Of a stretch of 64,000 nt of DNA, positions 1 through 64,000 are shown piece after piece. The notes beneath the pieces are model-generated. The model was not told the origin of the DNA. It saw only the letters and a list, made by a program, of their open reading frames with translations, and did no database searches. Origin of the DNA: Nitrospira tepida (GTDB lineage Bacteria; Nitrospirota; Nitrospiria; Nitrospirales; Nitrospiraceae). A program made the translations under genes and the position numbers. Each line of letters starts with the position of its first letter. Position 1 is the stretch's first letter. The DNA lies in contig NZ_OX365700.1 of NCBI RefSeq assembly GCF_947241125.1, forward strand, positions 2,698,001 to 2,762,000. Direction: 5' to 3'.

Positions 1-14
1 GCTGGCGGAACCGG

Positions 15-1094
15 TCACGGAAACAGGCCGGCGGACAACAGTCCGGTCTCTTCAGGATAGCCCAACATGATATTCAGCGCCTGGATTGCCTGACCTGCGG
101 CCCCCTTCACCAGATTGTCCAGCGCCGCCACGGTCACGACCGACCCGGTCCGACGATCGAGATGGACCGAAAGGTCGCAGAAATTGGAGCCGCGGACGTG
201 CCGCGGATTGGCCGCCTTGTCGCCCTCTTGAAGCCGGACGAACCGCTCGCCCTTATAAAAGGTCGCGTACAGATCCCTAAGCGCAGCCTGATCCAGGTCG
301 CGCGTGAGCTTCGCGTAGCCCGTGCTGAGGATGCCCCGGTTCATCGGCACCAGGTGGGGCGTAAACGTCACCGTAACCGGCCCCGAAGAGGCGGTGCCGC
401 GCTGCGCCAGCAAACCGAGTTCTTGCTCGATCTCCGGAATGTGCCTGTGCTGGCCGATCTTATAGGGCTCCAGAGACTCGTGCGCCTCCGGGAAATGATA
501 GGGCAGGGCCGGGCTTCGGCCCGCTCCTGACACGCCGGATTTTGCGTCGATGACGATGGAACGGAGGTCGATCAGCCTTTCCGCGGCTAGCGGCGCGAAC
601 TGAAGAATGCCGGCGGTCGGATAGCAACCCGGCGACGCCACCAGCTTTGTTCGTTGGATGGCGGCACGGTGCAGTTCTGGCAGGCCATAGACCGCCTGGC
701 GAAGCAGATCGGGATAGGGGTGCGTCGCTTGATACCAAGCCGGATAGCTCGCCGCCTCCCTCAATCTGTAATCGGCGCTGAGGTCCACGACCTGCTTGCC
801 GGCCTTGAGACAGGTGGCCACCGCGTCAAAGGACTTGGTATGGGGCAGCGCCAGCAGCATGACATCGGCGCGATCCGGCAGCGCCTCGGGGGCGAGGGCT
901 TCAAATGTCAGGTCCACGATACCGGCCAAATGGGGAAAGATCGACGACACGCGGGACCCGGCCGATTTCTCGGAGGTCGTCACGGTGAGATCGAGATAGG
1001 GGTGCGCGGCGATCAGCCGCAGGAGTTCCCCTCCTGCATAGCCGCTTGCGCCGGCCACTGCCACACGGACCTTCTGTGAGGTTGATGAGGACAT
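15..1094 (-). CDS. argC: N-acetyl-gamma-glutamyl-phosphate reductase
   Basis: This 359-residue protein catalyses the NADPH-dependent reduction of N-acetyl-glutamyl-phosphate in cytoplasmic arginine biosynthesis. The N-terminal Rossmann motif (AGASGYAGGELL, residues 14-25) binds the nucleotide. The catalytic cysteine sits in the family signature SPGCYPT at Cys157, and a conserved HxPE loop follows (HRHIPEIEQEL). Length is normal for the family. It is the last gene of a minus-strand series behind rplM and rpsI, but a strong hairpin with a T-tract separates it from rpsI, so it probably has its own weak promoter or depends on readthrough. The start ATG at 1094 has only a weak purine stretch upstream. 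The assignment is secure. Confidence 0.97.
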   Translation of the reverse strand: MSSSTSQKVRVAVAGASGYAGGELLRLIAAHPYLDLTVTTSEKSAGSRVSSIFPHLAGIVDLTFEALAPEALPDRADVMLLALPHTKSFDAVATCLKAGKQVVDLSADYRLREAASYPAWYQATHPYPDLLRQAVYGLPELHRAAIQRTKLVASPGCYPTAGILQFAPLAAERLIDLRSIVIDAKSGVSGAGRSPALPYHFPEAHESLEPYKIGQHRHIPEIEQELGLLAQRGTASSGPVTVTFTPHLVPMNRGILSTGYAKLTRDLDQAALRDLYATFYKGERFVRLQEGDKAANPRHVRGSNFCDLSVHLDRRTGSVVTVAALDNLVKGAAGQAIQALNIMLGYPEETGLLSAGLFP

Positions 1095-1134
1095 GCATAA
1101 TCTCTTTCGGCGACTCGGTGGCCGTACACATAAA

Positions 1135-1164
1135 AAAAGGGAAGGCCGCCGGACCTTCCCTTTT
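1135..1164 (-). terminator. Rho-independent terminator after rpsI
   Basis: A perfect 11-bp stem (1135-1145 with 1154-1164) encloses an 8-nt loop. Read on the minus strand the stem ends in a run of seven T (complement of 1132-1138). It lies 22 bp downstream of the rpsI stop and before argC, and so separates the ribosomal-protein genes from argC. The A-run/T-run symmetry would also allow some termination in the opposite direction. Confidence 0.85.
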
Positions 1165-1186
1165 CGTCACCGTAGCTGGTCCGGTC

Positions 1187-1579
1187 TTAGCGCTTGGAGT
1201 ATTGGAAGCGGCGCCGCGCGCCCTTCTGTCCGTACTTCTTCCGCTCCTTGACGCGCGAATCCCTCGTCAGGAACCCTTCCTTCTTCACCGGCTCGCGGAG
1301 CCCGGTGTTCAAGGTGACCAGGGCCTTGGCAATGCCGTGTCGCAAGGCTCCCGCCTGCCCGGCATGCCCGCCTCCCGCCACCGTGGCGCGGACCGAAAAC
1401 TTGCCGGCCGTGTTGCTGACCACAAAGGGCAGTTGCACCAAGTTCCGGAGTATCTCGCGCCCGAAGTACTGATCGAGCGAGCGATTGTTGACGACGATCT
1501 CGCCGTTGCCGGGGGTCAGCCAGACCCGCGCGACCGCGGTTTTACGTTTCCCGGTGGCGTATTGAACTGCAGCAGCCAT
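1187..1579 (-). CDS. rpsI: 30S ribosomal protein S9
   Basis: A 130-residue small-subunit ribosomal protein. The N-terminal [13 protein letters not shown] signature, the central [10 protein letters not shown] loop and the basic C-terminal tail ending SKR, which reaches the P-site tRNA, are all present. The frame is open much further upstream, but the family starts at [13 protein letters not shown]. That ATG at 1579 is preceded on the minus strand by an AGGAGG-like purine stretch and lies 40 bp after the rplM stop. The rplM-rpsI pair is the standard bacterial arrangement. Confidence 0.98.
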
Positions 1580-1619
1580 TCGAATTCGTCCTCCTTCGCG
1601 AAAGGGTGTGTCAGATCGG

Positions 1620-2048
1620 TTAGAGCGACAGGGACTGAGGTTGTTGCGCCTGATGCGGATGGACCGCGCCGGCATAGACCCTGAGCTTCTTGGCCAGTTT
1701 TTTTCCAAGCGGCGTCTTCGGCAGCATGCCTTCGATTGCGGTGCGCAGCAATCTGGTCGGATCCTTGGCAAACACCTGTTCGGCGGTGGCCGATTTCAAT
1801 CCCCCGGGATAGCCCGTGTGGTAGGCATAGGTCTTCGTCCGCATCTTGTCGCCTGTCAATTTGATCTTCTCGGCATTGATCACGACCACGTGATCGCCCA
1901 TGTCCACGTTCGGTGTAAAGGTCGGGCGGTGCTTCCCCCTCAGATAGGACGCAACGCGGGCGGCAAGCCGGCCCAACGTTTTGCCCTCCGCGTCGACGAG
2001 GTGCCAGGTTTCCTGAATCTCCTTCGGCTTTGCCAGATACGTTCGCAT
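1620..2048 (-). CDS. rplM: 50S ribosomal protein L13
   Basis: A 142-residue large-subunit protein needed early in 50S assembly. Family landmarks are the start MRTYLAKP, the [11 protein letters not shown] segment, [12 protein letters not shown], and [12 protein letters not shown]. The open frame extends 24 codons upstream of the ATG at 2048, but those codons lack homology to L13, so 2048 is the start. It is cotranscribed with rpsI and probably with the two DUF151 genes upstream, driven by the promoter at 3135-3164. I see no L13 autoregulatory leader. Confidence 0.98.
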
Positions 2049-2132
2049 CGTCTGTCTTCTCCAGTTTCCGGTTTCCTGTTTCGACTCTCGCATCGATAGG
2101 CTGAGACGCCCGCGAGTCACGCCGCAGGGCGG

Positions 2133-2615
2133 TCAGGCCTCGGCCGGGTCCACCTTTTTTGATTGGAGCTTCTCCAGCCATACGTCGGCATTGCCCCCGC
2201 CACGGCGGTTGAGCACGTCCTGGGTGACGTAAATGGGGCATTTGGCCCGCAAGGCCAAGGCAATCGCATCGCTCGGACGGGCGTCCAATGTTCGCGTCAC
2301 TCCCTTGGAGGTCAGGTAGAGCGTGGCGTAGTACGTCGTGTTCTTCACATCGGTGATCGCCACCCGCTGCAATTGAATGTTGAGGTGGTCCGCCAGGCTC
2401 TTGATCAGATCGTGCGTCATGGGCCGTGGAGTGACAACGGCTTCCTGCGCCAAGCGGATGGCGTTGCCTTCCGCCAGACCGACCCACAGCGGCAAGACCT
2501 CGCCGCCCCGATCGTCCCGCAGGATCACGATCTGCGTGTCGGTGTTCTCGTCGCGCACGACCCCGTGCACCTTGAGTTCCACCCATTCGCCCGTTTCTTG
2601 GCCAGGCGTCGTCAT
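2133..2615 (-). CDS. DUF151 / bifunctional nuclease-fold protein, second copy
   Basis: A 160-residue cytoplasmic protein of the DUF151 (bifunctional nuclease domain) family. Motifs shared with the copy just upstream are GGEVLPLWVG, a PRPMTHDLIKSL segment near residues 63-74, and RPSDAIALALRA near the C-terminal third. The start ATG at 2615 is chosen because the family begins with a short strand leading into VELKVHGV; the longer open frame is an overlap with the upstream gene's complement. It lies 14 bp after its paralogue and 84 bp before rplM. The family has a DNase/RNase description in plants, but its bacterial role is not settled. Family membership is clear, function is not. Confidence 0.88.
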   Translation of the reverse strand: MTTPGQETGEWVELKVHGVVRDENTDTQIVILRDDRGGEVLPLWVGLAEGNAIRLAQEAVVTPRPMTHDLIKSLADHLNIQLQRVAITDVKNTTYYATLYLTSKGVTRTLDARPSDAIALALRAKCPIYVTQDVLNRRGGGNADVWLEKLQSKKVDPAEA

Positions 2616-2629
2616 CTCCGACTCAATGG

Positions 2630-3085
2630 CTAGGTGTCCAATTTGCCGAAGTCCTCGGGCTTGAGGTTCTCCAGCCACTGCTCGAGCTCCTCGGATGTTT
2701 GCTTCTTCATCACTGTCTCGTTCGCGAATACCGGCGCATCGGCGCGCAACGCGATGGCGATGGCGTCGCTCGGCCTCGAATCGATCGAAAACTCGGAATC
2801 CTGATACAGCAGGTGAATCTTTGCATAGTAGGTGTTTTCGGACAGGTCCGTGATCACCACGCTGATGACCTTGGCGTCGAACAGATCCATGAAGGACTTG
2901 AGGAGATCGTGGGTCATCGGACGGGGCGCGACGATATTCTCCAACGCGAAACTGATGGCGCTCGCCTCCGCCTTGCCGACCCAAATCGGCAACACCTCCC
3001 CGTGCTCTTCGCCGCGCAAGATAATGATATAGGCGTTGTTATAGGGGTCGAACATCAACCCCCGGACCTTCATCTGTGTGATCAT
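2630..3085 (-). CDS. DUF151 / bifunctional nuclease-fold protein, first copy
   Basis: A 151-residue DUF151-family protein and the promoter-proximal member of the tandem pair. It carries the same ordered motifs as its neighbour: EVLPIWVGKAEA, APRPMTHDLLKSF, and RPSDAIAIALRA. The C-terminus is acidic. The start ATG at 3085 is used here; a second ATG four codons later is possible. A near-consensus promoter lies 50-80 bp upstream on the same strand. Sequence drift between the two copies, especially in their C-terminal tails, suggests an old duplication rather than a recent one. Confidence 0.88.
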   Translation of the reverse strand: MITQMKVRGLMFDPYNNAYIIILRGEEHGEVLPIWVGKAEASAISFALENIVAPRPMTHDLLKSFMDLFDAKVISVVITDLSENTYYAKIHLLYQDSEFSIDSRPSDAIAIALRADAPVFANETVMKKQTSEELEQWLENLKPEDFGKLDT

Positions 3086-3405
3086 GGCGGCACCTGCCGA
3101 TCGTCGGAACGAATCGCAGAGGGCAGAACGCGAAACAATATCAAATGGTTGGCAGCTCTGTCAACGAAGCGTCGAGAGTGAAGGTTCCGATGGCGCATTC
3201 GTCTCCGGCGGATAACGCTGCTCGCGCGATGTCCACCTGCGCAAAGGGAGTCGAAGCTCCGTCCGAAGTCGGACACGTCATCCAGAATAATGAATCAATC
3301 GGCACTGGCCGCCCAGGCGAGGCGACTCAAGACCTTCGTCGGCACCGCAAAGAGTCTGGAAGTGGAACTCGGAAGAGAAATGGGAACGTGAGAGCCTACC
3401 GGCGC
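3086..3405. other. Intergenic region, 320 bp
   Basis: No convincing gene is present between the start of the first DUF151 gene and the end of the zinc-ribbon gene. The only structure I can support is the minus-strand promoter at 3135-3164. Short open frames here lack ribosome-binding sites and recognisable families. Confidence 0.6.
3135..3164 (-). promoter_or_regulatory. Sigma-70 promoter for the DUF151-rplM-rpsI operon
   Basis: On the minus strand a perfect -35 TTGACA (3164-3159) is followed after 18 nt by -10 TATTGT (3140-3135). The predicted transcription start, about 3128, leaves a leader of roughly 43 nt before the first DUF151 gene. No closer promoter to rplM was seen. Confidence 0.7.
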
Positions 3406-3687
3406 TCACGAGCTTGCGGGACGATAGTTCTCCGCGAGTTTAGCCGTATCGGTGCTTTCACCCAGCTTGAGAAACGCCTTCATATGCTTTTTTAATAGGT
3501 CTCTTCCGCTCTCTTCGCCGAGGTTGATGTGGTACTCATTGATCACCATCACCCGCATACCTTCCCACTTCTTCCAACAGGCCAGACAGACCTTCGACTT
3601 GACTTCGGCCTCCAACCGGCCGAGAAAGATAGGGTCGGTGATAGGGTCTCCGGCCTGCCCACAGCACACACACTGCACCTGCGTCAT
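3406..3687 (-). CDS. YggX-like Fe(II)-trafficking domain with added zinc ribbon
   Basis: A 93-residue cytoplasmic protein. Residues about 38-80 resemble the YggX/Fe(II)-trafficking family: a W-x-x-W segment, the MVINEYHINL stretch matching the MLINEKKLN core of E. coli YggX, and a following KKHMKAFL helix. Two CxxC knuckles, Cys6/Cys9 and Cys34/Cys37 (with an extra Cys8), precede the core and suggest a zinc- or iron-binding ribbon not found in classical YggX. The ATG at 3687 is chosen over an upstream in-frame ATG because GGAGGAAACC sits immediately before it. YggX proteins protect Fe-S clusters from oxidation; that role here is inference. Confidence 0.65.
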   Translation of the reverse strand: MTQVQCVCCGQAGDPITDPIFLGRLEAEVKSKVCLACWKKWEGMRVMVINEYHINLGEESGRDLLKKHMKAFLKLGESTDTAKLAENYRPASS

Positions 3688-3787
3688 GGTTTCCTCCGCA
3701 TCTCTATTCCGCACGGCTCGTCGGTGGCTACGATTCGTGTTCGTGAGATATTAGCACCGTTCCTTTTGCAAAAGGAAGGGCAGCCGG

Positions 3788-3816
3788 TTGACGCTCCCGA
3801 TGCATCATGCTAGTAA
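3788..3816 (+). promoter_or_regulatory. Probable promoter of tRNA-Leu
   Basis: A -35 TTGACG (3788-3793) lies 17 nt upstream of a moderate -10 TAGTAA (3811-3816). The predicted start, about 3823, gives a 5' leader of about 39 nt before the tRNA. Confidence 0.45.
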
Positions 3817-3861
3817 GTGCGGCTTCGCGACGACCTGGCTGGCCTCACTGATTTCCAGGTG

Positions 3862-3948
3862 GCCCGGATGGCGGAACTGGCAGACGCGCCGGACTCAAAA
3901 TCCGGTTCTCGCAAGAGAGTGGGAGTTCGACCCTCCCTCCGGGCACCA
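3862..3948 (+). tRNA. tRNA-Leu (CAA)
   Basis: The acceptor stem GCCCGGA (3862-3868) pairs with TCCGGGC (3938-3944). A discriminator A and an encoded CCA follow (3945-3948). The anticodon stem CCGGA/TCCGG encloses the loop CTCAAAA with anticodon CAA. A long variable arm (around TCTCGCAAGAGA) marks it as class II, and a TTCGA T-loop is present. It decodes UUG. No integrase or attachment-site duplication is visible next to it. Confidence 0.95.
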
Positions 3949-4096
3949 ACTCACAGGTAACGCCTTAGCCTATCCACACCTCCTGCACAGGCGCCTCTCT
4001 TAAAGCCCTCGTTGGTGGCTAACCGCCCCCCTCCGCCCTGAATCTTCGGACCGTGGGACCCTGTAGGCCTTGCCCCGGGTGGGTCTGAATTCCCCC

Positions 4097-4125
4097 TTGA
4101 CATGATGAGCCTCCTGGCCTATAGT
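4097..4125 (+). promoter_or_regulatory. Strong sigma-70 promoter for the secreted protein gene
   Basis: A perfect -35 TTGACA (4097-4102), 17-nt spacing and a -10 TATAGT (4120-4125). Transcription would start near 4132 and leave a leader of about 105 nt before the gene at 4237. The rest of 3949-4236 shows no gene and no obvious tRNA terminator. Confidence 0.8.
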
Positions 4126-4236
4126 TCCGCCACATTCGAGGGTTGTACGCAATTGACATCGATGTTCCTTTTCGGCACTTGTCGTTCATTCAACTTCATC
4201 ATCTCACTCACCTTCTAACTTACAAGGAGGCAGCAC

Positions 4237-5007
4237 ATGCGTAACGTGGTTGCACTAGGAGCGGCGGTGCTTTTCGTCGGCTCCTTCAGCGTTGCAAACG
4301 CCCAAGAGCGACTCCCTCAGGTCTCCACGGGGCTCGGCGTGGGGAGCGGGGTCGGCGACATTTCCGGCTCGGCGAACCGCGTCAACTCGTTTGATCGCAG
4401 CGCATTCCTGGACCGGCTGTCGCAGGCCGAGACCGTCTTCGGCCGTGTGCTCGCCATCGATATCCCGGCTAGAAAGATGCACCTCGAAACGGGCGGCAGT
4501 TCCCATGACGAGGGGCGGGCGGGCACAGGGGCCATGAGTTCGCTGACCGTGTATTTCGATGAAAAGACCAACATGGATCAAATCCGGACGATCAACGCCG
4601 GGGACGACCTTGCTGTCCAGGTGTTCGAGGAAACCACGGCGGCTCAACCATTCGGGACGGGGAAAAAGCTGGTGCGTGAAGTAACCGTGATCCGCGGCAA
4701 CGAGAAGCTCGCCGGATTCGGCGGCCTCGGCCAGCGGCCGAATCCGACCACGGAGCGCGGCATCGTCACCAACGGTGGCGGAGTCACCGGCGGCGCGGTC
4801 GGCGCCATTCTTCCTGGCGAGGTGAAGGACGCAATCGTCACAACCAGCGTCGGCGAGTTTACCGGCGCGGCCCCCTGCTGGAACTGCGAACCGCAGCCAG
4901 GGTGGGGATACGGCACGCTCGCCCCGGACACCAAGGTGCAAAACAAGTCCGACTATGGGACAGACAACACCAAGCCGAATCTGATGAAGGGGTACTCCGG
5001 CAAGTAG
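4237..5007 (+). CDS. Secreted protein of unknown function
   Basis: A 256-residue exported protein that I cannot assign to a named family. It has a clean Sec signal peptide (hydrophobic residues 5-20, probable cleavage after Ala22 in VANAQ). The mature part starts glycine/serine-rich, then has a compact region (about residues 68-160) that reads like a small beta-barrel: FGRVLAIDIPARKMHLE, VYFDEKTNMDQ, DLAVQVFEE, KLVREVTVIRG. A glycine-rich linker and a short C-terminal segment with two cysteines (CWNC, near residue 213) follow. The CxxC could bind a metal or form a disulphide. It is a single-gene unit with a strong promoter, an ideal AAGGAGG ribosome-binding site and its own terminator, so high expression is likely. 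Confidence 0.8.
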   Translation: MRNVVALGAAVLFVGSFSVANAQERLPQVSTGLGVGSGVGDISGSANRVNSFDRSAFLDRLSQAETVFGRVLAIDIPARKMHLETGGSSHDEGRAGTGAMSSLTVYFDEKTNMDQIRTINAGDDLAVQVFEETTAAQPFGTGKKLVREVTVIRGNEKLAGFGGLGQRPNPTTERGIVTNGGGVTGGAVGAILPGEVKDAIVTTSVGEFTGAAPCWNCEPQPGWGYGTLAPDTKVQNKSDYGTDNTKPNLMKGYSGK

Positions 5008-5035
5008 GTCCTGATCTCGCGACCGATCGGTCGAC

Positions 5036-5073
5036 AAAGGGCAGCCTCCTCCGAGAGGCTGCCCTTTTTGTTT
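5036..5073 (+). terminator. Rho-independent terminator after the secreted protein
   Basis: A perfect 13-bp stem (5036-5048 with 5055-5067), a 6-nt loop, and a T-run from 5065 with a second T-run after one G. It starts 28 bp after the stop codon. Confidence 0.93.
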
Positions 5074-5165
5074 TCTTCCACCGGAACATGGCAGAATAGA
5101 TAAGCGAGAGAATGTAGTGCGCCGCCCAATCAGCAGCGCTTCGATTATCAAGAGGGAAGTGGAAA

Positions 5166-5435
5166 ATGTCGTCCGAGCAGATTTACCAGCCCGTTGCCGT
5201 CGATAGCGAGATCGACCTGCGCGGCGTGATCTGTCCCTATAATTTCGTGAAGACCAAATTGAAGCTGGAAACCATGAGTCCCGGCGAAGTATTGGGCGTC
5301 CTGCTCGATGACGGGGATCCTATCAAGAACGTACCCCAGAGCGTCCGCAACGAGGGACATGTCGTGCTGGCTGAGGAACGGATCGGTCCATCATTTCGCG
5401 TGATCATACGGCGGCGCGGCGATGCGGACGAATAA
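5166..5435 (+). CDS. TusA/SirA-like sulfur-carrier protein
   Basis: An 89-residue cytoplasmic protein of the TusA/SirA/YedF fold. Members pass sulfane sulfur between proteins for tRNA thiolation, molybdenum-cofactor or sulfur-oxidation pathways. The diagnostic LRGVICPYNFVKTKLKLE segment holds the active Cys23-Pro24 pair, followed by the GEVLGVLLDDGDPIKNVPQ turn and a C-terminal strand FRVIIRRR. The start has a GAGGGAAG stretch upstream. It is monocistronic, and its last 32 bp overlap the end of the convergent methyltransferase gene. Which sulfur pathway it serves cannot be told from its neighbours. Confidence 0.85.
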   Translation: MSSEQIYQPVAVDSEIDLRGVICPYNFVKTKLKLETMSPGEVLGVLLDDGDPIKNVPQSVRNEGHVVLAEERIGPSFRVIIRRRGDADE

Positions 5436-6201
5436 CTCCCCCCATCCGCTTGCCTTGCCGTCGCTTCCCTAGTCGTGAGGCCATTCCCCGCGCCCGCCGC
5501 GCCATTCCCGCGAATACCACGGTGACCAGCGCGGGTGCCGATTCATACACGGCAGAACGTAGAAATCGTCCGGTCGTCGTAGGGCAAATCTCCTCGGAGG
5601 CCGTCGTGAGATTGCGGAGGATGACCATCCTCCGGTTTCCCTCCCAACCATGAACCTCCCGCACCAGACGAGGCACCTCTTGCGGCTCAAGCAGCACCAC
5701 ATGGGTATCCGCCAGTGTGCGGGCCCGCCTGAAGAGGGAGCGGCGCGCCGCCCGCGACGGCGGAAGCCGGCCGATGAAGAGCACTCGCTTCCCCTCGCAG
5801 CCCGCCACGGAGAGCGCCGCGGGCAGGATCGACGGGCCAGGCACAGCCACAACGGAAACGCCCGCCCGGTGTGCGGCCCGGACCAAGTAGGCGCCAGGAT
5901 CGAAGACGGCAGGTGTGCCGGCATCCGTAACCAGGGCCACGTCGCGCCCCTGCGCAAGCTGCTGCAAGAGCACGGCCGTTTTTTCCTTGCGGTTGCCTGG
6001 GAAGTAGGTGGTCACGGGAACGGCGATGCGATAACGCGCCAGCAACTGTTGTGTGGCCCGAGGATCTTCGGAGGCGATGATGCCGGCACTGCGCAAGACA
6101 CGCCGCGCCCGGAACGTCAGATCACCGGGATGCCCGATCGGCACACCGACCACAAAGAGCCGGCCGGCGCCGGCCGGCGCCTGATTGATTGGCTGCGTCA
6201 T
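5404..6201 (-). CDS. rsmI: RsmI-family 16S rRNA 2'-O-methyltransferase (short form)
   Basis: A 265-residue tetrapyrrole-methylase-fold protein. RsmI methylates the ribose of C1402 in 16S rRNA using SAM. Matching landmarks are GRLFVVGVPIGHPGDLTFRA at the N-terminus, ASEDPRATQQLL, and the DAGTPAVFDPGAYLVRAA loop. The normal RsmI C-terminal helix-turn-helix extension appears absent: after the methylase core the protein ends in a basic tail (RRARGM...RRAAV). The ATG at 6201 is preferred over an in-frame start 24 codons upstream because the core begins close to it. Its end overlaps the convergent TusA-like gene. It could instead be a diverged member of the same superfamily. Confidence 0.75.
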   Translation of the reverse strand: MTQPINQAPAGAGRLFVVGVPIGHPGDLTFRARRVLRSAGIIASEDPRATQQLLARYRIAVPVTTYFPGNRKEKTAVLLQQLAQGRDVALVTDAGTPAVFDPGAYLVRAAHRAGVSVVAVPGPSILPAALSVAGCEGKRVLFIGRLPPSRAARRSLFRRARTLADTHVVLLEPQEVPRLVREVHGWEGNRRMVILRNLTTASEEICPTTTGRFLRSAVYESAPALVTVVFAGMARRARGMASRLGKRRQGKRMGGVIRPHRRAAV

Positions 6202-6276
6202 CGTCGCGCCGCGCGCGGGCGACATTCTGCGATTGCTATTTCTCCGGACGGCATCGACTTTTGGCACTTTCATTTC

Positions 6277-6306
6277 TTGACTGCTCTTTTCACGGATCAG
6301 TATAAT
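6277..6306 (+). promoter_or_regulatory. Strong sigma-70 promoter of the haem operon
   Basis: A -35 TTGACT (6277-6282), 18-nt spacing and a perfect -10 TATAAT (6301-6306). Transcription would start near 6313, about 49 nt before ccsA/hemX. It is the only obvious promoter before the six-gene haem series. Confidence 0.85.
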
Positions 6307-6361
6307 TTTTAGATTCTCTCACACCTGTAATTTCTTTCGCAAAGTCGAGGAGATAGGGTTG

Positions 6362-7165
6362 ATGCCGGTCTCGTTTGTGATGGCCACGATCTTGCTGTAT
6401 TTGGCCGGAACCGTCTGTTTCCTGGTGTATCTGCTGAGGCGTTCGGAGGCGCTTTCGACGGTTTCCCTGTGGTTGACCGCTGCGGGGTTCACCACCCACA
6501 CGATCGCGCTTCTCCTCAGAATATGGAGCGGGTCCGGGACGCCTTTGGCCAGTTTTCAGGAAGCCCTATCGTTCTTCTCCTGGATGCTGGTGCTGGTTTT
6601 CTTGGCCGTGGAGTTCCGCCATCGCATTCACGTGCTGGGTTCCTTCATTGTTCCCCTGGCCCTGGTTTCCTTGGTGTCCGCTGCGGCCTTGCCCGACCGC
6701 GTCCCCACGCTCGGCCCGGCGCTTCGAACAGTCTGGCTCCATGTGACGCTCAGCATGTTGGGCACCGTGGGCTTTGCGGTCGCGTTCGTAGCCGGCTTGA
6801 TGTACGTCATTCAGGACGGGCTGCTCAAGTCCAAACGGTTCAATGTCCTGTACAGCAAACTCCCGCCGCTGGATTTCCTCGATAATCTCAATCAACGGTC
6901 GATCATCCTGGGGTTTCCGTTGCTCACCTTGGGGATCATCACCGGGGCGATTTCAGCCGAGTTCGCCAAGGGCTCGTACCTGAACTGGAACCCCGAACAG
7001 GTCTGGGCCTTGGTGACCTGGATGTTCTATTTTGTGGTCCTGCTCGGCCGCCTGACGGTCGGATGGCGGGCCAAGCGCGCGGCCTATTTGACGATTATCG
7101 GGTTCGCCGGCGTGGTGCTGACATTGATCGGCGTGGTGCTCAAGAATTACGGGACCTACTCCTGA
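6362..7165 (+). CDS. CcsA/HemX-type membrane protein of cytochrome c assembly
   Basis: A 267-residue polytopic inner-membrane protein with about eight hydrophobic helices spread over its length. It belongs to the CcsA/HemX (cytochrome c assembly protein) family, whose larger members handle haem delivery to apocytochrome c. HemX members next to hemA can instead modulate glutamyl-tRNA reductase levels. The ATG at 6362 directly follows an in-frame TTG at 6359 and has GAGGAGATAGGG upstream. Its stop is 1 nt before hemA, so the two are translationally coupled. The position favours a HemX-like role, but a System II CcsA cannot be excluded. Confidence 0.82.
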   Translation: MPVSFVMATILLYLAGTVCFLVYLLRRSEALSTVSLWLTAAGFTTHTIALLLRIWSGSGTPLASFQEALSFFSWMLVLVFLAVEFRHRIHVLGSFIVPLALVSLVSAAALPDRVPTLGPALRTVWLHVTLSMLGTVGFAVAFVAGLMYVIQDGLLKSKRFNVLYSKLPPLDFLDNLNQRSIILGFPLLTLGIITGAISAEFAKGSYLNWNPEQVWALVTWMFYFVVLLGRLTVGWRAKRAAYLTIIGFAGVVLTLIGVVLKNYGTYS

Positions 7166-7166
7166 T

Positions 7167-8582
7167 ATGCATATCATCACGGTCGGTCTCAGCCATAAAA
7201 CCGCCCCCGTTGAAATCCGTGAACGGCTCGCCGTGCCGGAAAGCCGCCTGGGCGAGGCCCTGACGAGACTCTGTTCCTATCCCGGCATCAAAGAAGGCCT
7301 GCTCCTGTCGACCTGCAACCGGGTGGAAGTATACGCCGTCGTCGATGCCGTCGATGCCGGCTACCACCGCGTGCAGGAGTTCCTGGCCGACACGCATCTC
7401 TCGCTCTCCTCCGAGCAACTGACCCCGCATCTCTATTGGCATACGGGCGATCGGGCGATCGCCCACCTGTTTCGCGTGGCGTCGAGCCTCGACTCGATGA
7501 TCGTCGGGGAATCTCAGATTCTTGGACAGATCAAGGAGGCCTATGACGCGGCCTTGACTCATAAAGCCACCGGCGTCGTCTTGAACAAGGTGGTCAAGAA
7601 GGCGATATCCGTGGCCAAGCGGGTCCGCACCGAGACCAAAATCGCCGAAACCGCCGTCTCGGTCAGTTACGCCGCCGTCGAGCTGGCGAAGAAGATCTTT
7701 TCGAATCTCAGCGAGCGGACCGTGTTGCTTGTCGGGGCGGGGGAAATGGCCAAACTGGCCGCCAAACATTTCGTGGCCCAAGGTGTGCGGCACATCCGCG
7801 TGACCACGCGCAACCCGGTCAATGCCATCGAGTTGGCCAAGCGGTTCAACGGAGTTCCGGTGCCATTCGATGATTTTCCGACCGAAATGATCGCCTCGGA
7901 CATTTTGCTCTGCTCGACCGGCGCCTCGCACTACCTGATCACGCCCGAGCAGGTGCAGCATGCCGTCCGGCAACGGATGAACCGCCCGATTTTCCTGATC
8001 GACATTTCCGTCCCCCGCAATATTGATCCGGCGGTCCGGCACATCGACAACGCCTTCCTCTTCGACATCGACGATCTGAAGCTGCGCGTCGAGCAGAATC
8101 GCGAAGAGCGGCTGCGCGAGGCGGAGAAAGCCGAATCGATGGTGGCCGAAGAAGTCGGCGTGTTGCAGCAATGGATGAAATCGTTGGAGGTGACCCCGAC
8201 GATCGTGGCGCTGCGCAGCAAGGCCGACGCGGTCAAGAAGGCCGAGATGGAGCGCCTGCAAGCCCGCCTGAACCAACTGTCTCCGCAAGATCAGGAAATG
8301 GTGGAGTCCCTCGCCTCCGCCATCGTCAACAAGCTCCTGCACGGCACGATGGTCACCTTGAAGGCCGAGGCGGATTCCTCCTCCGGTGCTTTGTTTGTCG
8401 AGGCGGCGCGAAGATTTTTCAATCTCGAAGAGGCGGCCGGATCAGTCCGGACCTCGGCTCGATGCACCCGCCCGGAGGCGATTTCCGGCCAGACGGAAGA
8501 GGAGGCCTCCTACCGTGCCCAGAACGAGGAGAACGACAGGATGCGTGCGGACCAGCCGGTGCGTCTGCGGCAACCATCATGA
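7167..8582 (+). CDS. hemA: Glutamyl-tRNA reductase
   Basis: A 471-residue enzyme for the first committed step of C5-pathway haem synthesis, converting glutamyl-tRNA to glutamate-1-semialdehyde with NADPH. The N-terminal catalytic domain has the nucleophile Cys50 in LLLSTCNRVEVYA. It is followed by GESQILGQIKEAY, the NADP Rossmann domain (VLLVGAGEMAKLAAKHF) and the C-terminal dimerisation helices. The tail after about residue 425 is hydrophilic and slightly longer than usual. The start overlaps the end of the ccsA/hemX reading region by a 1-nt gap. Confidence 0.97.
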   Translation: MHIITVGLSHKTAPVEIRERLAVPESRLGEALTRLCSYPGIKEGLLLSTCNRVEVYAVVDAVDAGYHRVQEFLADTHLSLSSEQLTPHLYWHTGDRAIAHLFRVASSLDSMIVGESQILGQIKEAYDAALTHKATGVVLNKVVKKAISVAKRVRTETKIAETAVSVSYAAVELAKKIFSNLSERTVLLVGAGEMAKLAAKHFVAQGVRHIRVTTRNPVNAIELAKRFNGVPVPFDDFPTEMIASDILLCSTGASHYLITPEQVQHAVRQRMNRPIFLIDISVPRNIDPAVRHIDNAFLFDIDDLKLRVEQNREERLREAEKAESMVAEEVGVLQQWMKSLEVTPTIVALRSKADAVKKAEMERLQARLNQLSPQDQEMVESLASAIVNKLLHGTMVTLKAEADSSSGALFVEAARRFFNLEEAAGSVRTSARCTRPEAISGQTEEEASYRAQNEENDRMRADQPVRLRQPS

Positions 8583-8772
8583 GAGAGGTGGATCACGAGG
8601 CTGCTCCTCATCTTCTTCAACGACCGGAAAACTGGACCGGCCAGGAACCGTCTTCATCATGACCTCGGTGCTCCAATCACCCGCAGCTTGAACCGCCGCC
8701 CTGTGACCCATCATCGATGAGCAACCGAGGCGCACAGATTCAGGAGCGACCCAGTCCGCCTGGGAGAACCGC

Positions 8773-9714
8773 ATGACTCTGCAATCGCGCCAACCACTCG
8801 TGCTCGGCACCCGCGCCAGCAAGCTCGCCCTGCAACAGAGTCGTTGGGTGGCGGAGCAGGTCATGAACCTGAACCCCGGCCTGCGGGTGGAATTGAAGGA
8901 AATTCGGACATCCGGCGATAAGATCCTCGACGTGCCGCTGGCCAAGATCGGCGGGAAGGGCTTGTTCGTCAAGGAAATCGAGGATGCGCTGCTCGCGAGG
9001 GACATCGACTTCGCCGTCCATAGCATGAAGGACGTGCCCACCCAGTTGCCCGACGGACTCGACATCGTCTGTGTGCCGCCGCGTGAAGATCCTCGCGACG
9101 CCCTGATCGCCCGCGAGGTCAAGCGCTTCGAAGACCTGCCGTGCGGCGCCACGATCGGCACGAGCAGCCTGAGGCGTCAGGCCCAATTGCTCCATCACCG
9201 ACCGGACCTTGTGGTTGAGATGTTGCGGGGCAACCTCGACACCCGCCTTCGCAAACTGCGCGAGGGCCTCTATGACGCGATCGTCCTCGCCGCTGCGGGG
9301 CTGAAGCGTTTGGGTTGGCAGGAGCAGGTGACTCAGTACCTGCCGGTCGAGATCAGCCTGCCGGCCATCGGCCAGGGGGCCCTGGGGATCGAGGCCAGGC
9401 GGGACGATGCCTTTGTCGTCTCTATCCTGGCGAGGCTGGAAGATGCCGCCGCCCGTTCGGCCGTGACGGCCGAACGGGCCCTGCTCCATCGTCTGGAAGG
9501 AGGGTGCCAGGTCCCCATCGCCGGCCATGCTTCGCTTCAGGGAGACCGCCTCCGGCTGGCGGCCTTGGTCGGACGGGTCGATGGCTCACGGCTGGTTCAC
9601 GATCAACTGGAAGGACCGCTGTCGGACGCGTCCCGGATCGGAGCCGAGCTGGCCGAGCGTCTGCTGCGGCAAGGAGCCCGTGAGATCCTGGATCAGATTT
9701 ACGGAAGGACGTGA
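8773..9714 (+). CDS. hemC: Porphobilinogen deaminase (hydroxymethylbilane synthase)
   Basis: A 313-residue cytoplasmic enzyme that polymerises four porphobilinogens into hydroxymethylbilane. Visible motifs are LGTRASKLALQQS, the KDVPTQLPDG substrate loop, GTSSLRRQAQL, and the dipyrromethane-cofactor cysteine Cys245 in LEGGCQVPIAGHA. A 190-bp gap without a visible promoter or gene separates it from hemA. The stop overlaps the next start as GTGA. Confidence 0.98.
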   Translation: MTLQSRQPLVLGTRASKLALQQSRWVAEQVMNLNPGLRVELKEIRTSGDKILDVPLAKIGGKGLFVKEIEDALLARDIDFAVHSMKDVPTQLPDGLDIVCVPPREDPRDALIAREVKRFEDLPCGATIGTSSLRRQAQLLHHRPDLVVEMLRGNLDTRLRKLREGLYDAIVLAAAGLKRLGWQEQVTQYLPVEISLPAIGQGALGIEARRDDAFVVSILARLEDAAARSAVTAERALLHRLEGGCQVPIAGHASLQGDRLRLAALVGRVDGSRLVHDQLEGPLSDASRIGAELAERLLRQGAREILDQIYGRT

Positions 9715-11273
9715 GGTTCGTGGGAGCCATAGCAGGAAAAATCTACCTTGTCGGCGCAGGCCCCGGAGACCCAGGTTTGCTGACCTTGAAGGGGAAACAT
9801 TGTCTCGAGCAGGCAGACTCGGTGTTCTACGATTACCTGGCCAATCCCTCCCTGCTCGATTATGCGCGTCCGAATGCGGAACGGATCTATGTCGGCCGGC
9901 GGGGGCGAGGGGCCTATCTGGACCAGCAGGAGATCAACCGCTTGATTATCGCGAATGCCCGGGAGGGGAAGATTGTCGTGCGGCTGAAAGGCGGCGATCC
10001 CTTCGTCTTTGGACGGGGTGGGGAGGAGGCGGAGGCGGTGGCGGCGGCTGGCTTGCCTTTTGAAATCGTCCCCGGCGTAACCTCCGCCACCGCCGTCCCG
10101 GCCTATGCCGGCATTCCCGTCACGCATCGGACCCTGGCCTCTACCGTCGCCTTCGTCACAGGCCACGAGGATCCGAACAAGGAAACGGAACTGTTGGAAT
10201 GGCCCAAGCTCGCCACGGCGCAGGGAACCCTCGTGTTTCTGATGGGCCTGAAGAATCTCCCCCTGATCGTCGATCGTCTGATCAAAGAAGGCCGCTCCGC
10301 TGAGACCCCCGTCGCCTTGATTCACTGGGGTTCCTGGCCCAAGCAACGGACCGTCACCGGGACGCTCCGGGACATCGTCGCCAAGGGCCAGGCCGCCGGG
10401 CTCGAACCTCCGACCACGGTCGTCATCGGCGAGGTCGTCCGCCTGCGGGATCAACTGAACTGGTTTGAGCGGCAGCCGCTGTTCGGCAAGCGCATTCTCG
10501 TCACCAGGGCCAAGGAGCAGGCGGGAGAATTTTCCCGCTTGATCACCGCCCAGGGAGGGGAGCCGGTGGAATGTCCGACGATCGAGATCGCCGCGCCTCC
10601 GACCTGGGAGGCGCTTGACCAGGCGATCGACCAGCTCGCGTCGGTCGATTGGCTGGTCTTTACCAGCATGAATGGGATTGCACCTTTCATGAATCGGTTG
10701 TACAAACACGGGCGGGATGTCCGGGCCTTGGCGTCCGTGAAGATCTGTTGCATCGGCCCCCGCACCGCCCAGGAGCTGAGGCAGTACGGCCTGCAAGCGG
10801 ACCTGGTTCCGGACGAGTACCAGGCCGAAGGCCTGATCGAGTCGTTCCGGCGGATCGGCGTGAAGGGCCGGCGGATTCTGATCCCCCGCGCGGAGGTGGC
10901 GCGCGAGATGCTGCCAGCCGAGTTGACGGCAATGGGGGCGGAAGTCACGGTGGTACCGGTGTACCGGACGGTAAAGCCCGAAGCCGACACGGCTCGGTTG
11001 ACGAAGCGGTTGGCCGACAGGACGATCGACATGCTCACCTTTACCAGCTCGTCCACCGTGCGCAATTTTGCGAGCCTCTTCGAGTCGCCTGAAGAGATGG
11101 TTCGGCTCACGCAGGGCGTCCCGGTCGCCTGCATCGGTCCGATCACGGCGGACACGGCCCGCGAGCTGGGGCTGTCGGTGACGATTCAGGCCGGAGAGAA
11201 CACAATTCCGGCGTTGGCCGAGGCCATTGTGGAATACTATGGGGAATCTGTGCCTGACAGGTCGAAGACCTAA
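9711..11273 (+). CDS. cobA-hemD: Fused uroporphyrinogen-III C-methyltransferase / uroporphyrinogen-III synthase
   Basis: A 520-residue bifunctional protein. Residues about 8-255 are a SAM-dependent uroporphyrinogen-III methyltransferase (VGAGPGDPGLLTLKG at 14-28, LKGGDPFVFGRGGEE, PGVTSATAVPAYAGIP). Residues about 265-510 are uroporphyrinogen-III synthase (KRILVTRAKEQAGEFS, WLVFTSMNGI, FTSSSTVRNF). The fusion makes the tetrapyrrole ring and diverts it toward precorrin-2, and so toward sirohaem, haem d1 or cobalamin. A GTG start at 9711 overlaps the hemC stop. Confidence 0.96.
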   Translation: MRFVGAIAGKIYLVGAGPGDPGLLTLKGKHCLEQADSVFYDYLANPSLLDYARPNAERIYVGRRGRGAYLDQQEINRLIIANAREGKIVVRLKGGDPFVFGRGGEEAEAVAAAGLPFEIVPGVTSATAVPAYAGIPVTHRTLASTVAFVTGHEDPNKETELLEWPKLATAQGTLVFLMGLKNLPLIVDRLIKEGRSAETPVALIHWGSWPKQRTVTGTLRDIVAKGQAAGLEPPTTVVIGEVVRLRDQLNWFERQPLFGKRILVTRAKEQAGEFSRLITAQGGEPVECPTIEIAAPPTWEALDQAIDQLASVDWLVFTSMNGIAPFMNRLYKHGRDVRALASVKICCIGPRTAQELRQYGLQADLVPDEYQAEGLIESFRRIGVKGRRILIPRAEVAREMLPAELTAMGAEVTVVPVYRTVKPEADTARLTKRLADRTIDMLTFTSSSTVRNFASLFESPEEMVRLTQGVPVACIGPITADTARELGLSVTIQAGENTIPALAEAIVEYYGESVPDRSKT

Positions 11274-11326
11274 CGCGAAGCGGTGGACGTGAACTGATTT
11301 CCTTACAGACCAAGGAGGGGGACAGT

Positions 11327-11728
11327 ATGGTTCCAGTGAAGTCGTTTATGATTCCTGCGGAAAAATTCGTGACCGTCGGCCGTGACACGGACGTGAAGAC
11401 CGCGGCCGTCATGATGCGCGACCGCAACATCGGAAGCCTGATGGTCACCAGAGGGGGCGATTCCAAAGATGTGATCGGCATCGTGACCGATACCGACATG
11501 GTCCGCCGCGTCCTGGCCACCGCCGCGGATACCGCCAAGACGACGGTGGAAATGATCATGTCGGCGCCGATCCTGACGATCGATGAGAACAAGACGCTTT
11601 TGGACGCCAACGACATGATGGCCCAATCGCACCTGCGACACCTGGGGGTGTCACGGGGCGGCAAACTTGTGGGTATGATCTCGGTCCGTGATCTCGTCGT
11701 GTTCCTCACCAACTTGCCCAGGAAGTAA
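11327..11728 (+). CDS. CBS-domain pair protein
   Basis: A 133-residue stand-alone CBS-pair (Bateman module). The two CBS motifs span about residues 6-62 and 75-131, each with the characteristic turn (VMMRDRNIGSLMV and MAQSHLRHLGVSR) and a GIVTDTDMVRRVL-type ending. Such modules bind adenine nucleotides or SAM and regulate partner proteins. It lies between the cobA-hemD fusion and hemB with a strong AAGGAGGGGG ribosome-binding site, and its stop is 4 nt before the hemB start. A regulatory link to tetrapyrrole synthesis is inferred from position only. Confidence 0.9.
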   Translation: MVPVKSFMIPAEKFVTVGRDTDVKTAAVMMRDRNIGSLMVTRGGDSKDVIGIVTDTDMVRRVLATAADTAKTTVEMIMSAPILTIDENKTLLDANDMMAQSHLRHLGVSRGGKLVGMISVRDLVVFLTNLPRK

Positions 11729-11732
11729 TCCG

Positions 11733-12710
11733 ATGCCGTTTCCTTCCGAACGTCTTCGCCGCCTCCGGACGACCGAACCGATCCGGCGGATGGTGCGGGA
11801 AACCAGCCTGAACCCGGCAGACCTGATCTACCCCCTGTTTGTTCGGAGCGGGCAGGGGAGGCAGGACCCGATCGCCTCGATGCCGGGCCAGTACCGGCGG
11901 TCGATTGACTTGCTGATCAAGGAGGCGGCGGAGGCACAGCAACTGGGCATTCCCGCCGTCATTCTTTTCGGGATTCCGGACAGCAAAGACGAGCGGGGCA
12001 CTTCGGGGCTGGACCCCAACGGGATTGTGCCGCAGGCCGTCCGAGCCCTCAAGGACCAGGTACCGGGCCTGTTGGTGATCACCGATGTCTGCATCGACGA
12101 ATACACCTCGCACGGACATTGCGGGATCGTTCGAGAGGGAAAAATTCTCAACGACGAAACGCTCGATTGCCTGCAAACCATGGCCCTGGCCCACGCCCAA
12201 GCGGGGGCGGATATGGTGGCCCCTTCCGACATGATGGACGGGCGGGTCGGGGCGATCCGTGAGGCATTGGATCGAGCCGGGTTTGAGGATCTTCCGATCA
12301 TGGCCTATTCGGCCAAGTACGCGTCCTGTCTCTACGCTCCGTTTCGGGAGGCGGCGGACTCCAGCCCTTCGTTCGGCGACCGCCAGTCCTATCAGATGGA
12401 CCCGGCGAACCACCGGGAGGCGATGAGGGAGCTCCAATTGGACGTAGCCGAAGGAGCCGATATTCTCATGGTTAAGCCGGCCCTTCCGTATCTGGACATC
12501 ATCGCCGCAGCCCGTGCGACCTATCCCCATCCGATCGCGGCCTATCAAGTCAGCGGCGAGTACAGCATGATCAAGGCCGCCGCCCAGGCGGGCTGGTTAG
12601 ATGAGGCGCGCGCCATGCTGGAGTCGCTGGTCAGCATCAAACGGGCAGGGGCCGACCTCATCCTGACTTATTTCGCGAAGGATGCTGCACGCCGCTTGCT
12701 TGCCGGATGA
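11733..12710 (+). CDS. hemB: Delta-aminolevulinic acid dehydratase (porphobilinogen synthase)
   Basis: A 325-residue enzyme condensing two aminolevulinates to porphobilinogen. The Schiff-base lysines are Lys195 (AYSAKYAS) and Lys248 (LMVKPALPYLD). The metal-site segment reads DVCIDEYTSHGHCG, with Cys120, Asp122 and Cys130 where classical zinc enzymes have three cysteines. The ATG at 11733 is chosen over an upstream in-frame start because the family begins at this point. Together with hemA, hemC and hemD it completes the path from glutamyl-tRNA to uroporphyrinogen, apart from hemL, which is not in the window. The stop overlaps ribF. Confidence 0.97.
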   Translation: MPFPSERLRRLRTTEPIRRMVRETSLNPADLIYPLFVRSGQGRQDPIASMPGQYRRSIDLLIKEAAEAQQLGIPAVILFGIPDSKDERGTSGLDPNGIVPQAVRALKDQVPGLLVITDVCIDEYTSHGHCGIVREGKILNDETLDCLQTMALAHAQAGADMVAPSDMMDGRVGAIREALDRAGFEDLPIMAYSAKYASCLYAPFREAADSSPSFGDRQSYQMDPANHREAMRELQLDVAEGADILMVKPALPYLDIIAAARATYPHPIAAYQVSGEYSMIKAAAQAGWLDEARAMLESLVSIKRAGADLILTYFAKDAARRLLAG

Positions 12711-13678
12711 CCATGCACGTCATCCGGAACCTCACGGGATATCAGCCGTCGTCCTATCCGGTCGCCACGATCGGCAACTTTGATGGGCAACACCGGGGAC
12801 ACCAGGCCCTGCTACGCAGCGTGGTCGAGCGGGCCCGGGAGACCGGCGGCCGGGCCCTGGTGATCACCTTCGATCCCCATCCGGTCCGTATCCTGGCTCC
12901 CCATGTGGCCTTGAAATTTCTGACCTCTCCCGAGGAAAAACTGGCGGCCTTTGCCTCGACCGGCATCGACGAGGTCATCTTTTTGGAATTCTCGCCGGCT
13001 TTGGCGGAGCTGACGCCCGAGGCCTTTGTTCGGGACATCCTGGTGGCCCGGCTTTCCCTGCGGGAGCTCTTTGTTGGAGAACATTTCGCGTTCGGCAAGG
13101 GGCGCGCCGGCACCGTTGCCGACCTTCAACGGTTCGGCGCCCTGTATGGATTTTCCATCCACCCCATGAAGCCCGTGCTCTGGGAGGGGGGGATCATCAG
13201 TTCGACGAAGGTGCGCTCGGCGATTTTGGCTGGCCGGATGGAACTGGCGACGGACTACCTCGGCCGGCTCTATGCCCTAAGCGGCCTGGTCGAACAGGGG
13301 GACCAGCGGGGCCGGAGCCTTGGCTGGCCAACCGCCAACCTGGCCCTCCCGGCCGATCGCGTGGTGCCTCCGGATGGGGTGTATGCGGCGCTGACGGTTC
13401 ATGGCGCCCAGGTATTTGATTCGGTCGCCTACATTGGAACGAGGCCGACGTTCGAAACGAAGGGCGAGCGGATCCTGGAAGTCTACTTGCTCAACGAGCA
13501 GCGGACATTGTACGGTGAGCGCATTACGGTGCAGTTCGCTTCATATCTACGCGGCGATATGACGTTTCCGAGCCCCGACGCGCTCTCCCGCCAGATCCAG
13601 GAGGACGTGCAGCAGGCCGAAGCCCGTCTAAAAACGGTGCAGATCGAATATCGCAAATCGGCGGAACAATCAGCATGA
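12707..13678 (+). CDS. ribF: Bifunctional riboflavin kinase / FAD synthetase
   Basis: A 323-residue enzyme converting riboflavin to FMN and then FAD. The N-terminal nucleotidyltransferase domain carries ATIGNFDGQHRGHQALL (about residues 21-37) and ISSTKVRSAIL. The C-terminal kinase domain (about 185-315) carries GRSLGWPTANL. The ATG overlaps the hemB stop in an ATGA arrangement, and the stop likewise overlaps tilS. Confidence 0.97.
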   Translation: MTMHVIRNLTGYQPSSYPVATIGNFDGQHRGHQALLRSVVERARETGGRALVITFDPHPVRILAPHVALKFLTSPEEKLAAFASTGIDEVIFLEFSPALAELTPEAFVRDILVARLSLRELFVGEHFAFGKGRAGTVADLQRFGALYGFSIHPMKPVLWEGGIISSTKVRSAILAGRMELATDYLGRLYALSGLVEQGDQRGRSLGWPTANLALPADRVVPPDGVYAALTVHGAQVFDSVAYIGTRPTFETKGERILEVYLLNEQRTLYGERITVQFASYLRGDMTFPSPDALSRQIQEDVQQAEARLKTVQIEYRKSAEQSA

Positions 13679-15165
13679 CCCTCTCCGCCTGTGCCACTCG
13701 GACTCCCCCCTTGATCCGGCAGGTGATGCGGACCATTCGAACCCGTCGCCTGCTCGATCCCGGCGTGTCCCTCCTGGTGGCCCTGTCCGGCGGACCGGAC
13801 TCGGTGGCCTTGGTGGCCTGTCTTCATCACCTGGCTCCACGGTGGCATCTGCAACTGACGGCGGTGCATTTCAATTACGGGCTCCGCGGCCATGAATCGG
13901 ATGAGGACGAAGCGTTCGTGGCGGCTTTCTGCCGGCACAGAGCTATTCCGTTGCTGGTCGAACGGCCTCGACTCTCCCGCGACGCTCCCAGAGGACGCCG
14001 GTCGGTGCAGGAGATGGCCCGCGAGCTGCGGTATCGGCTGCTTGAAGAATTAGCCGCGCGCCATGGATGCGATCGCATCGCCCTCGGCCATACGGCCGAC
14101 GATCAGGCCGAAACCGTCCTCCTGTGGATGCTCCGGGGCGCGGGAACGACCGGCCTTGGCGGGATGCGACATGATCGGAGAGGGTCGCGCGTCCATTTCA
14201 TCCGTCCCCTGCTGGACTGTTCGCGAGAGGCGGTCCTCGCCTATCTCCAATCGGAAGGCCTGCCCTATCGGCGGGATTCCAGCAATCAATCCAGGGTCTA
14301 CCGGCGCAACCGCATCCGGCATGACGTGCTGCCGCTCTTAAAGGAGTTGAATCCCGCGATCCTCCGCGTGCTCTGCCGGCAGGCCGATCTGCTGGCCGAA
14401 GATGAGCACGTGCTCGAAGAGGAGACAGACCGCCATCTCTCGCGCTTGCTGATCAAACGGGAACCGGCTCTCCTTGCCGTCCAACGCGATGGCCTGCTTG
14501 CGTTGCCGACAGGCATCCAGCGCCGGATCATTCGTCGGCTCCTGCAAACACACCAGGCCGCCGGGAAAGTACCTTCGCTGAGACAGGTTTCGGCCGTGCT
14601 GAACGGTATCGTGCGGGCCCGGAACGGCGCCTCGTTTCGGATCGCCCGCGTGGTCATCACCAGAGATTCCGATCAGGTCATCGTGATCCCTGTCCCACCC
14701 GGCGATCCTGCAAACCGAAATCGCTCCAATACGATCGCTCTTTCATCGAATCCAACGACCTCGTTGCCCCTGGTGATTCCTTCAACCGTCACCTGGCCCC
14801 CGTCCAGCCAACGGATCGCCCTGCGATGGGAATCGTGGCAGCCGGAACAAGAGCTGTCGGTCGGGAAGGGCCGGTCTCTTTCCATGGCCTTCGACGCCGG
14901 CCGCTTCACCCATGCCCTCTCCCTTCGGTCCTGGCAGCCTGGGGACTCTCTGTGTCCGACCGGCATGGGCGGGCATCGAAAAAAACTCCAGGACCTCTTC
15001 ACGGACATGAAGATTCCACGCCACGACCGTGGCCGCCTGCCGATTCTTGTCGCACCGGAGGGGATTCTCTGGGTCGTCGGTTGCCGGGCCGACCACCGGT
15101 ACGTGCCCGACGCCAAGACAACGCAGGTGCTCATCGTTGAGGTCGAAACAGCAGTCGGTCAGTAG
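13675..15165 (+). CDS. tilS: tRNA(Ile)-lysidine synthetase
   Basis: A 496-residue cytoplasmic enzyme that puts lysidine on C34 of the AUA-reading tRNA-Ile, changing its specificity. The N-type ATP pyrophosphatase loop SGGPDS is at residues 38-43. The family motifs HxxDDQAETVL (LGHTADDQAETVLLW) and RRDSSNQSRVYRRNRIRHDVLP follow. The C-terminal TilS domain is present, with WQPGDSLCPTGM and GCRADHRY near the end. It is coupled to ribF by ATGA overlap and followed by hpt 9 bp later, the common tilS-hpt-ftsH order. Confidence 0.96.
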   Translation: MTLSACATRTPPLIRQVMRTIRTRRLLDPGVSLLVALSGGPDSVALVACLHHLAPRWHLQLTAVHFNYGLRGHESDEDEAFVAAFCRHRAIPLLVERPRLSRDAPRGRRSVQEMARELRYRLLEELAARHGCDRIALGHTADDQAETVLLWMLRGAGTTGLGGMRHDRRGSRVHFIRPLLDCSREAVLAYLQSEGLPYRRDSSNQSRVYRRNRIRHDVLPLLKELNPAILRVLCRQADLLAEDEHVLEEETDRHLSRLLIKREPALLAVQRDGLLALPTGIQRRIIRRLLQTHQAAGKVPSLRQVSAVLNGIVRARNGASFRIARVVITRDSDQVIVIPVPPGDPANRNRSNTIALSSNPTTSLPLVIPSTVTWPPSSQRIALRWESWQPEQELSVGKGRSLSMAFDAGRFTHALSLRSWQPGDSLCPTGMGGHRKKLQDLFTDMKIPRHDRGRLPILVAPEGILWVVGCRADHRYVPDAKTTQVLIVEVETAVGQ

Positions 15166-15174
15166 GGAGGGGAA

Positions 15175-15723
15175 ATGGAGCGGATGTTCGGTCGCCCGGT
15201 CGTCACGCAGGAACAAATGCGGGCCCGCATCAAGGAACTCGGCAAACAAATTTCCGAGGATTATGCGGGAAAGGATCTCGTCCTGGTGGGGGTCCTCAAG
15301 GGAGCCTATGCCTTCTATGCTGACCTGGCCCGGGCGATCAGGCTCCCGATGCGGGTCGATTTCATCGTCGTCAGGAGCTACGGCGCCGGGTCGAAAACCT
15401 CCGGCAAGGTCAAGCTGGTGTCGGATCTGACGGAGGAGATCAAAGGCCGAGACGTGTTGCTGGTGGAAGACATCGTGGATTCCGGATTGACGGCCTCCTA
15501 TCTCCTCAAGATCTTGACCAAACGGAAGCCTCGCTCGCTCCGCATCTGCACCTTGCTCAGCAAACCGGACCGGCGTCAAGTGCATCCGCCCGTCGATTAC
15601 GTGGGGTTCAATATCCCGAACCAATACGTGGTGGGGTACGGTCTCGATTACCAGCAGAAATACCGAAATCTGCCTTACTTGGTCGCGCTGGATCAGGTGG
15701 CGGAACTCGACCAGGAGTTATGA
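15175..15723 (+). CDS. hpt: Hypoxanthine phosphoribosyltransferase
   Basis: A 182-residue purine-salvage enzyme making IMP (and GMP) from free base and PRPP. The PRPP-binding signature VLLVEDIVDSGLTA is at residues 94-107, with GVLKGAYAFYADLAR near the N-terminus and the flexible-loop segment around RSYGAGSKTSGKV. It has a GGAGGGG ribosome-binding site and sits between tilS and ftsH as in many bacteria. Confidence 0.97.
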   Translation: MERMFGRPVVTQEQMRARIKELGKQISEDYAGKDLVLVGVLKGAYAFYADLARAIRLPMRVDFIVVRSYGAGSKTSGKVKLVSDLTEEIKGRDVLLVEDIVDSGLTASYLLKILTKRKPRSLRICTLLSKPDRRQVHPPVDYVGFNIPNQYVVGYGLDYQQKYRNLPYLVALDQVAELDQEL

Positions 15724-15821
15724 GGACGGTTGTCAGCCTCGGGTTCTGTATGTTAGCATTTCGCAGCGATAGCTCCGCACTCATCGCATAGCCGTCGTCT
15801 TGTGGTGTGAGGAGGGACTGA

Positions 15822-17633
<1,812 letters not shown>

Positions 17634-17640
17634 TCCCACT

Positions 17641-17677
17641 GCCGCGGTGCGGGAACGGACGATCCCCGCGCCGCGGC
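17641..17677 (+). terminator. Long GC-rich hairpin between ftsH and folP
   Basis: A 13-bp stem (17641-17653 with 17665-17677) with a single G-T-type mismatch and an 11-nt loop begins 7 bp after the ftsH stop. No T-run follows, so it is either a weak or factor-dependent terminator, or an mRNA-stabilising element at the ftsH 3' end. Confidence 0.5.
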
Positions 17678-17735
17678 CATACATTCGAACCCGGTCCTCC
17701 GCTCAACACCCTGACCACCCTCGGCGTTGCGGCCC

Positions 17736-18605
17736 ATGATGTCCCGGGTTCGACAGTCAGCTAATCGAATCCACGCCGGACAATTCTTGATCACGATCGA
17801 CCGGCCCTTGCTGGTGGGGATTCTCAACGTCACACCTGATTCCTTCTCCGACGGAGGTCAGTTTCGCTCGGATGATGAAGCCATCGCCCATGCCTTGAGG
17901 ATGGTCGAGGCCGGAGCCGCCATGCTCGACATCGGCGCTGAATCGTCGCGGCCGGGAGCCATTCCTGTCACCGAGGAGGAAGAAACCGCGCGGCTCATGC
18001 CGATGCTGGAGAAAATCGCCCGGCATTGTCGGGTGCCGATCTCGGTCGATACGACCAAGGCCGGCGTGGCCCGCCGTGCCATCGAGGCCGGCGCGAGCCT
18101 CATCAACGACATCAGCGCGCTGCGATTTGATCCCGCCATGGGGAAGTTGGCCGCCGAGACAGGCGCCGGCTTGGTCCTGATGCATATGCCGGGAACTCCG
18201 CAAACCATGCAGCAGCAGGCCTCCTATGCGGATGTCGTGCACGAGGTGACGGCCTACTTGACCGAACGCATGGCGGCGGCCGAAGCGATCGGCGTCAAGT
18301 CGGAGCAAATCGTGCTTGACCCGGGTTTCGGTTTTGGTAAGCTGGTGCCACACAATCTGGCCCTGCTGGACCGATTACCCGAACTGTGCGATCTCGGACG
18401 TCCGTTGTTCGTGGGCCTTTCGCGAAAGTCGTTCATCGGGCAGGTGACGGGTCGGCCGGTGAACGAGCGGGAATTCGGCACCGCCGCAGCCGTCGCCCTG
18501 GCCGTCGAGCGGGGCGCCAGCTTGCTTCGGGTTCACGATGTCGCTCACATGGCCGATGCGGTGAAGGTCGTGGAGGCGGTGATGCGCCAACGTGCTCAGA
18601 AATAA
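17736..18605 (+). CDS. folP: Dihydropteroate synthase
   Basis: An approximately 289-residue folate-pathway enzyme joining p-aminobenzoate to the pterin pyrophosphate. The signature [14 protein letters not shown] lies near residues 28-41, followed by [11 protein letters not shown], the [10 protein letters not shown] strand and LDPGFGFGK. The start is uncertain between adjacent ATG codons at 17736 and 17739, or a TTG at 17727. It is 13 bp upstream of glmM, and the folP-glmM pair is widely conserved. Confidence 0.96.
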
Positions 18606-18618
18606 GGACGGGATCGCT

Positions 18619-19968
18619 ATGCGAAAACTCTTCGGCACGGACGGGGTGCGGGGCGTCGCCAACCTCGAGCCCATGACCAGCGAAATCGCCATGCAACTGG
18701 GACGGGCGGCCGCCCATATCTTCCAGCGGCGGGCGGGGCGACACCAAATCGTGATCGGCAAGGACACGCGCCTCTCCGGCTACATGCTGGAGTCGGCATT
18801 GACGTCCGGAATCTGCTCCATGGGCGTCGACGTCCTGCTTGTCGGCCCGCTCCCGACCCCCGCCATCGCCTTCCTGACCCGCAGCCTTCGCGCGGATGCC
18901 GGCGTCGTGATTTCCGCCTCGCACAATCCCTATCAAGACAACGGCATCAAATTCTTTTCGAACAACGGCCTGAAATTGCCCGATGAACTGGAAGCGCGCA
19001 TCGAGTCGTTGATCGTCTCCGACGAAATCAAACATCTGCGTCCCACGGCCGACGCGATCGGCAAGGCCTTTCGAATCGACGACGCCGAGGGCCGCTATAT
19101 CGAATTCGTCAAGCGGAGTTTGCCCAAGGATCTCGATTTCCAGGGCCTCCGCGTGGTCGTGGATTGCGCGCATGGCGCCGCCTACAAGGTGGCTCCGACC
19201 ATTTTGCGAGAGTTGGGGGCCTCGGTGGAGGCGGTCGGGATCAAGCCGGACGGCATGAACATCAACGCCGGCTGCGGGGCCGTTCATCCGGAGCAGTTGC
19301 AAGAGACTGTGCTCCGGCACCAGGCCCACATCGGGATCGCCCTCGACGGCGACGCCGACCGCGCGATTTTCGTCTGCGAACAGGGCACCGTGGTGGACGG
19401 CGATCACATCATGGCCGCCTTGGCGTTTGATCTGCACGAACGCAACCAGCTTACGCAACAGACGGTCGTCGGCACGGTCATGAGCAATTTCGGCCTCGAA
19501 TTGGCTCTCGGCAAGGCGGGCGTGAAGCTGGTCCGCACGCCGGTAGGCGACCGTTACATTCTCGAACGGATGATCGCGGACGGTTATAATTTCGGCGGCG
19601 AGCAATCCGGGCATATGATCTTTCTCGATCACAACACGACCGGCGACGGTCTGATCGCCGGCCTTCAGGTCCTGTCGCTGATGAAACGGACCGGGAAACC
19701 GCTGTCGGAATTGGCCTGTGCGATGACCCGGATCCCGCAGGTGCTCATCGGCGTGAAGGTCAACAGCAAGCCGGACCTGTCTTCGATTCCCGCCATTCAC
19801 GAGGCCATTCGGGCCTCGGAAACCAGGCTCAACAGCAACGGCCGCGTGTTGGTCCGCTATTCCGGCACGGAACCGCTGTTGCGCATCATGGTGGAGGGAT
19901 CGGATGACGCCTTGATTCGAACCCTCGCCGAGGACTTGGCGGGCGTGGTTCGCCTCCACCTGTCATAG
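18619..19968 (+). CDS. glmM: Phosphoglucosamine mutase
   Basis: A 449-residue enzyme interconverting glucosamine-6-phosphate and glucosamine-1-phosphate on the way to UDP-GlcNAc, hence peptidoglycan, LPS and probably the exopolysaccharide encoded downstream. The start FGTDGVRG, the phosphoserine loop with Ser101 ([12 protein letters not shown]), the metal loop DGDADR at 243-248, and the C-terminal phosphate-binding [15 protein letters not shown] are all present. The ATG at 18619 matches the family start; an earlier in-frame ATG inside folP is not needed. Confidence 0.98.
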
Positions 19969-19993
19969 CCTCAACCACAGGACCTTCCGTCCG

Positions 19994-22666
19994 ATGCTTG
20001 CCCTCCTGACGGCCTGTTTCCTCCTCGGGCTGCTCATGGGCTCTTACCTGCCGTTCTTTCCCGTCACGGTGTTCTGTCTCCTGGTCGTGATCGGCCTCGC
20101 CGTCACACGGCTCGAATGGAAGGAGCGAATTGCCGCTCGCGAGGGCCTCCTCTGCTTCGCCGTCGTCCTGGCCGGCACCTGCTATTGGCCGGCCTACAAT
20201 TTTGCCGCGAGCGGCGGGATTTCCTTGCCCCCGTCCATAGACGAGGAGCCCACTCGCATCGTCGGCCGTGTCACGGAGCCGGTCCGCCGGATCTCAGGCC
20301 AGCATATCCTGGTCATCGAGGTCTCCGAAACAGGACCGCCACCCGTGGCGACGCCGATCTTGGGTCGCGTACGACTCACCTGGCGTCAACCGGACGTGCC
20401 GGTTCTACAGGGGGATGTGATCGAATATCAGGGGCGCCTCCATCCTCCGCATGGTCTGAACAATCCCGGAGGGTTCGACTTCGCGGCCTATCTCGCCGGA
20501 CAGGGAATCGTCGCTGTCTCCTCATTTACCGGCCCGGGCCGCTTGCATCGTTTGGAATCGGGGTTGGACTCTTGGCGATGGGCTCCCTGGGCGACCATTG
20601 ATTCGTGGCGCCTGCTCGTTCAACAGGCGGCAGAGGCCTCGCTGGATCAGCCGCTGCGGGGCCTGTTCCTGGGCATCATTCTCGGCGAGCAACACGAATT
20701 ACCCGCCCGAATCCGCGATGCCTTCATGACGACGGGGACGGTTCACATCCTCTCGATCTCCGGTTCCCACCTCGGCCTGATCGCCTTCCTGACCTTTGTG
20801 ATCGTTCGGGCTCTCTGCCGCCCCTTGCCGAACCGGTGGACGTTGACGCTCAACCGATGGCGACTGACCGGAACACGGCTGGCGATCCTCGCGACGGTTC
20901 CTGTGGTCGTCGGCTATGCCCTGTTGGCCGGGGCGGAAGTCGCGACGAGGCGGGCCTTGGTCATGGTGCTGGCCTTCTTGTTCGCCGCCTGGTCCGGCCG
21001 TGACAAGCCGCTCCTCCCGATCCTTTCCCTGACCGCGTTGTCGATGCTGTTGGTCAACCCACAGGCCCTGTTTGACGTGTCGTTCCAATTGTCCTATTTG
21101 TCGGTTCTCGCCATCGCCCTCTATCTTTCTCTCAGAGCCGAAGATCCCGAGTCGGATTCTTCCTCCTTCGATCCAGCGCCAACCGTCCCGCTCCGATCTT
21201 TCCGGCCAAACTGGGGGAGGGCGGGGCAATGGCTGATACAGTCCTTGCTGCTGTCGCTGGCCATCACGCTGGTCACGCTGCCGTTGGTCGCCCGCTATTT
21301 CCATCAATTCGCCTGGATCAGCCCCTTCGCCAACCTGGTCATCGTCCCCTTGGCTGGATTCGTGGTCGTCCCGGTCGGCCTTGTCTCAGCCCTGTGGTTG
21401 TTGGCATCGGGAGGCGAGGGCCTGCCGCTGGTCCAATTGAACGAGGCCGTCCTTCGGCTGTTGACCAACACGACGGAATTGTGGGCAACGATTCCCGCCG
21501 TGGACCGGCACGTCGCTGCGCCTTCGTTGTTGATGTTGTGTGCGTACTACGCTCTCCTGGCGCTCACGGTCCGTCCCGACTCTCAAAAACCGACCCGCCT
21601 GGCTGCGATCGGCTCCCTCGCCGTCCTGCTGCTCTGGTGGGCGATGTCGCCTGTGACGACGTTGCTTCCAGGCCAGGTGCGAGTCACCTTTTTGGATGTC
21701 GGACAAGGAGACGCCACGGTGATTCAATTGGCCGGAGATCAGGACGACCAGCGGGATCAAACCATCGTGATTGACGGAGGCGGCCATTACGGCCAATTCG
21801 ATCTCGGCGCTTCCGTGGTCGGCCCCTACCTCTGGGACCAGGGCATCCACCGGATCGACCATCTGATCGGGACCCATCCCCAACTTGACCATATCGGCGG
21901 CATTCCCTGGCTCATTCGCCACTTCGAGGTCGCCCGGTATTGGGGGAACGGGGTCCCGCGCAGCGAGGCCTTCTATCTAGACCTCCGGCAGGCCCTCTCC
22001 GAAAAGGGGTTGAATGAGCTGATCCCGGCGGCAGGGGAGACCATCGCGGCAGAGGGCGGCTGTGTCCTGTCGATCGTGAGTCCGATGCCATCCGAGATCA
22101 CCCCGGTCGGCGTGGAGTGGTCGCCCCGTTCAGGCTCCGCGTTGAACAACCTTTCGGTCGCCTCACGGCTGGAATGCGGCGCGGCCTCTTTCCTGTTTGC
22201 GGCCGATCTTGAGCGGCCAAGCCTTGCGCGGCTTGTCCAGCAAGGGCTCGCGCCGCGGACGCAGGTCGTCAAGGTCCCGCATCATGGAGCGGCCAGCTCG
22301 CTCGACCTCGCTTGGATGAGGGCAACGGCTCCGGAGATCGCGGTCCTGTCCGTTGGACGCTACAATCCTTACCGCCATCCCCATCCACAAGTCCTCGCCT
22401 CTTATCAGGCACAGGGCTCCCTCCTGTTCCGCACCGATCGGGATGGAGCGATCACCATCACCGGCTCGGCTGGGTCGCAGCACCTCCTGATCAGCTCGGC
22501 CTCCCAGTTGAAGTTCGAGCGAGTTTCATTGACCAAAACAGTCTGGGAACAGGAGCGTCGAAACTACCATCGAGTCTGCCTCCGGCAGTTTGGGCCGGCC
22601 TGCTGGAGAGCGAGAGAACCGGAACGTCTGCGACCCGATCCGCCGAACCGTACTTCTTCATATTGA
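19994..22666 (+). CDS. comEC: ComEC/Rec2-type DNA-internalisation channel
   Basis: An 890-residue polytopic inner-membrane protein that moves transforming single-stranded DNA into the cytoplasm. The N-terminal DUF4131/OB-like part (about residues 1-190) is followed by the competence domain of many helices (about 215-520; motif HILSISGSHLGLIAFL). A C-terminal metallo-beta-lactamase-like domain begins at DVGQGD (568-573), with THPQLDH at 627-633 where the classical motif is HxDxDH. No other competence gene is in the window, so natural transformation is possible but not shown. Confidence 0.93.
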   Translation: MLALLTACFLLGLLMGSYLPFFPVTVFCLLVVIGLAVTRLEWKERIAAREGLLCFAVVLAGTCYWPAYNFAASGGISLPPSIDEEPTRIVGRVTEPVRRISGQHILVIEVSETGPPPVATPILGRVRLTWRQPDVPVLQGDVIEYQGRLHPPHGLNNPGGFDFAAYLAGQGIVAVSSFTGPGRLHRLESGLDSWRWAPWATIDSWRLLVQQAAEASLDQPLRGLFLGIILGEQHELPARIRDAFMTTGTVHILSISGSHLGLIAFLTFVIVRALCRPLPNRWTLTLNRWRLTGTRLAILATVPVVVGYALLAGAEVATRRALVMVLAFLFAAWSGRDKPLLPILSLTALSMLLVNPQALFDVSFQLSYLSVLAIALYLSLRAEDPESDSSSFDPAPTVPLRSFRPNWGRAGQWLIQSLLLSLAITLVTLPLVARYFHQFAWISPFANLVIVPLAGFVVVPVGLVSALWLLASGGEGLPLVQLNEAVLRLLTNTTELWATIPAVDRHVAAPSLLMLCAYYALLALTVRPDSQKPTRLAAIGSLAVLLLWWAMSPVTTLLPGQVRVTFLDVGQGDATVIQLAGDQDDQRDQTIVIDGGGHYGQFDLGASVVGPYLWDQGIHRIDHLIGTHPQLDHIGGIPWLIRHFEVARYWGNGVPRSEAFYLDLRQALSEKGLNELIPAAGETIAAEGGCVLSIVSPMPSEITPVGVEWSPRSGSALNNLSVASRLECGAASFLFAADLERPSLARLVQQGLAPRTQVVKVPHHGAASSLDLAWMRATAPEIAVLSVGRYNPYRHPHPQVLASYQAQGSLLFRTDRDGAITITGSAGSQHLLISSASQLKFERVSLTKTVWEQERRNYHRVCLRQFGPACWRAREPERLRPDPPNRTSSY

Positions 22667-22828
22667 TCCGATCAGGGTTCGTCCTGCTCGGCTCTGTTGC
22701 CTTCCGTTGTTGCCTGTCCCTGCTCCAAAATTGTACGCAAAGTGGCAATGAATGGCACCCCTAGGTCCGTTTGTCACGGATTCGTGTAGCAAGCCGTTGA
22801 AAGACATCACAAATCATCAATTCCAACA

Positions 22829-22846
22829 TTGGCACATCGTATGCAG
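22829..22846 (+). promoter_or_regulatory. Candidate sigma-54 promoter of the EPS locus
   Basis: The string TTGGCACATCGTATGCAG contains GG at 22831-22832 and GC at 22843-22844 with exactly 10 nt between them, the -24/-12 spacing. TGGCAC matches the -24 consensus well and ATGCA is a fair match to TTGCA. It lies about 65 bp before the first gene of the locus in an otherwise gene-free 244-bp gap (22667-22910). I saw no good -10/-35 pair in that gap. Confidence 0.5.
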
Positions 22847-22910
22847 CGCTCTCGTCCTTTAATGACCATTCCTGATCGACAAAAAGGGCCGATCATCACC
22901 ACGAGGCTGT

Positions 22911-23108
22911 ATGGGAAAGTTAGTGCGGGTCGTCATTCAGTTGCCGATTGAACTCAAGCAGCAGTTGGACCTTCTCAAGCAACAGGGCTATACCGCCAGC
23001 GGCTACATTCGCGCCGTTCTCGAGCGGGAATTCGCCAAGGTCGAGGAGGAGAAGGCGGACCATCCGCATCCTTCGGTGCGGCCGCTTCCCCGCTCCATCG
23101 CCGGATAA
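22911..23108 (+). CDS. Small ribbon-helix-helix-like protein
   Basis: A 65-residue protein. The pattern beta-strand VRVVIQLP (residues 5-12), helix IELKQQLDLLKQQ, turn, helix ASGYIRAVLEREFAKVEE is that expected of a MetJ/Arc-type ribbon-helix-helix DNA-binding fold. A proline-rich tail follows. It is the first gene of the EPS locus, and its stop is 3 nt before the HD-GYP gene, so it may regulate the operon. The fold call is by pattern and the function is inference. Confidence 0.6.
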   Translation: MGKLVRVVIQLPIELKQQLDLLKQQGYTASGYIRAVLEREFAKVEEEKADHPHPSVRPLPRSIAG

Positions 23109-23111
23109 CCG

Positions 23112-24122
23112 ATGGCCCGTCTCACCGACCTCATTCGCCGGACCGACCGCCTCCCTCCGCTCGCCGGTCCGGCTTTCACCTCCACCTCGTTCAAGCCGGC
23201 CGCGCCGCCCCCCGTCGTCACGGAAACGGACGGCGGATCGACCGACCGCGAGTGGTATCAACGCGCGATCCTTGAGGTCTCTCGGCTCGGCCGCGCGGTT
23301 GCCGAACAGGGTGACTTGGACCTCAAGCCGTTGACCGGGCTGGCCTCGGCGCTGACCAGTTCCTGCCGGAATCATGACGACCTCCTGCGGCACGCCGTGT
23401 CCGGTTCGCAGGCCCTCTCCCCATTGGCCGCCAATTGCGTCAATGTGGCGATCATCGGGAATCGCTTGGCCGAGGGGCTGGGCTACTCACAGGCCGAACG
23501 CGAGTGCGTCACGCTCGCCGGTCTGGTTCATGACTTGGGGATGTTCCTGGTGCCGGACTCGTTGGTCGCCAAGCCCCAGACCCTGACCAGCAGCGAGCGG
23601 GCGCTGGTCTATCATCATCCCCGCAACGGAGCCTTGGCGCTGAGTCGCGTGGACGCCGCCTACCGATGGCTCGCATCGATCGTGGAGCAGGAGCATGAAC
23701 GATGGGACGGGCGGGGGTATCCGCATCAACTGTCCGGCCCCCGGATCCACCGCATTGCGCAGGTGATCGGACTCGCGGACGTGTTGGACGCCTTGGTGAA
23801 TCCTCGCCCTTACCGGCACAGGCTCAGCGCCCACCGGGCCGTCCACCAGCTCGTGACCGCCCAGAAACACGTCTTTCCGCAGGAACTGTTGCGCTCGCTG
23901 TTGAATCGCATCTCCCTCTATCCCCCTGGGACCGAGGTGAGGCTCAGCACGGGAGACGACGCCACGGTCGAACGGCTCAATGCGCGCACGCCCCTCAGGC
24001 CGGTTGTCCGATTGATCGCTCCGACCGCCATGACCGAACGCATTCTCGATCTGTCCCTCACTCCGTCCGTCCATATCGTGGAGGTCCTGGCGCAGTCGCC
24101 TTCCGGAGGAACCCAGGTATGA
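23112..24122 (+). CDS. HD-GYP domain protein (probable c-di-GMP phosphodiesterase)
   Basis: A 336-residue cytoplasmic protein. The region from about 95 to 270 is an HD-GYP domain: His140-Asp141 in GLVHDLGMF, the His168-His169-Pro pair, EHERWDG with Glu/His at 194-196, and the GRGYP signature at 200-204. HD-GYP enzymes hydrolyse cyclic di-GMP. The first of the two histidines usually found before the GYP signature is replaced by Glu, so activity should be tested. The C-terminal 60 residues look like a separate small beta domain. It is translationally coupled (ATGA) to the export lipoprotein that follows, which suggests c-di-GMP control of polysaccharide production. Confidence 0.85.
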   Translation: MARLTDLIRRTDRLPPLAGPAFTSTSFKPAAPPPVVTETDGGSTDREWYQRAILEVSRLGRAVAEQGDLDLKPLTGLASALTSSCRNHDDLLRHAVSGSQALSPLAANCVNVAIIGNRLAEGLGYSQAERECVTLAGLVHDLGMFLVPDSLVAKPQTLTSSERALVYHHPRNGALALSRVDAAYRWLASIVEQEHERWDGRGYPHQLSGPRIHRIAQVIGLADVLDALVNPRPYRHRLSAHRAVHQLVTAQKHVFPQELLRSLLNRISLYPPGTEVRLSTGDDATVERLNARTPLRPVVRLIAPTAMTERILDLSLTPSVHIVEVLAQSPSGGTQV

Positions 24123-24922
24123 ACCCTCCGATGGGACGGCCAGCCGAACGAACGATCGCATGGCTGCTGATCATGGTGCTTGGAACGGGAACCCTGTCCT
24201 GCCGGAACCCGGCCCAATCGACCCTGTCCCCCTCGGACATGGCGCCGGCCGGTACGCCCTTTCCGCCGCTTCCGAAAGGGGATGCCTATGCGGACGAATC
24301 CGTCGTGAGCGCGGACGCCAGAATCGACCCGGGCGACACGGTCGAAGTGTTGATCCATCGAGGCGCCGGCGAAGAGAAGTTCTCGGGCACCGTGCGCGAG
24401 TCGGGCCATATCACGCTGTCCTTCGTCGATATCGATGTCAGGGGGCTGACGGTCTCCGAGGCCGAAGCCAGAATCACCGAAGGCGTCCGGCCCTACATGC
24501 GGAACCCCAAGGTGCAGGTGTCGCTCAAAAAACGAGGCGTCCGCGTGAAGCGGATCTTCGTGTTCGGAGAAGTGCGCAAACCCGGCATGTATCCCATGTC
24601 GCGCAACATGACCGTGCTGCATGCCCTGTCCGCGGCGGACAACTACACGGAAACTGCGTTGGTCGACGAAATCCGCGTCATCCGCGGAGATTTGAACCGA
24701 CCGCAGATCTATACGGCCGATCTGGCGCGCCTCTGGACCTACGGCGACATGACGCGGAATCTGCCGCTGGAAGAAAACGATGTCGTCTTCGTGCCGCGCG
24801 AACACCTGGGCGACGGCTCGGAGACCGCCAAGAAACTGATGCCGGTGATCCAGGCCGCCGTCGCACCCTTCTATCCGTTGTTCGCGATCCCGCTGTTCGT
24901 TCCCGCGGCGCAAATCAAATAG
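24119..24922 (+). CDS. Wza-like polysaccharide export lipoprotein
   Basis: A 267-residue outer-membrane lipoprotein of the polysaccharide export (PES/SLBB) family that forms the exit channel for exopolysaccharide. The signal peptide ends in a lipobox with lipid-accepting Cys28 (GTLSC). The PES domain starts around IDPGDTVEVLIHR, and an SLBB segment follows (VFGEVRKPGMYPM ... LHALSAAD). The last 25 residues are hydrophobic, as in Wza-type proteins whose C-terminus crosses the outer membrane. The ATG at 24119 overlaps the HD-GYP stop. Confidence 0.92.
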   Translation: MNPPMGRPAERTIAWLLIMVLGTGTLSCRNPAQSTLSPSDMAPAGTPFPPLPKGDAYADESVVSADARIDPGDTVEVLIHRGAGEEKFSGTVRESGHITLSFVDIDVRGLTVSEAEARITEGVRPYMRNPKVQVSLKKRGVRVKRIFVFGEVRKPGMYPMSRNMTVLHALSAADNYTETALVDEIRVIRGDLNRPQIYTADLARLWTYGDMTRNLPLEENDVVFVPREHLGDGSETAKKLMPVIQAAVAPFYPLFAIPLFVPAAQIK

Positions 24923-24955
24923 GAGCGCCGAGCACGCTGGTTCCGAGGATCACCC

Positions 24956-27094
24956 ATGGCCCAATACGAACTCGATGTCCTCGACTATTGGATGATCCTC
25001 AAAAAGCGGAAGTACCTGATTGTGCTGGCCACCCTGCTGGTGGTCGGCTTCACGTTCACCTTTACCCAGTTTATGAAGCCGACACCCCTGTACGAGGCCT
25101 CCGCGCGCGTCAAGTTCGACCGCAGCACGACGGTCGCCCAGCAACTGCTCGAATCCATCACCTTCGCCACCGCCAATGACCTCACGACCCAGACGGAAGT
25201 CATCAAGGGTTTTCCGGTCATGGAGCGGGTTGCGCAGGCCTTGGGCATCGTCGAGACGGATCTTCCCCCCGAACAGCGGCGATCGGCGGAGTATCTCAAC
25301 ACCATCTACAATCTCGGACAGCAGATCCAAACCTCCCGCGAATCGGACACGAACATCATCCGCATCACGGCCACCGCCTACGAACCGGAGCTGGCCGAGC
25401 GCACGGCCAACGCCGTCGCGCAGGCCTACCGGATCGAGAACATCGCCGCCCGCAACCGGATGGTGACCGAGTCGCGCCGGTTCGTCGAAGACCAACTGGC
25501 GGCCCTGGAAGAAAAGCTCCAGGCGGCGGAAGAGGCCCTCCGCATCTTCAAGGAGCGGGAAGGGCAGGTCTTTTTGGACGACGAGGCCAAGGCCGCGCTC
25601 CAGAGCTTTACCCAGCTCGAAGGCGAATGGAACGCGATCGCCAGGCAGAAGGACGAAACCCTGCGCCAGATCGAGGCACTTGAGAGGCCGTCCTCATCCA
25701 TCGACAGCAGGATCGGGCGGATCTTCACCGAAGACCCCTACGCGCTCCTGACCAAACTCAACGGCCGCCTGCTCGAATTGCTGCAGGACCGCTCGACCCT
25801 GTTGATCAACTACACGCCGGAGCATCCGCAGGTCAAGGAGACGGACCGCAAAATCACCAACGTAAAAAACGAGATGATCCGGGAGCTGCGGTCCAAGGCC
25901 GCGAGTCTCCAGGACCGGGAGAACACGCTGGCCGTTCAGATCGCGCATTACCGGGATCGGTATCTGGCCTTTCCCAAGGCCGCCATCGAGCTGAACAGGC
26001 TGGAACGCGAGGTGAAGGTCAACGCGGACCTCTACTCCACGCTCAAGATCAAGCATCAGGAACTGCTCATCAAGAGCGCGGAACAAATCGAGGAGGTGAC
26101 ATTGATCGCGCCGGCGGTCAAGCCTCCGAAGCCGATTAACGCGCCCAACGTGCCCTTGAACATGGCCGTCGGCTCGATCATGGGCCTGTTCCTGGGCGTG
26201 GTTCTGGCCTTCACGCGGGAATCACTTGACACGTCGATCGGCACGATCGAGGGCGTCGAGGACTTCCTGAAAGTGCCCGTGCTCGGCGTCATTCCAACCT
26301 TTGACGAACAGGAGCTGCAAGAGGCGGCCAAGCAGGCTCTGCCGTGCGACGCCGATCAAGAGCTGGTGGAGGGGGTGTCCAAGCTCATCACGCTGCTCGA
26401 CCCCAAATCTCTGCTGTCGGAAAGCTTCCGCTCGCTGCGCACGAATATCCAGTTTGCCAGCATGGACCGCCGCATCAAATCTCTGCTCTTCACCAGCGCC
26501 GGGCTCGGCGAGGGCAAGAGCACGACCGTCATCAACCTGGCCATCACGCTCGCCCAGGAAGGCCAGCGGGTCCTGTTGGTGGATGCGGACCTTCGCCGTC
26601 CGATTGTCCATAAGCGGCTCGGCCTCCCGCGGGAGCCGGGGCTGGTTGAAGCGCTGCAAGGAATCGTCTCGTGGCAGGAGGCGGTGCGGACCGCGACGGA
26701 TCTGATGATCGGATCGCTCGGCGTGGACCGGGTGCTCAAGAGTCCGGGGCTCGACAATCTGCACATTCTCAGCAGCGGGTCCGCCGCGCACAATCCCAGC
26801 GAGTGCATGAGCCTGGCCAAGTTAAAGCCGCTGTTGGCCGAGATGCAGGACGCCTACGACATCGTGCTGTTCGACACGCCGCCGATCCTGCCCGTCACCG
26901 ACGCCGTGGCCATGAGTTCCCGGATTGACGGGACTGTGCTGGTCTATCAGGTCGGACGGATCGGCCGGAATGCGCTGAAGCGCGCCAAGTTCCTGCTGGA
27001 CCATGCGCAGGCCAACATCATGGGGGTGGTCCTGACGAACGTGAAGGCGGAAATCTCCACCGAGGCCACGTTCTACCGCTACGAATACCGCTAG
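24956..27094 (+). CDS. Wzc-like chain-length determinant / tyrosine autokinase
   Basis: A 712-residue inner-membrane protein fusing a Wzz/GNVR chain-length domain to a BY-kinase. The N-terminal helix (about 20-40), a long periplasmic coiled-coil part, and a second helix (about 398-418) bracket the Wzz domain. The cytoplasmic kinase has Walker A LGEGKS (517-522), Walker A' LLVDADLRRP and Walker B VLFDTPPIL. The C-terminus holds a short tyrosine cluster (Tyr707, Tyr709, Tyr711), smaller than in E. coli Wzc, as the likely autophosphorylation site. No cognate Wzb phosphatase is in the window. It works with the lipoprotein upstream. Confidence 0.93.
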   Translation: MAQYELDVLDYWMILKKRKYLIVLATLLVVGFTFTFTQFMKPTPLYEASARVKFDRSTTVAQQLLESITFATANDLTTQTEVIKGFPVMERVAQALGIVETDLPPEQRRSAEYLNTIYNLGQQIQTSRESDTNIIRITATAYEPELAERTANAVAQAYRIENIAARNRMVTESRRFVEDQLAALEEKLQAAEEALRIFKEREGQVFLDDEAKAALQSFTQLEGEWNAIARQKDETLRQIEALERPSSSIDSRIGRIFTEDPYALLTKLNGRLLELLQDRSTLLINYTPEHPQVKETDRKITNVKNEMIRELRSKAASLQDRENTLAVQIAHYRDRYLAFPKAAIELNRLEREVKVNADLYSTLKIKHQELLIKSAEQIEEVTLIAPAVKPPKPINAPNVPLNMAVGSIMGLFLGVVLAFTRESLDTSIGTIEGVEDFLKVPVLGVIPTFDEQELQEAAKQALPCDADQELVEGVSKLITLLDPKSLLSESFRSLRTNIQFASMDRRIKSLLFTSAGLGEGKSTTVINLAITLAQEGQRVLLVDADLRRPIVHKRLGLPREPGLVEALQGIVSWQEAVRTATDLMIGSLGVDRVLKSPGLDNLHILSSGSAAHNPSECMSLAKLKPLLAEMQDAYDIVLFDTPPILPVTDAVAMSSRIDGTVLVYQVGRIGRNALKRAKFLLDHAQANIMGVVLTNVKAEISTEATFYRYEYR

Positions 27095-27113
27095 CGCGCA
27101 AATCACGCGAACG

Positions 27114-28571
27114 ATGATGCCCTCACCCGTCATCCGCCCGCGGCCCGACTGGCTATGGACGGTACTGCTGGCCGCCCCGGTCGCTTGGCTCAGCGCGACG
27201 GCAACACCCTCGGCGGTCCTGACCGTCGTCGCCGCCGTCTCCCCGCTGATCGTCTCGTTTCTCTCGCCGGCGAGCGGGCTCTACATCCTGGTCTTCTCCA
27301 TGTTGCTGGGCCCGGAAGTGCTGATCGGGGAATTGGGCTCCGGAGCGCTGCTCGGCCGAGGGGTCACGCTCCGATTCGACGATCTGCTCCTGCTGCTCGT
27401 CGGATTCGGCTGGCTGGGCCGCATGGCGCTGGCTCCCAGCCAGCGAATCGTCCTGCGGACGCCGCTGAATCGCCCGATCGTCTGGTATGTCGTGGGCTGC
27501 GTGTTCGCCACGTTGGTCGGCGTGTTGGCGGGACGGATCCGGCCGGCCAGCGGCTTCTTCTTCCTCCTCAAGTATTACGAATACTTTTTCATCTACTTCA
27601 TGACCGTGAATATCGTCACCGACAAACGGGACGTGCAGCGGCTCGTCACCGCCAGTCTGGTCACCTGCGGGCTCGTCTCGTTGTATGCGATTGCGCAGAT
27701 TCCCTCCGGCGTGCGGGTCTCCGCTCCGTTCGAGGGTCAGGAGGGAGAGCCCAACACGCTGGGCGGCTATCTGGTGTTCCTGTTGGCCATCATCGGATCT
27801 CTGGTCATCGTGAGAGGAGCCGTCTTCCGACGCTGGCCGCTCATCCTGTTGGGAGCGACCGCCGTCGTCGCCCTGCAAGCCACCCTATCACGCGCGTCAT
27901 TCCTGGCCCTCGTCCCGGTCCTGCTGGGCTTCGCCTACATCATCCGGCGGCGCCATCCGCTCCTGCTCATATGGGCCTTGATCGCCGCCATCGGTCTCGC
28001 GTGGCTCCTGCCCAGGCCGGTGGTCGATCGCATCACCTACACCTTCAACCAGCCGGCAGAGGAGGGACAGATCAAGGTGGGGGCGCTCCGGATCGATACG
28101 TCCACCTCCGACCGTCTCCGGTCTTGGAAGCAGGCAGGCGAGGTGTGGCTGACTTCTCCTTTGTGGGGCAAGGGGGTCACCGGCGGTCCCTTCATGGATG
28201 CGATGTACCCCCACGTCTTGACCGAAACCGGACTCATCGGGCTGGCGGCCTTCGGCGTCCTGCTGTGGAGCCTCTTCAGGGCCGGGATGACCGGCTATCA
28301 CCTCTCTCCCGATCCATATCTACAGGCGATCAGCCTGGGGTTCGTACTGGGATTCCTCGGCCTGCTCGTGCATGCGATCGGATCGAACACCTTCATCATC
28401 GTGCGCATCATGGAACCGTTCTGGCTGTTCGCCGGGTTGGTCGTGAAGGGGCACATGCTGGGGAATCCCGCCGCGCCGCAAAGGAATCCGGATGACTCCG
28501 CGTCGCGGACGAATGGTCTGGCTGACGAGCGTCAGTTCATTCCCGGTCTTGGACCGGTCATACCGCGTTAG
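27114..28571 (+). CDS. O-antigen ligase / Wzy-type polymerase
   Basis: A 485-residue polytopic membrane protein with about ten to twelve hydrophobic helices. It is of the O-antigen ligase/polymerase superfamily, with a large periplasmic loop around residues 305-380 containing RLRSWKQAGEVW and GKGVTGGPFMDAMYPHV. In a Wzx/Wzy locus the expected job is polymerising lipid-linked repeat units in the periplasm. Ligase and polymerase cannot be separated from sequence alone. It lies 19 bp after the kinase gene and 10 bp before the flippase gene. Confidence 0.85.
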   Translation: MMPSPVIRPRPDWLWTVLLAAPVAWLSATATPSAVLTVVAAVSPLIVSFLSPASGLYILVFSMLLGPEVLIGELGSGALLGRGVTLRFDDLLLLLVGFGWLGRMALAPSQRIVLRTPLNRPIVWYVVGCVFATLVGVLAGRIRPASGFFFLLKYYEYFFIYFMTVNIVTDKRDVQRLVTASLVTCGLVSLYAIAQIPSGVRVSAPFEGQEGEPNTLGGYLVFLLAIIGSLVIVRGAVFRRWPLILLGATAVVALQATLSRASFLALVPVLLGFAYIIRRRHPLLLIWALIAAIGLAWLLPRPVVDRITYTFNQPAEEGQIKVGALRIDTSTSDRLRSWKQAGEVWLTSPLWGKGVTGGPFMDAMYPHVLTETGLIGLAAFGVLLWSLFRAGMTGYHLSPDPYLQAISLGFVLGFLGLLVHAIGSNTFIIVRIMEPFWLFAGLVVKGHMLGNPAAPQRNPDDSASRTNGLADERQFIPGLGPVIPR

Positions 28572-28581
28572 ATGATCAGCC

Positions 28582-30111
28582 ATGGAGCGAATCGAGACGA
28601 TGCCCGCAGTCGGCACGACCCGTACTGACAGTCTGACGGTCAGAAGAGAGCCCTGCGCAGAGGCCGAACCGGCGGCCCGGCGGTCTATGCCCTCGTTCAG
28701 CCGTGTCACGGGTCTGTTGCTGCTCAACCGACTCCTCACGTACGGGCTCACGGTCGGCAATTCCGTCGTGCTGGCACGGACGCTGGGAACCGACGGGCTC
28801 GGCCAGTTCGCCTATGCCACGGGCCTTGCCGGCCTGTTCGGTCTGCTGCCCCATCTCGGCATCAGCACAGTGGTCACCAGAACCGTCGCGTCGGCCCCCG
28901 GCTCGACGGCAGCCGTCCTCTCCACCGCGCGAACGATCCAAAGAGGCGCGGCCGCCACGGCCTGTGGACTGGTGATGCTGACGGCTTGGTGCCTTCCGGT
29001 TCGCGCCACGACGATCACCAACATCGTTTTGGCCGCGATACAGATGTCGCTGGCGTCGTTGAGTTGGCCGTACCTGGCCGTGCTCGCGGGCCGGGCGCGC
29101 TACGACCTGCTGGCCGGCGTGGAAACCGCGATGGCGGCGGCCGGCTCGCTGGCGTTGGGGATCGCCGCCATCGGCAGCGGCACCGTGCCGGCCTTCTTGT
29201 GGTCCCAGGTCTTGGTTACGCTCCTGGCCGTGCTCGTCGCACGCGGTGCGGCTGCGAAATTCATCCAATCGGACAGTCCGACCGCTCATCCCATCGGCGC
29301 GTTCCTCCGGACGGCTGCCCCTTTCGGACTCACGGCCTTCCTGCAAAGTGCGTACACCCGATGCGATCTGTTGTTGCTGAGCCAGTTCGTTCCCGGTTCC
29401 GTCCTCGGCCTCTACAGCGCCGCCTACAAACCGATCACGATGCTGACCCATTTCGGAGCCTCCGCCGCGGGCACTCTGTTCCCGTACATGGTAGACGAAC
29501 TGCGCGCCGGAACGTCCGGCACATTCCACCGGGTCATGAAGGTCTTCGCCGTCATGGCGCCGGCTGTTGCGTTGATCTTCAGCGGCCTCGCCGCTTGGAT
29601 GTTGGACGCTCTTTACGGAGCAGCCTTCAAGGACGCGGCGCCGATGTTGGCCATTCTGGCCTGGTCCGCAGCGGCCAATTGGCTCTACGTCCCGCTCTGC
29701 ACGACCCTGCAGGCCAAGCATAAGGAGTATGCCTGGCTGCGAGGCCTCTCGCTCGCGCTGCTCGTCAATGTCATGGTCAACCTGGCGGTCATTCCCCTGT
29801 GGAGTGGCATGGGCGCCGCCATCGCGACCCTGGTCTCGGAGATCCTCCTGCTGGTGATCGGAGCCTGGCTGGTGATGAAAGAACTGGGATACAGGCCGCC
29901 GGCGAGGATGATCGTCTGCATCGCCTTGGCTGCGGGAGCCGGTGCCTTGACCCTGTGGCAGTCGTCCCATTGGGGACCAATCGCCGCCACAGGCTGCGCG
30001 CTGACTGTGTACGTCTGCCTGCTCCGAGCCACCAGGACCATCGGTTGGCAGGATGGACTTGCGATCGTGTCACGGATTCGCGAGACCTGGCAGGGGAGAC
30101 ATCGCTCGTGA
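28582..30111 (+). CDS. Wzx-type oligosaccharide flippase
   Basis: A 509-residue inner-membrane protein with about 12-14 helices, of the polysaccharide transporter (PST/Wzx, MOP) superfamily that flips undecaprenyl-linked repeat units. The first helix region carries LLLNRLLTYGLTVGNSVVLARTLG and GQFAYATGLAGLF, typical of the family. About 35 hydrophilic residues precede the first helix, so the true start may be a few codons inside. It sits directly after the polymerase gene. Confidence 0.88.
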   Translation: MERIETMPAVGTTRTDSLTVRREPCAEAEPAARRSMPSFSRVTGLLLLNRLLTYGLTVGNSVVLARTLGTDGLGQFAYATGLAGLFGLLPHLGISTVVTRTVASAPGSTAAVLSTARTIQRGAAATACGLVMLTAWCLPVRATTITNIVLAAIQMSLASLSWPYLAVLAGRARYDLLAGVETAMAAAGSLALGIAAIGSGTVPAFLWSQVLVTLLAVLVARGAAAKFIQSDSPTAHPIGAFLRTAAPFGLTAFLQSAYTRCDLLLLSQFVPGSVLGLYSAAYKPITMLTHFGASAAGTLFPYMVDELRAGTSGTFHRVMKVFAVMAPAVALIFSGLAAWMLDALYGAAFKDAAPMLAILAWSAAANWLYVPLCTTLQAKHKEYAWLRGLSLALLVNVMVNLAVIPLWSGMGAAIATLVSEILLLVIGAWLVMKELGYRPPARMIVCIALAAGAGALTLWQSSHWGPIAATGCALTVYVCLLRATRTIGWQDGLAIVSRIRETWQGRHRS

Positions 30112-30156
30112 CCCATCCGCTTGATGCGGCGGAGCGACCGTCACCGGGATGCACGT

Positions 30157-31293
30157 ATGATGATCGGAATCGACGCGGGTCCGATGGTGGGACAGGGAGG
30201 CATCAGTTCTTATGTCACGCCTCTGGTCCGGACCCTCGTGGCCGGTGCCACTGATACGCACTGGCGCCTGTTCCTGCGCCGTAGTTGGCGCGATCACCGG
30301 CACGACCACAGCTTCTCTGATTTGGCGCCGACAACGACCCTGTGGACGCCCGACCGTCTGCTCCGATTCGGATGGCGTTGGCTCCCTCCATCCTGTTTGC
30401 CCATGGACCGAAGCTGGCAGGCGCTCGACGGCTATCTCTCGACCTGCCTCATGACTCCGACATTGACGCACGCCACCATCATCAGCCTCATCTACGACCT
30501 CATCCCGTTGCGCCTTCCACACCTCTTTCCTCGCCGAAGAGAGTTCTTGGCGCTGGTGCGCGAGACGGTGGAGCGCTCGGACAGGCTGATCACGATCTCT
30601 CATCGAACCAAGGCGGATCTGATCGAACTGCTGAAGGTGGAACCGGATCGCGTCCAGGTCGTGTATCCGGGACGGCACGAAGAATGGTCCACCATCCCAC
30701 CTGCTGCGCTCTCGGCCATCCGCGACCGTTATGGACTTCCGCCCCGTTATCTCTTGTACCTGGGTTCGCTCGGCCCACACAAGAACGTCTCGACCTTGCT
30801 CCGCGCCTTTGCTCTGGCCCATGAGACCGGCCGATTGGATGTTCCCTTGGTCATCGTCGGTGATCCTCGCTGGGGAGAACAAGCGTTGGAGTTCTTGAAA
30901 GATCTGCCTAGCCGCCGGCACATCATCCTGACCGGGCGCGTGCCGGATTCCGATGTTCCGGCCATGTATTCCGGCGCCACGGCGTTCGTGTTTCCGTCTT
31001 TGTATGAAGGATTTGGACTACCGGTGCTGGACGCCATGACCTGTGGCGTCCCGGCGATCGTCTCAACCGGCGGAGCCTTGCCGGAAGTGGTGGGAGGAGC
31101 GGGCATCTGCCTGCCTCCCGATTCAATCGAGGCCTGGGCCGATGCCCTCTGTCTGATCTGTCGCGATGACATGACCAGGGAGCGCCTCGGGCGTGAGGGA
31201 ATGGTTCGAGCTGCGCAGTTCTCATGGCGGCGAAGCGCGACGGAGGTCCATCGGTTGTTGAAGTCGGGACAAGCGCATCGGGAGGCCGCGTAG
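30157..31293 (+). CDS. Glycosyltransferase family 4
   Basis: A 378-residue GT-B retaining glycosyltransferase that adds a sugar to the lipid-linked repeat. The N-terminal MIGIDAGPMVGQGGISSYV is the acceptor-domain start. The C-terminal domain has LYLGSLGPHKNVSTLL and the nucleotide-sugar motif FPSLYEGFGLPVLDAMTCGVPAI with its two glutamates. The ATG at 30157 is preferred over an in-frame TTG 12 codons earlier because the family starts here. Sugar specificity is unknown. Confidence 0.9.
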   Translation: MMIGIDAGPMVGQGGISSYVTPLVRTLVAGATDTHWRLFLRRSWRDHRHDHSFSDLAPTTTLWTPDRLLRFGWRWLPPSCLPMDRSWQALDGYLSTCLMTPTLTHATIISLIYDLIPLRLPHLFPRRREFLALVRETVERSDRLITISHRTKADLIELLKVEPDRVQVVYPGRHEEWSTIPPAALSAIRDRYGLPPRYLLYLGSLGPHKNVSTLLRAFALAHETGRLDVPLVIVGDPRWGEQALEFLKDLPSRRHIILTGRVPDSDVPAMYSGATAFVFPSLYEGFGLPVLDAMTCGVPAIVSTGGALPEVVGGAGICLPPDSIEAWADALCLICRDDMTRERLGREGMVRAAQFSWRRSATEVHRLLKSGQAHREAA

Positions 31294-31297
31294 GTTT

Positions 31298-31984
31298 ATG
31301 AGTACGACGCTCTACGATCGCGAGTATTTTGAAGGCCGAACCAGACAGAGCCCGCCCCATACCAGAGAGTTGATCTATCCATGGGCAATGCGCACCGGCC
31401 GCTTCTTGTGCCGCCACATGATGGCCTCCCGCTCGCTGGATCTTGGGTGCGCCAAGGGCTATCTCGTCGAGGCCCTGTCCGCTTCAGGCATTCCCCATTC
31501 GTTCGGCCTCGACGCGAGCCCCTACGCCGTCGCGTGCGCCGAAAACGCTTTGCGGGGGCGACTCTTGGTTGGTGACGTGGTGACAGGACTTCCGTTCCGG
31601 AACGGAAGCTTGGACCTTGTGACGGCCCTCGACCTGTTCGAACACTTGGTCGATCCCTTGCCGGTCCTCATCGACATCCACCGAGTCTTGGCACCCGATG
31701 GACGGGCCTACCTCAAAATCTGTCATCCTCAGCATCCCAATGCCACCCGCGATCCGACCCACATCAACGTGCAACCGTTAGGGTATTGGACCAGGTTATT
31801 CAAGCAAGCCGGCTTCCGATACCGGCGCTGTTATGAGACGGAGCTAAGCGGGGAGACGAGTCCGTCCGAACGAGCCAAGGATCTGCTCCGGCTGATGCGG
31901 GAATGGGCCGCCATCGGCACGCCAGCCGATTATAAGTTCGTCCTTTGGAAAGCATCTCCTCCGACGCCAGGTGGCGGCACATGA
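31298..31984 (+). CDS. SAM-dependent methyltransferase
   Basis: A 228-residue class I methyltransferase. Motif I is LDLGCAKGYLVEAL, followed by FGLDASPYAVACAENA, and VTALDLFEHLVDP marks the post-motif region. It lies between two glycosyltransferase genes, 4 bp after the first and overlapping the second, so a sugar O- or C-methylation in the repeat unit is the likely role. The N-terminal YDREYFEGRTR is typical of such EPS methyltransferases. Confidence 0.88.
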   Translation: MSTTLYDREYFEGRTRQSPPHTRELIYPWAMRTGRFLCRHMMASRSLDLGCAKGYLVEALSASGIPHSFGLDASPYAVACAENALRGRLLVGDVVTGLPFRNGSLDLVTALDLFEHLVDPLPVLIDIHRVLAPDGRAYLKICHPQHPNATRDPTHINVQPLGYWTRLFKQAGFRYRRCYETELSGETSPSERAKDLLRLMREWAAIGTPADYKFVLWKASPPTPGGGT

Positions 31985-33159
31985 GGCGCCTGCTTTTTAT
32001 CGCCCCAAGCTTGCCCTCGCCCACGTTCGGCGGCGGCGCCATCCGGATGTATCACCTCGTCCGTTTTCTTGCTCAACGGTTCGATCTGGATCTGATCGCT
32101 CCGCAAACACCGGGGGCGGAGGGGAGTGAGGCGCAGTTGCGCGCCTGGTGCCGGGAGGTCGAGATCGTTCCACAAACGGTTCGGCCCGCCTGGCGGAAAC
32201 GCAGCCACCTGGGGCCCTATGAGAAAGACCCGGCGCTCGCCGAGGCTATCCTGCATCGGCTCCGGGATAGAAAATACGGCGCTATGCAGATCGAAAAGCC
32301 GGCCATGGTTCCCTATCTCCCGACCGACCTGTCCATCCCGCTGGTATTGGATGTCTGGGCCTATGGACTCTCCGGAGCGATCCGTGCCCTGACACAGGAA
32401 CGAGGACCGCTGGTCCGAGCGCGCAACGCCTTTCGTCTGGCGCGCTTCGGCCTCTTCGACGCCTTCTGTTGGCCCAGCACGGCCTGCGTGCTTGTCGTCT
32501 CGGAGCAGGACCGGTTGCGTTGTCTCCGCACCAGGCCTGGACGTCAGGTGCTGGTGGTGCCCAACGGCGTGGATTCTTCCGCCGTGACTCCGCCGCCATC
32601 CGGTGAGGCTCCTCAGGGCGTGATCCTGTTCACCGGAGACCTGGGGTTTGCTCCCAATATCGAGGCGGCGGAACTGCTGGCGTTGCACCTCCTCCCGATG
32701 GTGCTGGCGAGCCACCCGGATGCCGAGCTTCGCCTGGTCGGACGCCATCCCCATCCGCGCGTGCAACGATTGGCCGGCCCTCGCGTGCGCGTCATCGCGA
32801 ACGTGCCCGACATGAGGCCCTATCTCCGCGAGGCCACGGTCTTTGCGGCGCCGCACTTCACCGGAGCCGGAACCAGGACCAAGATTTTGGAAGCGATGGC
32901 GGCCGGCCTGCCGGTCGTGACGACGAGCATCGGATTGCAGGGCATCGAGGCCGAAGCAGGCCGCGAGGTGATCCTGGCCGACGACCTTCCAGCGCTCGGC
33001 GAAGCCCTCTGCGGGCTCTTGACCGATCCCTGGATGAGGGCCGATCTGGGACGATCGGCAAGGAACCTGATTGAAGCTCGCTACGATTGGGACCGTTGCC
33101 TGGCGCCGCTGGAGGGACTCTATCGCACATGGCTTAAGGAACAGGCGATCGCATGTTGA
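31981..33159 (+). CDS. Glycosyltransferase family 4
   Basis: A 392-residue GT-B protein. The N-terminal LLFIAPSLPSPTFGGGAIRMYHLVRFLAQ is typical of GT4. The C-terminal domain has FTGDLGFAPNIEAA, RLVGRHPHPR and FTGAGTRTKILEAMAAGLPVV. The ATG at 31981 overlaps the methyltransferase stop as ATGA, and the end overlaps the next gene by 7 bp. Donor and acceptor are unknown. Confidence 0.9.
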   Translation: MRRLLFIAPSLPSPTFGGGAIRMYHLVRFLAQRFDLDLIAPQTPGAEGSEAQLRAWCREVEIVPQTVRPAWRKRSHLGPYEKDPALAEAILHRLRDRKYGAMQIEKPAMVPYLPTDLSIPLVLDVWAYGLSGAIRALTQERGPLVRARNAFRLARFGLFDAFCWPSTACVLVVSEQDRLRCLRTRPGRQVLVVPNGVDSSAVTPPPSGEAPQGVILFTGDLGFAPNIEAAELLALHLLPMVLASHPDAELRLVGRHPHPRVQRLAGPRVRVIANVPDMRPYLREATVFAAPHFTGAGTRTKILEAMAAGLPVVTTSIGLQGIEAEAGREVILADDLPALGEALCGLLTDPWMRADLGRSARNLIEARYDWDRCLAPLEGLYRTWLKEQAIAC

Positions 33160-34187
33160 CCAGTTCCGTCGTGGTGCCCATCCTGAACGCAGCCCGCACC
33201 CTCCCGGCTTGCCTGCGCGCGTTGGACAACCTTCGCCCCTCTCCCGGCGAAGTCGTCCTCATCGATAACGGCTCGACCGACGAGAGCCTGCTCCTGGCCA
33301 AGACCTATGAAGGAGAGTCCCATCCGTTTCGGGTTCAGCTCCTGTCCGCAGCGCCACACAGCGCCTCTATTGCCCGTAACACGGGGATCAAGGCCGCCAG
33401 CGGTGACATCATCCTGTTCACGGACGCCGATTGCTCACCGGCGCCGGACTGGCTCGGGCGGTTGCTGGAATCATTTGATGATCCCAAGATCGGTGCAGTG
33501 GCAGGCCGGGTAAGCGGTGATCCTGGATCGACGCTGCCCGAACTCTTCAGCATGCTCTACACCTTGCGGCTTCCCAAAGAGGCCTCGCTCCACGACCATT
33601 GGACGCCGCTTCAGGGAGGCTATCCGACCGCCAACCTCGCGGTGCGCCGGACTGTTCTGGAGAGACTCCAGGGATTCGATGAGAGCGTCGCGATTTATGG
33701 AGAGGACTACGACCTCTGCGCGCGCCTCTACGCGGCAGGATGGCGCCTGCTGTATCGACCGGAGGCTCAGGTGATCCACCACCATCGAACAACGTGGCGC
33801 GCGATTTTGCGGCAGGCCTATGGGTTCGGTCTGGGCCAGGCCTATCTGATCCATAAACATGTCACCCGCGGGCTCTGGGTGGATCTGCCGCAAGGATCAG
33901 CGACCTGGAGCCGTGCCCCGGTCGCCGGTTGGATCGATTGCGCCTCGGCTGACAAGAAATGTTTGGCGATCCTGGCTGGTTCGCTCATCGTGCCAATCGT
34001 TGGATGGCTGGTCCCTGCCTATCTGTTCTGGCTGGCCAGGCAGGCCCATCAACGGGCAGTTACCGAACCGGTCGAGGCCTCCTGGCTCACATCGTTTGGC
34101 CTGGGAGTCCTGTTGATCGCCAAATCCGGCGCCATGACCGCCGGCCGATTGGTGGGTTCCGTGAAGTATGGAACGCTCTGTTTATGA
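33153..34187 (+). CDS. Glycosyltransferase family 2, membrane-associated
   Basis: A 344-residue inverting GT-A enzyme. It starts with SSVVVPILNAARTLPACLRAL, the metal-binding FTDADCSPAPDW replaces the common DDD/DxD, and GEDYDLCARLYAAG lies further on. Two hydrophobic stretches near the C-terminus (about residues 270-295 and 315-335) suggest membrane anchoring. It overlaps both neighbours. Confidence 0.9.
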   Translation: MLTSSVVVPILNAARTLPACLRALDNLRPSPGEVVLIDNGSTDESLLLAKTYEGESHPFRVQLLSAAPHSASIARNTGIKAASGDIILFTDADCSPAPDWLGRLLESFDDPKIGAVAGRVSGDPGSTLPELFSMLYTLRLPKEASLHDHWTPLQGGYPTANLAVRRTVLERLQGFDESVAIYGEDYDLCARLYAAGWRLLYRPEAQVIHHHRTTWRAILRQAYGFGLGQAYLIHKHVTRGLWVDLPQGSATWSRAPVAGWIDCASADKKCLAILAGSLIVPIVGWLVPAYLFWLARQAHQRAVTEPVEASWLTSFGLGVLLIAKSGAMTAGRLVGSVKYGTLCL

Positions 34188-35170
34188 CGCCGTCCATCTC
34201 GATCATCGTCTGTTCCAAGGATCGTCCCGACGACTTGATCGCGGCCATCGCCTCCATCAGAAGCTGCGATGAAGTCGGACGGCAGGCGGAGCTGATCGTC
34301 GTGGAGGAATGTCCCAAGGCGCGGGAGATTCCTGACGTTCGTTACGTGCACCTGCCGCCGCTGGGCCGTGGATTCGGCCATGCGCGCAACAGCGGCTTGA
34401 AGGCCGCCGGCGGCGACATCCTGCTGTTTATCGACGATGATTGCCGAGCCGCGCCCGGATGGGCCTCCGCTCTGCTCCGCCCCTTTCGCTCAGACCAATC
34501 GGTCCTCGGCGTGGCGGGCGCCGTGCTCGTCAAGGGCTGCGGCCCGATCGGCTATGCCGAGCATATCCTGGGATTTCCGGGCGGCGGGCTCCGCTCCCTC
34601 CATGAGGCTAGGGGGCGCACGATGCCCACGCGTCATCTGTCCACCTGTAACTGCGCCTACCGCCGTGCCGTCTTGGAGCAGATCGGTGGGTTTCCGGAGG
34701 AGACGCCATGGGGCGGGGAGGACGCCCTGGTCGCGGAGCGGATTTCGGCAATCGGTCCCTGCCTGTTTATGCCAGATGCGCAGGTCTACCATCGGACCCG
34801 CGACGGTCTGGGCAAGGTCTTCTCCTGGTTCGTCAGGCGAGGCCGCAGCGACGTCGCCACGATCCAATATCGTCTCGACCGCCTTGGCTGCGTGATTGGC
34901 CTCTTGCGCAGTTCCTGGACACTCAAATCGATCCCGGTTATCGGACTGTTGGCCGGTGCGTCAAACCGGATTTCCCTTCTGGCCCTCGTGATGCTGATCT
35001 ACTATGGAGTTCTACTCCGGCGTTATCGCTTTGCTTGGCGATACTACCCCCATCGGAAGGCCCTCTGGCTGGTGCCGGTCGTCAAACTCGTCATGGATCT
35101 GGGCGCCGATGTGGGGCGGGGCATGGCCTGGGCCGCGAAGAGATCGCCCGGCCCCCTGCCATCACCGTGA
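34184..35170 (+). CDS. Glycosyltransferase family 2
   Basis: A 328-residue GT-A enzyme, beginning SISIIVCSKDRPDDLIAAI. The metal site is FIDDDCRAAPGW, and TPWGGEDALVAERI matches the family's third motif. Hydrophobic segments near residues 255-285 suggest a C-terminal membrane association. The ATG at 34184 overlaps the previous stop (ATGA); the much longer upstream frame is only the shadow of the preceding gene. It may be a distant duplicate of its neighbour. Confidence 0.9.
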   Translation: MTPSISIIVCSKDRPDDLIAAIASIRSCDEVGRQAELIVVEECPKAREIPDVRYVHLPPLGRGFGHARNSGLKAAGGDILLFIDDDCRAAPGWASALLRPFRSDQSVLGVAGAVLVKGCGPIGYAEHILGFPGGGLRSLHEARGRTMPTRHLSTCNCAYRRAVLEQIGGFPEETPWGGEDALVAERISAIGPCLFMPDAQVYHRTRDGLGKVFSWFVRRGRSDVATIQYRLDRLGCVIGLLRSSWTLKSIPVIGLLAGASNRISLLALVMLIYYGVLLRRYRFAWRYYPHRKALWLVPVVKLVMDLGADVGRGMAWAAKRSPGPLPSP

Positions 35171-35205
35171 TCGGAAACGACCACAAGGCCATGCACAAGG
35201 CCATA

Positions 35206-36321
35206 ATGAATCGGCCTGTTCCCGTGCTTTACGTCTCGCACCATGCCGACATCATCGGTGGGGGAGAGATCAGCCTGCTGACCTTGCTGAAGGGCCTCGA
35301 CCGCGAAGTCTGGTCCCCCATCCTGGTCGTACCAGGCGAAGGCCGGGTGGCCGAATACGGTCGCGCCATGCACATTCCAACCCATGTCATGCCCATGCCC
35401 TCCTGCCGATGGCCGAACGCCGCCATGAGGGCGGGAATCAGCCTGTTGCGGCGGCTCATTGCCGACTGTCGAGCGGAGTTGGTGCACGCCAACGGATCGC
35501 GCGCCATGGTGTATGCGGCCCTGGCTCGCCGAACGACGAAAGCGCGGACCGTCTGGCATGTCCGCGTGGCGGACTCTGACGGGCTGCTGGACCGTCTGCT
35601 GGCAGCCTCCGCGGATCGCATCATCGTCAATTCCCATGCGGTCGGAAGCCGCTTCCAGTTCGTCCCGCAGGACAAGCTGGTCTGCATCCATAACGGCATC
35701 GACCCGGCGGACTATGATCCGGTTCCGGCGGCGGACCTGACATCGTTTCGCCGGAGTTATGGGATTCCCGCGGACGCTCCGGTCGTGGTCAGCGTCGGGC
35801 GCTTCGTTCCCTACAAGGGCTATCGGTTTTTGATTCAGGCGGCGCGCCGTCTGGCGGACCGCCTGCCGGAGATCCATTGGCTTCTGGTCGGCGACGGCGA
35901 GGAGCGAAGCTCGCTCGAACGTCTCGCCAAAGATCTGGGCCTTGAGCGGACCCTGCACTTTACGGGCTGGCTTTCCCGCCCGCAGCTCGCGCTCGCCGCC
36001 GGCCAGGTGTTCGTGCTGCCCTCGCTCGGCGAACATTTCGGTCGGGTGCTTCTTGAAGCCATGGCCATGCGCAAGGCGGTAGTGGCGACCAATGCCGGGG
36101 GCGCCCGGGAGATCGTGAGGGCCGGCTATACCGGCGTGCTCGTCCCGCCGTCCGATTCGCAGGCGCTGGCCGAGGCGGTGCAGGGACTGTTGGCCAACCG
36201 GCCGCTGGCCGACTATCTGGGCGCCAATGGGAGACATCGGGTGGAAACCTGTTTCACGCTCGATCGACATCTCCAGGCGGTGGGGAACCTGTACCGATCG
36301 TTGCTCTTCGGTCAACCATGA
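35206..36321 (+). CDS. Glycosyltransferase family 4
   Basis: A 371-residue GT-B protein. The N-terminal VLYVSHHADIIGGGEISLLTLL contains the GGxE-type acceptor motif. The C-terminal domain has VSVGRFVPYKGYRFLI, LVGDGEERSSLERLA and VLPSLGEHFGRVLLEAMAMRKAVV. Start choice is uncertain: GTG 35167 would overlap the previous stop as GTGA, and ATG 35191 and 35206 are further in; 35206 sits closest to the family start. The end overlaps the next gene as ATGA. Confidence 0.88.
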   Translation: MNRPVPVLYVSHHADIIGGGEISLLTLLKGLDREVWSPILVVPGEGRVAEYGRAMHIPTHVMPMPSCRWPNAAMRAGISLLRRLIADCRAELVHANGSRAMVYAALARRTTKARTVWHVRVADSDGLLDRLLAASADRIIVNSHAVGSRFQFVPQDKLVCIHNGIDPADYDPVPAADLTSFRRSYGIPADAPVVVSVGRFVPYKGYRFLIQAARRLADRLPEIHWLLVGDGEERSSLERLAKDLGLERTLHFTGWLSRPQLALAAGQVFVLPSLGEHFGRVLLEAMAMRKAVVATNAGGAREIVRAGYTGVLVPPSDSQALAEAVQGLLANRPLADYLGANGRHRVETCFTLDRHLQAVGNLYRSLLFGQP

Positions 36322-37130
36322 CGGCTTGCAATCTCTGCGGAGGCACGGCCTGGACCGTTCTGGAGGACCTCGCGCCCACCAGGGTGGTGCGTTGTTCCTG
36401 CAAGCTGGTCTTCGTCACGCCCTTGCCCGACCGGCCGACCATCGAATCGGCCTACGGCGCCCACTATTATGAGGAATGGCAATCCCAGGACGATGAACGC
36501 CGGCGCATGTGGATCAGGCGCATGCAACTGGTGGAATCCTTATGGTCTGAGAAGGGGACGCTGTTGGATGTCGGCTGCGGCGAAGGGACATTTCTCCGGT
36601 TGGCTCGGAGCCGAGGCTGGCAGGTTGCCGGCACGGAGCTGTCGGCCTTTGCCTCCCAGGCCTCGCCTGATCTGACGATCCATCGCGGAGAGATCTGGGA
36701 AGCCGGACTTCGCTCCGGCTCGTTCGACGTGGCGACCTGCTGGCACGTCATTGAACATGTGAGAGATCCCTTGCGTCTCCTGTCCGAAGTCCTCCGGCTG
36801 CTCCGCCCAGGAGGGCTCTTGTTGCTGGCGACTCCCAACGGCCGTGATTACCTGTTCCGCCTGGCCTATCTGGTCGCAAGGGGGCGGTGGCCTCCGCTTT
36901 ACGAACCGGATGAACGGGAGCTGCATCTCTATTACTTCAACGTACCCACGTTACGGGCCTTGGCGGAGAAGGCCGGGTTTCGAGACCTGACGATCGGCTA
37001 CGATGAGGGGGCAGCGGTCACCACGGCTAAACGGCTGGTGGACCGGCTCGCCTATTGGTGGTATCGCGCGACCGGTCTGCATTGGGGCATGGGCCTGCAG
37101 CTCGTCGCCCGCAAGGGGAACGGGTCGTGA
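36318..37130 (+). CDS. SAM-dependent methyltransferase with N-terminal Cys cluster
   Basis: A 270-residue class I methyltransferase. The first 30 residues hold CNLCGG and RCSC, a likely zinc knuckle. SAM motif I is LLDVGCGEGTFLRLAR, and CWHVIEHVRDPLRLLSEVLRLLRPGG follows. Such Cys-headed methyltransferases occur in sugar C-methyltransferase and EPS clusters. The acceptor is presumably a nucleotide or lipid-linked sugar. Confidence 0.86.
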   Translation: MTACNLCGGTAWTVLEDLAPTRVVRCSCKLVFVTPLPDRPTIESAYGAHYYEEWQSQDDERRRMWIRRMQLVESLWSEKGTLLDVGCGEGTFLRLARSRGWQVAGTELSAFASQASPDLTIHRGEIWEAGLRSGSFDVATCWHVIEHVRDPLRLLSEVLRLLRPGGLLLLATPNGRDYLFRLAYLVARGRWPPLYEPDERELHLYYFNVPTLRALAEKAGFRDLTIGYDEGAAVTTAKRLVDRLAYWWYRATGLHWGMGLQLVARKGNGS

Positions 37131-37170
37131 GCGTCTCTGGATCAGCCGGAGCGCGGCACTCGGGTCCACG

Positions 37171-38289
37171 ATGAAATTGGGCATCGACGGGCGGGAGCTG
37201 CAAACAGGGGCGCGGACGGGGATCGGCCGTTATCTGCGGGAGGTCCTGCGGGCGCTCGATCGGAAGAAGTGGGACTGCGTCGTCTACGGCGACCGGTCCA
37301 CCTCCTTGCCTGAGGATTTGGCCCACCTCCCCGTGAAGCGCCTGGCCGCCCCCTGGACATCCTGGTGGGATCAGATTACCCTCCCGGCGTCGCTTCGCAG
37401 GGACGAGGTGACGGTGTTCTTTTCCCCCTATTACAAATGCCCGTTGAGGACGCCCTGTCCCACCGTCATCACCATCCACGACTTGCTGTTTATCGGCTAT
37501 CCGGGAACCCATCGCCCCATCTACGACCGCGCCATGACCGGACTGGCGACGCTCTATTCGCGGCGAGCCGCCTCCATCATCGCCGACTCGCACTACTCGA
37601 AGCACAGGATCGTCACACGGTTGCGGGTCAATCCGGGCAAGGTCCACGTGATCCCGGTCACGTTGGGATCTGAATTCAGACCGACGGCGCCCGACGACAC
37701 GACGTTGCGGCGATACGGCATCGACGCGCCATACCTGCTCTGTGTCGGCAATTTCAAGCCGCACAAGAATCTGCCGCGCCTCCTTCAGGCCTACGCCGCG
37801 CTGCCTCCGGCCTTGCGCGGGCGGTATCGCCTGGTGCTGGCGGGAGGAGACGCGGCGCACCGGCCCGAGCTGGACAGGCTGGCTCTGTCTCTCGGAATCG
37901 CCAGCCACGTGCGCTTTCCCGGGCTGATCGACGATCGGGACTTGCCCATGCTGTACAGCGCCTGTTCATTGTTCGTGCTGCCCTCTCTTGAAGAGGGCTT
38001 CGGGCTGCCGGCGCTGGAGGCCATGGCCTGCGGAACGGCGGTCGTGGCGTCGAACCGCGCCTCGCTCCCAGAAGTCGTCGGCGCCGCCGCAGTCTTGTGC
38101 GATCCGACCGATAAAGAGTCGATGACCTCCGCCATGAGACGGGTGCTGGAAGACCCATCGCTTCAAGATCACCTCGGATCCAAGGGGCTCGAGCGGGCCC
38201 GACATTTCACGCCCGATCACGCGGCGGAGCGGGTCATCCAGGTGATCGAGCAGGCGGCGAGTTGGGAACATCGGAGAAAGGCCTCATGA
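37171..38289 (+). CDS. Glycosyltransferase family 4
   Basis: A 372-residue GT-B enzyme starting LGIDGRELQTGARTGIGRYL. The middle has TIHDLLFIGYPGTH and IIADSHYSKHRIV, and the C-terminal domain has LCVGNFKPHKNLPRLLQAY and FVLPSLEEGFGLPALEAMACGTAVV. The ATG at 37171 is the family start; the in-frame region before it is unrelated. It is 40 bp after the methyltransferase and overlaps the next gene as ATGA. Confidence 0.9.
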   Translation: MKLGIDGRELQTGARTGIGRYLREVLRALDRKKWDCVVYGDRSTSLPEDLAHLPVKRLAAPWTSWWDQITLPASLRRDEVTVFFSPYYKCPLRTPCPTVITIHDLLFIGYPGTHRPIYDRAMTGLATLYSRRAASIIADSHYSKHRIVTRLRVNPGKVHVIPVTLGSEFRPTAPDDTTLRRYGIDAPYLLCVGNFKPHKNLPRLLQAYAALPPALRGRYRLVLAGGDAAHRPELDRLALSLGIASHVRFPGLIDDRDLPMLYSACSLFVLPSLEEGFGLPALEAMACGTAVVASNRASLPEVVGAAAVLCDPTDKESMTSAMRRVLEDPSLQDHLGSKGLERARHFTPDHAAERVIQVIEQAASWEHRRKAS

Positions 38290-39233
38290 TCCGGGCGGTG
38301 ACCTGCGCCTGTCGCGACAGTCTGGCTGAGATGGTGAGACTACCGTCAGGCCTCCAATTGGTGCACTGCCGAGCCTGCGATCTGTACGCTCGGCGAGAAG
38401 CCCCCGCTCCCCGGGCCTTGGAGCTTTTTTATGAACAGGAGTACACTCGGCAATTCGCCGCGGAACAGTCCGGCCCGAGAGACAACTTGCAGGCCCACGC
38501 CCTCCGGCGCATCGAGTCGCGCGCAGCGCGCTTCAGGGGTGTGTGCGACCATCGGCCTGGCGCTCGCCGCTTTCTGATCGATGTCGGCTGCGGAAACGGC
38601 CGGCTGCTCGAACTGGCCCAGCAGGCAGGATGGTCGGTGATGGGTCTTGATCCGTCCGGGGACAGGAACGGGAAGCGCCGGACTGGAGGGATCGAGATCC
38701 GGCAGGCCGCTTGGCCCCTCACGGACATCTCCGGTCACTCGGCCGATGCGATCGTGTTTCTCAATGTGCTGGACCACCTGCCTGACCCCTTCACAGCCCT
38801 TCAAGCGGCCTGGCGTGTGCTTCGTCCCGGCGGGATTCTCTATCTTCGAGTGCCCAACGGTCCCTTTCACCTCCGCCTATTGACCGGGCGGTGGAGCCGG
38901 ATGTTGTCGACGATGACGGTCTTTCACCTCTATGGCTTCGGCCGGCGCTCGCTCCAGCATTTCCTGACACGAGCCGGGTTTGAACGGATCGACATCCGCA
39001 CGGCCCCCTTGAGCGAGGGCGACGCCTATGCCAATGGGGAAGCGGGAGGAATGGTCCGGACGTTGGCGAAACAGGCGTTGAAGGTCGGCTACGGCCTCTC
39101 GGCCTGTCTCGGCCTCGACCGGTTGCCCTGGGGGCCGTCGATCGAAGCCCTCGCATCGAAGCCGGAGCAGGCTCACGGCGACGTGGCACACGCCGGCAAT
39201 CTGGTTGACGCAGGGGACGGCGCAGGCCGATGA
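38286..39233 (+). CDS. SAM-dependent methyltransferase with N-terminal Cys cluster
   Basis: A 315-residue class I methyltransferase. The N-terminus has CAC and HCRAC cysteine pairs, a probable zinc knuckle as in the methyltransferase two genes upstream. SAM motif I is LIDVGCGNGRLLELAQ, with VFLNVLDHLPDP and RVLRPGGILYLRVPNG further on. The C-terminal 60 residues are less conserved. The ATG at 38286 overlaps the previous stop, and its own stop overlaps the following small gene. Confidence 0.86.
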   Translation: MIRAVTCACRDSLAEMVRLPSGLQLVHCRACDLYARREAPAPRALELFYEQEYTRQFAAEQSGPRDNLQAHALRRIESRAARFRGVCDHRPGARRFLIDVGCGNGRLLELAQQAGWSVMGLDPSGDRNGKRRTGGIEIRQAAWPLTDISGHSADAIVFLNVLDHLPDPFTALQAAWRVLRPGGILYLRVPNGPFHLRLLTGRWSRMLSTMTVFHLYGFGRRSLQHFLTRAGFERIDIRTAPLSEGDAYANGEAGGMVRTLAKQALKVGYGLSACLGLDRLPWGPSIEALASKPEQAHGDVAHAGNLVDAGDGAGR

Positions 39234-39430
39234 CGATCTTCACCACTCGCTGGAGAGAACGGCTCAAGTGGGGCGAGGCGACCGTCCTGCTCGCCCTATT
39301 GACCGCGCTGTTGGTGCTCGGCCTCAGCTATTTCGTCGGCACGTACTACCAGCATGAAGTGAAGGACTACCAGCCCTTCGATTCCGAGCGCGAGCTTCAG
39401 TTGCAACAGGCCAACCCGGAGAAACGGTAA
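39230..39430 (+). CDS. Small single-helix membrane protein
   Basis: A 66-residue protein that I do not recognise. A basic N-terminus (RWRERLKWG) precedes one strong hydrophobic helix (about residues 18-38), and the remainder is hydrophilic and acidic, ending LQQANPEKR. The expected topology is cytoplasmic N-terminus and periplasmic tail. Its ATG overlaps the methyltransferase stop, and asnB starts 8 bp after its stop. This tight coupling makes a real gene likely despite its size. Confidence 0.7.
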   Translation: MTIFTTRWRERLKWGEATVLLALLTALLVLGLSYFVGTYYQHEVKDYQPFDSERELQLQQANPEKR

Positions 39431-39437
39431 CCAGACC

Positions 39438-41360
39438 ATGTGCGGCATCTGCGGCGTCATCGGTTCCGAACCGGCGGAGTGGCTGGACCGGATGCTTCCG
39501 GCCCTGAGGCATCGCGGGCCGGACGATGAAGGGCGCTATCTGTCGCCCGGCGTGGGCATCGGCGCGCGCCGCCTCCAGGTGATCGATCCGCAAGGAGGCC
39601 ATCAGCCGATGTCCAACGAGACCGGAACGGTCCGGGTCGCGCTCAACGGGGAGATCTACAACTATCGCGAACTGCAGGACGAGCTGATGCGGAAAGGACA
39701 CCGCTTTTCTTCCCATTGCGACACGGAAGTGCTGGCGCACCTCTACGAAGAGGAGGGAACCGCGGGCGTCAAACGGCTGCGGGGCATGTTTGCCTTCGCC
39801 CTCTGGGACAGCGAACGCGAGACGCTCCTGCTGGCCCGAGACCGGATGGGGATCAAGCCGCTCTACTATGCGACAGGAGAAGGGGAGGCCGGCGCCCGGT
39901 TCCATTTGGCCTTCTCATCCGAACTCCCGTCATTGGCCTGTGCGCTGGACAGATCGGAGCCGGAACCGGAGGCGCTGCTCGATTATCTGACCTGGCTCTA
40001 TGTCCCGAGCCCGCGGACTCTGTACCGCGGAATTGAGCATTTGCTTCCCGGTTGCCTGTTGCAGTATCGGCTCGGCCGGATCGAGATTCTCCGGTACGCG
40101 GCACTCGACGAACCGGCCGGCAAACCGACCTGGTCCTCGATGGCTGAAGCCCGCGAGCAATTCATCGAGCTGTTTCGCGACACCGTGAAGGCCCATCTGA
40201 TCAGCGACGTGCCGCTGGGACTGTTCTTGTCCGGAGGGCTGGACAGTTCGGCGATCCTCGCCATGATGCGCCAGGTGACCTCCGGCACGATTCGCACCTT
40301 TTCGATCGGGTACGCGGCCCCATCCGATCAGTCCTACAATGAGCTGGCGCGGGCGCGGGCGGTCGCCAACCATTTCGACAGCGCCCATACCGAAGCGATC
40401 CTCTCCCCGGACCACGCCACGTTGCTGCCATGCCTCGCCGCCGCCATGGGCGAGCCCTTTGCCGACTCCGCGGCCATCCCGACCTATCTCGTGTCCGAAG
40501 TCGCCAAACTGTCCGTGACCGTCGCCTTGTCCGGCATCGGGGGCGACGAACTGTTCGGCGGATATCCCCGATACCTGGGCATGAGAGCGCTCGGCCCCTA
40601 TCTCGGCCTGCCTCGCCCGGTACGGTCCGCTTTGTCCTCGCTCGCGACGAGGCTCTTGCCGGAAGGCACGGACGGACGGGATCAAACGGGACGGCTCAAG
40701 CGATTTCTCCGCTTTGGAACGGGCGAGCCGGTCGAACAATATCTCTCCTGGACAACCTTCATCCCGCCGGAATGGGGGACGGAAGCGTTCGAGCCGGAGT
40801 TCCTGGCCCGGATCTCCGGACATGCCCCGTCGGCCCGGTCGCGCGTCCTCTTCCAGGACTGGCCTGGCGAGACCCTGGCCGACCGGGCAATGGGCCTCGA
40901 TCTCCAAACCTATTTGCCGGACGATCTGCTCCGCATGGCGGATCGTCTGAGCATGGTCCATTCACTGGAGCTCCGGGTCCCGTTTTGCGACCATCGGCTG
41001 CTGGCGTTTGCCAAGAGCCTATCCACCGCAGCGCGTTTCGACGGGTGGCATCTGAAAGGATTCTTACGGGCGGCGCTTGAGCCCTGGCTTCCGGCCTTTG
41101 TGCTGGAAGGTCCGAAACAGGGCTTCCGCGTGCCGCTCGCCCGCTGGCTCCGGGAGGACCTCCGCGAGTTGTTGCAGGATCACCTGACGGCCGCGTCCGG
41201 CCTCTTCCGGCGGATTCTGCGTCCCGCCTACGTGCAATGGCTGATGGACGAGCACCTGAGCGGGCGGCGCAACTTCACGGATCAACTCTATGCGTTGCTG
41301 ATGCTTGAGGTCTGGATGGCTCGGAGAATCGAGAACCATGACTATACTGTTGCTCGCTGA
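39438..41360 (+). CDS. asnB: Asparagine synthase (glutamine-hydrolysing) homologue
   Basis: A 640-residue class II glutamine amidotransferase fused to an ATP-pyrophosphatase synthetase domain. Cys2 (MCGICGVIGS) is the glutaminase nucleophile, with RHRGPDDEG and ALNGEIYNYRELQ following. The synthetase loop SGGLDSS is at 265-271, and GIGGDELFGGYPRY is conserved. Within an EPS locus such proteins often amidate a uronic acid of the glycan rather than make free asparagine. Both are possible here. Confidence 0.9.
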   Translation: MCGICGVIGSEPAEWLDRMLPALRHRGPDDEGRYLSPGVGIGARRLQVIDPQGGHQPMSNETGTVRVALNGEIYNYRELQDELMRKGHRFSSHCDTEVLAHLYEEEGTAGVKRLRGMFAFALWDSERETLLLARDRMGIKPLYYATGEGEAGARFHLAFSSELPSLACALDRSEPEPEALLDYLTWLYVPSPRTLYRGIEHLLPGCLLQYRLGRIEILRYAALDEPAGKPTWSSMAEAREQFIELFRDTVKAHLISDVPLGLFLSGGLDSSAILAMMRQVTSGTIRTFSIGYAAPSDQSYNELARARAVANHFDSAHTEAILSPDHATLLPCLAAAMGEPFADSAAIPTYLVSEVAKLSVTVALSGIGGDELFGGYPRYLGMRALGPYLGLPRPVRSALSSLATRLLPEGTDGRDQTGRLKRFLRFGTGEPVEQYLSWTTFIPPEWGTEAFEPEFLARISGHAPSARSRVLFQDWPGETLADRAMGLDLQTYLPDDLLRMADRLSMVHSLELRVPFCDHRLLAFAKSLSTAARFDGWHLKGFLRAALEPWLPAFVLEGPKQGFRVPLARWLREDLRELLQDHLTAASGLFRRILRPAYVQWLMDEHLSGRRNFTDQLYALLMLEVWMARRIENHDYTVAR

Positions 41361-42579
41361 CGTCTCGGCCGCGCTCGTGATCGGCGGAGCCGAACGCATG
41401 TTGCGCCAGCAGGCGCTCGGATTGGCCGCAAGGGGTCACCAGGTCCACCTTGTCACCAGGGCTCCGGAAGGCGATGCCCGCCCTTTCGTCAAGATCGGGC
41501 CGGTGCAGGAACACCGCTTTGCCGTCTCGAGATCCAATGAACTGTCCTTCATCCTCTCCTCCGTGCAACGGTCGGTCGAGTGTTTCGATCGGACTGCGCG
41601 TCTCGCCAGACCGGACCTCGTGATCGTCTATCAATCGACGGCAGGCATCGGACCCTTGTTGCGACGGGCGGACGTGCCGCAGGCCTGGATCTATATGTGT
41701 CTGTCGCTGGCCCATGAAGAGTTTGTCTCCCGGGCGCCGCAGGCGGACGGACCGGCGCAACAGTTCAGGCACAGGGCGAACCGCCACGCTCGCTTCCTGG
41801 TCGAGGATTACGTCATGAACCGCTGCGCGCAGGTCGTCGTCATGAGCGAGTTCATGAAAACGCGCGTAATGGGTACGCACCGGATTCCGCCGGACAGGAT
41901 CGCCCTCATCCCCGGGGCGGCGGACCACGAGCAGTTTCAGCCGCCCGAGGACCGCGTGCAAGTCCGGCGTGAGCTGGACCTACCTCTGGACCGCACGATC
42001 CTGTTCACTCTCCGCAATCTCGTGCCCCGGATGGGACTGGAGCACCTCATCGATTCGGTCTCGCTGCTCGAAGAGGAGGGGAGGGACCTGCTTCTGCTCA
42101 TCGGCGGGGAGGGACCGTTGCGCCAGGCTCTTCACGACCGGATCGTGCAGCGACATCTCGCCGATCGCGTGCGGCTCCTGGGGTTTGTGCCGGAAGCACA
42201 ACTGTGCCGGTATTATCAATGCGCCGATCTCGTTGTCATGCCGACTCTGGAGTTGGAAGGCTTCGGCCTCGTCACGGTCGAGGCACTCGCAGCCGGCACT
42301 CCGGTTCTCGGCACTCCGGTGGGAGCCCTGCCGGAAGTTCTCAGGCGCATCGATCCGTCTTTGGTCACGGACGGGCCCCTTGCGCCGGATCTCGCCGATG
42401 GGTTGGGGCGATTGCTCCGCCGTTTCCGAGAACTCCCGGGCGAACAGGAACGTTTGGCGAGCAAAGGCCGGCGGCTCATCGAGCAGGAGTGGAACTGGCC
42501 GAGGCAGATCGACGCCCTCGCGTCGTTGCTCGCTGAGCATGGCGGAAGCGTCTGCGCGGCAGATCGTCGCGCGGCCTGA
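41338..42579 (+). CDS. Glycosyltransferase family 4
   Basis: A 413-residue GT-B protein starting TILLLADVSAALVIGGAERML. The C-terminal domain has LIGGEGPLRQALHDRI, VRLLGFVPEAQLCRYY and PTLELEGFGLVTVEALAAGTPVL. It overlaps the asnB end by 23 bp in another frame; the ATG at 41338 is set by homology. The sugar is unknown. Confidence 0.9.
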   Translation: MTILLLADVSAALVIGGAERMLRQQALGLAARGHQVHLVTRAPEGDARPFVKIGPVQEHRFAVSRSNELSFILSSVQRSVECFDRTARLARPDLVIVYQSTAGIGPLLRRADVPQAWIYMCLSLAHEEFVSRAPQADGPAQQFRHRANRHARFLVEDYVMNRCAQVVVMSEFMKTRVMGTHRIPPDRIALIPGAADHEQFQPPEDRVQVRRELDLPLDRTILFTLRNLVPRMGLEHLIDSVSLLEEEGRDLLLLIGGEGPLRQALHDRIVQRHLADRVRLLGFVPEAQLCRYYQCADLVVMPTLELEGFGLVTVEALAAGTPVLGTPVGALPEVLRRIDPSLVTDGPLAPDLADGLGRLLRRFRELPGEQERLASKGRRLIEQEWNWPRQIDALASLLAEHGGSVCAADRRAA

Positions 42580-42594
42580 TTCAGGCGAATCACG

Positions 42595-43806
42595 ATGGCG
42601 CCCTATTCCGTCATCCATGTCATCACCAGGTTGGACCACGGCGGCTCCGCTGAAAACACGATGCTGACCATGCTGGGCCATGACCGAAGCCATTTTCGCC
42701 CGATGCTCGTGGTCGGCGATCCGGATCGCTGGTCCGCGCAAGGGGGATTGGAAGCCACGTGGCAACAGGGACATCGGCTTAATCAGGCCGGGGCACCCTG
42801 GATCATCATCAAGGACCTCGTCCGGCATCCGAGCCCGATCCGCGATCTGAAATCGCTCTGGGCGCTCCTTTGCTTATTTCGCCGCACGAAACCGGCCATT
42901 GTCCATACCCATACGTCCAAAGCCGGCGCGCTCGGCCGGATCGCGGCCTGGCTGGCTTCCGTGCCGGTGATCGTCCATACGCCCCATGGGCATGTGTTCT
43001 ACGGACACTTCAGCCGGCCGGTCTCCTGGCTGTTCCTGCAGATCGAACGAATCCTCGCCCTTGTGACCACGCACTTCATTGCGCTGACCACGGCTGAACG
43101 CGACGACCATGTCGTTCGGATGGTTGGACGGGCAGAGGATTGGTCGGTCATTCCCAGCGGGATCGACCTCGCACGCTTCCGCTCGGTTGAACCCAGACCT
43201 GATCGACGGCCGGTCCTGTTCCATTGTCCGGTCGATTCGATTCTCGTGGGAACGGTCGGCTGGCTGACCGAAGTAAAGGGCCATCGCCGGCTCATCGAAG
43301 CCTTCGCCCGGCTCGCGCCATCCAGACCCTCGTTGTTCTTAGTGATCATCGGAACCGGTGAACTGCATGATGACCTGGCGGCTCTGGCCTCGCGGCTGGA
43401 CATCGGCGATCGGGTGAGGTTTCTCGGCCATCGCCACGATATCGCTGAATGCCTCGCGGCCTTGGATCTGTTCGTGTTCCCGTCTCAGAACGAGGGAATG
43501 GGCCGGGCGCTGATCGAAGCGATGGCCGCCGCGCTTCCGGTGGTGGCGACCAACGTCGGAGGCATCCCCGGGATCATCGAGCAGGGACGCACAGGCCTGC
43601 TGGTTCCGCCGGGGGATAGCCCGGCGCTGGCCGCCGCCATGGCCGAATTGCTGGACGACCCTGTGCGAGCCCAAGCCATGGGACAGGCGGCGCGCGAGAG
43701 TATCGGGGCCGAGTTCAATGCCGCCGGCATGGTCAGGGCTGTCGAGTCCGTTTATGTGAGTTGTCTCCAACCAGCCTCTTGGCCGCGGACCGCCACCAGC
43801 CCATGA
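42595..43806 (+). CDS. Glycosyltransferase family 4
   Basis: A 403-residue GT-B protein starting YSVIHVITRLDHGGSAEN. The motifs VHTHTSKAGALGRIAAWLA and IVHTPHGHVFYGHF are typical of the GT4 group, followed by GTVGWLTEVKGHRRLIEA and FPSQNEGMGRALIEAMAAALPVV. It is 15 bp after the previous GT4 and overlaps the next gene as ATGA. Confidence 0.9.
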   Translation: MAPYSVIHVITRLDHGGSAENTMLTMLGHDRSHFRPMLVVGDPDRWSAQGGLEATWQQGHRLNQAGAPWIIIKDLVRHPSPIRDLKSLWALLCLFRRTKPAIVHTHTSKAGALGRIAAWLASVPVIVHTPHGHVFYGHFSRPVSWLFLQIERILALVTTHFIALTTAERDDHVVRMVGRAEDWSVIPSGIDLARFRSVEPRPDRRPVLFHCPVDSILVGTVGWLTEVKGHRRLIEAFARLAPSRPSLFLVIIGTGELHDDLAALASRLDIGDRVRFLGHRHDIAECLAALDLFVFPSQNEGMGRALIEAMAAALPVVATNVGGIPGIIEQGRTGLLVPPGDSPALAAAMAELLDDPVRAQAMGQAARESIGAEFNAAGMVRAVESVYVSCLQPASWPRTATSP

Positions 43807-45401
43807 CGATCGAGCACGTTCGGCGTGGACAGATAAGGAAGAGACCGGCGGCAGGGTCCTGCTTCGCGTTCGGACTTTGCCTGCTCCTGGCCTTGACCTG
43901 GTCCCCACTGAACGCTGTCTCTGCGGAGGAACTGGTCCAACTCGCGGTCGCGATCCATGTGCACAGCCAAGCCAGCACCGGCGTTCTCCCGCTGGAGGCC
44001 ATCGCACAGAGGGCTGAACAACTCGGGCTCGACGCCGTCATCTTCACCGAGAATTTGGCCCTTCGGTATGAATACGGGCTCCCGCCGTTCAGGACCCTGC
44101 TCCGCTATGCCAGACACTTTCCTTCCCTGATCGACTATGGCATCGAACGCTATCTCGCGGAGCTGGCAGACGTCCAATCGAGACATCCCAACATTCTGCT
44201 GATACCGGGCGTCGAAGCAGCCCCTTACGCCTATTGGACCGGCTCTCTCTGGAACGGCGATCTGACCCTGCACGACAGCCAGAAGAATCTCCTCGTGTTC
44301 GGCCTCAACGACCCGGTTCGCTATGGACAGCTTCCCGCGAACGGCAACCCGGCTTCCTATCACCTCACGGCGGAATCGATGATGGCCTTGATGCTGCCGC
44401 CTCTGCTGGTCACGCTGGCGACAGTGATGGGCATAAGGGACCGCCAGGCGCTCCGCCAAGGGCTCGCCGCTCGGCTGAGCCGGCTGAGGCTGGCTGTGAT
44501 GTGCGGCCTCGCCGCAATTGGCGCGGCATTGCTCTGGACCGCCTGGCCTATCGGCCAACCTCCGTATCCCATCTATGACAGCGGGCAGGGCTACCGCCCC
44601 TATCAACAGTTCATCGATGCGGCGCGCGGCACCGGTGGATTGGTCTTTTGGTCGATGGTCGAAGCGCGCGATCATGAAACCTACTCCTTCGGGCCGTTGG
44701 GCCGGGTGACCGTGAGGACGGAGCCCCATCCGGAGGCGGTGATCCTGACCGATCGCCATACCGGCTTCGGCGGGTTGTACCAGGACGTGCATCGCGCGGT
44801 TCAGCCGGGGCAGGTCTGGGACCAGGCCATCGAGCTGTTCCTCCGCGGCGAACGGCCGCAACCGCCCGTGATGCTCGGCGAGATCGCCTTTCACAGCCTG
44901 GACCAGGCCGGGAAGGATCTGGATCAGGTGCTGTCGATTGTTTCCGTTCACGGCCGGACGCCGGACGACCTGTTGGAGGCTATCCGGACAGGCCGACTCT
45001 ATGCCGTCGAGCGTCGGAAGAAAGAGTTTGCTCTCCGTCTGGAAACCTTTCGGGTAGAATGCGACGCGGGTCGCCGAAGCGCCTCTGTAGGAGAGATCCT
45101 TGACCCGGAAGGCCATCGCGATATGGTGATTCGAGCGTCCGTCTCGACCACGGATCGGCAAGCCCACCACATCACCGCTACCCTCATTCGCTCCGGCGAG
45201 ACGCTGACACGGTTCTCCGGGACGACCCCGCTGACCATCGAGATCCCGGACAAGACCGTGCCGGCCGGCCAATGGTTGGCCTATCGCCTGCTGGTGGAAG
45301 GGGAGGGGGAGCTCGTCAGCAATCCCGTCTTCGTCGGGCCCATGCCACCCCTACCGTCCGATCAGCTCACTGCCGCCGTCGTCCGAGAGACACGTCCGTG
45401 A
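43803..45401 (+). CDS. Membrane-anchored PHP-like protein
   Basis: A 532-residue protein. A hydrophobic segment (about 20-40) resembles a signal anchor. Parts of a PHP metal-dependent phosphoesterase follow: HVHS at 52-55, FTEN near 81, and PGVEA at 135-139. Two strong membrane helices (about 193-211 and 230-250) then interrupt the fold. It resumes at GGLVFWSMVEARDHE (278-292), where related proteins have a histidine-proline pair. The C-terminal third (about 400-520) is beta-rich. Several metal ligands are present, but the one after residue 280 appears changed. The substrate is unknown; a phosphate or phosphosugar in the EPS pathway is a guess. Confidence 0.7.
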   Translation: MTIEHVRRGQIRKRPAAGSCFAFGLCLLLALTWSPLNAVSAEELVQLAVAIHVHSQASTGVLPLEAIAQRAEQLGLDAVIFTENLALRYEYGLPPFRTLLRYARHFPSLIDYGIERYLAELADVQSRHPNILLIPGVEAAPYAYWTGSLWNGDLTLHDSQKNLLVFGLNDPVRYGQLPANGNPASYHLTAESMMALMLPPLLVTLATVMGIRDRQALRQGLAARLSRLRLAVMCGLAAIGAALLWTAWPIGQPPYPIYDSGQGYRPYQQFIDAARGTGGLVFWSMVEARDHETYSFGPLGRVTVRTEPHPEAVILTDRHTGFGGLYQDVHRAVQPGQVWDQAIELFLRGERPQPPVMLGEIAFHSLDQAGKDLDQVLSIVSVHGRTPDDLLEAIRTGRLYAVERRKKEFALRLETFRVECDAGRRSASVGEILDPEGHRDMVIRASVSTTDRQAHHITATLIRSGETLTRFSGTTPLTIEIPDKTVPAGQWLAYRLLVEGEGELVSNPVFVGPMPPLPSDQLTAAVVRETRP

Positions 45402-46105
45402 AGGTCACGATCCATCAACCGCAATTCCTCCCCTGGCTGGGCTATCTGGAGAAGATCGCGCGGGCAGACCTCTTCGTGGTGCTGGATCAGGTGCAATTCA
45501 AGAAGCAGGAATGGCAGAACCGCAACCGAATCAGGACCGCCCATGAATGGCAATGGCTGACGGTTCCCGTGCACCAGCGGTTCGGCCAACGCATCAACGA
45601 GGTGCATGTCAACCGGCAGGTCGATTGGCGGCGCCGACACCTGCGCGCCTTGGCCCTGCACTACGCAAAGGCGCCCTATCGAGACCTGGCGCTCGCCGGG
45701 CTTCGGCGTCTCTATGAGACAGATTGGGAGCGGCTGGTCGATCTCAACCTCGCAGTCATCCGCTGGCTGCTGGAGACCTTTCAGATCATGACGCCGGTCC
45801 GATTGGCGTCCGAGCTGTCCCTCCGGGACCAGCCGACGGATCGATTGATCGACATCTGCCGCGCAGTGGGCGCGGCCACGTACCTGGCTGGACCAGGAGC
45901 CGAACAATATCTGGATCGCCCGCGATTCGAGACCTCCGGCTTCCGGCTGGAGCTGCAACGGTTCCAGCACCCGGTCTATATCCAGTGCTACGACCCGTTC
46001 ATTCCCGGCATGAGCGCGCTGGACCTGCTGATGATGGAAGGCCCGTCCGGGTTCCGCAGGCTGGTGATCGAAGAATCGGCAAACGGACGCATTGTGTGCG
46101 CGTGA
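45398..46105 (+). CDS. WbqC-family protein
   Basis: A 235-residue protein of the WbqC-like family. The N-terminal VTIHQPQFLPWLGYLEKIARADLFVVLD and KKQEWQNRNRIRT are the family signature, and YIQCYDPFIPGMSALDLLM lies near the C-terminus. WbqC genes occur in O-antigen and EPS clusters making modified amino sugars; their exact reaction is not one I can state. The start is a GTG at 45398 overlapping the previous stop (GTGA). Confidence 0.88.
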   Translation: MKVTIHQPQFLPWLGYLEKIARADLFVVLDQVQFKKQEWQNRNRIRTAHEWQWLTVPVHQRFGQRINEVHVNRQVDWRRRHLRALALHYAKAPYRDLALAGLRRLYETDWERLVDLNLAVIRWLLETFQIMTPVRLASELSLRDQPTDRLIDICRAVGAATYLAGPGAEQYLDRPRFETSGFRLELQRFQHPVYIQCYDPFIPGMSALDLLMMEGPSGFRRLVIEESANGRIVCA

Positions 46106-46154
46106 CGATGCGGCTCGGTTCGGTCGGACCGGACGGAGGGGAGACGTCTTATCG

Positions 46155-46817
46155 ATGACCGCCTCGCGGATTCTCAGGCCCGCTCAAGACCGGTCGGGCG
46201 CCATGCGGCTCCTGGCCATCGGCGCGCACCCGGACGACATCGAGGCCGGCTGCGGCGGGACCCTGATCAAGTACGCCAGGAACGGCCATCGCGTGTTTTT
46301 AATGGTCATGACGGAAGGGGAGTTGGGCGCCTCGCGCGGCATCCGCCGCCGGGAACAACGTCTGGCGGCCAAGGTCCTGTGCGCGGAGCAACTGTACTGG
46401 GGCGGATACCGCGACACCCAATTGCCGTCCGGCCGCCGCCTGATCCAGAAACTCGAACGGATCGTGAAGGCCATTCAACCCCATTTCATCTTCGTCCATT
46501 ACTTCGACGACACCCATCAGGATCACCGGCACCTGGCCGAAAGCACGATCACGGCTACCCGCTACACCAAGAACGTGCTGTTCTACGAGGGGCCGACGAC
46601 GCAACATTTTTCTCCGACGGTTTTCGTGGACATCGACGAAGTGCTGGACGACAAGCTCGCGTCGATCCGCGCCCACGCATCGCAGGTCGCCAAGACCAAC
46701 ATCGAAGGCCTATCGATCGTCGATATCATCCGGTCGGCAGCGCACTTCCGCGGCATCCAAGGGCGCGTACGCAACGCGGAGGGGTTCGTGCCGCTCAGAC
46801 TGTTCATCAATGTGTAG
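46155..46817 (+). CDS. PIG-L family deacetylase
   Basis: A 220-residue zinc-dependent N-deacetylase of the PIG-L/LmbE family. The metal motif AHPDDIE is at residues 24-30, and HYFDDTHQDHRHL supplies further ligands. Family members remove acetyl groups from GlcNAc-like sugars. The ATG at 46155 follows GGAGGGGA; an internal ATG at 46203 is an alternative. Next to WbqC and a DegT aminotransferase it probably takes part in making an amino-sugar substituent. Confidence 0.87.
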   Translation: MTASRILRPAQDRSGAMRLLAIGAHPDDIEAGCGGTLIKYARNGHRVFLMVMTEGELGASRGIRRREQRLAAKVLCAEQLYWGGYRDTQLPSGRRLIQKLERIVKAIQPHFIFVHYFDDTHQDHRHLAESTITATRYTKNVLFYEGPTTQHFSPTVFVDIDEVLDDKLASIRAHASQVAKTNIEGLSIVDIIRSAAHFRGIQGRVRNAEGFVPLRLFINV

Positions 46818-46838
46818 TCTGCGCATCGGGAGCATGCG

Positions 46839-47945
46839 ATGATTCCCCACTCCAAACCCTGCATTGAACCGGTTGACGAACAGGCCGTGCTCGACGTGCT
46901 GCGCTCCGGCCAGATTGCGCAGGGTCCCGCAGTCGCGCGCTTCGAACAGGCGATGGCGGAATATCTCGGCCTCCAGGGAGGCGTGGCGGTCAATTCCGGC
47001 ACGATGGCGCTCGAGCTGGCGCTGCGCGCGCTTCATATCGGCGAGCATGACGAAGTGATCCTGCCCAGCTATGTCTGCTCGGCGCCCTGGCAGGCCATCA
47101 CGCGCGTCGGGGCCAGGCCCGTCTTGGCCGACATCGATCCCGAGACCTTGAATATCGATCCGGCCTCCGCGCGGCGGGCGCTCACGACGAAGACGAGAGC
47201 CATCCTCGTGCCGCATCTGTTCGGCCTGCCGGCCGATCTCGAAGCCCTGCAACAGTTGGACGTACCGCTGATCGAAGACTGTGCCCACACGCTCGGAGCA
47301 ACGGTGGCAGGCCGACCGGTCGGGTCCGTCGGGACGCTGACGGTTTGCTCATTCTACGCCACCAAGCTCCTGTGCGCCGGTGAGGGGGGCATGATCCTGT
47401 CCAATGACAGCGCCCTGCTCGATCGTGTCCGCCAGTTCCGCGAATACGACGAGCGTCCTGTGCTGACGTTGGGGTCGTCCAACCTCAAGATGTCGGATCT
47501 CCATGCGGCGCTGGGCCGGGCGCAACTGGCTCGTCTCCCCGCATTCATCGCCAGGCGACGCCGGATTGCGGAGGTCTATCGGCAGACCTTGGCAGAGACT
47601 CGGGCCGGTAAGGGGCTGATCGGCCCGTCGGTGCCGTCCGCCCGCACGCACGTCTACTTTCGGTACGTCGTGCGTCTAAAGGCCGAAGGCCCGTGGGGAA
47701 GTTCGGCCGCGACGGTTGATCCGACAGACTCGCTGCTGGCTCGCTTTCATGCCGCGGGGCTTCAGGCACGTCGCCCCGTGTTTCGCCCCCTGCACCAATA
47801 CCTGGGCCACAAGGGCTTTCCCGCCAGCGAGGAAGCCTCCCGCACCGCGCTGTCGCTTCCCATTTATCCGTCGATGACCGAGGAAGACCTGCAATGTTGT
47901 CTTGCAACAATCCAGGAGGCTTGTGGTGAGGTCGCTCGAACTTGA
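46839..47945 (+). CDS. DegT/DnrJ/EryC1/StrS aminotransferase
   Basis: A 368-residue PLP-dependent aminotransferase that installs amino groups on nucleotide keto-sugars. It has SGTMALELALRAL, EDCAHTLGA and the PLP lysine Lys176 in FYATKLLCAGEGG. The C-terminal half includes the usual substrate-binding region (HVYFRYVVRL). It overlaps the following gene by about 20 bp. Confidence 0.92.
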   Translation: MIPHSKPCIEPVDEQAVLDVLRSGQIAQGPAVARFEQAMAEYLGLQGGVAVNSGTMALELALRALHIGEHDEVILPSYVCSAPWQAITRVGARPVLADIDPETLNIDPASARRALTTKTRAILVPHLFGLPADLEALQQLDVPLIEDCAHTLGATVAGRPVGSVGTLTVCSFYATKLLCAGEGGMILSNDSALLDRVRQFREYDERPVLTLGSSNLKMSDLHAALGRAQLARLPAFIARRRRIAEVYRQTLAETRAGKGLIGPSVPSARTHVYFRYVVRLKAEGPWGSSAATVDPTDSLLARFHAAGLQARRPVFRPLHQYLGHKGFPASEEASRTALSLPIYPSMTEEDLQCCLATIQEACGEVART

Positions 47946-49089
47946 TCCGGCCCTCGCTCCTCCCGCCAGGATATTCCAGTGGACCGGCGCCGCGGGCCTC
48001 TCCGGATTGGCGCTCACCGCTCTCTTGCTGACGCCCACCGTCCAAGGGTGGTTCATCGAGCAGGGGGAACGGTGGCTCCACATTCTGCTGCTCTCCTTTT
48101 GGACCAGCATCGCCCTGACTCCCATCGCGGCCTGGGCCGGGCATCGGTGGGGACTGGTGGACGTGCCAGCCGCCCGCAAGATTCACCGCCATGCCACGCC
48201 GCGGACAGGGGGCGTGGCCGTGTATTTGGCTCTGGTGCTCGCTCTGCTGATGAACTCGATCCTGGCCGGATGGATGGCGGCGCTCCTGATCGCCGGCTCG
48301 TTGTTGTTCGTGGTCGGCCTGTTTGACGACGCCCGCGAAGTACCGGCCAGGTTCAAGTTGTTCTCCCACATTCTGGCAGCCGGGCTCGTGACTGCCTCCG
48401 GCAAGGTGCTGACCCTGTTTCCGGCCTCGCCGATGGGAGATGCCGCCAACCTGGCGCTCACCTTGTTGTGGATCGTCGGCATCACGAGCGCGTTCAACTT
48501 TTTCGACGGCATGGACGGCTTGGCCGCCGGCCTCGCGGTGCTGATCGCCGGCTTCATGGGCTTTGTGGCTTTCGATACCGATCAGGCCGGATTGGGCTGG
48601 CTCGCCGTGGGCATCGTCGGCGCCTGCCTCGGGTTTCTTCCGTACAATTTCCGTCCTGGCCGCCAGGCCGTCATCTTTCTCGGCGACTGCGGCTCGACCT
48701 TCCTGGGCTTCACCCTGGCCTGCCTGGCGGTCACGGGCCACTGGGCGGACCAAAATCCCATCGTGTCCTTCAGCAACCCGTTGCTGATCTTCGGCGTGCT
48801 GATCTATGACATGGTCCACATCACGATCGCGCGCATCGCCACGGGGAAGGTGACATCGCTACGCTCGTGGCTGGAATACGTCGGGAAGGATCACCTCCAT
48901 CACCGCCTCGAGCGGGTTCTGGGCAGCCGTGTCGCCAGCGTGCTCTTCATCTACAGCCTCACCATCTCCTTGGGCATCGCCGCCATCGTGCTCCGGAAGG
49001 CCGACACCACCGAAGCGCTGCTGTTACTGGCCCAAGCGACCATGATCATCCTCATGGTCACCGTGCTGGAGCAGCGGGGTAATCGTTAG
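47926..49089 (+). CDS. WecA/MraY-type undecaprenyl-phosphate sugar-1-phosphate transferase
   Basis: A 387-residue polytopic membrane enzyme with about ten helices. It attaches the first sugar-1-phosphate to undecaprenyl phosphate and so would initiate the repeat unit. Family motifs are GLVDVPAARKIHRHATPRTGG, VGLFDDAREVPARFK, FNFFDGMDGLAAG, and the HHRLERVLGS histidine motif. The start is a GTG (47926, or 47923) placed 6 nt after an AGGAGG. It is the last gene of the EPS locus. Confidence 0.9.
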   Translation: MRSLELDPALAPPARIFQWTGAAGLSGLALTALLLTPTVQGWFIEQGERWLHILLLSFWTSIALTPIAAWAGHRWGLVDVPAARKIHRHATPRTGGVAVYLALVLALLMNSILAGWMAALLIAGSLLFVVGLFDDAREVPARFKLFSHILAAGLVTASGKVLTLFPASPMGDAANLALTLLWIVGITSAFNFFDGMDGLAAGLAVLIAGFMGFVAFDTDQAGLGWLAVGIVGACLGFLPYNFRPGRQAVIFLGDCGSTFLGFTLACLAVTGHWADQNPIVSFSNPLLIFGVLIYDMVHITIARIATGKVTSLRSWLEYVGKDHLHHRLERVLGSRVASVLFIYSLTISLGIAAIVLRKADTTEALLLLAQATMIILMVTVLEQRGNR

Positions 49090-49105
49090 CCCGAAGACGA
49101 CAAGC

Positions 49106-49203
49106 GTCAATCGTCACTCGTCAATGGTCATTCGTGAACATCAAGGACACAGGTCCGAAACGGTTGACGGTTGACGATTGACGGTTGACCTTTGACGCAT
49201 GAC
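49106..49203. repeat. Inverted arrays of 7-bp repeats
   Basis: Four consecutive heptamers of the form GTCANTN lie at 49106-49133. Six consecutive heptamers ending TGAC lie at 49162-49203 (GGTTGAC twice, GATTGAC, GGTTGAC, CTTTGAC, GCATGAC). The two arrays are roughly reverse complements and are separated by 28 bp, so the transcript could fold into a long imperfect hairpin. It lies between the end of the EPS locus and mtnA and may act as a transcription terminator. Confidence 0.85.
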
Positions 49204-49228
49204 GTTCCATCCCGCGTCCTGTTACAAT
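49199..49228 (+). promoter_or_regulatory. Possible promoter of mtnA
   Basis: A good -10 TACAAT (49223-49228) lies only 7 nt before the mtnA ATG, and an ATGACG -35-like string is 18 nt upstream. No ribosome-binding site precedes the ATG. If real, the transcript would start at or next to the start codon, a leaderless mRNA. Confidence 0.35.
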
Positions 49229-49235
49229 CGCCTCC

Positions 49236-50255
49236 ATGGTTCAGACCGTTGAATGGAAAGACGGCGCCGTCCGCCTGCTGGATCAAACCAAGCTCCCGCT
49301 CCATGTCGAATTTCTGGATTGCCGCGATTATTTTGCAGTCGCGCAGGCGATACGAGAACTCCGTGTGCGCGGCGCTCCCGCCATCGGCATCACGGCCGCG
49401 ATGGGAGTGGCTCTGGGGGCCCAGGCCCTTGTTGCTACCGACTTTGACCGCTTCAAAGCGGAGCTCTGGACCATTTGCGACCATCTGGCTGCAACGAGAC
49501 CGACCGCCGTAAACCTCTTCTGGGCCATCGAGCGGATGAAGCGGGTCGTGGACCGGCATCAGGGCAGCCCCATCCCCGAGATCAAAATGGCCTTGATCGA
49601 TGAAGCTCAAGCGATCCTTCAAGAAGATATCCGGATGTGCCGTTCTATCGGGTATCATGGCGCATTACTGATCAAGAACGATCAGACGATCCTGACCCAT
49701 TGCAACGCCGGCGCGCTCGCGACCGGCGGCTACGGGACCGCGCTGGGGGTCGTGCGCGCGGCCTGGGAACAGGGGAAAAAGATCCGCGTGATCGCCGGCG
49801 AAACCAGACCGGTTCTGCAAGGAGCCAGGCTCACGGCCTGGGAACTGATGCAGGACGGGATTCCCGTTACCTTGATCACCGACAATATGGCCGGCGCCCT
49901 GATGAAACAGGGCAAAATTCACGTATGTATCGTCGGCGCCGACCGGATCTCCGCGAACGGCGATGTCGCCAACAAAATCGGGACATACTCTGTCGCAGTG
50001 CTGGCCAGAGCCCACGGCATTCCGTTTTACGTCGCGGCGCCGTCCTCCACCATCGACCTGAACACCATTTCCGGTGACAAGATTCCAATTGAAGAACGGA
50101 GCTCTGAAGAGGTGCGCACTGCGCTTGGCAGCACCCACCTCGCGCCGCCCGAGGTCGAGGTCTACAACCCCGCCTTCGACGTCACACCGGCTGATCTCAT
50201 CACCGGCATCATCACGGAGCGGGGAGTGGTGGAACCCGCACGGCTCTCTCTTTAA
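49236..50255 (+). CDS. mtnA: S-methyl-5-thioribose-1-phosphate isomerase
   Basis: A 339-residue enzyme of the methionine salvage pathway, isomerising methylthioribose-1-phosphate to the ribulose form. It starts [20 protein letters not shown]. The catalytic cysteine lies in [18 protein letters not shown] and the catalytic aspartate in [19 protein letters not shown]. Length is typical. It is probably monocistronic, as 74 bp separate it from the regulator gene. Confidence 0.95.
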
Positions 50256-50329
50256 TCAGCCGTCACCACAAGGACTGGAATTACGTCTCAATCGGATGTA
50301 TCCTCTGGCTCCCCCCGAGGCCCGGCTCC

Positions 50330-51745
50330 ATGTCGAAGAAAATACTGATCGTCGACGACGATCCGGATATTTCCAGCGGGTTGAAGAGCCGCCTCTCGTG
50401 GCTTGGATACGATACCGCTACGGCAATGGACGGAGCGGAGGCCCTCAAGGAAGTCGAATCCTCACGCCCTCATGTCGTCCTTTTGGATCTCGAATTGCCG
50501 GGCCTGTCAGGCCTGGACCTCCTGAAGAAACTCCACAGTGACTGCAGGCCACTGTCGGGCTCCGCAAATGGACGGCAAGCATCTCCTCGCCCCGCCGTCA
50601 TCATGATGACGGCGTTCGGGACGATTCCCCGGGCCGTCGAAGCCGTTAAAATGGGCGCCTACGATTTCATCACCAAGCCGTTCGAAATAGACCACTTGGT
50701 GCTGGTGATTCAAAAAGCACTTGAACATGAGCAATTGCGTCAGGAAGTCCGGTTCCTGCGAACCGAAGTGGATACGCGTTACCGGCTCATAGTCGGGCCA
50801 AGTCCCAAGATGCGGATGGTCGTCGAGACGGCCGAACGAGTGGCCGGAACCGACATCGTAACCTTGCTGCTTGGGGAAACCGGGACCGGTAAAGAAGTGC
50901 TGGCTCGTGCGATCCACCAGTGGAGCGCGCGGCGGGATCGTCCGTTTGTGGTGATCAATTGCGCCGCCCTGCCCGAGACCCTCCTGGAAAACGAGTTGTT
51001 CGGCCATGAAAAGGGCGCCTACACGGGGGCCACCGGCCCGCACGAGGGCAAGGTCGAGGCGGCCCAGGGAGGCACCCTGTTTCTCGACGAAGTCGGCGAG
51101 ATGCCGCTCTCCTTACAGGCGAAGTTCTTGCGGCTGTTGCAGGATCGGGAATTTCACCGCGTGGGAGGAACCCGCCTCGTCAAGGTGGACATACGAGTCC
51201 TGGCTGCGACGAACAAGGCGCTTGCGGCGGAGGTCAAGGCCGGCACGTTTCGAGAAGACCTCTTCTATCGGCTGAACGTCGTGCCGATTACGTTGCCGCC
51301 GCTGCGCCATCGGCGCGAGGACATTCCGGTCCTGGTGGAGCACATTTTTGCCCGCGAAGCCGGGCGGACAGGCGGGCTCCCGAAGCAGCTCACGTCCGAC
51401 GCGATGGCCGCGGTCATGACCTACAAGTGGCCGGGGAACGTCCGGGAGCTGGAGAACGTCCTTGCCCGGGCCGTGATCTTGTCCGACCGTCAGGAGATCG
51501 GACCGGTTCAGCTCGCGCTCGGCGGAACCAGCGGGGAGGGCGGCCCGTTCCCATTCATCAGTGAGACGGAAGAGTTACCGTACCACAACTTGATCGAAGC
51601 CTACAGCCGGTACTTGATCCTTGAAGCCCTCAACCGGACGAGCGGGAATCAAACCAAGGCGGCGGAATTGCTGCGCCTCCAGCGGACGTACCTCACGAAG
51701 CTCCTCAGACACAAGAACATTCCGTCCTATTCGTCCGACTCATAG
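50330..51745 (+). CDS. Sigma-54-dependent response regulator (NtrC type)
   Basis: A 471-residue cytoplasmic transcription activator. The receiver domain (about 1-135) has the acidic pair at Asp10-11 and the phospho-acceptor Asp53 (LLDLELPG), with an insert of about 15 residues (around 68-84) before the MMTAFGT strand. The AAA+ domain has Walker A GETGTGKE (180-187) and the sigma-54 contact loop GAYTGA (227-232). A Fis-type helix-turn-helix ends the protein (QTKAAELLRLQRTYLTKLLR). The convergent sensor kinase gene ends 50 bp away. The EPS promoter candidate at 22829-22846 is a natural target. Confidence 0.94.
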   Translation: MSKKILIVDDDPDISSGLKSRLSWLGYDTATAMDGAEALKEVESSRPHVVLLDLELPGLSGLDLLKKLHSDCRPLSGSANGRQASPRPAVIMMTAFGTIPRAVEAVKMGAYDFITKPFEIDHLVLVIQKALEHEQLRQEVRFLRTEVDTRYRLIVGPSPKMRMVVETAERVAGTDIVTLLLGETGTGKEVLARAIHQWSARRDRPFVVINCAALPETLLENELFGHEKGAYTGATGPHEGKVEAAQGGTLFLDEVGEMPLSLQAKFLRLLQDREFHRVGGTRLVKVDIRVLAATNKALAAEVKAGTFREDLFYRLNVVPITLPPLRHRREDIPVLVEHIFAREAGRTGGLPKQLTSDAMAAVMTYKWPGNVRELENVLARAVILSDRQEIGPVQLALGGTSGEGGPFPFISETEELPYHNLIEAYSRYLILEALNRTSGNQTKAAELLRLQRTYLTKLLRHKNIPSYSSDS

Positions 51746-51794
51746 CCCTCCAAGCCTTCGACCCATCCGCGCCGCCAGCAACCGATGTCCTTCG

Positions 51795-53555
51795 TCAGAT
51801 CCCGACCCCCTTATCTGAATGGCGAGGAATGGTCACCGTAAAGCGACTGCCACGACCGACGGCGCTTTCGACCGCAATGTGTCCATGATGCAGTTCAACC
51901 AGATGTTTGGTGATGGACAAACCCAACCCGGATCCCCGGACCTGCGTGGCCGAGGATGGGGTGCGATAGAAGGGGAGAAAGATCGAGTCCAAGTCCTGGA
52001 CGGCGATGCCGCAGCCCGTGTCCTCCACCGAAAAGACCACGCACTCGCCATGGTCTTCCAGTATGCGGACGATGATGTGTCCTCCGGGCTCCGTGAATTT
52101 GAGGGCGTTGTGTACCAGGTTCGTGAGGACGCGAACCAGCTTGTCGCGATCGACCGACACCTCCGGCATGGACAGCGGCACATCCAACCTGACATCCACC
52201 CTCTTCTCGACGGCAAAATGCCGGAGCGTCGCCATGGCGTCGGCCACCAGATCCAGAGGATGCACGGCAGTGAGAGACAACGCCCACCGGCCGGCCTGGA
52301 GGCGTGACAAGTCCAGGAGATCGTCAATCATGCGGCGCAGTCGCTCCAGATTCCCCTGTACCCTCTCAAGCGACAAGCGTTGTTTCTGGTCCAAGGTTCC
52401 GTCCACCCCGTCAAGCAGATTTTCGAGGTGGACCTTCATCGAGGTTAGTGGGGTCCGCAGCTCATGCGACACGTTCGACAATAAGGAGGTTTTAAGTTGA
52501 TCCAGTTGCTGCAACCGCTCGTTGGCTTGCCGGAGTTCACGGGTGCGGGCTTCAATCCGCTCCTCCAACGTCTGCAACAGCTCCCGCAAGGCGCCGTCGC
52601 GTTCCTGCAGCGAACGGGCCATTACATTGAAACTCTCCGAAAGATCCCCGACTTCATCGGCGGAGGGCGTTGCGAGCGAGGCGGAATAATCCCCGCGTGA
52701 GATTTGCCGAGCGGCGTCACGCAATGCCACGAGCGGTTGAGTCAGCCGGTGCGACAGGAAGGCAACCGCCGCAATCCCGCCGCCCATGATCAGGAGCGTG
52801 AGCCAGGCAAGCTCCGACAGCAATCCGCGAAGCAGCCGTTGAGGATTTTTTGCCGATAGGCCGATCTGGATTAATCCCAACGGATGATCGACACTCCGCG
52901 ACCGTGGACCACCGAGGATCACTTGTTCATCTTGGGCCAGCCCGAACGTCAAATCCGGCGGAGACCGGCCCGGATCGCGCCTGATCGGGAAGAGCACGTC
53001 GTAATGCAGCGCATCACCGCGGAACAGGACGTCCCAGAAGCCGGGGTTCGGAGCCGGCAAGAGCTGTCCTTCACGAAGAAAGAAGGCGGAGACCGACGGG
53101 CCTTCGCTACGGCTGGACTCAAGCAGATTGCGTCGTTCTGCGGACACGCGAGGCAATGGTACGGACCACGGCTCCTGATTCGTCCCGAGCGTCCAGACGG
53201 CCTTTCCGCGGACGACCAACGGCTCTCCATCCATTTCCGCGATGAGGACATAAGCCACATCGGGATCGATCAAGGCCCCTTCGACCAACTGTTCCAATCG
53301 CGGCAGATCCCTCGCAATGACGCTGTACCGACCGGACCCCGCGATGGTCTCGGCCAACAACGTCCCGTTTCGCAATAGCCCCTGCGTGGTCATCTGCGCC
53401 AACCGGTCCGAGAAAAACCATCCGACGGCCGCGCACGCCAGCACCAGCACGGCTCCCGCCAGGACGATCAGTTTAAAGGTCCATGACCGGAAGCGTGAGA
53501 GGCGAGCGGAGGAGAGGCCATCCCTGGCCTGAACCGTGGGATGAATGGTTTCCAT
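51795..53555 (-). CDS. Sensor histidine kinase (periplasmic-sensing, HAMP)
   Basis: A 586-residue inner-membrane kinase. TM1 spans about 28-49, a periplasmic sensor of about 195 residues follows, and TM2 spans about 248-268. A HAMP linker (269-322) and a coiled-coil stretch lead to the HisKA domain with phospho-acceptor His364 in NVSHELRTPLTSM. The HATPase domain has the N box LVHNALKF, G1 DTGCGI and G2 GSGLGL. It is the last gene of the receptor/binding-protein operon, and its partner is most likely the convergent sigma-54 regulator. Confidence 0.94.
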   Translation of the reverse strand: METIHPTVQARDGLSSARLSRFRSWTFKLIVLAGAVLVLACAAVGWFFSDRLAQMTTQGLLRNGTLLAETIAGSGRYSVIARDLPRLEQLVEGALIDPDVAYVLIAEMDGEPLVVRGKAVWTLGTNQEPWSVPLPRVSAERRNLLESSRSEGPSVSAFFLREGQLLPAPNPGFWDVLFRGDALHYDVLFPIRRDPGRSPPDLTFGLAQDEQVILGGPRSRSVDHPLGLIQIGLSAKNPQRLLRGLLSELAWLTLLIMGGGIAAVAFLSHRLTQPLVALRDAARQISRGDYSASLATPSADEVGDLSESFNVMARSLQERDGALRELLQTLEERIEARTRELRQANERLQQLDQLKTSLLSNVSHELRTPLTSMKVHLENLLDGVDGTLDQKQRLSLERVQGNLERLRRMIDDLLDLSRLQAGRWALSLTAVHPLDLVADAMATLRHFAVEKRVDVRLDVPLSMPEVSVDRDKLVRVLTNLVHNALKFTEPGGHIIVRILEDHGECVVFSVEDTGCGIAVQDLDSIFLPFYRTPSSATQVRGSGLGLSITKHLVELHHGHIAVESAVGRGSRFTVTIPRHSDKGVGI

Positions 53556-53582
53556 ACTTGACCGTGGATGAAAACCAGGATG

Positions 53583-54542
53583 CTACCGGTTGCGATGCTG
53601 GGCCGTCGCACCAGGCCCGCCGAACAAGACCGAGGCCGTCCGGACGACCGCCTGATCGACCGGCGACTCAAGATACTCTGCCGTATTGAGGTTCACCGCC
53701 AGTTCGGGACGATCTGGAGGCACCAATAATCGCGAACGATTCCGTTGGCTTTTGAGCAGATCCCGTGCCAGGCGGCCGGCTTGCTCGCCGATCCGGCGCG
53801 GATCGACGAATAGGGCGCCCAAGGCCCCCTGTTGCGCGGTAGCCGAGGAAAATCCGAACACGGGAATCGCGGCATCCATCGACGTTTGAAGCAGGAACGC
53901 CAGCGATTCCTCGCTGATCACCGTCGGGTCTTGAATCAACCACAGCAGATCGATGGACGCGATCAGCCCACGCGCCCGATCCGGCACGTCGCGGGGACCG
54001 GCAACCTGCGCGACGGCGAGGTCGAGCCCCATGCGCGCCGCCTGTTTTTGCGCATCCGTGACGAAGGAATCAATGCGTGGATCGCCGTAGAGCAGCCCGA
54101 TCCGGCTGGCGGCAGGGACGAGCTTTCGAATCGCGGTTAATTGGGCTTCCGGAGAGAGTCTCGTGACGATGCCGACCATATTGTCAGCCGGAAGGCCATG
54201 CACTTCAGGATTGAGCACCAGGCAGAACACCACCGGGGAGTCGGGAAGCTCAACCTTGGCCAGTAAGGCGGCCTTCAACCCGACCGCAAAGACCAGATCA
54301 GGATTCGACGCGCGAACCCGCCGCCCGAGTGCGCGTGGATCGACGTCGGCTGAATCGACCACGACTTCTTTCAGCGAAGTCTGCCGCGGAACCGAGGATT
54401 GAAACCCCTCGACCGCCTGGGTATAGAACAGTTGCTCCGACGACTTCAGGATAACAATGTCCCCGGCGTACGCGTACCCGCTTGTCGCAAAGCACAACGA
54501 GGCCAACCCCCAGGCGCTTACTAATGCCATCAGAGACCTCAT
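53583..54542 (-). CDS. Orphan ABC-type substrate-binding protein (ABC_sub_bind family)
   Basis: A 319-residue periplasmic protein with a signal peptide (cleavage near YAYAG, about residue 26) and the two-lobed fold of the ABC_sub_bind (TrpX-like) family. Landmarks are VILKSSEQLFYTQAVEGFQ, NPDLVFAVGLKAALLAK and NMVGIVTRLSPEAQL. No permease or ATPase gene accompanies it. The kinase gene follows 27 bp downstream on the same strand, so it may deliver a ligand signal to the kinase rather than feed a transporter. The ligand is unknown. Confidence 0.88.
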   Translation of the reverse strand: MRSLMALVSAWGLASLCFATSGYAYAGDIVILKSSEQLFYTQAVEGFQSSVPRQTSLKEVVVDSADVDPRALGRRVRASNPDLVFAVGLKAALLAKVELPDSPVVFCLVLNPEVHGLPADNMVGIVTRLSPEAQLTAIRKLVPAASRIGLLYGDPRIDSFVTDAQKQAARMGLDLAVAQVAGPRDVPDRARGLIASIDLLWLIQDPTVISEESLAFLLQTSMDAAIPVFGFSSATAQQGALGALFVDPRRIGEQAGRLARDLLKSQRNRSRLLVPPDRPELAVNLNTAEYLESPVDQAVVRTASVLFGGPGATAQHRNR

Positions 54543-54574
54543 GGCGACGTTATCCTATCACCGACGTAATTGAG

Positions 54575-54588
54575 GGCCTAGCTAGGCC
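54575..54588. promoter_or_regulatory. Perfect 14-bp palindrome
   Basis: GGCCTAGCTAGGCC lies in the short gap between the receptor gene's stop and the start of the substrate-binding gene. There is no T-run, so it may be an operator or a small RNA hairpin that tunes expression within the operon. Confidence 0.4.
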
Positions 54589-54590
54589 TC

Positions 54591-56705
54591 TCACAGCCGC
54601 AACGTCAGCCAACCCATCACCCGGCTGCTTATGACATCCCCCAGCGGATGTTCCCGATGCTGATCGTTCAACGCATTGTAGACGGAGACCGCCATTTCCG
54701 CCTTCCGATGCCAAAATCGATATCCGGCCCAGAGATTCACCAGGGTATAGGACGGAAGTTGTTCCGCCGGAACCGCAGAAGCCGGGATGATCCCAAAGTT
54801 CGCGAGGGTGGAAAGCTCGGCCCGGACGGGATAAGTGGCCGAGCTGACATAGTGCACCACCGCGCTGAGATTGACACCGTTCTCCCAATCGGCCGTCACG
54901 CCCGCATTGGCGGCATGGCGCGGCCCTCCTCGCCGGATGATATCCGTGAACGACTGGTTGATGTCCTGATAAGCATAGGTGGCGAACCCGCGCAGCCAAG
55001 AGGCGACCAAGATTTCGAGGCCGACTTCCGCTCCTCGGATATCGGCCACCCCCGGCTGGTTCCGCCATTCTGCCATCCCGGGACCGCTATCGACCGCCGT
55101 GATGAGCTTGGAAATATGATTATGAAAGATGGCGGCGCGGGCCCTCAGCCGATGGTGAAAGTACCAGCCCTGGTACTCGGCTTCGTAAGACGTGATCTGC
55201 TCAGGATCGGCCTGCGACGTGCCGCGCAGGACATCTGTGGACGAGAATCCGAACAGCGTCGTCGTCGTCAAGACCTCATGGTTCGCCTCGACAAGGGTCG
55301 GTGGGCGATAAGCGACCGAGCCGGACAATCTGAAGGTATGGTCTTTGGCTGGCGCATAGAACAACGCCACCCGAGGGCTGTACGTTGGATTAATCCCCGA
55401 TTGCAGGTCCATCCGCACGCCGCCCACCACCCAGAACTTCTCATGGGGGCGCCACTCGTCCTGCACATAGAGGCCGAAGCGATGTTCTTGTCCGTACTGG
55501 AACACCTCAGTGCCCGACAGGGTGTTGTAGCGGTAATTGGCGCCGAGGCTCAGGCGGTGCGTGGTGAAAATCCACGCAGTGTATTGGGAGACAACATCAT
55601 AGGAGTTGGTCAGAAACGGAATGCCCGTCGTACGCCCGAACCGATCGGACACGGTGAAGATCGGCGCAAGGACCGGATAGGAGCCGTTATTGATCGTCAA
55701 ATCTTGTTGATTCCAAAACGCCCGAATGAAGAAGTCCGGCCGTTCGTAACTCACGCGGGCATAGCTGATCGTATTCGGACTGTCCACCCGCAGGAAGTCT
55801 CCTGAGGCCAAGTCCATCCGGTTGGTATCGACGACCCCGCCCTCGATCCTGATCATGGCGTCCTGGTTCGGATGATAATTAATCAGCCCGTTGAATCGGG
55901 ATGTGCGCAGGGCCAAGGCGTTTCGATCGCGCCATTGGCTGTTCTGATCGTGGCCAAGGGAGAGACGATACCCGATCTGCTCGTGGCGGTTGGCGTAGAC
56001 GGCTGCGCTTCGGATCGTGGCGAATTCGCCGGCTCCAGCTTGGATCGTCGCGCCCCTCATCTCCTCCGGCGATTTGGTAATGATGTTCACCACTCCGTCG
56101 AAGGCGTTGAATCCGTAGACGGCCGCCGCCGGTCCCTTCACCACCTCGATCTGTTTGATTTCGACCAGCGAGACCGGCAGCGTTTTCCAGGGGATGACGC
56201 CCTGTGCATCGATGTAGGCGGAGCGTCCATCGATGAGCAAGAGGATCTTGTTGGCAAACAGTTGATTGTTGCCCCTTGCGCTGACGGCGAATTCTCCGCC
56301 GCTTAACTCCATGACCGACATGCCGGGTACGCGCCGGAGCAGGGTAGGAATGTCTGTCGCCCCGGACTGGCGAATGTCTTCCGCCGTGATGACGTAGACG
56401 TTGGACGGCGCTTCGGAAATCGGCTGTTCCTTCCACATCGGGGTCACGACCGTCTCCTCTTTAAGAAAATCGATCTCCTGGCGAATCTCATCGGCCAGCA
56501 GCGAGGACCGTTCCGGCACGGCAACCCTGGTTTCGGCGGAGCAAGGATCGGGCCAACAACATAACATCAGGCTTGTCAGGGGAGTGACCACAGACACAGT
56601 AATGACCAGGTGTGTTTGTATCGCACGGACCCTCAAAGGAGACGCAGGGCAACCCGAAGCCGAGTTTCGTGGCCGCTGTCCATAGAATCGGAAATGATTC
56701 AGCAT
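54591..56705 (-). CDS. TonB-dependent outer-membrane receptor
   Basis: A 704-residue receptor. A hydrophobic export segment lies at about 31-50, a TonB-box-like ETVVT at 84-88, and the plug domain at about 98-215 (VYVITAEDIRQSGATDIPTLL, LLLIDGRSAYID, IEVVKGPAAAVYGFNAFDGVVNIIT). The rest is a beta-barrel ending WLTLRL. The start is uncertain: the ATG at 56705 gives about 30 residues before the signal-like segment and has no good ribosome-binding site. It heads an operon with the substrate-binding protein and the kinase. The ligand (siderophore, cobalamin or oligosaccharide) is not identifiable. Confidence 0.9.
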   Translation of the reverse strand: MLNHFRFYGQRPRNSASGCPASPLRVRAIQTHLVITVSVVTPLTSLMLCCWPDPCSAETRVAVPERSSLLADEIRQEIDFLKEETVVTPMWKEQPISEAPSNVYVITAEDIRQSGATDIPTLLRRVPGMSVMELSGGEFAVSARGNNQLFANKILLLIDGRSAYIDAQGVIPWKTLPVSLVEIKQIEVVKGPAAAVYGFNAFDGVVNIITKSPEEMRGATIQAGAGEFATIRSAAVYANRHEQIGYRLSLGHDQNSQWRDRNALALRTSRFNGLINYHPNQDAMIRIEGGVVDTNRMDLASGDFLRVDSPNTISYARVSYERPDFFIRAFWNQQDLTINNGSYPVLAPIFTVSDRFGRTTGIPFLTNSYDVVSQYTAWIFTTHRLSLGANYRYNTLSGTEVFQYGQEHRFGLYVQDEWRPHEKFWVVGGVRMDLQSGINPTYSPRVALFYAPAKDHTFRLSGSVAYRPPTLVEANHEVLTTTTLFGFSSTDVLRGTSQADPEQITSYEAEYQGWYFHHRLRARAAIFHNHISKLITAVDSGPGMAEWRNQPGVADIRGAEVGLEILVASWLRGFATYAYQDINQSFTDIIRRGGPRHAANAGVTADWENGVNLSAVVHYVSSATYPVRAELSTLANFGIIPASAVPAEQLPSYTLVNLWAGYRFWHRKAEMAVSVYNALNDQHREHPLGDVISSRVMGWLTLRL

Positions 56706-57018
56706 TGAATCAGTTTGGATTCACCCTCGGCGAAATTACACGTATTTGCTGCCCGCCCATCGCCTTGCCGACTGCCCGCCGGAACTCGCAACTACGCTTC
56801 TACAGCGCATTCTCAAAATAATACGTACATTTTACCATCCCCACACTCCTGAGGCATACAGCTTGCTTCGAGTCTCTGCCAAAGATCCGTGGGCGATGTG
56901 GGCGTGAAGCTTACGAAGTTATGTTGAATGGGATCAACCCTCTTCTCGGAAAGACATCCTATCCGTGACTCTTTCGCTCGCGGACGGCAAGGATCCGTGC
57001 CAGAGAGTGAAGGCGAGG
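56706..57018. other. Divergent intergenic region, 313 bp
   Basis: It separates the minus-strand receptor operon from the plus-strand exported-protein cassette and must hold promoters for both. I found AT-rich strings such as AAAATAATACG near 56815-56825 but no convincing -10/-35 pair, no cobalamin-riboswitch core and no gene. Confidence 0.6.
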
Positions 57019-57645
57019 ATGATCTTGAAGGGCTTCAGGCGGAATCCATCTTGGAACTTCCTGTCAAGCACGAGCCTATTGGCTTGGACCCTGGCCATGC
57101 ATACAGGATGTGCATGGCATGCTGAATCAGCGGATCACCTGTGGGGACCAACGGTCTTCCGTGTCGCGGGCCCGCCTGAGAGCCAAGCCTTTCTTGCGGA
57201 ACAAGTCTGGCTGCCGCTGTTGGTTGAAGGTGGAAAACGGTGGGGGATCACCATCGGCTACTTTAGCAAGCTCCTGAGTCTTCCGATGGCCCTGCAGAGC
57301 CCAGATGCCACCGCGCAACCAAGACATCCGTTTTCATGGCATTCCCCGGCAGCGATCCCAATCGGAGACTGGAGAATCAGCCCCTTCTATCTCTCGATCG
57401 AACGTGAAGTTGAGGCCGAATTCGTGGCGAAACTGGTCATTGGCCTCCAACTCTCAGCCAGCTTCGACAAGGAAGGGTCGAATCTCACCGTCGGTGCGTC
57501 ACGAACCACCGGTTTTTGGCCACATCCCGATGCGGTCTATCTCTTGGAATTTTGCGGAACCCACCCGCTCGCGCTGCAATTTCTTGTCTGCGATGAGAAG
57601 CAGAACGCCTCAATTGATCGGTGCTTAGAGGAGGTTTTCCGATGA
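57019..57645 (+). CDS. Exported protein of unknown function
   Basis: A 208-residue protein that I do not recognise. A hydrophobic N-terminal segment (about residues 14-30) suggests Sec export, with possible cleavage near AWHA; a HTGC string there is only a weak lipobox. The mature part has WGPTVFRVAGPPESQ, a WGITIGYFSKLL hydrophobic stretch and WRISPFYLSIEREVEAEFVAKL. Two cysteines near the C-terminus (FCGTHPL and FLVCDEK) may pair. The ATG at 57019 follows AAGG; a GTG at 56965 in frame is an alternative. Its stop overlaps the next start as ATGA, tying it to the lipoprotein gene. Confidence 0.6.
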   Translation: MILKGFRRNPSWNFLSSTSLLAWTLAMHTGCAWHAESADHLWGPTVFRVAGPPESQAFLAEQVWLPLLVEGGKRWGITIGYFSKLLSLPMALQSPDATAQPRHPFSWHSPAAIPIGDWRISPFYLSIEREVEAEFVAKLVIGLQLSASFDKEGSNLTVGASRTTGFWPHPDAVYLLEFCGTHPLALQFLVCDEKQNASIDRCLEEVFR

Positions 57646-58127
57646 CTGCCTTCACGTGTCTCCGGATAGTACCAGTCCTCGGCTTGATCGCGTCCGTCTG
57701 CGGATCATACGGCTGCAAGGACTATCTCGTCGTCACCACCGCCACGAAGTTCGGGCTGGAGGTCTCGCAGGTGGCCAAAGAGCCTCCCAAGGTCGTAATC
57801 GGCTACAAACGCGAGGAAACCGCCATCATCCCAGCCGAACACCGGAATGCAACGGACGACACCATAAAACCAGACGGCACTCATAACACCGATACCTACT
57901 CAGTCCTCGCCGAGTTTTGCGTGATGGCAAATCCCTCCCTGTGGGACTTCTTCCAGGGGCTCTCGCCGACCAGTCGCAACGTGCCGGACGGGTTGCAAAT
58001 TCGGTCATTCTTCGCGACCGGGATGGCGGCAAATAAGGCCGCCGATAGAGTCGAGACACGACACTATTTTCGAGACAACGTTCTCGAACGAACAATCGAC
58101 AAGCGCAAAGAGAAACGGTGTCTCTAG
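57642..58127 (+). CDS. Small lipoprotein, GYKRxE family (first copy)
   Basis: A 161-residue putative lipoprotein (export segment 8-20, lipid-accepting Cys25 in SYGC). The mature part has a segment FGLEVS...PPKVVIGYKREETAIIP (about 38-65), then DTYSVLAEF and FFATGMAANKAA. The same three blocks recur in the next gene, so the two are paralogues. The repeated strand-forming blocks suggest a small beta-sandwich. Function is unknown. It is coupled to the gene upstream and lies 30 bp before its paralogue. Confidence 0.7.
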   Translation: MTAFTCLRIVPVLGLIASVCGSYGCKDYLVVTTATKFGLEVSQVAKEPPKVVIGYKREETAIIPAEHRNATDDTIKPDGTHNTDTYSVLAEFCVMANPSLWDFFQGLSPTSRNVPDGLQIRSFFATGMAANKAADRVETRHYFRDNVLERTIDKRKEKRCL

Positions 58128-58157
58128 CCGATATTGATTGCAGAAAGGAATGATGCC

Positions 58158-59180
58158 ATGCGGCTCTCATGCCAGCGCGCACATCGATGGTTACTCATGC
58201 TGGGTCCACTGCTGATGACGGCTGGTTGCAACCCTTCCATTTACTTTTCTACCGGCACCACGGTGGGCCTTGAAGCCACTCCACCGACCGGCGAGACGCC
58301 CCCAGCCATCACATTTGGTTACAAAAGAGCAGAGTTGGCATTGGTCCCGGTGGTCGAGTTTAACCCGCCGTCCGATGGTCAGGCCAAGCTCACAGCCAAA
58401 TCATCCGATCTCGGCTGTTCAGAAACCAAGAATGACGCCAAGCCTCACAACCAGACGGGAACCGCCGATACAGGGGGCTCGGGTGATGGCAAGGCGCAAC
58501 CCCGGCAGACAACAAAGGTCGACGCCTTCTCCGTGTTGGCTGTCTTTCATTTGGCCGTGAACTGGTTCGGGCCGGCCCAGATTGAGCAGCACTTTGCAAC
58601 CGGCTGCGCGGCGAGAAACCTCATTCATGGATTGACGGAAGAGGAAGAAGACAAGAGGCTTGCGGAGGAAGCGAGGCAGAACCTCAAGGAAGCTGAGGAA
58701 TTGGTCAAAACCACCACAGAAGGAGCCCAACGGCTCAAGAAACACGCCGAAAAACTTGAAAATGATGCTCGGGAGCTCAAGAAGAAAATTGAAGATGATG
58801 CAGGCAAGCTTGCGGGCGAATCCACACAGAAAGAAAAAGAAACACGAGAGAAGAAGCTCAGAGAGTCGGGCGAGAAAGCGAAAGAATGGCAACAAACAGC
58901 GGAAAGGCTTAAATCAGAGTTGAACGGTATTAATCGCCTTGAAGAAGCCAAAGACAAGGCCGAGAGCGCTCAACACAAGGCCGAACAGGCAATGAACACA
59001 GAAGAGGTTCGTCCCGGCGCCAAACAGACTAAGGAAAGCGCAGAGAAGCTAGTCAGTAATCTCAAAGGCAGTGCGCCGGACGTGGCGGCTCTGATCAAGG
59101 ATGCGCAGGACACACTCGAAAACGTCCTTACACTCCTCGATCAGGTCAAGGCTAAGGTGCCAGCCAAAGGCACCTCATAG
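58158..59180 (+). CDS. Lipoprotein with GYKRxE domain and coiled-coil tail (second copy)
   Basis: A 340-residue putative lipoprotein (lipobox TAGC, Cys24). The N-terminal half repeats the blocks of the preceding gene: VGLEATPP, FGYKRAELALVPV, DAFSVLAVF and HFATGCAARN. From about residue 155 the protein is a long charged Lys/Glu/Ala-rich helix, probably a coiled coil spanning more than 150 residues, which could bridge the periplasm. The ATG at 58158 is preferred over one eight codons upstream because the export signal starts there. The gene is visibly less GC-rich than those before 56 kb. Confidence 0.72.
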   Translation: MRLSCQRAHRWLLMLGPLLMTAGCNPSIYFSTGTTVGLEATPPTGETPPAITFGYKRAELALVPVVEFNPPSDGQAKLTAKSSDLGCSETKNDAKPHNQTGTADTGGSGDGKAQPRQTTKVDAFSVLAVFHLAVNWFGPAQIEQHFATGCAARNLIHGLTEEEEDKRLAEEARQNLKEAEELVKTTTEGAQRLKKHAEKLENDARELKKKIEDDAGKLAGESTQKEKETREKKLRESGEKAKEWQQTAERLKSELNGINRLEEAKDKAESAQHKAEQAMNTEEVRPGAKQTKESAEKLVSNLKGSAPDVAALIKDAQDTLENVLTLLDQVKAKVPAKGTS

Positions 59181-59250
59181 GGGGCGACGGAATATATTCG
59201 TTATCAATGCTCATCAAGACCTGAACAGAAAGATAAGAGGGGATACCCCC

Positions 59251-62200
59251 ATGTGGAAGAAACTCTCCATCCTTTGTTGGCTTGTCCTCCCATGCGCCCT
59301 GTTCAGCCCGATGCCTGCCTATCCAGGTCATCCACACGTGCAAGAGAATCCTCACGCAGCCCCATGGATCGGCATCGCGCTGTCGGGCGGAGGGATCCGT
59401 GCCGCGGCCTTTTCGCACGGGGTCATGCTGGAATTGCGAAAACTGTGCTTGCTTAGATCTCCGCAAGATTCCACAGAAGCAGACAACCACAATGACCACG
59501 ACACCCCTTCAACGCAATTCTCTCTCTATTACCTCGAAGAGACGGACTACTCGGATGACGACCGTTCGAACCCCTGCGGTCGACACGGAGGCGCCTCTTT
59601 CTTGGATAACACCCATTTCCTGTCCGGGGTGTCCGGCGGAGCCATCACCGCCGCCTACTATAAAACCCATCCGGAACGCGTGACCGAATTCGGCCAGTTG
59701 CTCAAGGACGCGCGATTGGCGAGTGAACTCTTCTCCGGCAAGAAGAAGACACCCATTTGGCGTCCTCCGGTGATGCTCCTCGCCTCATTGTTCGACACGG
59801 TCTTTCAGACCTTTAAGCTCCCAATCATCCCGATCCCTGAGATAGAGGTGGCTCCGTTTGCCACGATGTGGCTCTATGACGGCTTGTTCGAGAGCGAACA
59901 GTTGACGCAGGTGTATAACGATCTGTTCCTGGAGGACTATACGTTCGGCGAGCTCGAAAAGCAGACCCACCGTCCCGAGACGCTGACAGAGTCCTTGTTC
60001 GGCCACGCGGCCAATACGAAGCGGAATGCCATCGGACGCGCTCACCTGTTGATTCATGCCACCGATATCGCCAACGGCAGAATCTTCACGTTCGACAAGG
60101 AGACGTTCGCCTGCCTGGGCGACGTCGAAGCCTTCCGAGACCTCGACCTGGCGGCAGCCGTAGCCGCCTCAAGCAGTCTACCAGGCGTCTTCTCCCCGAT
60201 GCGGTTGAAATCGCATTTCAAGACGATCGAGGGGGCACGCATTCCCACCAACTGTCCGCTCATTCTGGGCGATCAAGTCCGATCACCTCTATTGGTGGAC
60301 GGCGGCGTCAGCGACAATTTAGGCGTGACCGGACTGCTCCGAACCATTGTGGAACGGAAAAACGGGATAACCTTTCCACCTGACGAGCGGATGCTAGCAA
60401 CGGGACGCGGGCTGCCCTTGAACCCAGACGAGATCGTTCGCTCATCTCGATCGACGGTATCCCAAGCTCAGACAACGGAGATCACTACGATCCAGCGGGC
60501 GAACCCGAAATCTCAAAAGGCATTCCTGCTCGTCGTCAATGCGGGAGTCAGCTCCACATCCTCGTTACCGAGGTTGGGCGGCCATCTCGACAACAGTTTT
60601 GACGTCCTCATGAGAGACCGCACCGACCTTTCCCGCGTGATCGCCGAACATCTGCTGGACAACTTCGGCTTCGGCCTCGTCGAATTGAACATGCGCGATC
60701 TCGTCAAGAACAACCGAGTCGTGACCAGAATCGTCAAGGAGGGTTTGGCGATTCAGAACAAGACGAAGTCGACGCCCGAGTCGATTCGCAAGGTCGCACA
60801 GGCCTTCGACTTCACCGAGATGGAGCGAAAGGTCCTCAGCGACCTCAATAATATCAGCTTGCTTCCCACCAAGGACGAGATCGATACCTTGATCCTGGCA
60901 GGACGGGCCGTGGTGGCGGAACTGTCGGACACCATCAAACACAGGTACGAAGAATTGGCGGATAAACGATTTGAGGCAAGCTGCGACAGCATTATCAATC
61001 CGCAACGGAGCTATTGCTGGCCAGCCAGCCTTGAGACGCCACATGTGGTCGCCAACAAGATCGGCGTCCTGCTCGACGTCCTCACCAAGACCGGCGAAGA
61101 TTTTTCGCGGACCACGGCCGAGAATCGATCCGCTCAACTGGCTCAGATTAAAGAACGCCTATGGGAACTGTACAAGTATGAGACCAGGGCATTGGATCTT
61201 TTTGCACAGACTGATAACTCATTCGCGCAATTGAAACGCGACATCGCCTATGATGACTGTGTGCGGTCGGTATTCACAAACCCTCAAGCCGCTCCTAGTT
61301 GCGAACCTGAGCGGATTACAAAACATCGCTTAGGCAGCATTAACCCAACTCTTACACCGCTGGAAGCGGCTCTTGACGGCAACGTCCTGCCTAACCAGGA
61401 TCGCAATGATTATCTTTCGTTACTATTCAAACAAAATGCCGACTTCAAGCAAAATGCCGACCTCGCCGAGTTGAAGAACAAGAAGCAAGAGTTGGATAAT
61501 TGGGCAGCCAAATTCGCAGCACAGCTATCAACTATCGCAAATGATCCGGAGAAGCTGGGGAAGCCTCCTTGGCAGGAATCGCCTTGGTATGACTACCTCC
61601 TTGCCAGGCTCTCGATGCTGCAGGAGAAAACGATGGAAGGCTTTCATTACCTCTATCGAGGCGCCACCGCCTTTCCAGACGATACCAACCTCTCGTTCCT
61701 GCTGGGCTATTACGCCATTCACGTGAACCGCGACTTTCATGGGGGCCTGAAACACTTGTTTCAAGCCAGAGAAAAGGCCGAAGACAGAAAGAAGCGGATC
61801 GAATGGCTTCCCGTTGCTTCTCCGCAAGTGGGAGAGAAGACGGACTGGAAGATTGCCACCCAAGAGCGTTTCGCAAGAGCTGAAGACTATTTCATGCTGC
61901 AATATGCCAAGTATGTTGCCCTATCTCCGTTTCCAGTTGAAGGCCGCGCCGAGTTTGTGACTGGCGAGGAGGTGGATGCCTGGCTCAATCGTACCTTTCC
62001 TGATGGCCATGGCGGCAATGCGTTCTCGACTCTAGCCCTGCTCGCGGAGCAGACAAGAGAACGTCACAAAACGGATATAACAGTTGCGTGGTGCGGCGTG
62101 ACTCACAGACTCGACAGATTGTCTCTCCCTATGGAAGTCAGGCAGGCCATCAAAGCCTTCCTCGCTCATTTTGGTCACTTCGAATGTCAACAGAACGATG

Positions 62201-62745
62201 ACAGCCCGCTTCTCGGCGACCCCCTGCTCATTGACGAACACGTCCGTTTCCAGGATGCACCTTGTGGAGATGTGAACGACCACAACACAGTCGTGAGCAT
62301 CGATTCAAGGAATGCCAAAGCGGTTTGTGAGGCATTTGCGAAGCTCCGGCACAGTGTTCGACAGCTTTTGGCTCCCAGGACCGCCTTAAACTATGCTCGG
62401 GCGCAGGCCCGGAGGATCTATGAATCTTTTTCGAAGCAAGAACAGTCTCAATCAGACCAAGAGGTTACATCCCAAGAGGTTACATCGCCTCACTACCTTT
62501 ATCTCTGGCAGCGCGCTGACGTCTACGGGTTGGTCGTTCTGATCCATGCCGTTCAAAAAGATTGTCCACAGCGGGCAGAAGACGTGCGAACCGCACGGCG
62601 ACTGTTTCATGTTGCTCGCGCCTCCGTTCCTGATGATCGACGGCTGAACAGGGATGCAGACGTCATCAATGGCGTAAAAACGCGGATCGACCACCTCATC
62701 ACACTTACGAAGGGTCTCAGTTGCGGTAGGAATGGGGACCTGTGA
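59251..62745 (+). CDS. Secreted patatin-like phospholipase with long C-terminal region
   Basis: A 1164-residue protein with a signal peptide (about 1-25). Residues about 38-400 are a patatin domain: oxyanion loop SGGGIR (45-50), nucleophile Ser128 in GVSGG, and the partner aspartate Asp350 in the DGG motif. Patatins hydrolyse acyl chains of phospholipids. The remaining 750 residues match no family I know; the part around 790-870 (WYDYLLARLSMLQEKTMEGF, LSFLLGYYAIHVN) looks like helical TPR-type repeats. The ATG at 59251 is where the export signal starts; open codons upstream overlap the previous gene. It closes the four-gene exported cassette. Confidence 0.85.
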   Translation: MWKKLSILCWLVLPCALFSPMPAYPGHPHVQENPHAAPWIGIALSGGGIRAAAFSHGVMLELRKLCLLRSPQDSTEADNHNDHDTPSTQFSLYYLEETDYSDDDRSNPCGRHGGASFLDNTHFLSGVSGGAITAAYYKTHPERVTEFGQLLKDARLASELFSGKKKTPIWRPPVMLLASLFDTVFQTFKLPIIPIPEIEVAPFATMWLYDGLFESEQLTQVYNDLFLEDYTFGELEKQTHRPETLTESLFGHAANTKRNAIGRAHLLIHATDIANGRIFTFDKETFACLGDVEAFRDLDLAAAVAASSSLPGVFSPMRLKSHFKTIEGARIPTNCPLILGDQVRSPLLVDGGVSDNLGVTGLLRTIVERKNGITFPPDERMLATGRGLPLNPDEIVRSSRSTVSQAQTTEITTIQRANPKSQKAFLLVVNAGVSSTSSLPRLGGHLDNSFDVLMRDRTDLSRVIAEHLLDNFGFGLVELNMRDLVKNNRVVTRIVKEGLAIQNKTKSTPESIRKVAQAFDFTEMERKVLSDLNNISLLPTKDEIDTLILAGRAVVAELSDTIKHRYEELADKRFEASCDSIINPQRSYCWPASLETPHVVANKIGVLLDVLTKTGEDFSRTTAENRSAQLAQIKERLWELYKYETRALDLFAQTDNSFAQLKRDIAYDDCVRSVFTNPQAAPSCEPERITKHRLGSINPTLTPLEAALDGNVLPNQDRNDYLSLLFKQNADFKQNADLAELKNKKQELDNWAAKFAAQLSTIANDPEKLGKPPWQESPWYDYLLARLSMLQEKTMEGFHYLYRGATAFPDDTNLSFLLGYYAIHVNRDFHGGLKHLFQAREKAEDRKKRIEWLPVASPQVGEKTDWKIATQERFARAEDYFMLQYAKYVALSPFPVEGRAEFVTGEEVDAWLNRTFPDGHGGNAFSTLALLAEQTRERHKTDITVAWCGVTHRLDRLSLPMEVRQAIKAFLAHFGHFECQQNDDSPLLGDPLLIDEHVRFQDAPCGDVNDHNTVVSIDSRNAKAVCEAFAKLRHSVRQLLAPRTALNYARAQARRIYESFSKQEQSQSDQEVTSQEVTSPHYLYLWQRADVYGLVVLIHAVQKDCPQRAEDVRTARRLFHVARASVPDDRRLNRDADVINGVKTRIDHLITLTKGLSCGRNGDL
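61426..61461 (+). repeat. In-frame 18-bp tandem duplication
   Basis: Two adjacent copies with one mismatch encode the repeated hexapeptide FKQNAD inside the patatin C-terminal region. Confidence 0.85.
62457..62486 (+). repeat. In-frame 15-bp tandem duplication
   Basis: Two perfect adjacent copies of CCAAGAGGTTACATC encode QEVTS twice near the patatin C-terminus. Confidence 0.9.
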
Positions 62746-63079
62746 CGCATTTTCGAAACTGCGGACGAACTCTCTAGGATATGTGGCAAGGGATCGCACC
62801 CTGAACCAGCCATGACGGCAGAATCATCCTGCCAACCCTGCCTGAGCGCTTATGTCTTACGCCGCGGATGGCCGACGCGAAGACCGGGAAAGCGGTGGTA
62901 GTCGCAGTCCGTCGTGATCTACTCGCTTCCGCTCTTGATGGCCAGCGCGGGCAAAAAACGCTTCTGGCAAGGACAAACTGATCTGCACCGAAAACTTGTT
63001 CCAGCCGCTGCACCCTGTGTTGTATGTCTCCGGATAGCATGGCCTGGAGAGGTAGACCTCGTGCCTCTCCGTTCTCGGG

Positions 63080-63108
63080 TTGCAGGACCTCTTGTATCGG
63101 ACTATACT
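63080..63108 (+). promoter_or_regulatory. Promoter of the Phd-VapC operon
   Basis: A -35 TTGCAG (63080-63085), 17-nt spacing and a -10 TATACT (63103-63108). The predicted start, about 63115, falls inside the palindrome at 63111-63124. Confidence 0.65.
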
Positions 63109-63110
63109 GG

Positions 63111-63124
63111 TCATTATTCAATGA
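63111..63124. promoter_or_regulatory. Palindromic operator candidate for the antitoxin
   Basis: TCATT and AATGA are separated by 4 nt and begin 2 nt after the -10 box. A repressor bound here would block the promoter, the usual autoregulation by antitoxins. Confidence 0.45.
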
Positions 63125-63140
63125 TCTTGGAGATCTCTTC

Positions 63141-63440
63141 ATGAAGCGTGCGGCTGTGTCCACGATTAAAGCAACATTCAGTGCGTGCCTGGCGAAAGTA
63201 AAAGCCGGCGAAGAGCTGTTGGTGATGGAGCGCGGCAAGCCGGTTGCTAAGTTGGTGCCGATTCCGAAAGACGCAAGTGGAGAGGCGACCGCTATGCAGT
63301 TGCGGGAGTTATCGCGTGCGGGCCTTGTGCGAGCGGGAACAGGGAAGTTGCCTCCGAACTTTTGGAAAATGGCCAGACCGCGGGACAAGAGAGGACGAGC
63401 CCTTGCGGCTCTGGTGGCTGACCGCGCCGAGGGACGGTGA
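63141..63440 (+). CDS. Phd/YefM-type antitoxin
   Basis: A 99-residue antitoxin. The N-terminal half (AAVSTIKATFSACLAKVKAGEELLVMERGKPVAKLVPI) is the typical Phd/YefM DNA-binding and dimerisation fold. The C-terminal half is Lys/Arg-rich and would wrap the toxin. The ATG at 63141 is the family start; longer frames upstream are not homologous. The toxin start overlaps its stop as GTGA, which keeps the ratio of the two proteins fixed. Confidence 0.9.
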   Translation: MKRAAVSTIKATFSACLAKVKAGEELLVMERGKPVAKLVPIPKDASGEATAMQLRELSRAGLVRAGTGKLPPNFWKMARPRDKRGRALAALVADRAEGR

Positions 63441-63865
63441 AGTTCTGGGATGCCTCCGCTCTGATTCCGCTCTGCCTGCATGAGCGGCACTCGTCCGCGC
63501 TCAAACGGCTTGCCCAGGAGGATGAGGCGCTTGTCGCCTGGTGGGGATCACCGGTGGAGTGCCTTTCGGCGTTTGCCCGTCTTCGGCGGGAGGCGACGCT
63601 TAGTGAGGTCGAGGAAGAGCAAGCGGGCTTGATCTTGCGGACGATTCAAAGGACCTGGACAGAAGTGGAGCCGGCGAATGTGGTGCGCGAACAGGCGAGC
63701 CGTGTCTTACGTCTTCATCCCTTGCGAGCCGCAGACGCGCTGCAACTGGCAGCGGCATTGGTGTGGAGTCAGGGCGATCCGCTGCAGCGCGAGTTCATTT
63801 GCCTCGATCAACGGCTGAGAGAAGCGGCCCGGCGAGAGGGGTTTACTGTCTTGCCGAAAATGTGA
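63437..63865 (+). CDS. VapC-type PIN-domain toxin ribonuclease
   Basis: A 142-residue PIN-domain protein. The four acidic residues expected of the Mg2+-dependent active site are present: Asp5 (FWDASAL), Glu41 (PVECLSAF), Asp100 (LRAADALQLAAAL) and Asp124 (ICLDQRL). VapC toxins cleave tRNA or rRNA when freed from antitoxin. It starts at a GTG overlapping the antitoxin stop. Confidence 0.92.
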   Translation: MKFWDASALIPLCLHERHSSALKRLAQEDEALVAWWGSPVECLSAFARLRREATLSEVEEEQAGLILRTIQRTWTEVEPANVVREQASRVLRLHPLRAADALQLAAALVWSQGDPLQREFICLDQRLREAARREGFTVLPKM

Positions 63866-63951
63866 GTAGATGGTTGGCCGGACTCTGGCCGTCGACCCAC
63901 ACCGCAATAAACGCACACAGCAACTCTCTTGCCTTACTCCCATCAGTTTGA

Positions 63952-63965
63952 TATGGTTTTCCATA
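63952..63965. promoter_or_regulatory. Palindrome before the second antitoxin gene
   Basis: TATGG and CCATA flank TTTT directly in front of the next start codon (63968). Its place suggests an operator or a hairpin affecting translation. Confidence 0.4.
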
Positions 63966-63967
63966 CT

Positions 63968-64000
63968 ATGAAGACGACCTTGAACATCGACGATACCATT
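63968..64000 (+). CDS. VapB-like antitoxin, 5' fragment (cut by window edge)
   Basis: Only the first 11 codons (MKTTLNIDDTI) are inside the window. This beginning is characteristic of ribbon-helix-helix VapB-type antitoxins. No clear ribosome-binding site is seen. A VapC gene would be expected beyond the edge. The call rests on a very short sequence. Confidence 0.5.
   Translation, partial: MKTTLNIDDTI

What the first reader, a model, noticed from the sequence alone, without database searches (positions are those of the whole stretch)
57019..62745. Four-gene cassette of exported proteins built around a large secreted patatin
The genes are co-oriented and tightly spaced (ATGA overlap, then 30 and 70 bp): an unknown exported protein, two paralogous lipoproteins and a 1164-residue patatin with signal peptide and intact Ser128/Asp350. 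All four have export signals, so this is unlike cytoplasmic patatin-based defence systems. A lipoprotein with a long coiled coil next to a secreted phospholipase suggests an envelope-localised lipid-hydrolysing or secretion complex. I know of no described system of this composition.
Basis: partly seen in the sequence, partly recalled or inferred. Interest (0 to 1): 0.7.

Follow-up and report, generated by a model that had tools for sequence, protein, structure and literature searches.

The report
Mobile lipoprotein cassette with swappable lipase
Four neighbouring genes of a Nitrospira-type bacterium form a mobile unit of three membrane-anchored lipoproteins plus one exported lipid-cutting enzyme, and in relatives the lipoproteins stay while the enzyme is exchanged for an unrelated one, which points to an undescribed cell-envelope lipid-hydrolase module.

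Summary
In detail: four co-oriented genes (57019-62745), spacing, export signals and catalytic Ser128/Asp350 as described; the first gene is very probably a lipoprotein too. The unit is real: all four genes recur in five other genomes of two further genera. Among the four closest copies, DNA similarity ends within about 100 bases of the cassette ends and the flanks are unrelated each time, so it moves as a unit; it is GC-poor and under purifying selection. P2 and P3 are paralogues of a domain ("GYKRxE") without a database family, and a second short lipoprotein type (P1 or P1-like) precedes this domain in 22 of 22 scorable loci. The enzyme is exchangeable: two patatin clades, or alpha/beta-hydrolase-like lipoproteins; P1 is 70% identical between a patatin locus and a hydrolase locus. 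No T6SS sheath gene is in the genome.

Best reading: an outer-membrane lipoprotein platform (P1 plus a P2:P3 pair) that holds or controls an interchangeable exported lipid-ester hydrolase. The genetic link is shown; complex, location, activity and purpose are inferred. Immunity and envelope-defence readings stay open. Phyla outside Nitrospirota could hardly be tested, and structure models were too weak to name a fold.

The parts
57019..57645 (+). P1, 208-aa probable lipoprotein, constant partner; no database family
   Evidence: orthologues directly upstream of P2 in 7 other genomes
57642..58127 (+). P2, 161-aa lipoprotein with one GYKRxE domain
57801..57818 (+). GYKREE motif of P2
   Evidence: invariant G54 Y55 K56 R57 E59
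58158..59180 (+). P3, 340-aa lipoprotein, GYKRxE domain plus lineage-specific charged helical/coiled-coil tail
58317..58334 (+). GYKRAE motif of P3
58638..59156 (+). predicted coiled-coil tail of P3 (about residues 161-333), only in window, L019, L030, L031
   Evidence: weak coiled-coil-type matches (SMC, Rad50); absent from L032-L034 and L044
59251..62745 (+). P4, 1164-aa exported patatin-like phospholipase (Sec-type signal, no lipobox)
59377..60333 (+). patatin domain of P4 (residues 43-361)
59632..59634 (+). codon of catalytic Ser128 (GVSGG)
   Evidence: invariant
60298..60300 (+). codon of catalytic Asp350 (DGG)
   Evidence: invariant

Best explanation
The cassette is a horizontally moving cell-envelope module. 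P1 and a P2:P3 pair are lipoproteins, probably anchored to the periplasmic face of the outer membrane, and form a platform that docks, localises or regulates an exported lipid-ester hydrolase made from the same operon (here the patatin P4, which enters the periplasm by its Sec signal and hydrolyses phospholipid). The platform is generic and the enzyme interchangeable: other copies carry a different patatin clade or an alpha/beta-hydrolase-like lipoprotein. Shown: gene order, recurrence, shared-segment borders, lipoprotein and Sec-type signals, intact catalytic motifs, exchange of the enzyme beside a conserved platform. Inferred: physical complex, outer-membrane location, phospholipase activity, and what the activity is for.
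For: Four-gene order conserved in window, L019 (N. defluvii FP929003), L030 and L031 (48-78% protein identity), plus divergent patatin versions in L033 and L044. DNA similarity L019/L030 spans 7849-13561 / 7365-12959, i.e. the cassette and nothing else (with one gap inside P3); flanks are unrelated in every pair of these. GC of cassette 0.549 versus 0.623 in the rest of the window, lower than flanks in all 22 loci. dN/dS 0.07-0.29 for P1, P2, P4 and 0.24-0.52 for P3. Enzyme exchange: L032 605-aa and L034 691-aa exported proteins with GHSTG / GHSFG directly downstream of P3; L032's enzyme resembles L080's alpha/beta hydrolase (E 2e-94; Abhydrolase_6 hit). P1 of patatin locus L033 is 70% identical to P1 of hydrolase locus L034, more than L034 to hydrolase locus L032 (54%). 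Independent recurrence: L114 (P1-like + two GYKRxE lipoproteins + 747-aa patatin lipoprotein) and L076 (P1-like + tandem GYKRxE protein + 560-aa patatin lipoprotein); these patatins are 57% identical to each other but barely alignable with P4. Tandem GYKRxE proteins suggest that P2 and P3 pair.
Against: About half of the GYKRxE loci have no lipid hydrolase in the same operon, some have a membrane protein instead, so the platform is not dedicated to lipases. No interaction, location or activity was tested. The hydrolase call for L034 rests on the GHSFG and HGW motifs only; Pfam gave nothing. P1 of the main clade (A3) and the P1-like lipoproteins elsewhere (A8) share only marginal similarity. 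Structure models are weak.
Confidence: 0.5

Rival explanations
1. Toxin and self-protection: the exported lipase is a weapon against other cells, and the lipoproteins are periplasmic immunity proteins that inhibit it, as Tli3 (an outer-membrane lipoprotein) inhibits the T6SS phospholipase Tle3.
For: Enzyme class and lipoprotein partner resemble the Tle3/Tli3 pair (PMC9860674); duplicated lipoproteins and orphan copies without enzyme are usual for immunity genes (general knowledge); mobile, patchy distribution.
Against: P4 has its own Sec-type signal, unlike T6SS effectors (general knowledge); the genome has no T6SS sheath protein (PF05591). The lipoproteins do not change with the enzyme: 70% P1 identity across a patatin/hydrolase exchange. 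The lipoproteins lie upstream of the enzyme and are three in number.
Confidence: 0.2
2. Envelope-sited anti-phage or stress response: P1 + GYKRxE lipoproteins sense an event at the envelope and switch on a membrane-attacking effector that is interchangeable (patatin, alpha/beta hydrolase or membrane protein), like effector exchange in CBASS but outside the cytoplasm.
For: Exchange among membrane-acting proteins next to a constant pair; mobility and low GC; three loci have defence-type neighbours: L112 TIR, TPR-S and CapV-type phospholipase, L080 SIR2-like, L081 FRG/PDC-S15.
Against: None of the four window proteins is convincingly matched in PADLOC; most loci, the window included, have no defence genes beside them apart from a toxin-antitoxin pair; no sensing domain recognised.
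Confidence: 0.15
3. Secreted nutritional or remodelling lipase with dedicated folding or secretion helpers, comparable in role to the Lif foldases of Pseudomonas and Burkholderia lipases.
For: Operons of lipoproteins with exported lipid hydrolases of several kinds.
Against: One helper set serving unrelated folds (patatin and alpha/beta hydrolase) is not how Lif works (general knowledge); no Pfam match of P1-P3 to such a family; many copies lack an enzyme.
Confidence: 0.1

Closest known systems
Patatin-like phospholipases (Pfam PF01734), e.g. CapV, ExoU, PlpD (recalled from general knowledge)
   Same: P4 has the patatin domain with GGGxR, GxSGG and DGG motifs
   Different: Exported by a Sec-type signal, about 800-residue C-terminal region without a family, three lipoprotein partners; no POTRA/barrel domain recognised and no CBASS genes beside it
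T6SS phospholipase effector/immunity pairs (Tle/Tli, e.g. Tle3-Tli3)
   Same: Lipid hydrolase encoded with an outer-membrane lipoprotein (PMC9860674)
   Different: Here a Sec-type signal on the enzyme, no T6SS sheath gene, lipoproteins conserved across enzyme exchange
Lipase-specific foldases (Lif)
   Same: Envelope-anchored helper co-encoded with an exported lipase (general knowledge)
   Different: No Lif match; one lipoprotein set beside unrelated enzyme folds
CBASS-type operons with interchangeable effectors
   Same: Constant part plus exchangeable membrane-attacking effector including patatins (general knowledge)
   Different: Everything here is exported; no nucleotide cyclase; defence role untested

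Membership tests
Patatin-like phospholipases (PF01734) | Patatin domain above the curated cut-off | tested here: met
   56.7 bits against 27.7
Patatin-like phospholipases (PF01734) | Ser (GxSxG) and Asp (DGG/A) dyad | tested here: met
   Ser128 and Asp350 invariant in six homologues
Patatin-like phospholipases (PF01734) | Phospholipase A activity | not testable with these tools
   needs enzyme assay
T6SS phospholipase effector/immunity (Tle/Tli) | T6SS in the genome | tested here: not met
   no TssB/VipA (PF05591) in the own genome, control found in E. coli
T6SS phospholipase effector/immunity (Tle/Tli) | Effector without its own Sec signal, loaded on VgrG/Hcp | tested here: not met
   N-terminal Sec-type signal in P4 and homologues
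T6SS phospholipase effector/immunity (Tle/Tli) | Lipoprotein inhibits the enzyme | not testable with these tools
   needs assay; comparative evidence speaks against enzyme-specific partners
CBASS / CapV | Cytoplasmic patatin next to a CD-NTase | tested here: not met
   P4 has an export signal; no CBASS family match for P1-P4
Type Vd secretion (PlpD) | C-terminal POTRA and beta-barrel after the patatin domain | tested here: inconclusive
   no Pfam domain after residue 361; model mostly helical there but pLDDT 39
Lipase-specific foldase (Lif) | Lif sequence family in a partner | tested here: not met
   no Pfam or NCBIfam match of that kind for P1-P3
GYKRxE lipoprotein family (defined here) | Lipobox, TxTxxG[LIV], PPx..GYKRxE..P, ATGxAA | tested here: met
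   P2 and P3 in the 33-row alignment; profile E 3.7e-46 and 1e-42

The most novel reading that the evidence does not exclude
A previously undescribed envelope sensor-effector system: a constant pair of lipoprotein families (P1 and GYKRxE) controls interchangeable membrane-attacking effectors (patatin, alpha/beta hydrolase, membrane proteins) in the periplasm and spreads between bacteria as a compact cassette for defence or competition.
Probability: 0.2. Interest if true: 0.85.

Novelty: new variant of a known kind. Interest (0 to 1): 0.6.

Why it matters
Two lipoprotein families with no database entry turn out to be the constant core of a mobile module whose enzyme is swapped between unrelated lipid hydrolases. 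Enzyme exchange beside a conserved core is the pattern seen in modular bacterial immune and toxin systems, but the known patatin systems of that kind are cytoplasmic; an exported counterpart would be new. Nitrospira are key nitrifiers and hard to manipulate, so a compact four-gene unit that can be moved to E. coli makes the question directly testable.

Tried and rejected
Pfam, NCBIfam, PHROGs and PADLOC for P1-P3: nothing beyond coiled-coil noise. PDB sequence search with profiles of P1, P2, GYKRxE and P4: nothing significant. AlphaFold of P4 with six rows: pLDDT 39, unusable. AlphaFold of a tandem GYKRxE protein: pLDDT 59, pTM 0.55, an antiparallel sheet plus helix per domain; Foldseek none below 1e-3, VIA Z below 5, with Mog1/PsbP/LpqN/Eag-like and StART-like chains recurring at Z 3-4.6, too weak to use. 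Plasmids and phages: no relatives of P4; plasmids none of P2 or of two other GYKRxE proteins. Genome contigs: scan with P4 alone found nothing, with the P2 alignment only Nitrospira; the patterns were strict, so distant phyla are not excluded. Centring genome search on another phylum and scanning viral contigs with A6 were not possible. T6SS effector/immunity rejected as membership. Papers: no description found of patatin with lipoproteins in Nitrospira (open-licence library only). No tRNA gene in the loci and no terminal repeats marking the cassette ends.

Full report
OBSERVATION. P4 is a patatin (PF01734, 56.7 bits, residues 43-361) with a Sec-type signal and no lipobox; Ser128 and Asp350 are invariant among six homologues. 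P2 and P3 carry lipoboxes at Cys25 and Cys24. P1 has an invariant Cys31 in eight orthologues, several with clear lipoboxes, so it is very probably a third lipoprotein. The residue after the Cys is A, K and N in P1, P2 and P3, not Asp, which by the E. coli sorting rule (general knowledge, not verified for Nitrospira) means outer membrane.

RECURRENCE. P1 orthologues are in 8 of 175 family genomes, the window's included, and in 3 of 22 genera; each is directly followed by P2 and P3. L019, L030 and L031 have all four genes (P1 61-64%, P2 73-78%, P3 48-51%, P4 62-63% identity to the window); L033 and L044 have all four with a patatin whose catalytic part is 36-44% identical. So the full set is in five other genomes of two further genera, and the trio in two more. 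No orthologue was found outside Nitrospirota, but that was tested only by a strict-pattern scan and by plasmid and phage searches.

UNIT OF TRANSFER. Between L019 and L030 nucleotide similarity runs 7849-13561 and 7365-12959, against cassette borders 7854-13561 and 7365-12954, in two blocks separated by a divergent stretch inside P3. L030/L031 similarity starts 60 bp inside P1 and ends 45 bp after P4. Flanks share no long similarity among these loci (one search lists only short, mostly chance-level translated matches). Cassette GC is 0.549 against 0.623 in the rest of the window, and lower than the flanks in all 22 loci. dN/dS is 0.07-0.29 for P1, P2 and P4 and 0.24-0.52 for P3. Hence four intact, selected genes that change site together. 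No tRNA gene or terminal repeat explains how.

THE CONSTANT CORE. P2 and P3 are paralogues (E 1e-16). A joint profile finds relatives in 16 of 296 Nitrospirota genomes and, extended, in 21 of 175 genomes of the family. Many are single proteins with two tandem domains, some with an Ig-like tail (weak Big_2). Core motif: TxTxxG[LIV], PP...GYxRxE...P, ATGxAA. A short lipoprotein precedes the domain in all 22 loci with upstream sequence: 8 of the P1 type, 14 of a P1-like type. P1 and P1-like profiles are only marginally similar, so common descent of the two types is a suggestion, not a result. Fusion of two domains elsewhere suggests that P2 and P3 pair (inference).

THE EXCHANGED ENZYME. In L032 and L034 (genus g6) P1-P2-P3 are followed not by a patatin but by a 605-aa and a 691-aa exported protein with lipobox and GHSTG or GHSFG. 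The first resembles an alpha/beta hydrolase (weak DUF900), and its relative in L080 (32% identity over the length, E 2e-94) hits Abhydrolase_6. The two are not recognisably related to each other. L033 of the same genus has a patatin. P1 identity is 70% for L033/L034 (patatin/hydrolase) and 54% for L034/L032 (hydrolase/hydrolase); the concatenated tree groups L033 with L034 (support 0.886). P2 and P3 alone place L034 nearer L032 (64 and 56%) than L033 (58 and 50%), so the three genes differ here, but none shows the break expected if the lipoproteins had been replaced together with the enzyme. A second patatin clade, itself lipoprotein, follows GYKRxE genes in L114 (separate genes) and L076 (tandem protein); these patatins are 57% identical to each other and share only motifs with P4. 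Ten loci thus have an exported patatin or alpha/beta-hydrolase-like protein immediately downstream; there are four patatins in the whole own genome, so chance adjacency is not a reasonable explanation. Other loci carry a membrane protein or nothing recognisable instead.

MECHANISM. Best reading: an outer-membrane lipoprotein platform that binds or regulates an exported, exchangeable lipid-ester hydrolase (0.5). Immunity (0.2): Tli3, an outer-membrane lipoprotein, inhibits the phospholipase Tle3 (PMC9860674); but the genome lacks the T6SS sheath gene, P4 has a Sec-type signal, and the lipoproteins persist across enzyme exchange. Envelope defence (0.15): effector-like exchange, mobility, and defence-type neighbours at L112, L080 and L081, but not at most loci. 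Folding or secretion helper (0.1).

LIMITS. Structure predictions were too weak to name a fold. Activity, lipidation, location and interaction are untested. The hydrolase status of the L034 protein is motif-based. Breadth outside Nitrospirota is unknown.

Noticed in passing
window 63024-63865: Phd/YefM-type antitoxin (weak PF02604) followed by a PIN/VapC-like toxin ORF right beside the cassette.
   Followed up: partly
L112:927-4948 and 15443-16948: Near a P1-like + GYKRxE pair: a TPR-S protein, a CapV-type phospholipase matching PADLOC effectors, and TIR proteins.
   Followed up: partly
L034:16837-19962 and L082:69-3185: About 1040-aa proteins that by eye look like an alpha/beta hydrolase joined to a CHAT-like C-terminus, near GYKRxE loci in two genomes.
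   Followed up: no
L077:7125-7868 and L082:9512-10309: Similar 247-265-aa membrane proteins a short way downstream of tandem GYKRxE genes; possible alternative partners.
   Followed up: no
L080:9232-10200 and L112:5979-7028: Similar 322-349-aa membrane proteins adjoining the lipoprotein pair in two genomes, one downstream and one upstream.
   Followed up: no
L116:4006-6150: 714-aa lipoprotein with a GHSGG motif just upstream of a P1-like + GYKRxE pair; no Pfam match, possibly another exported hydrolase.
   Followed up: partly
L035:17158-18279: IS110-like transposase about 8 kb downstream of the cassette in the window's own genome.
   Followed up: no
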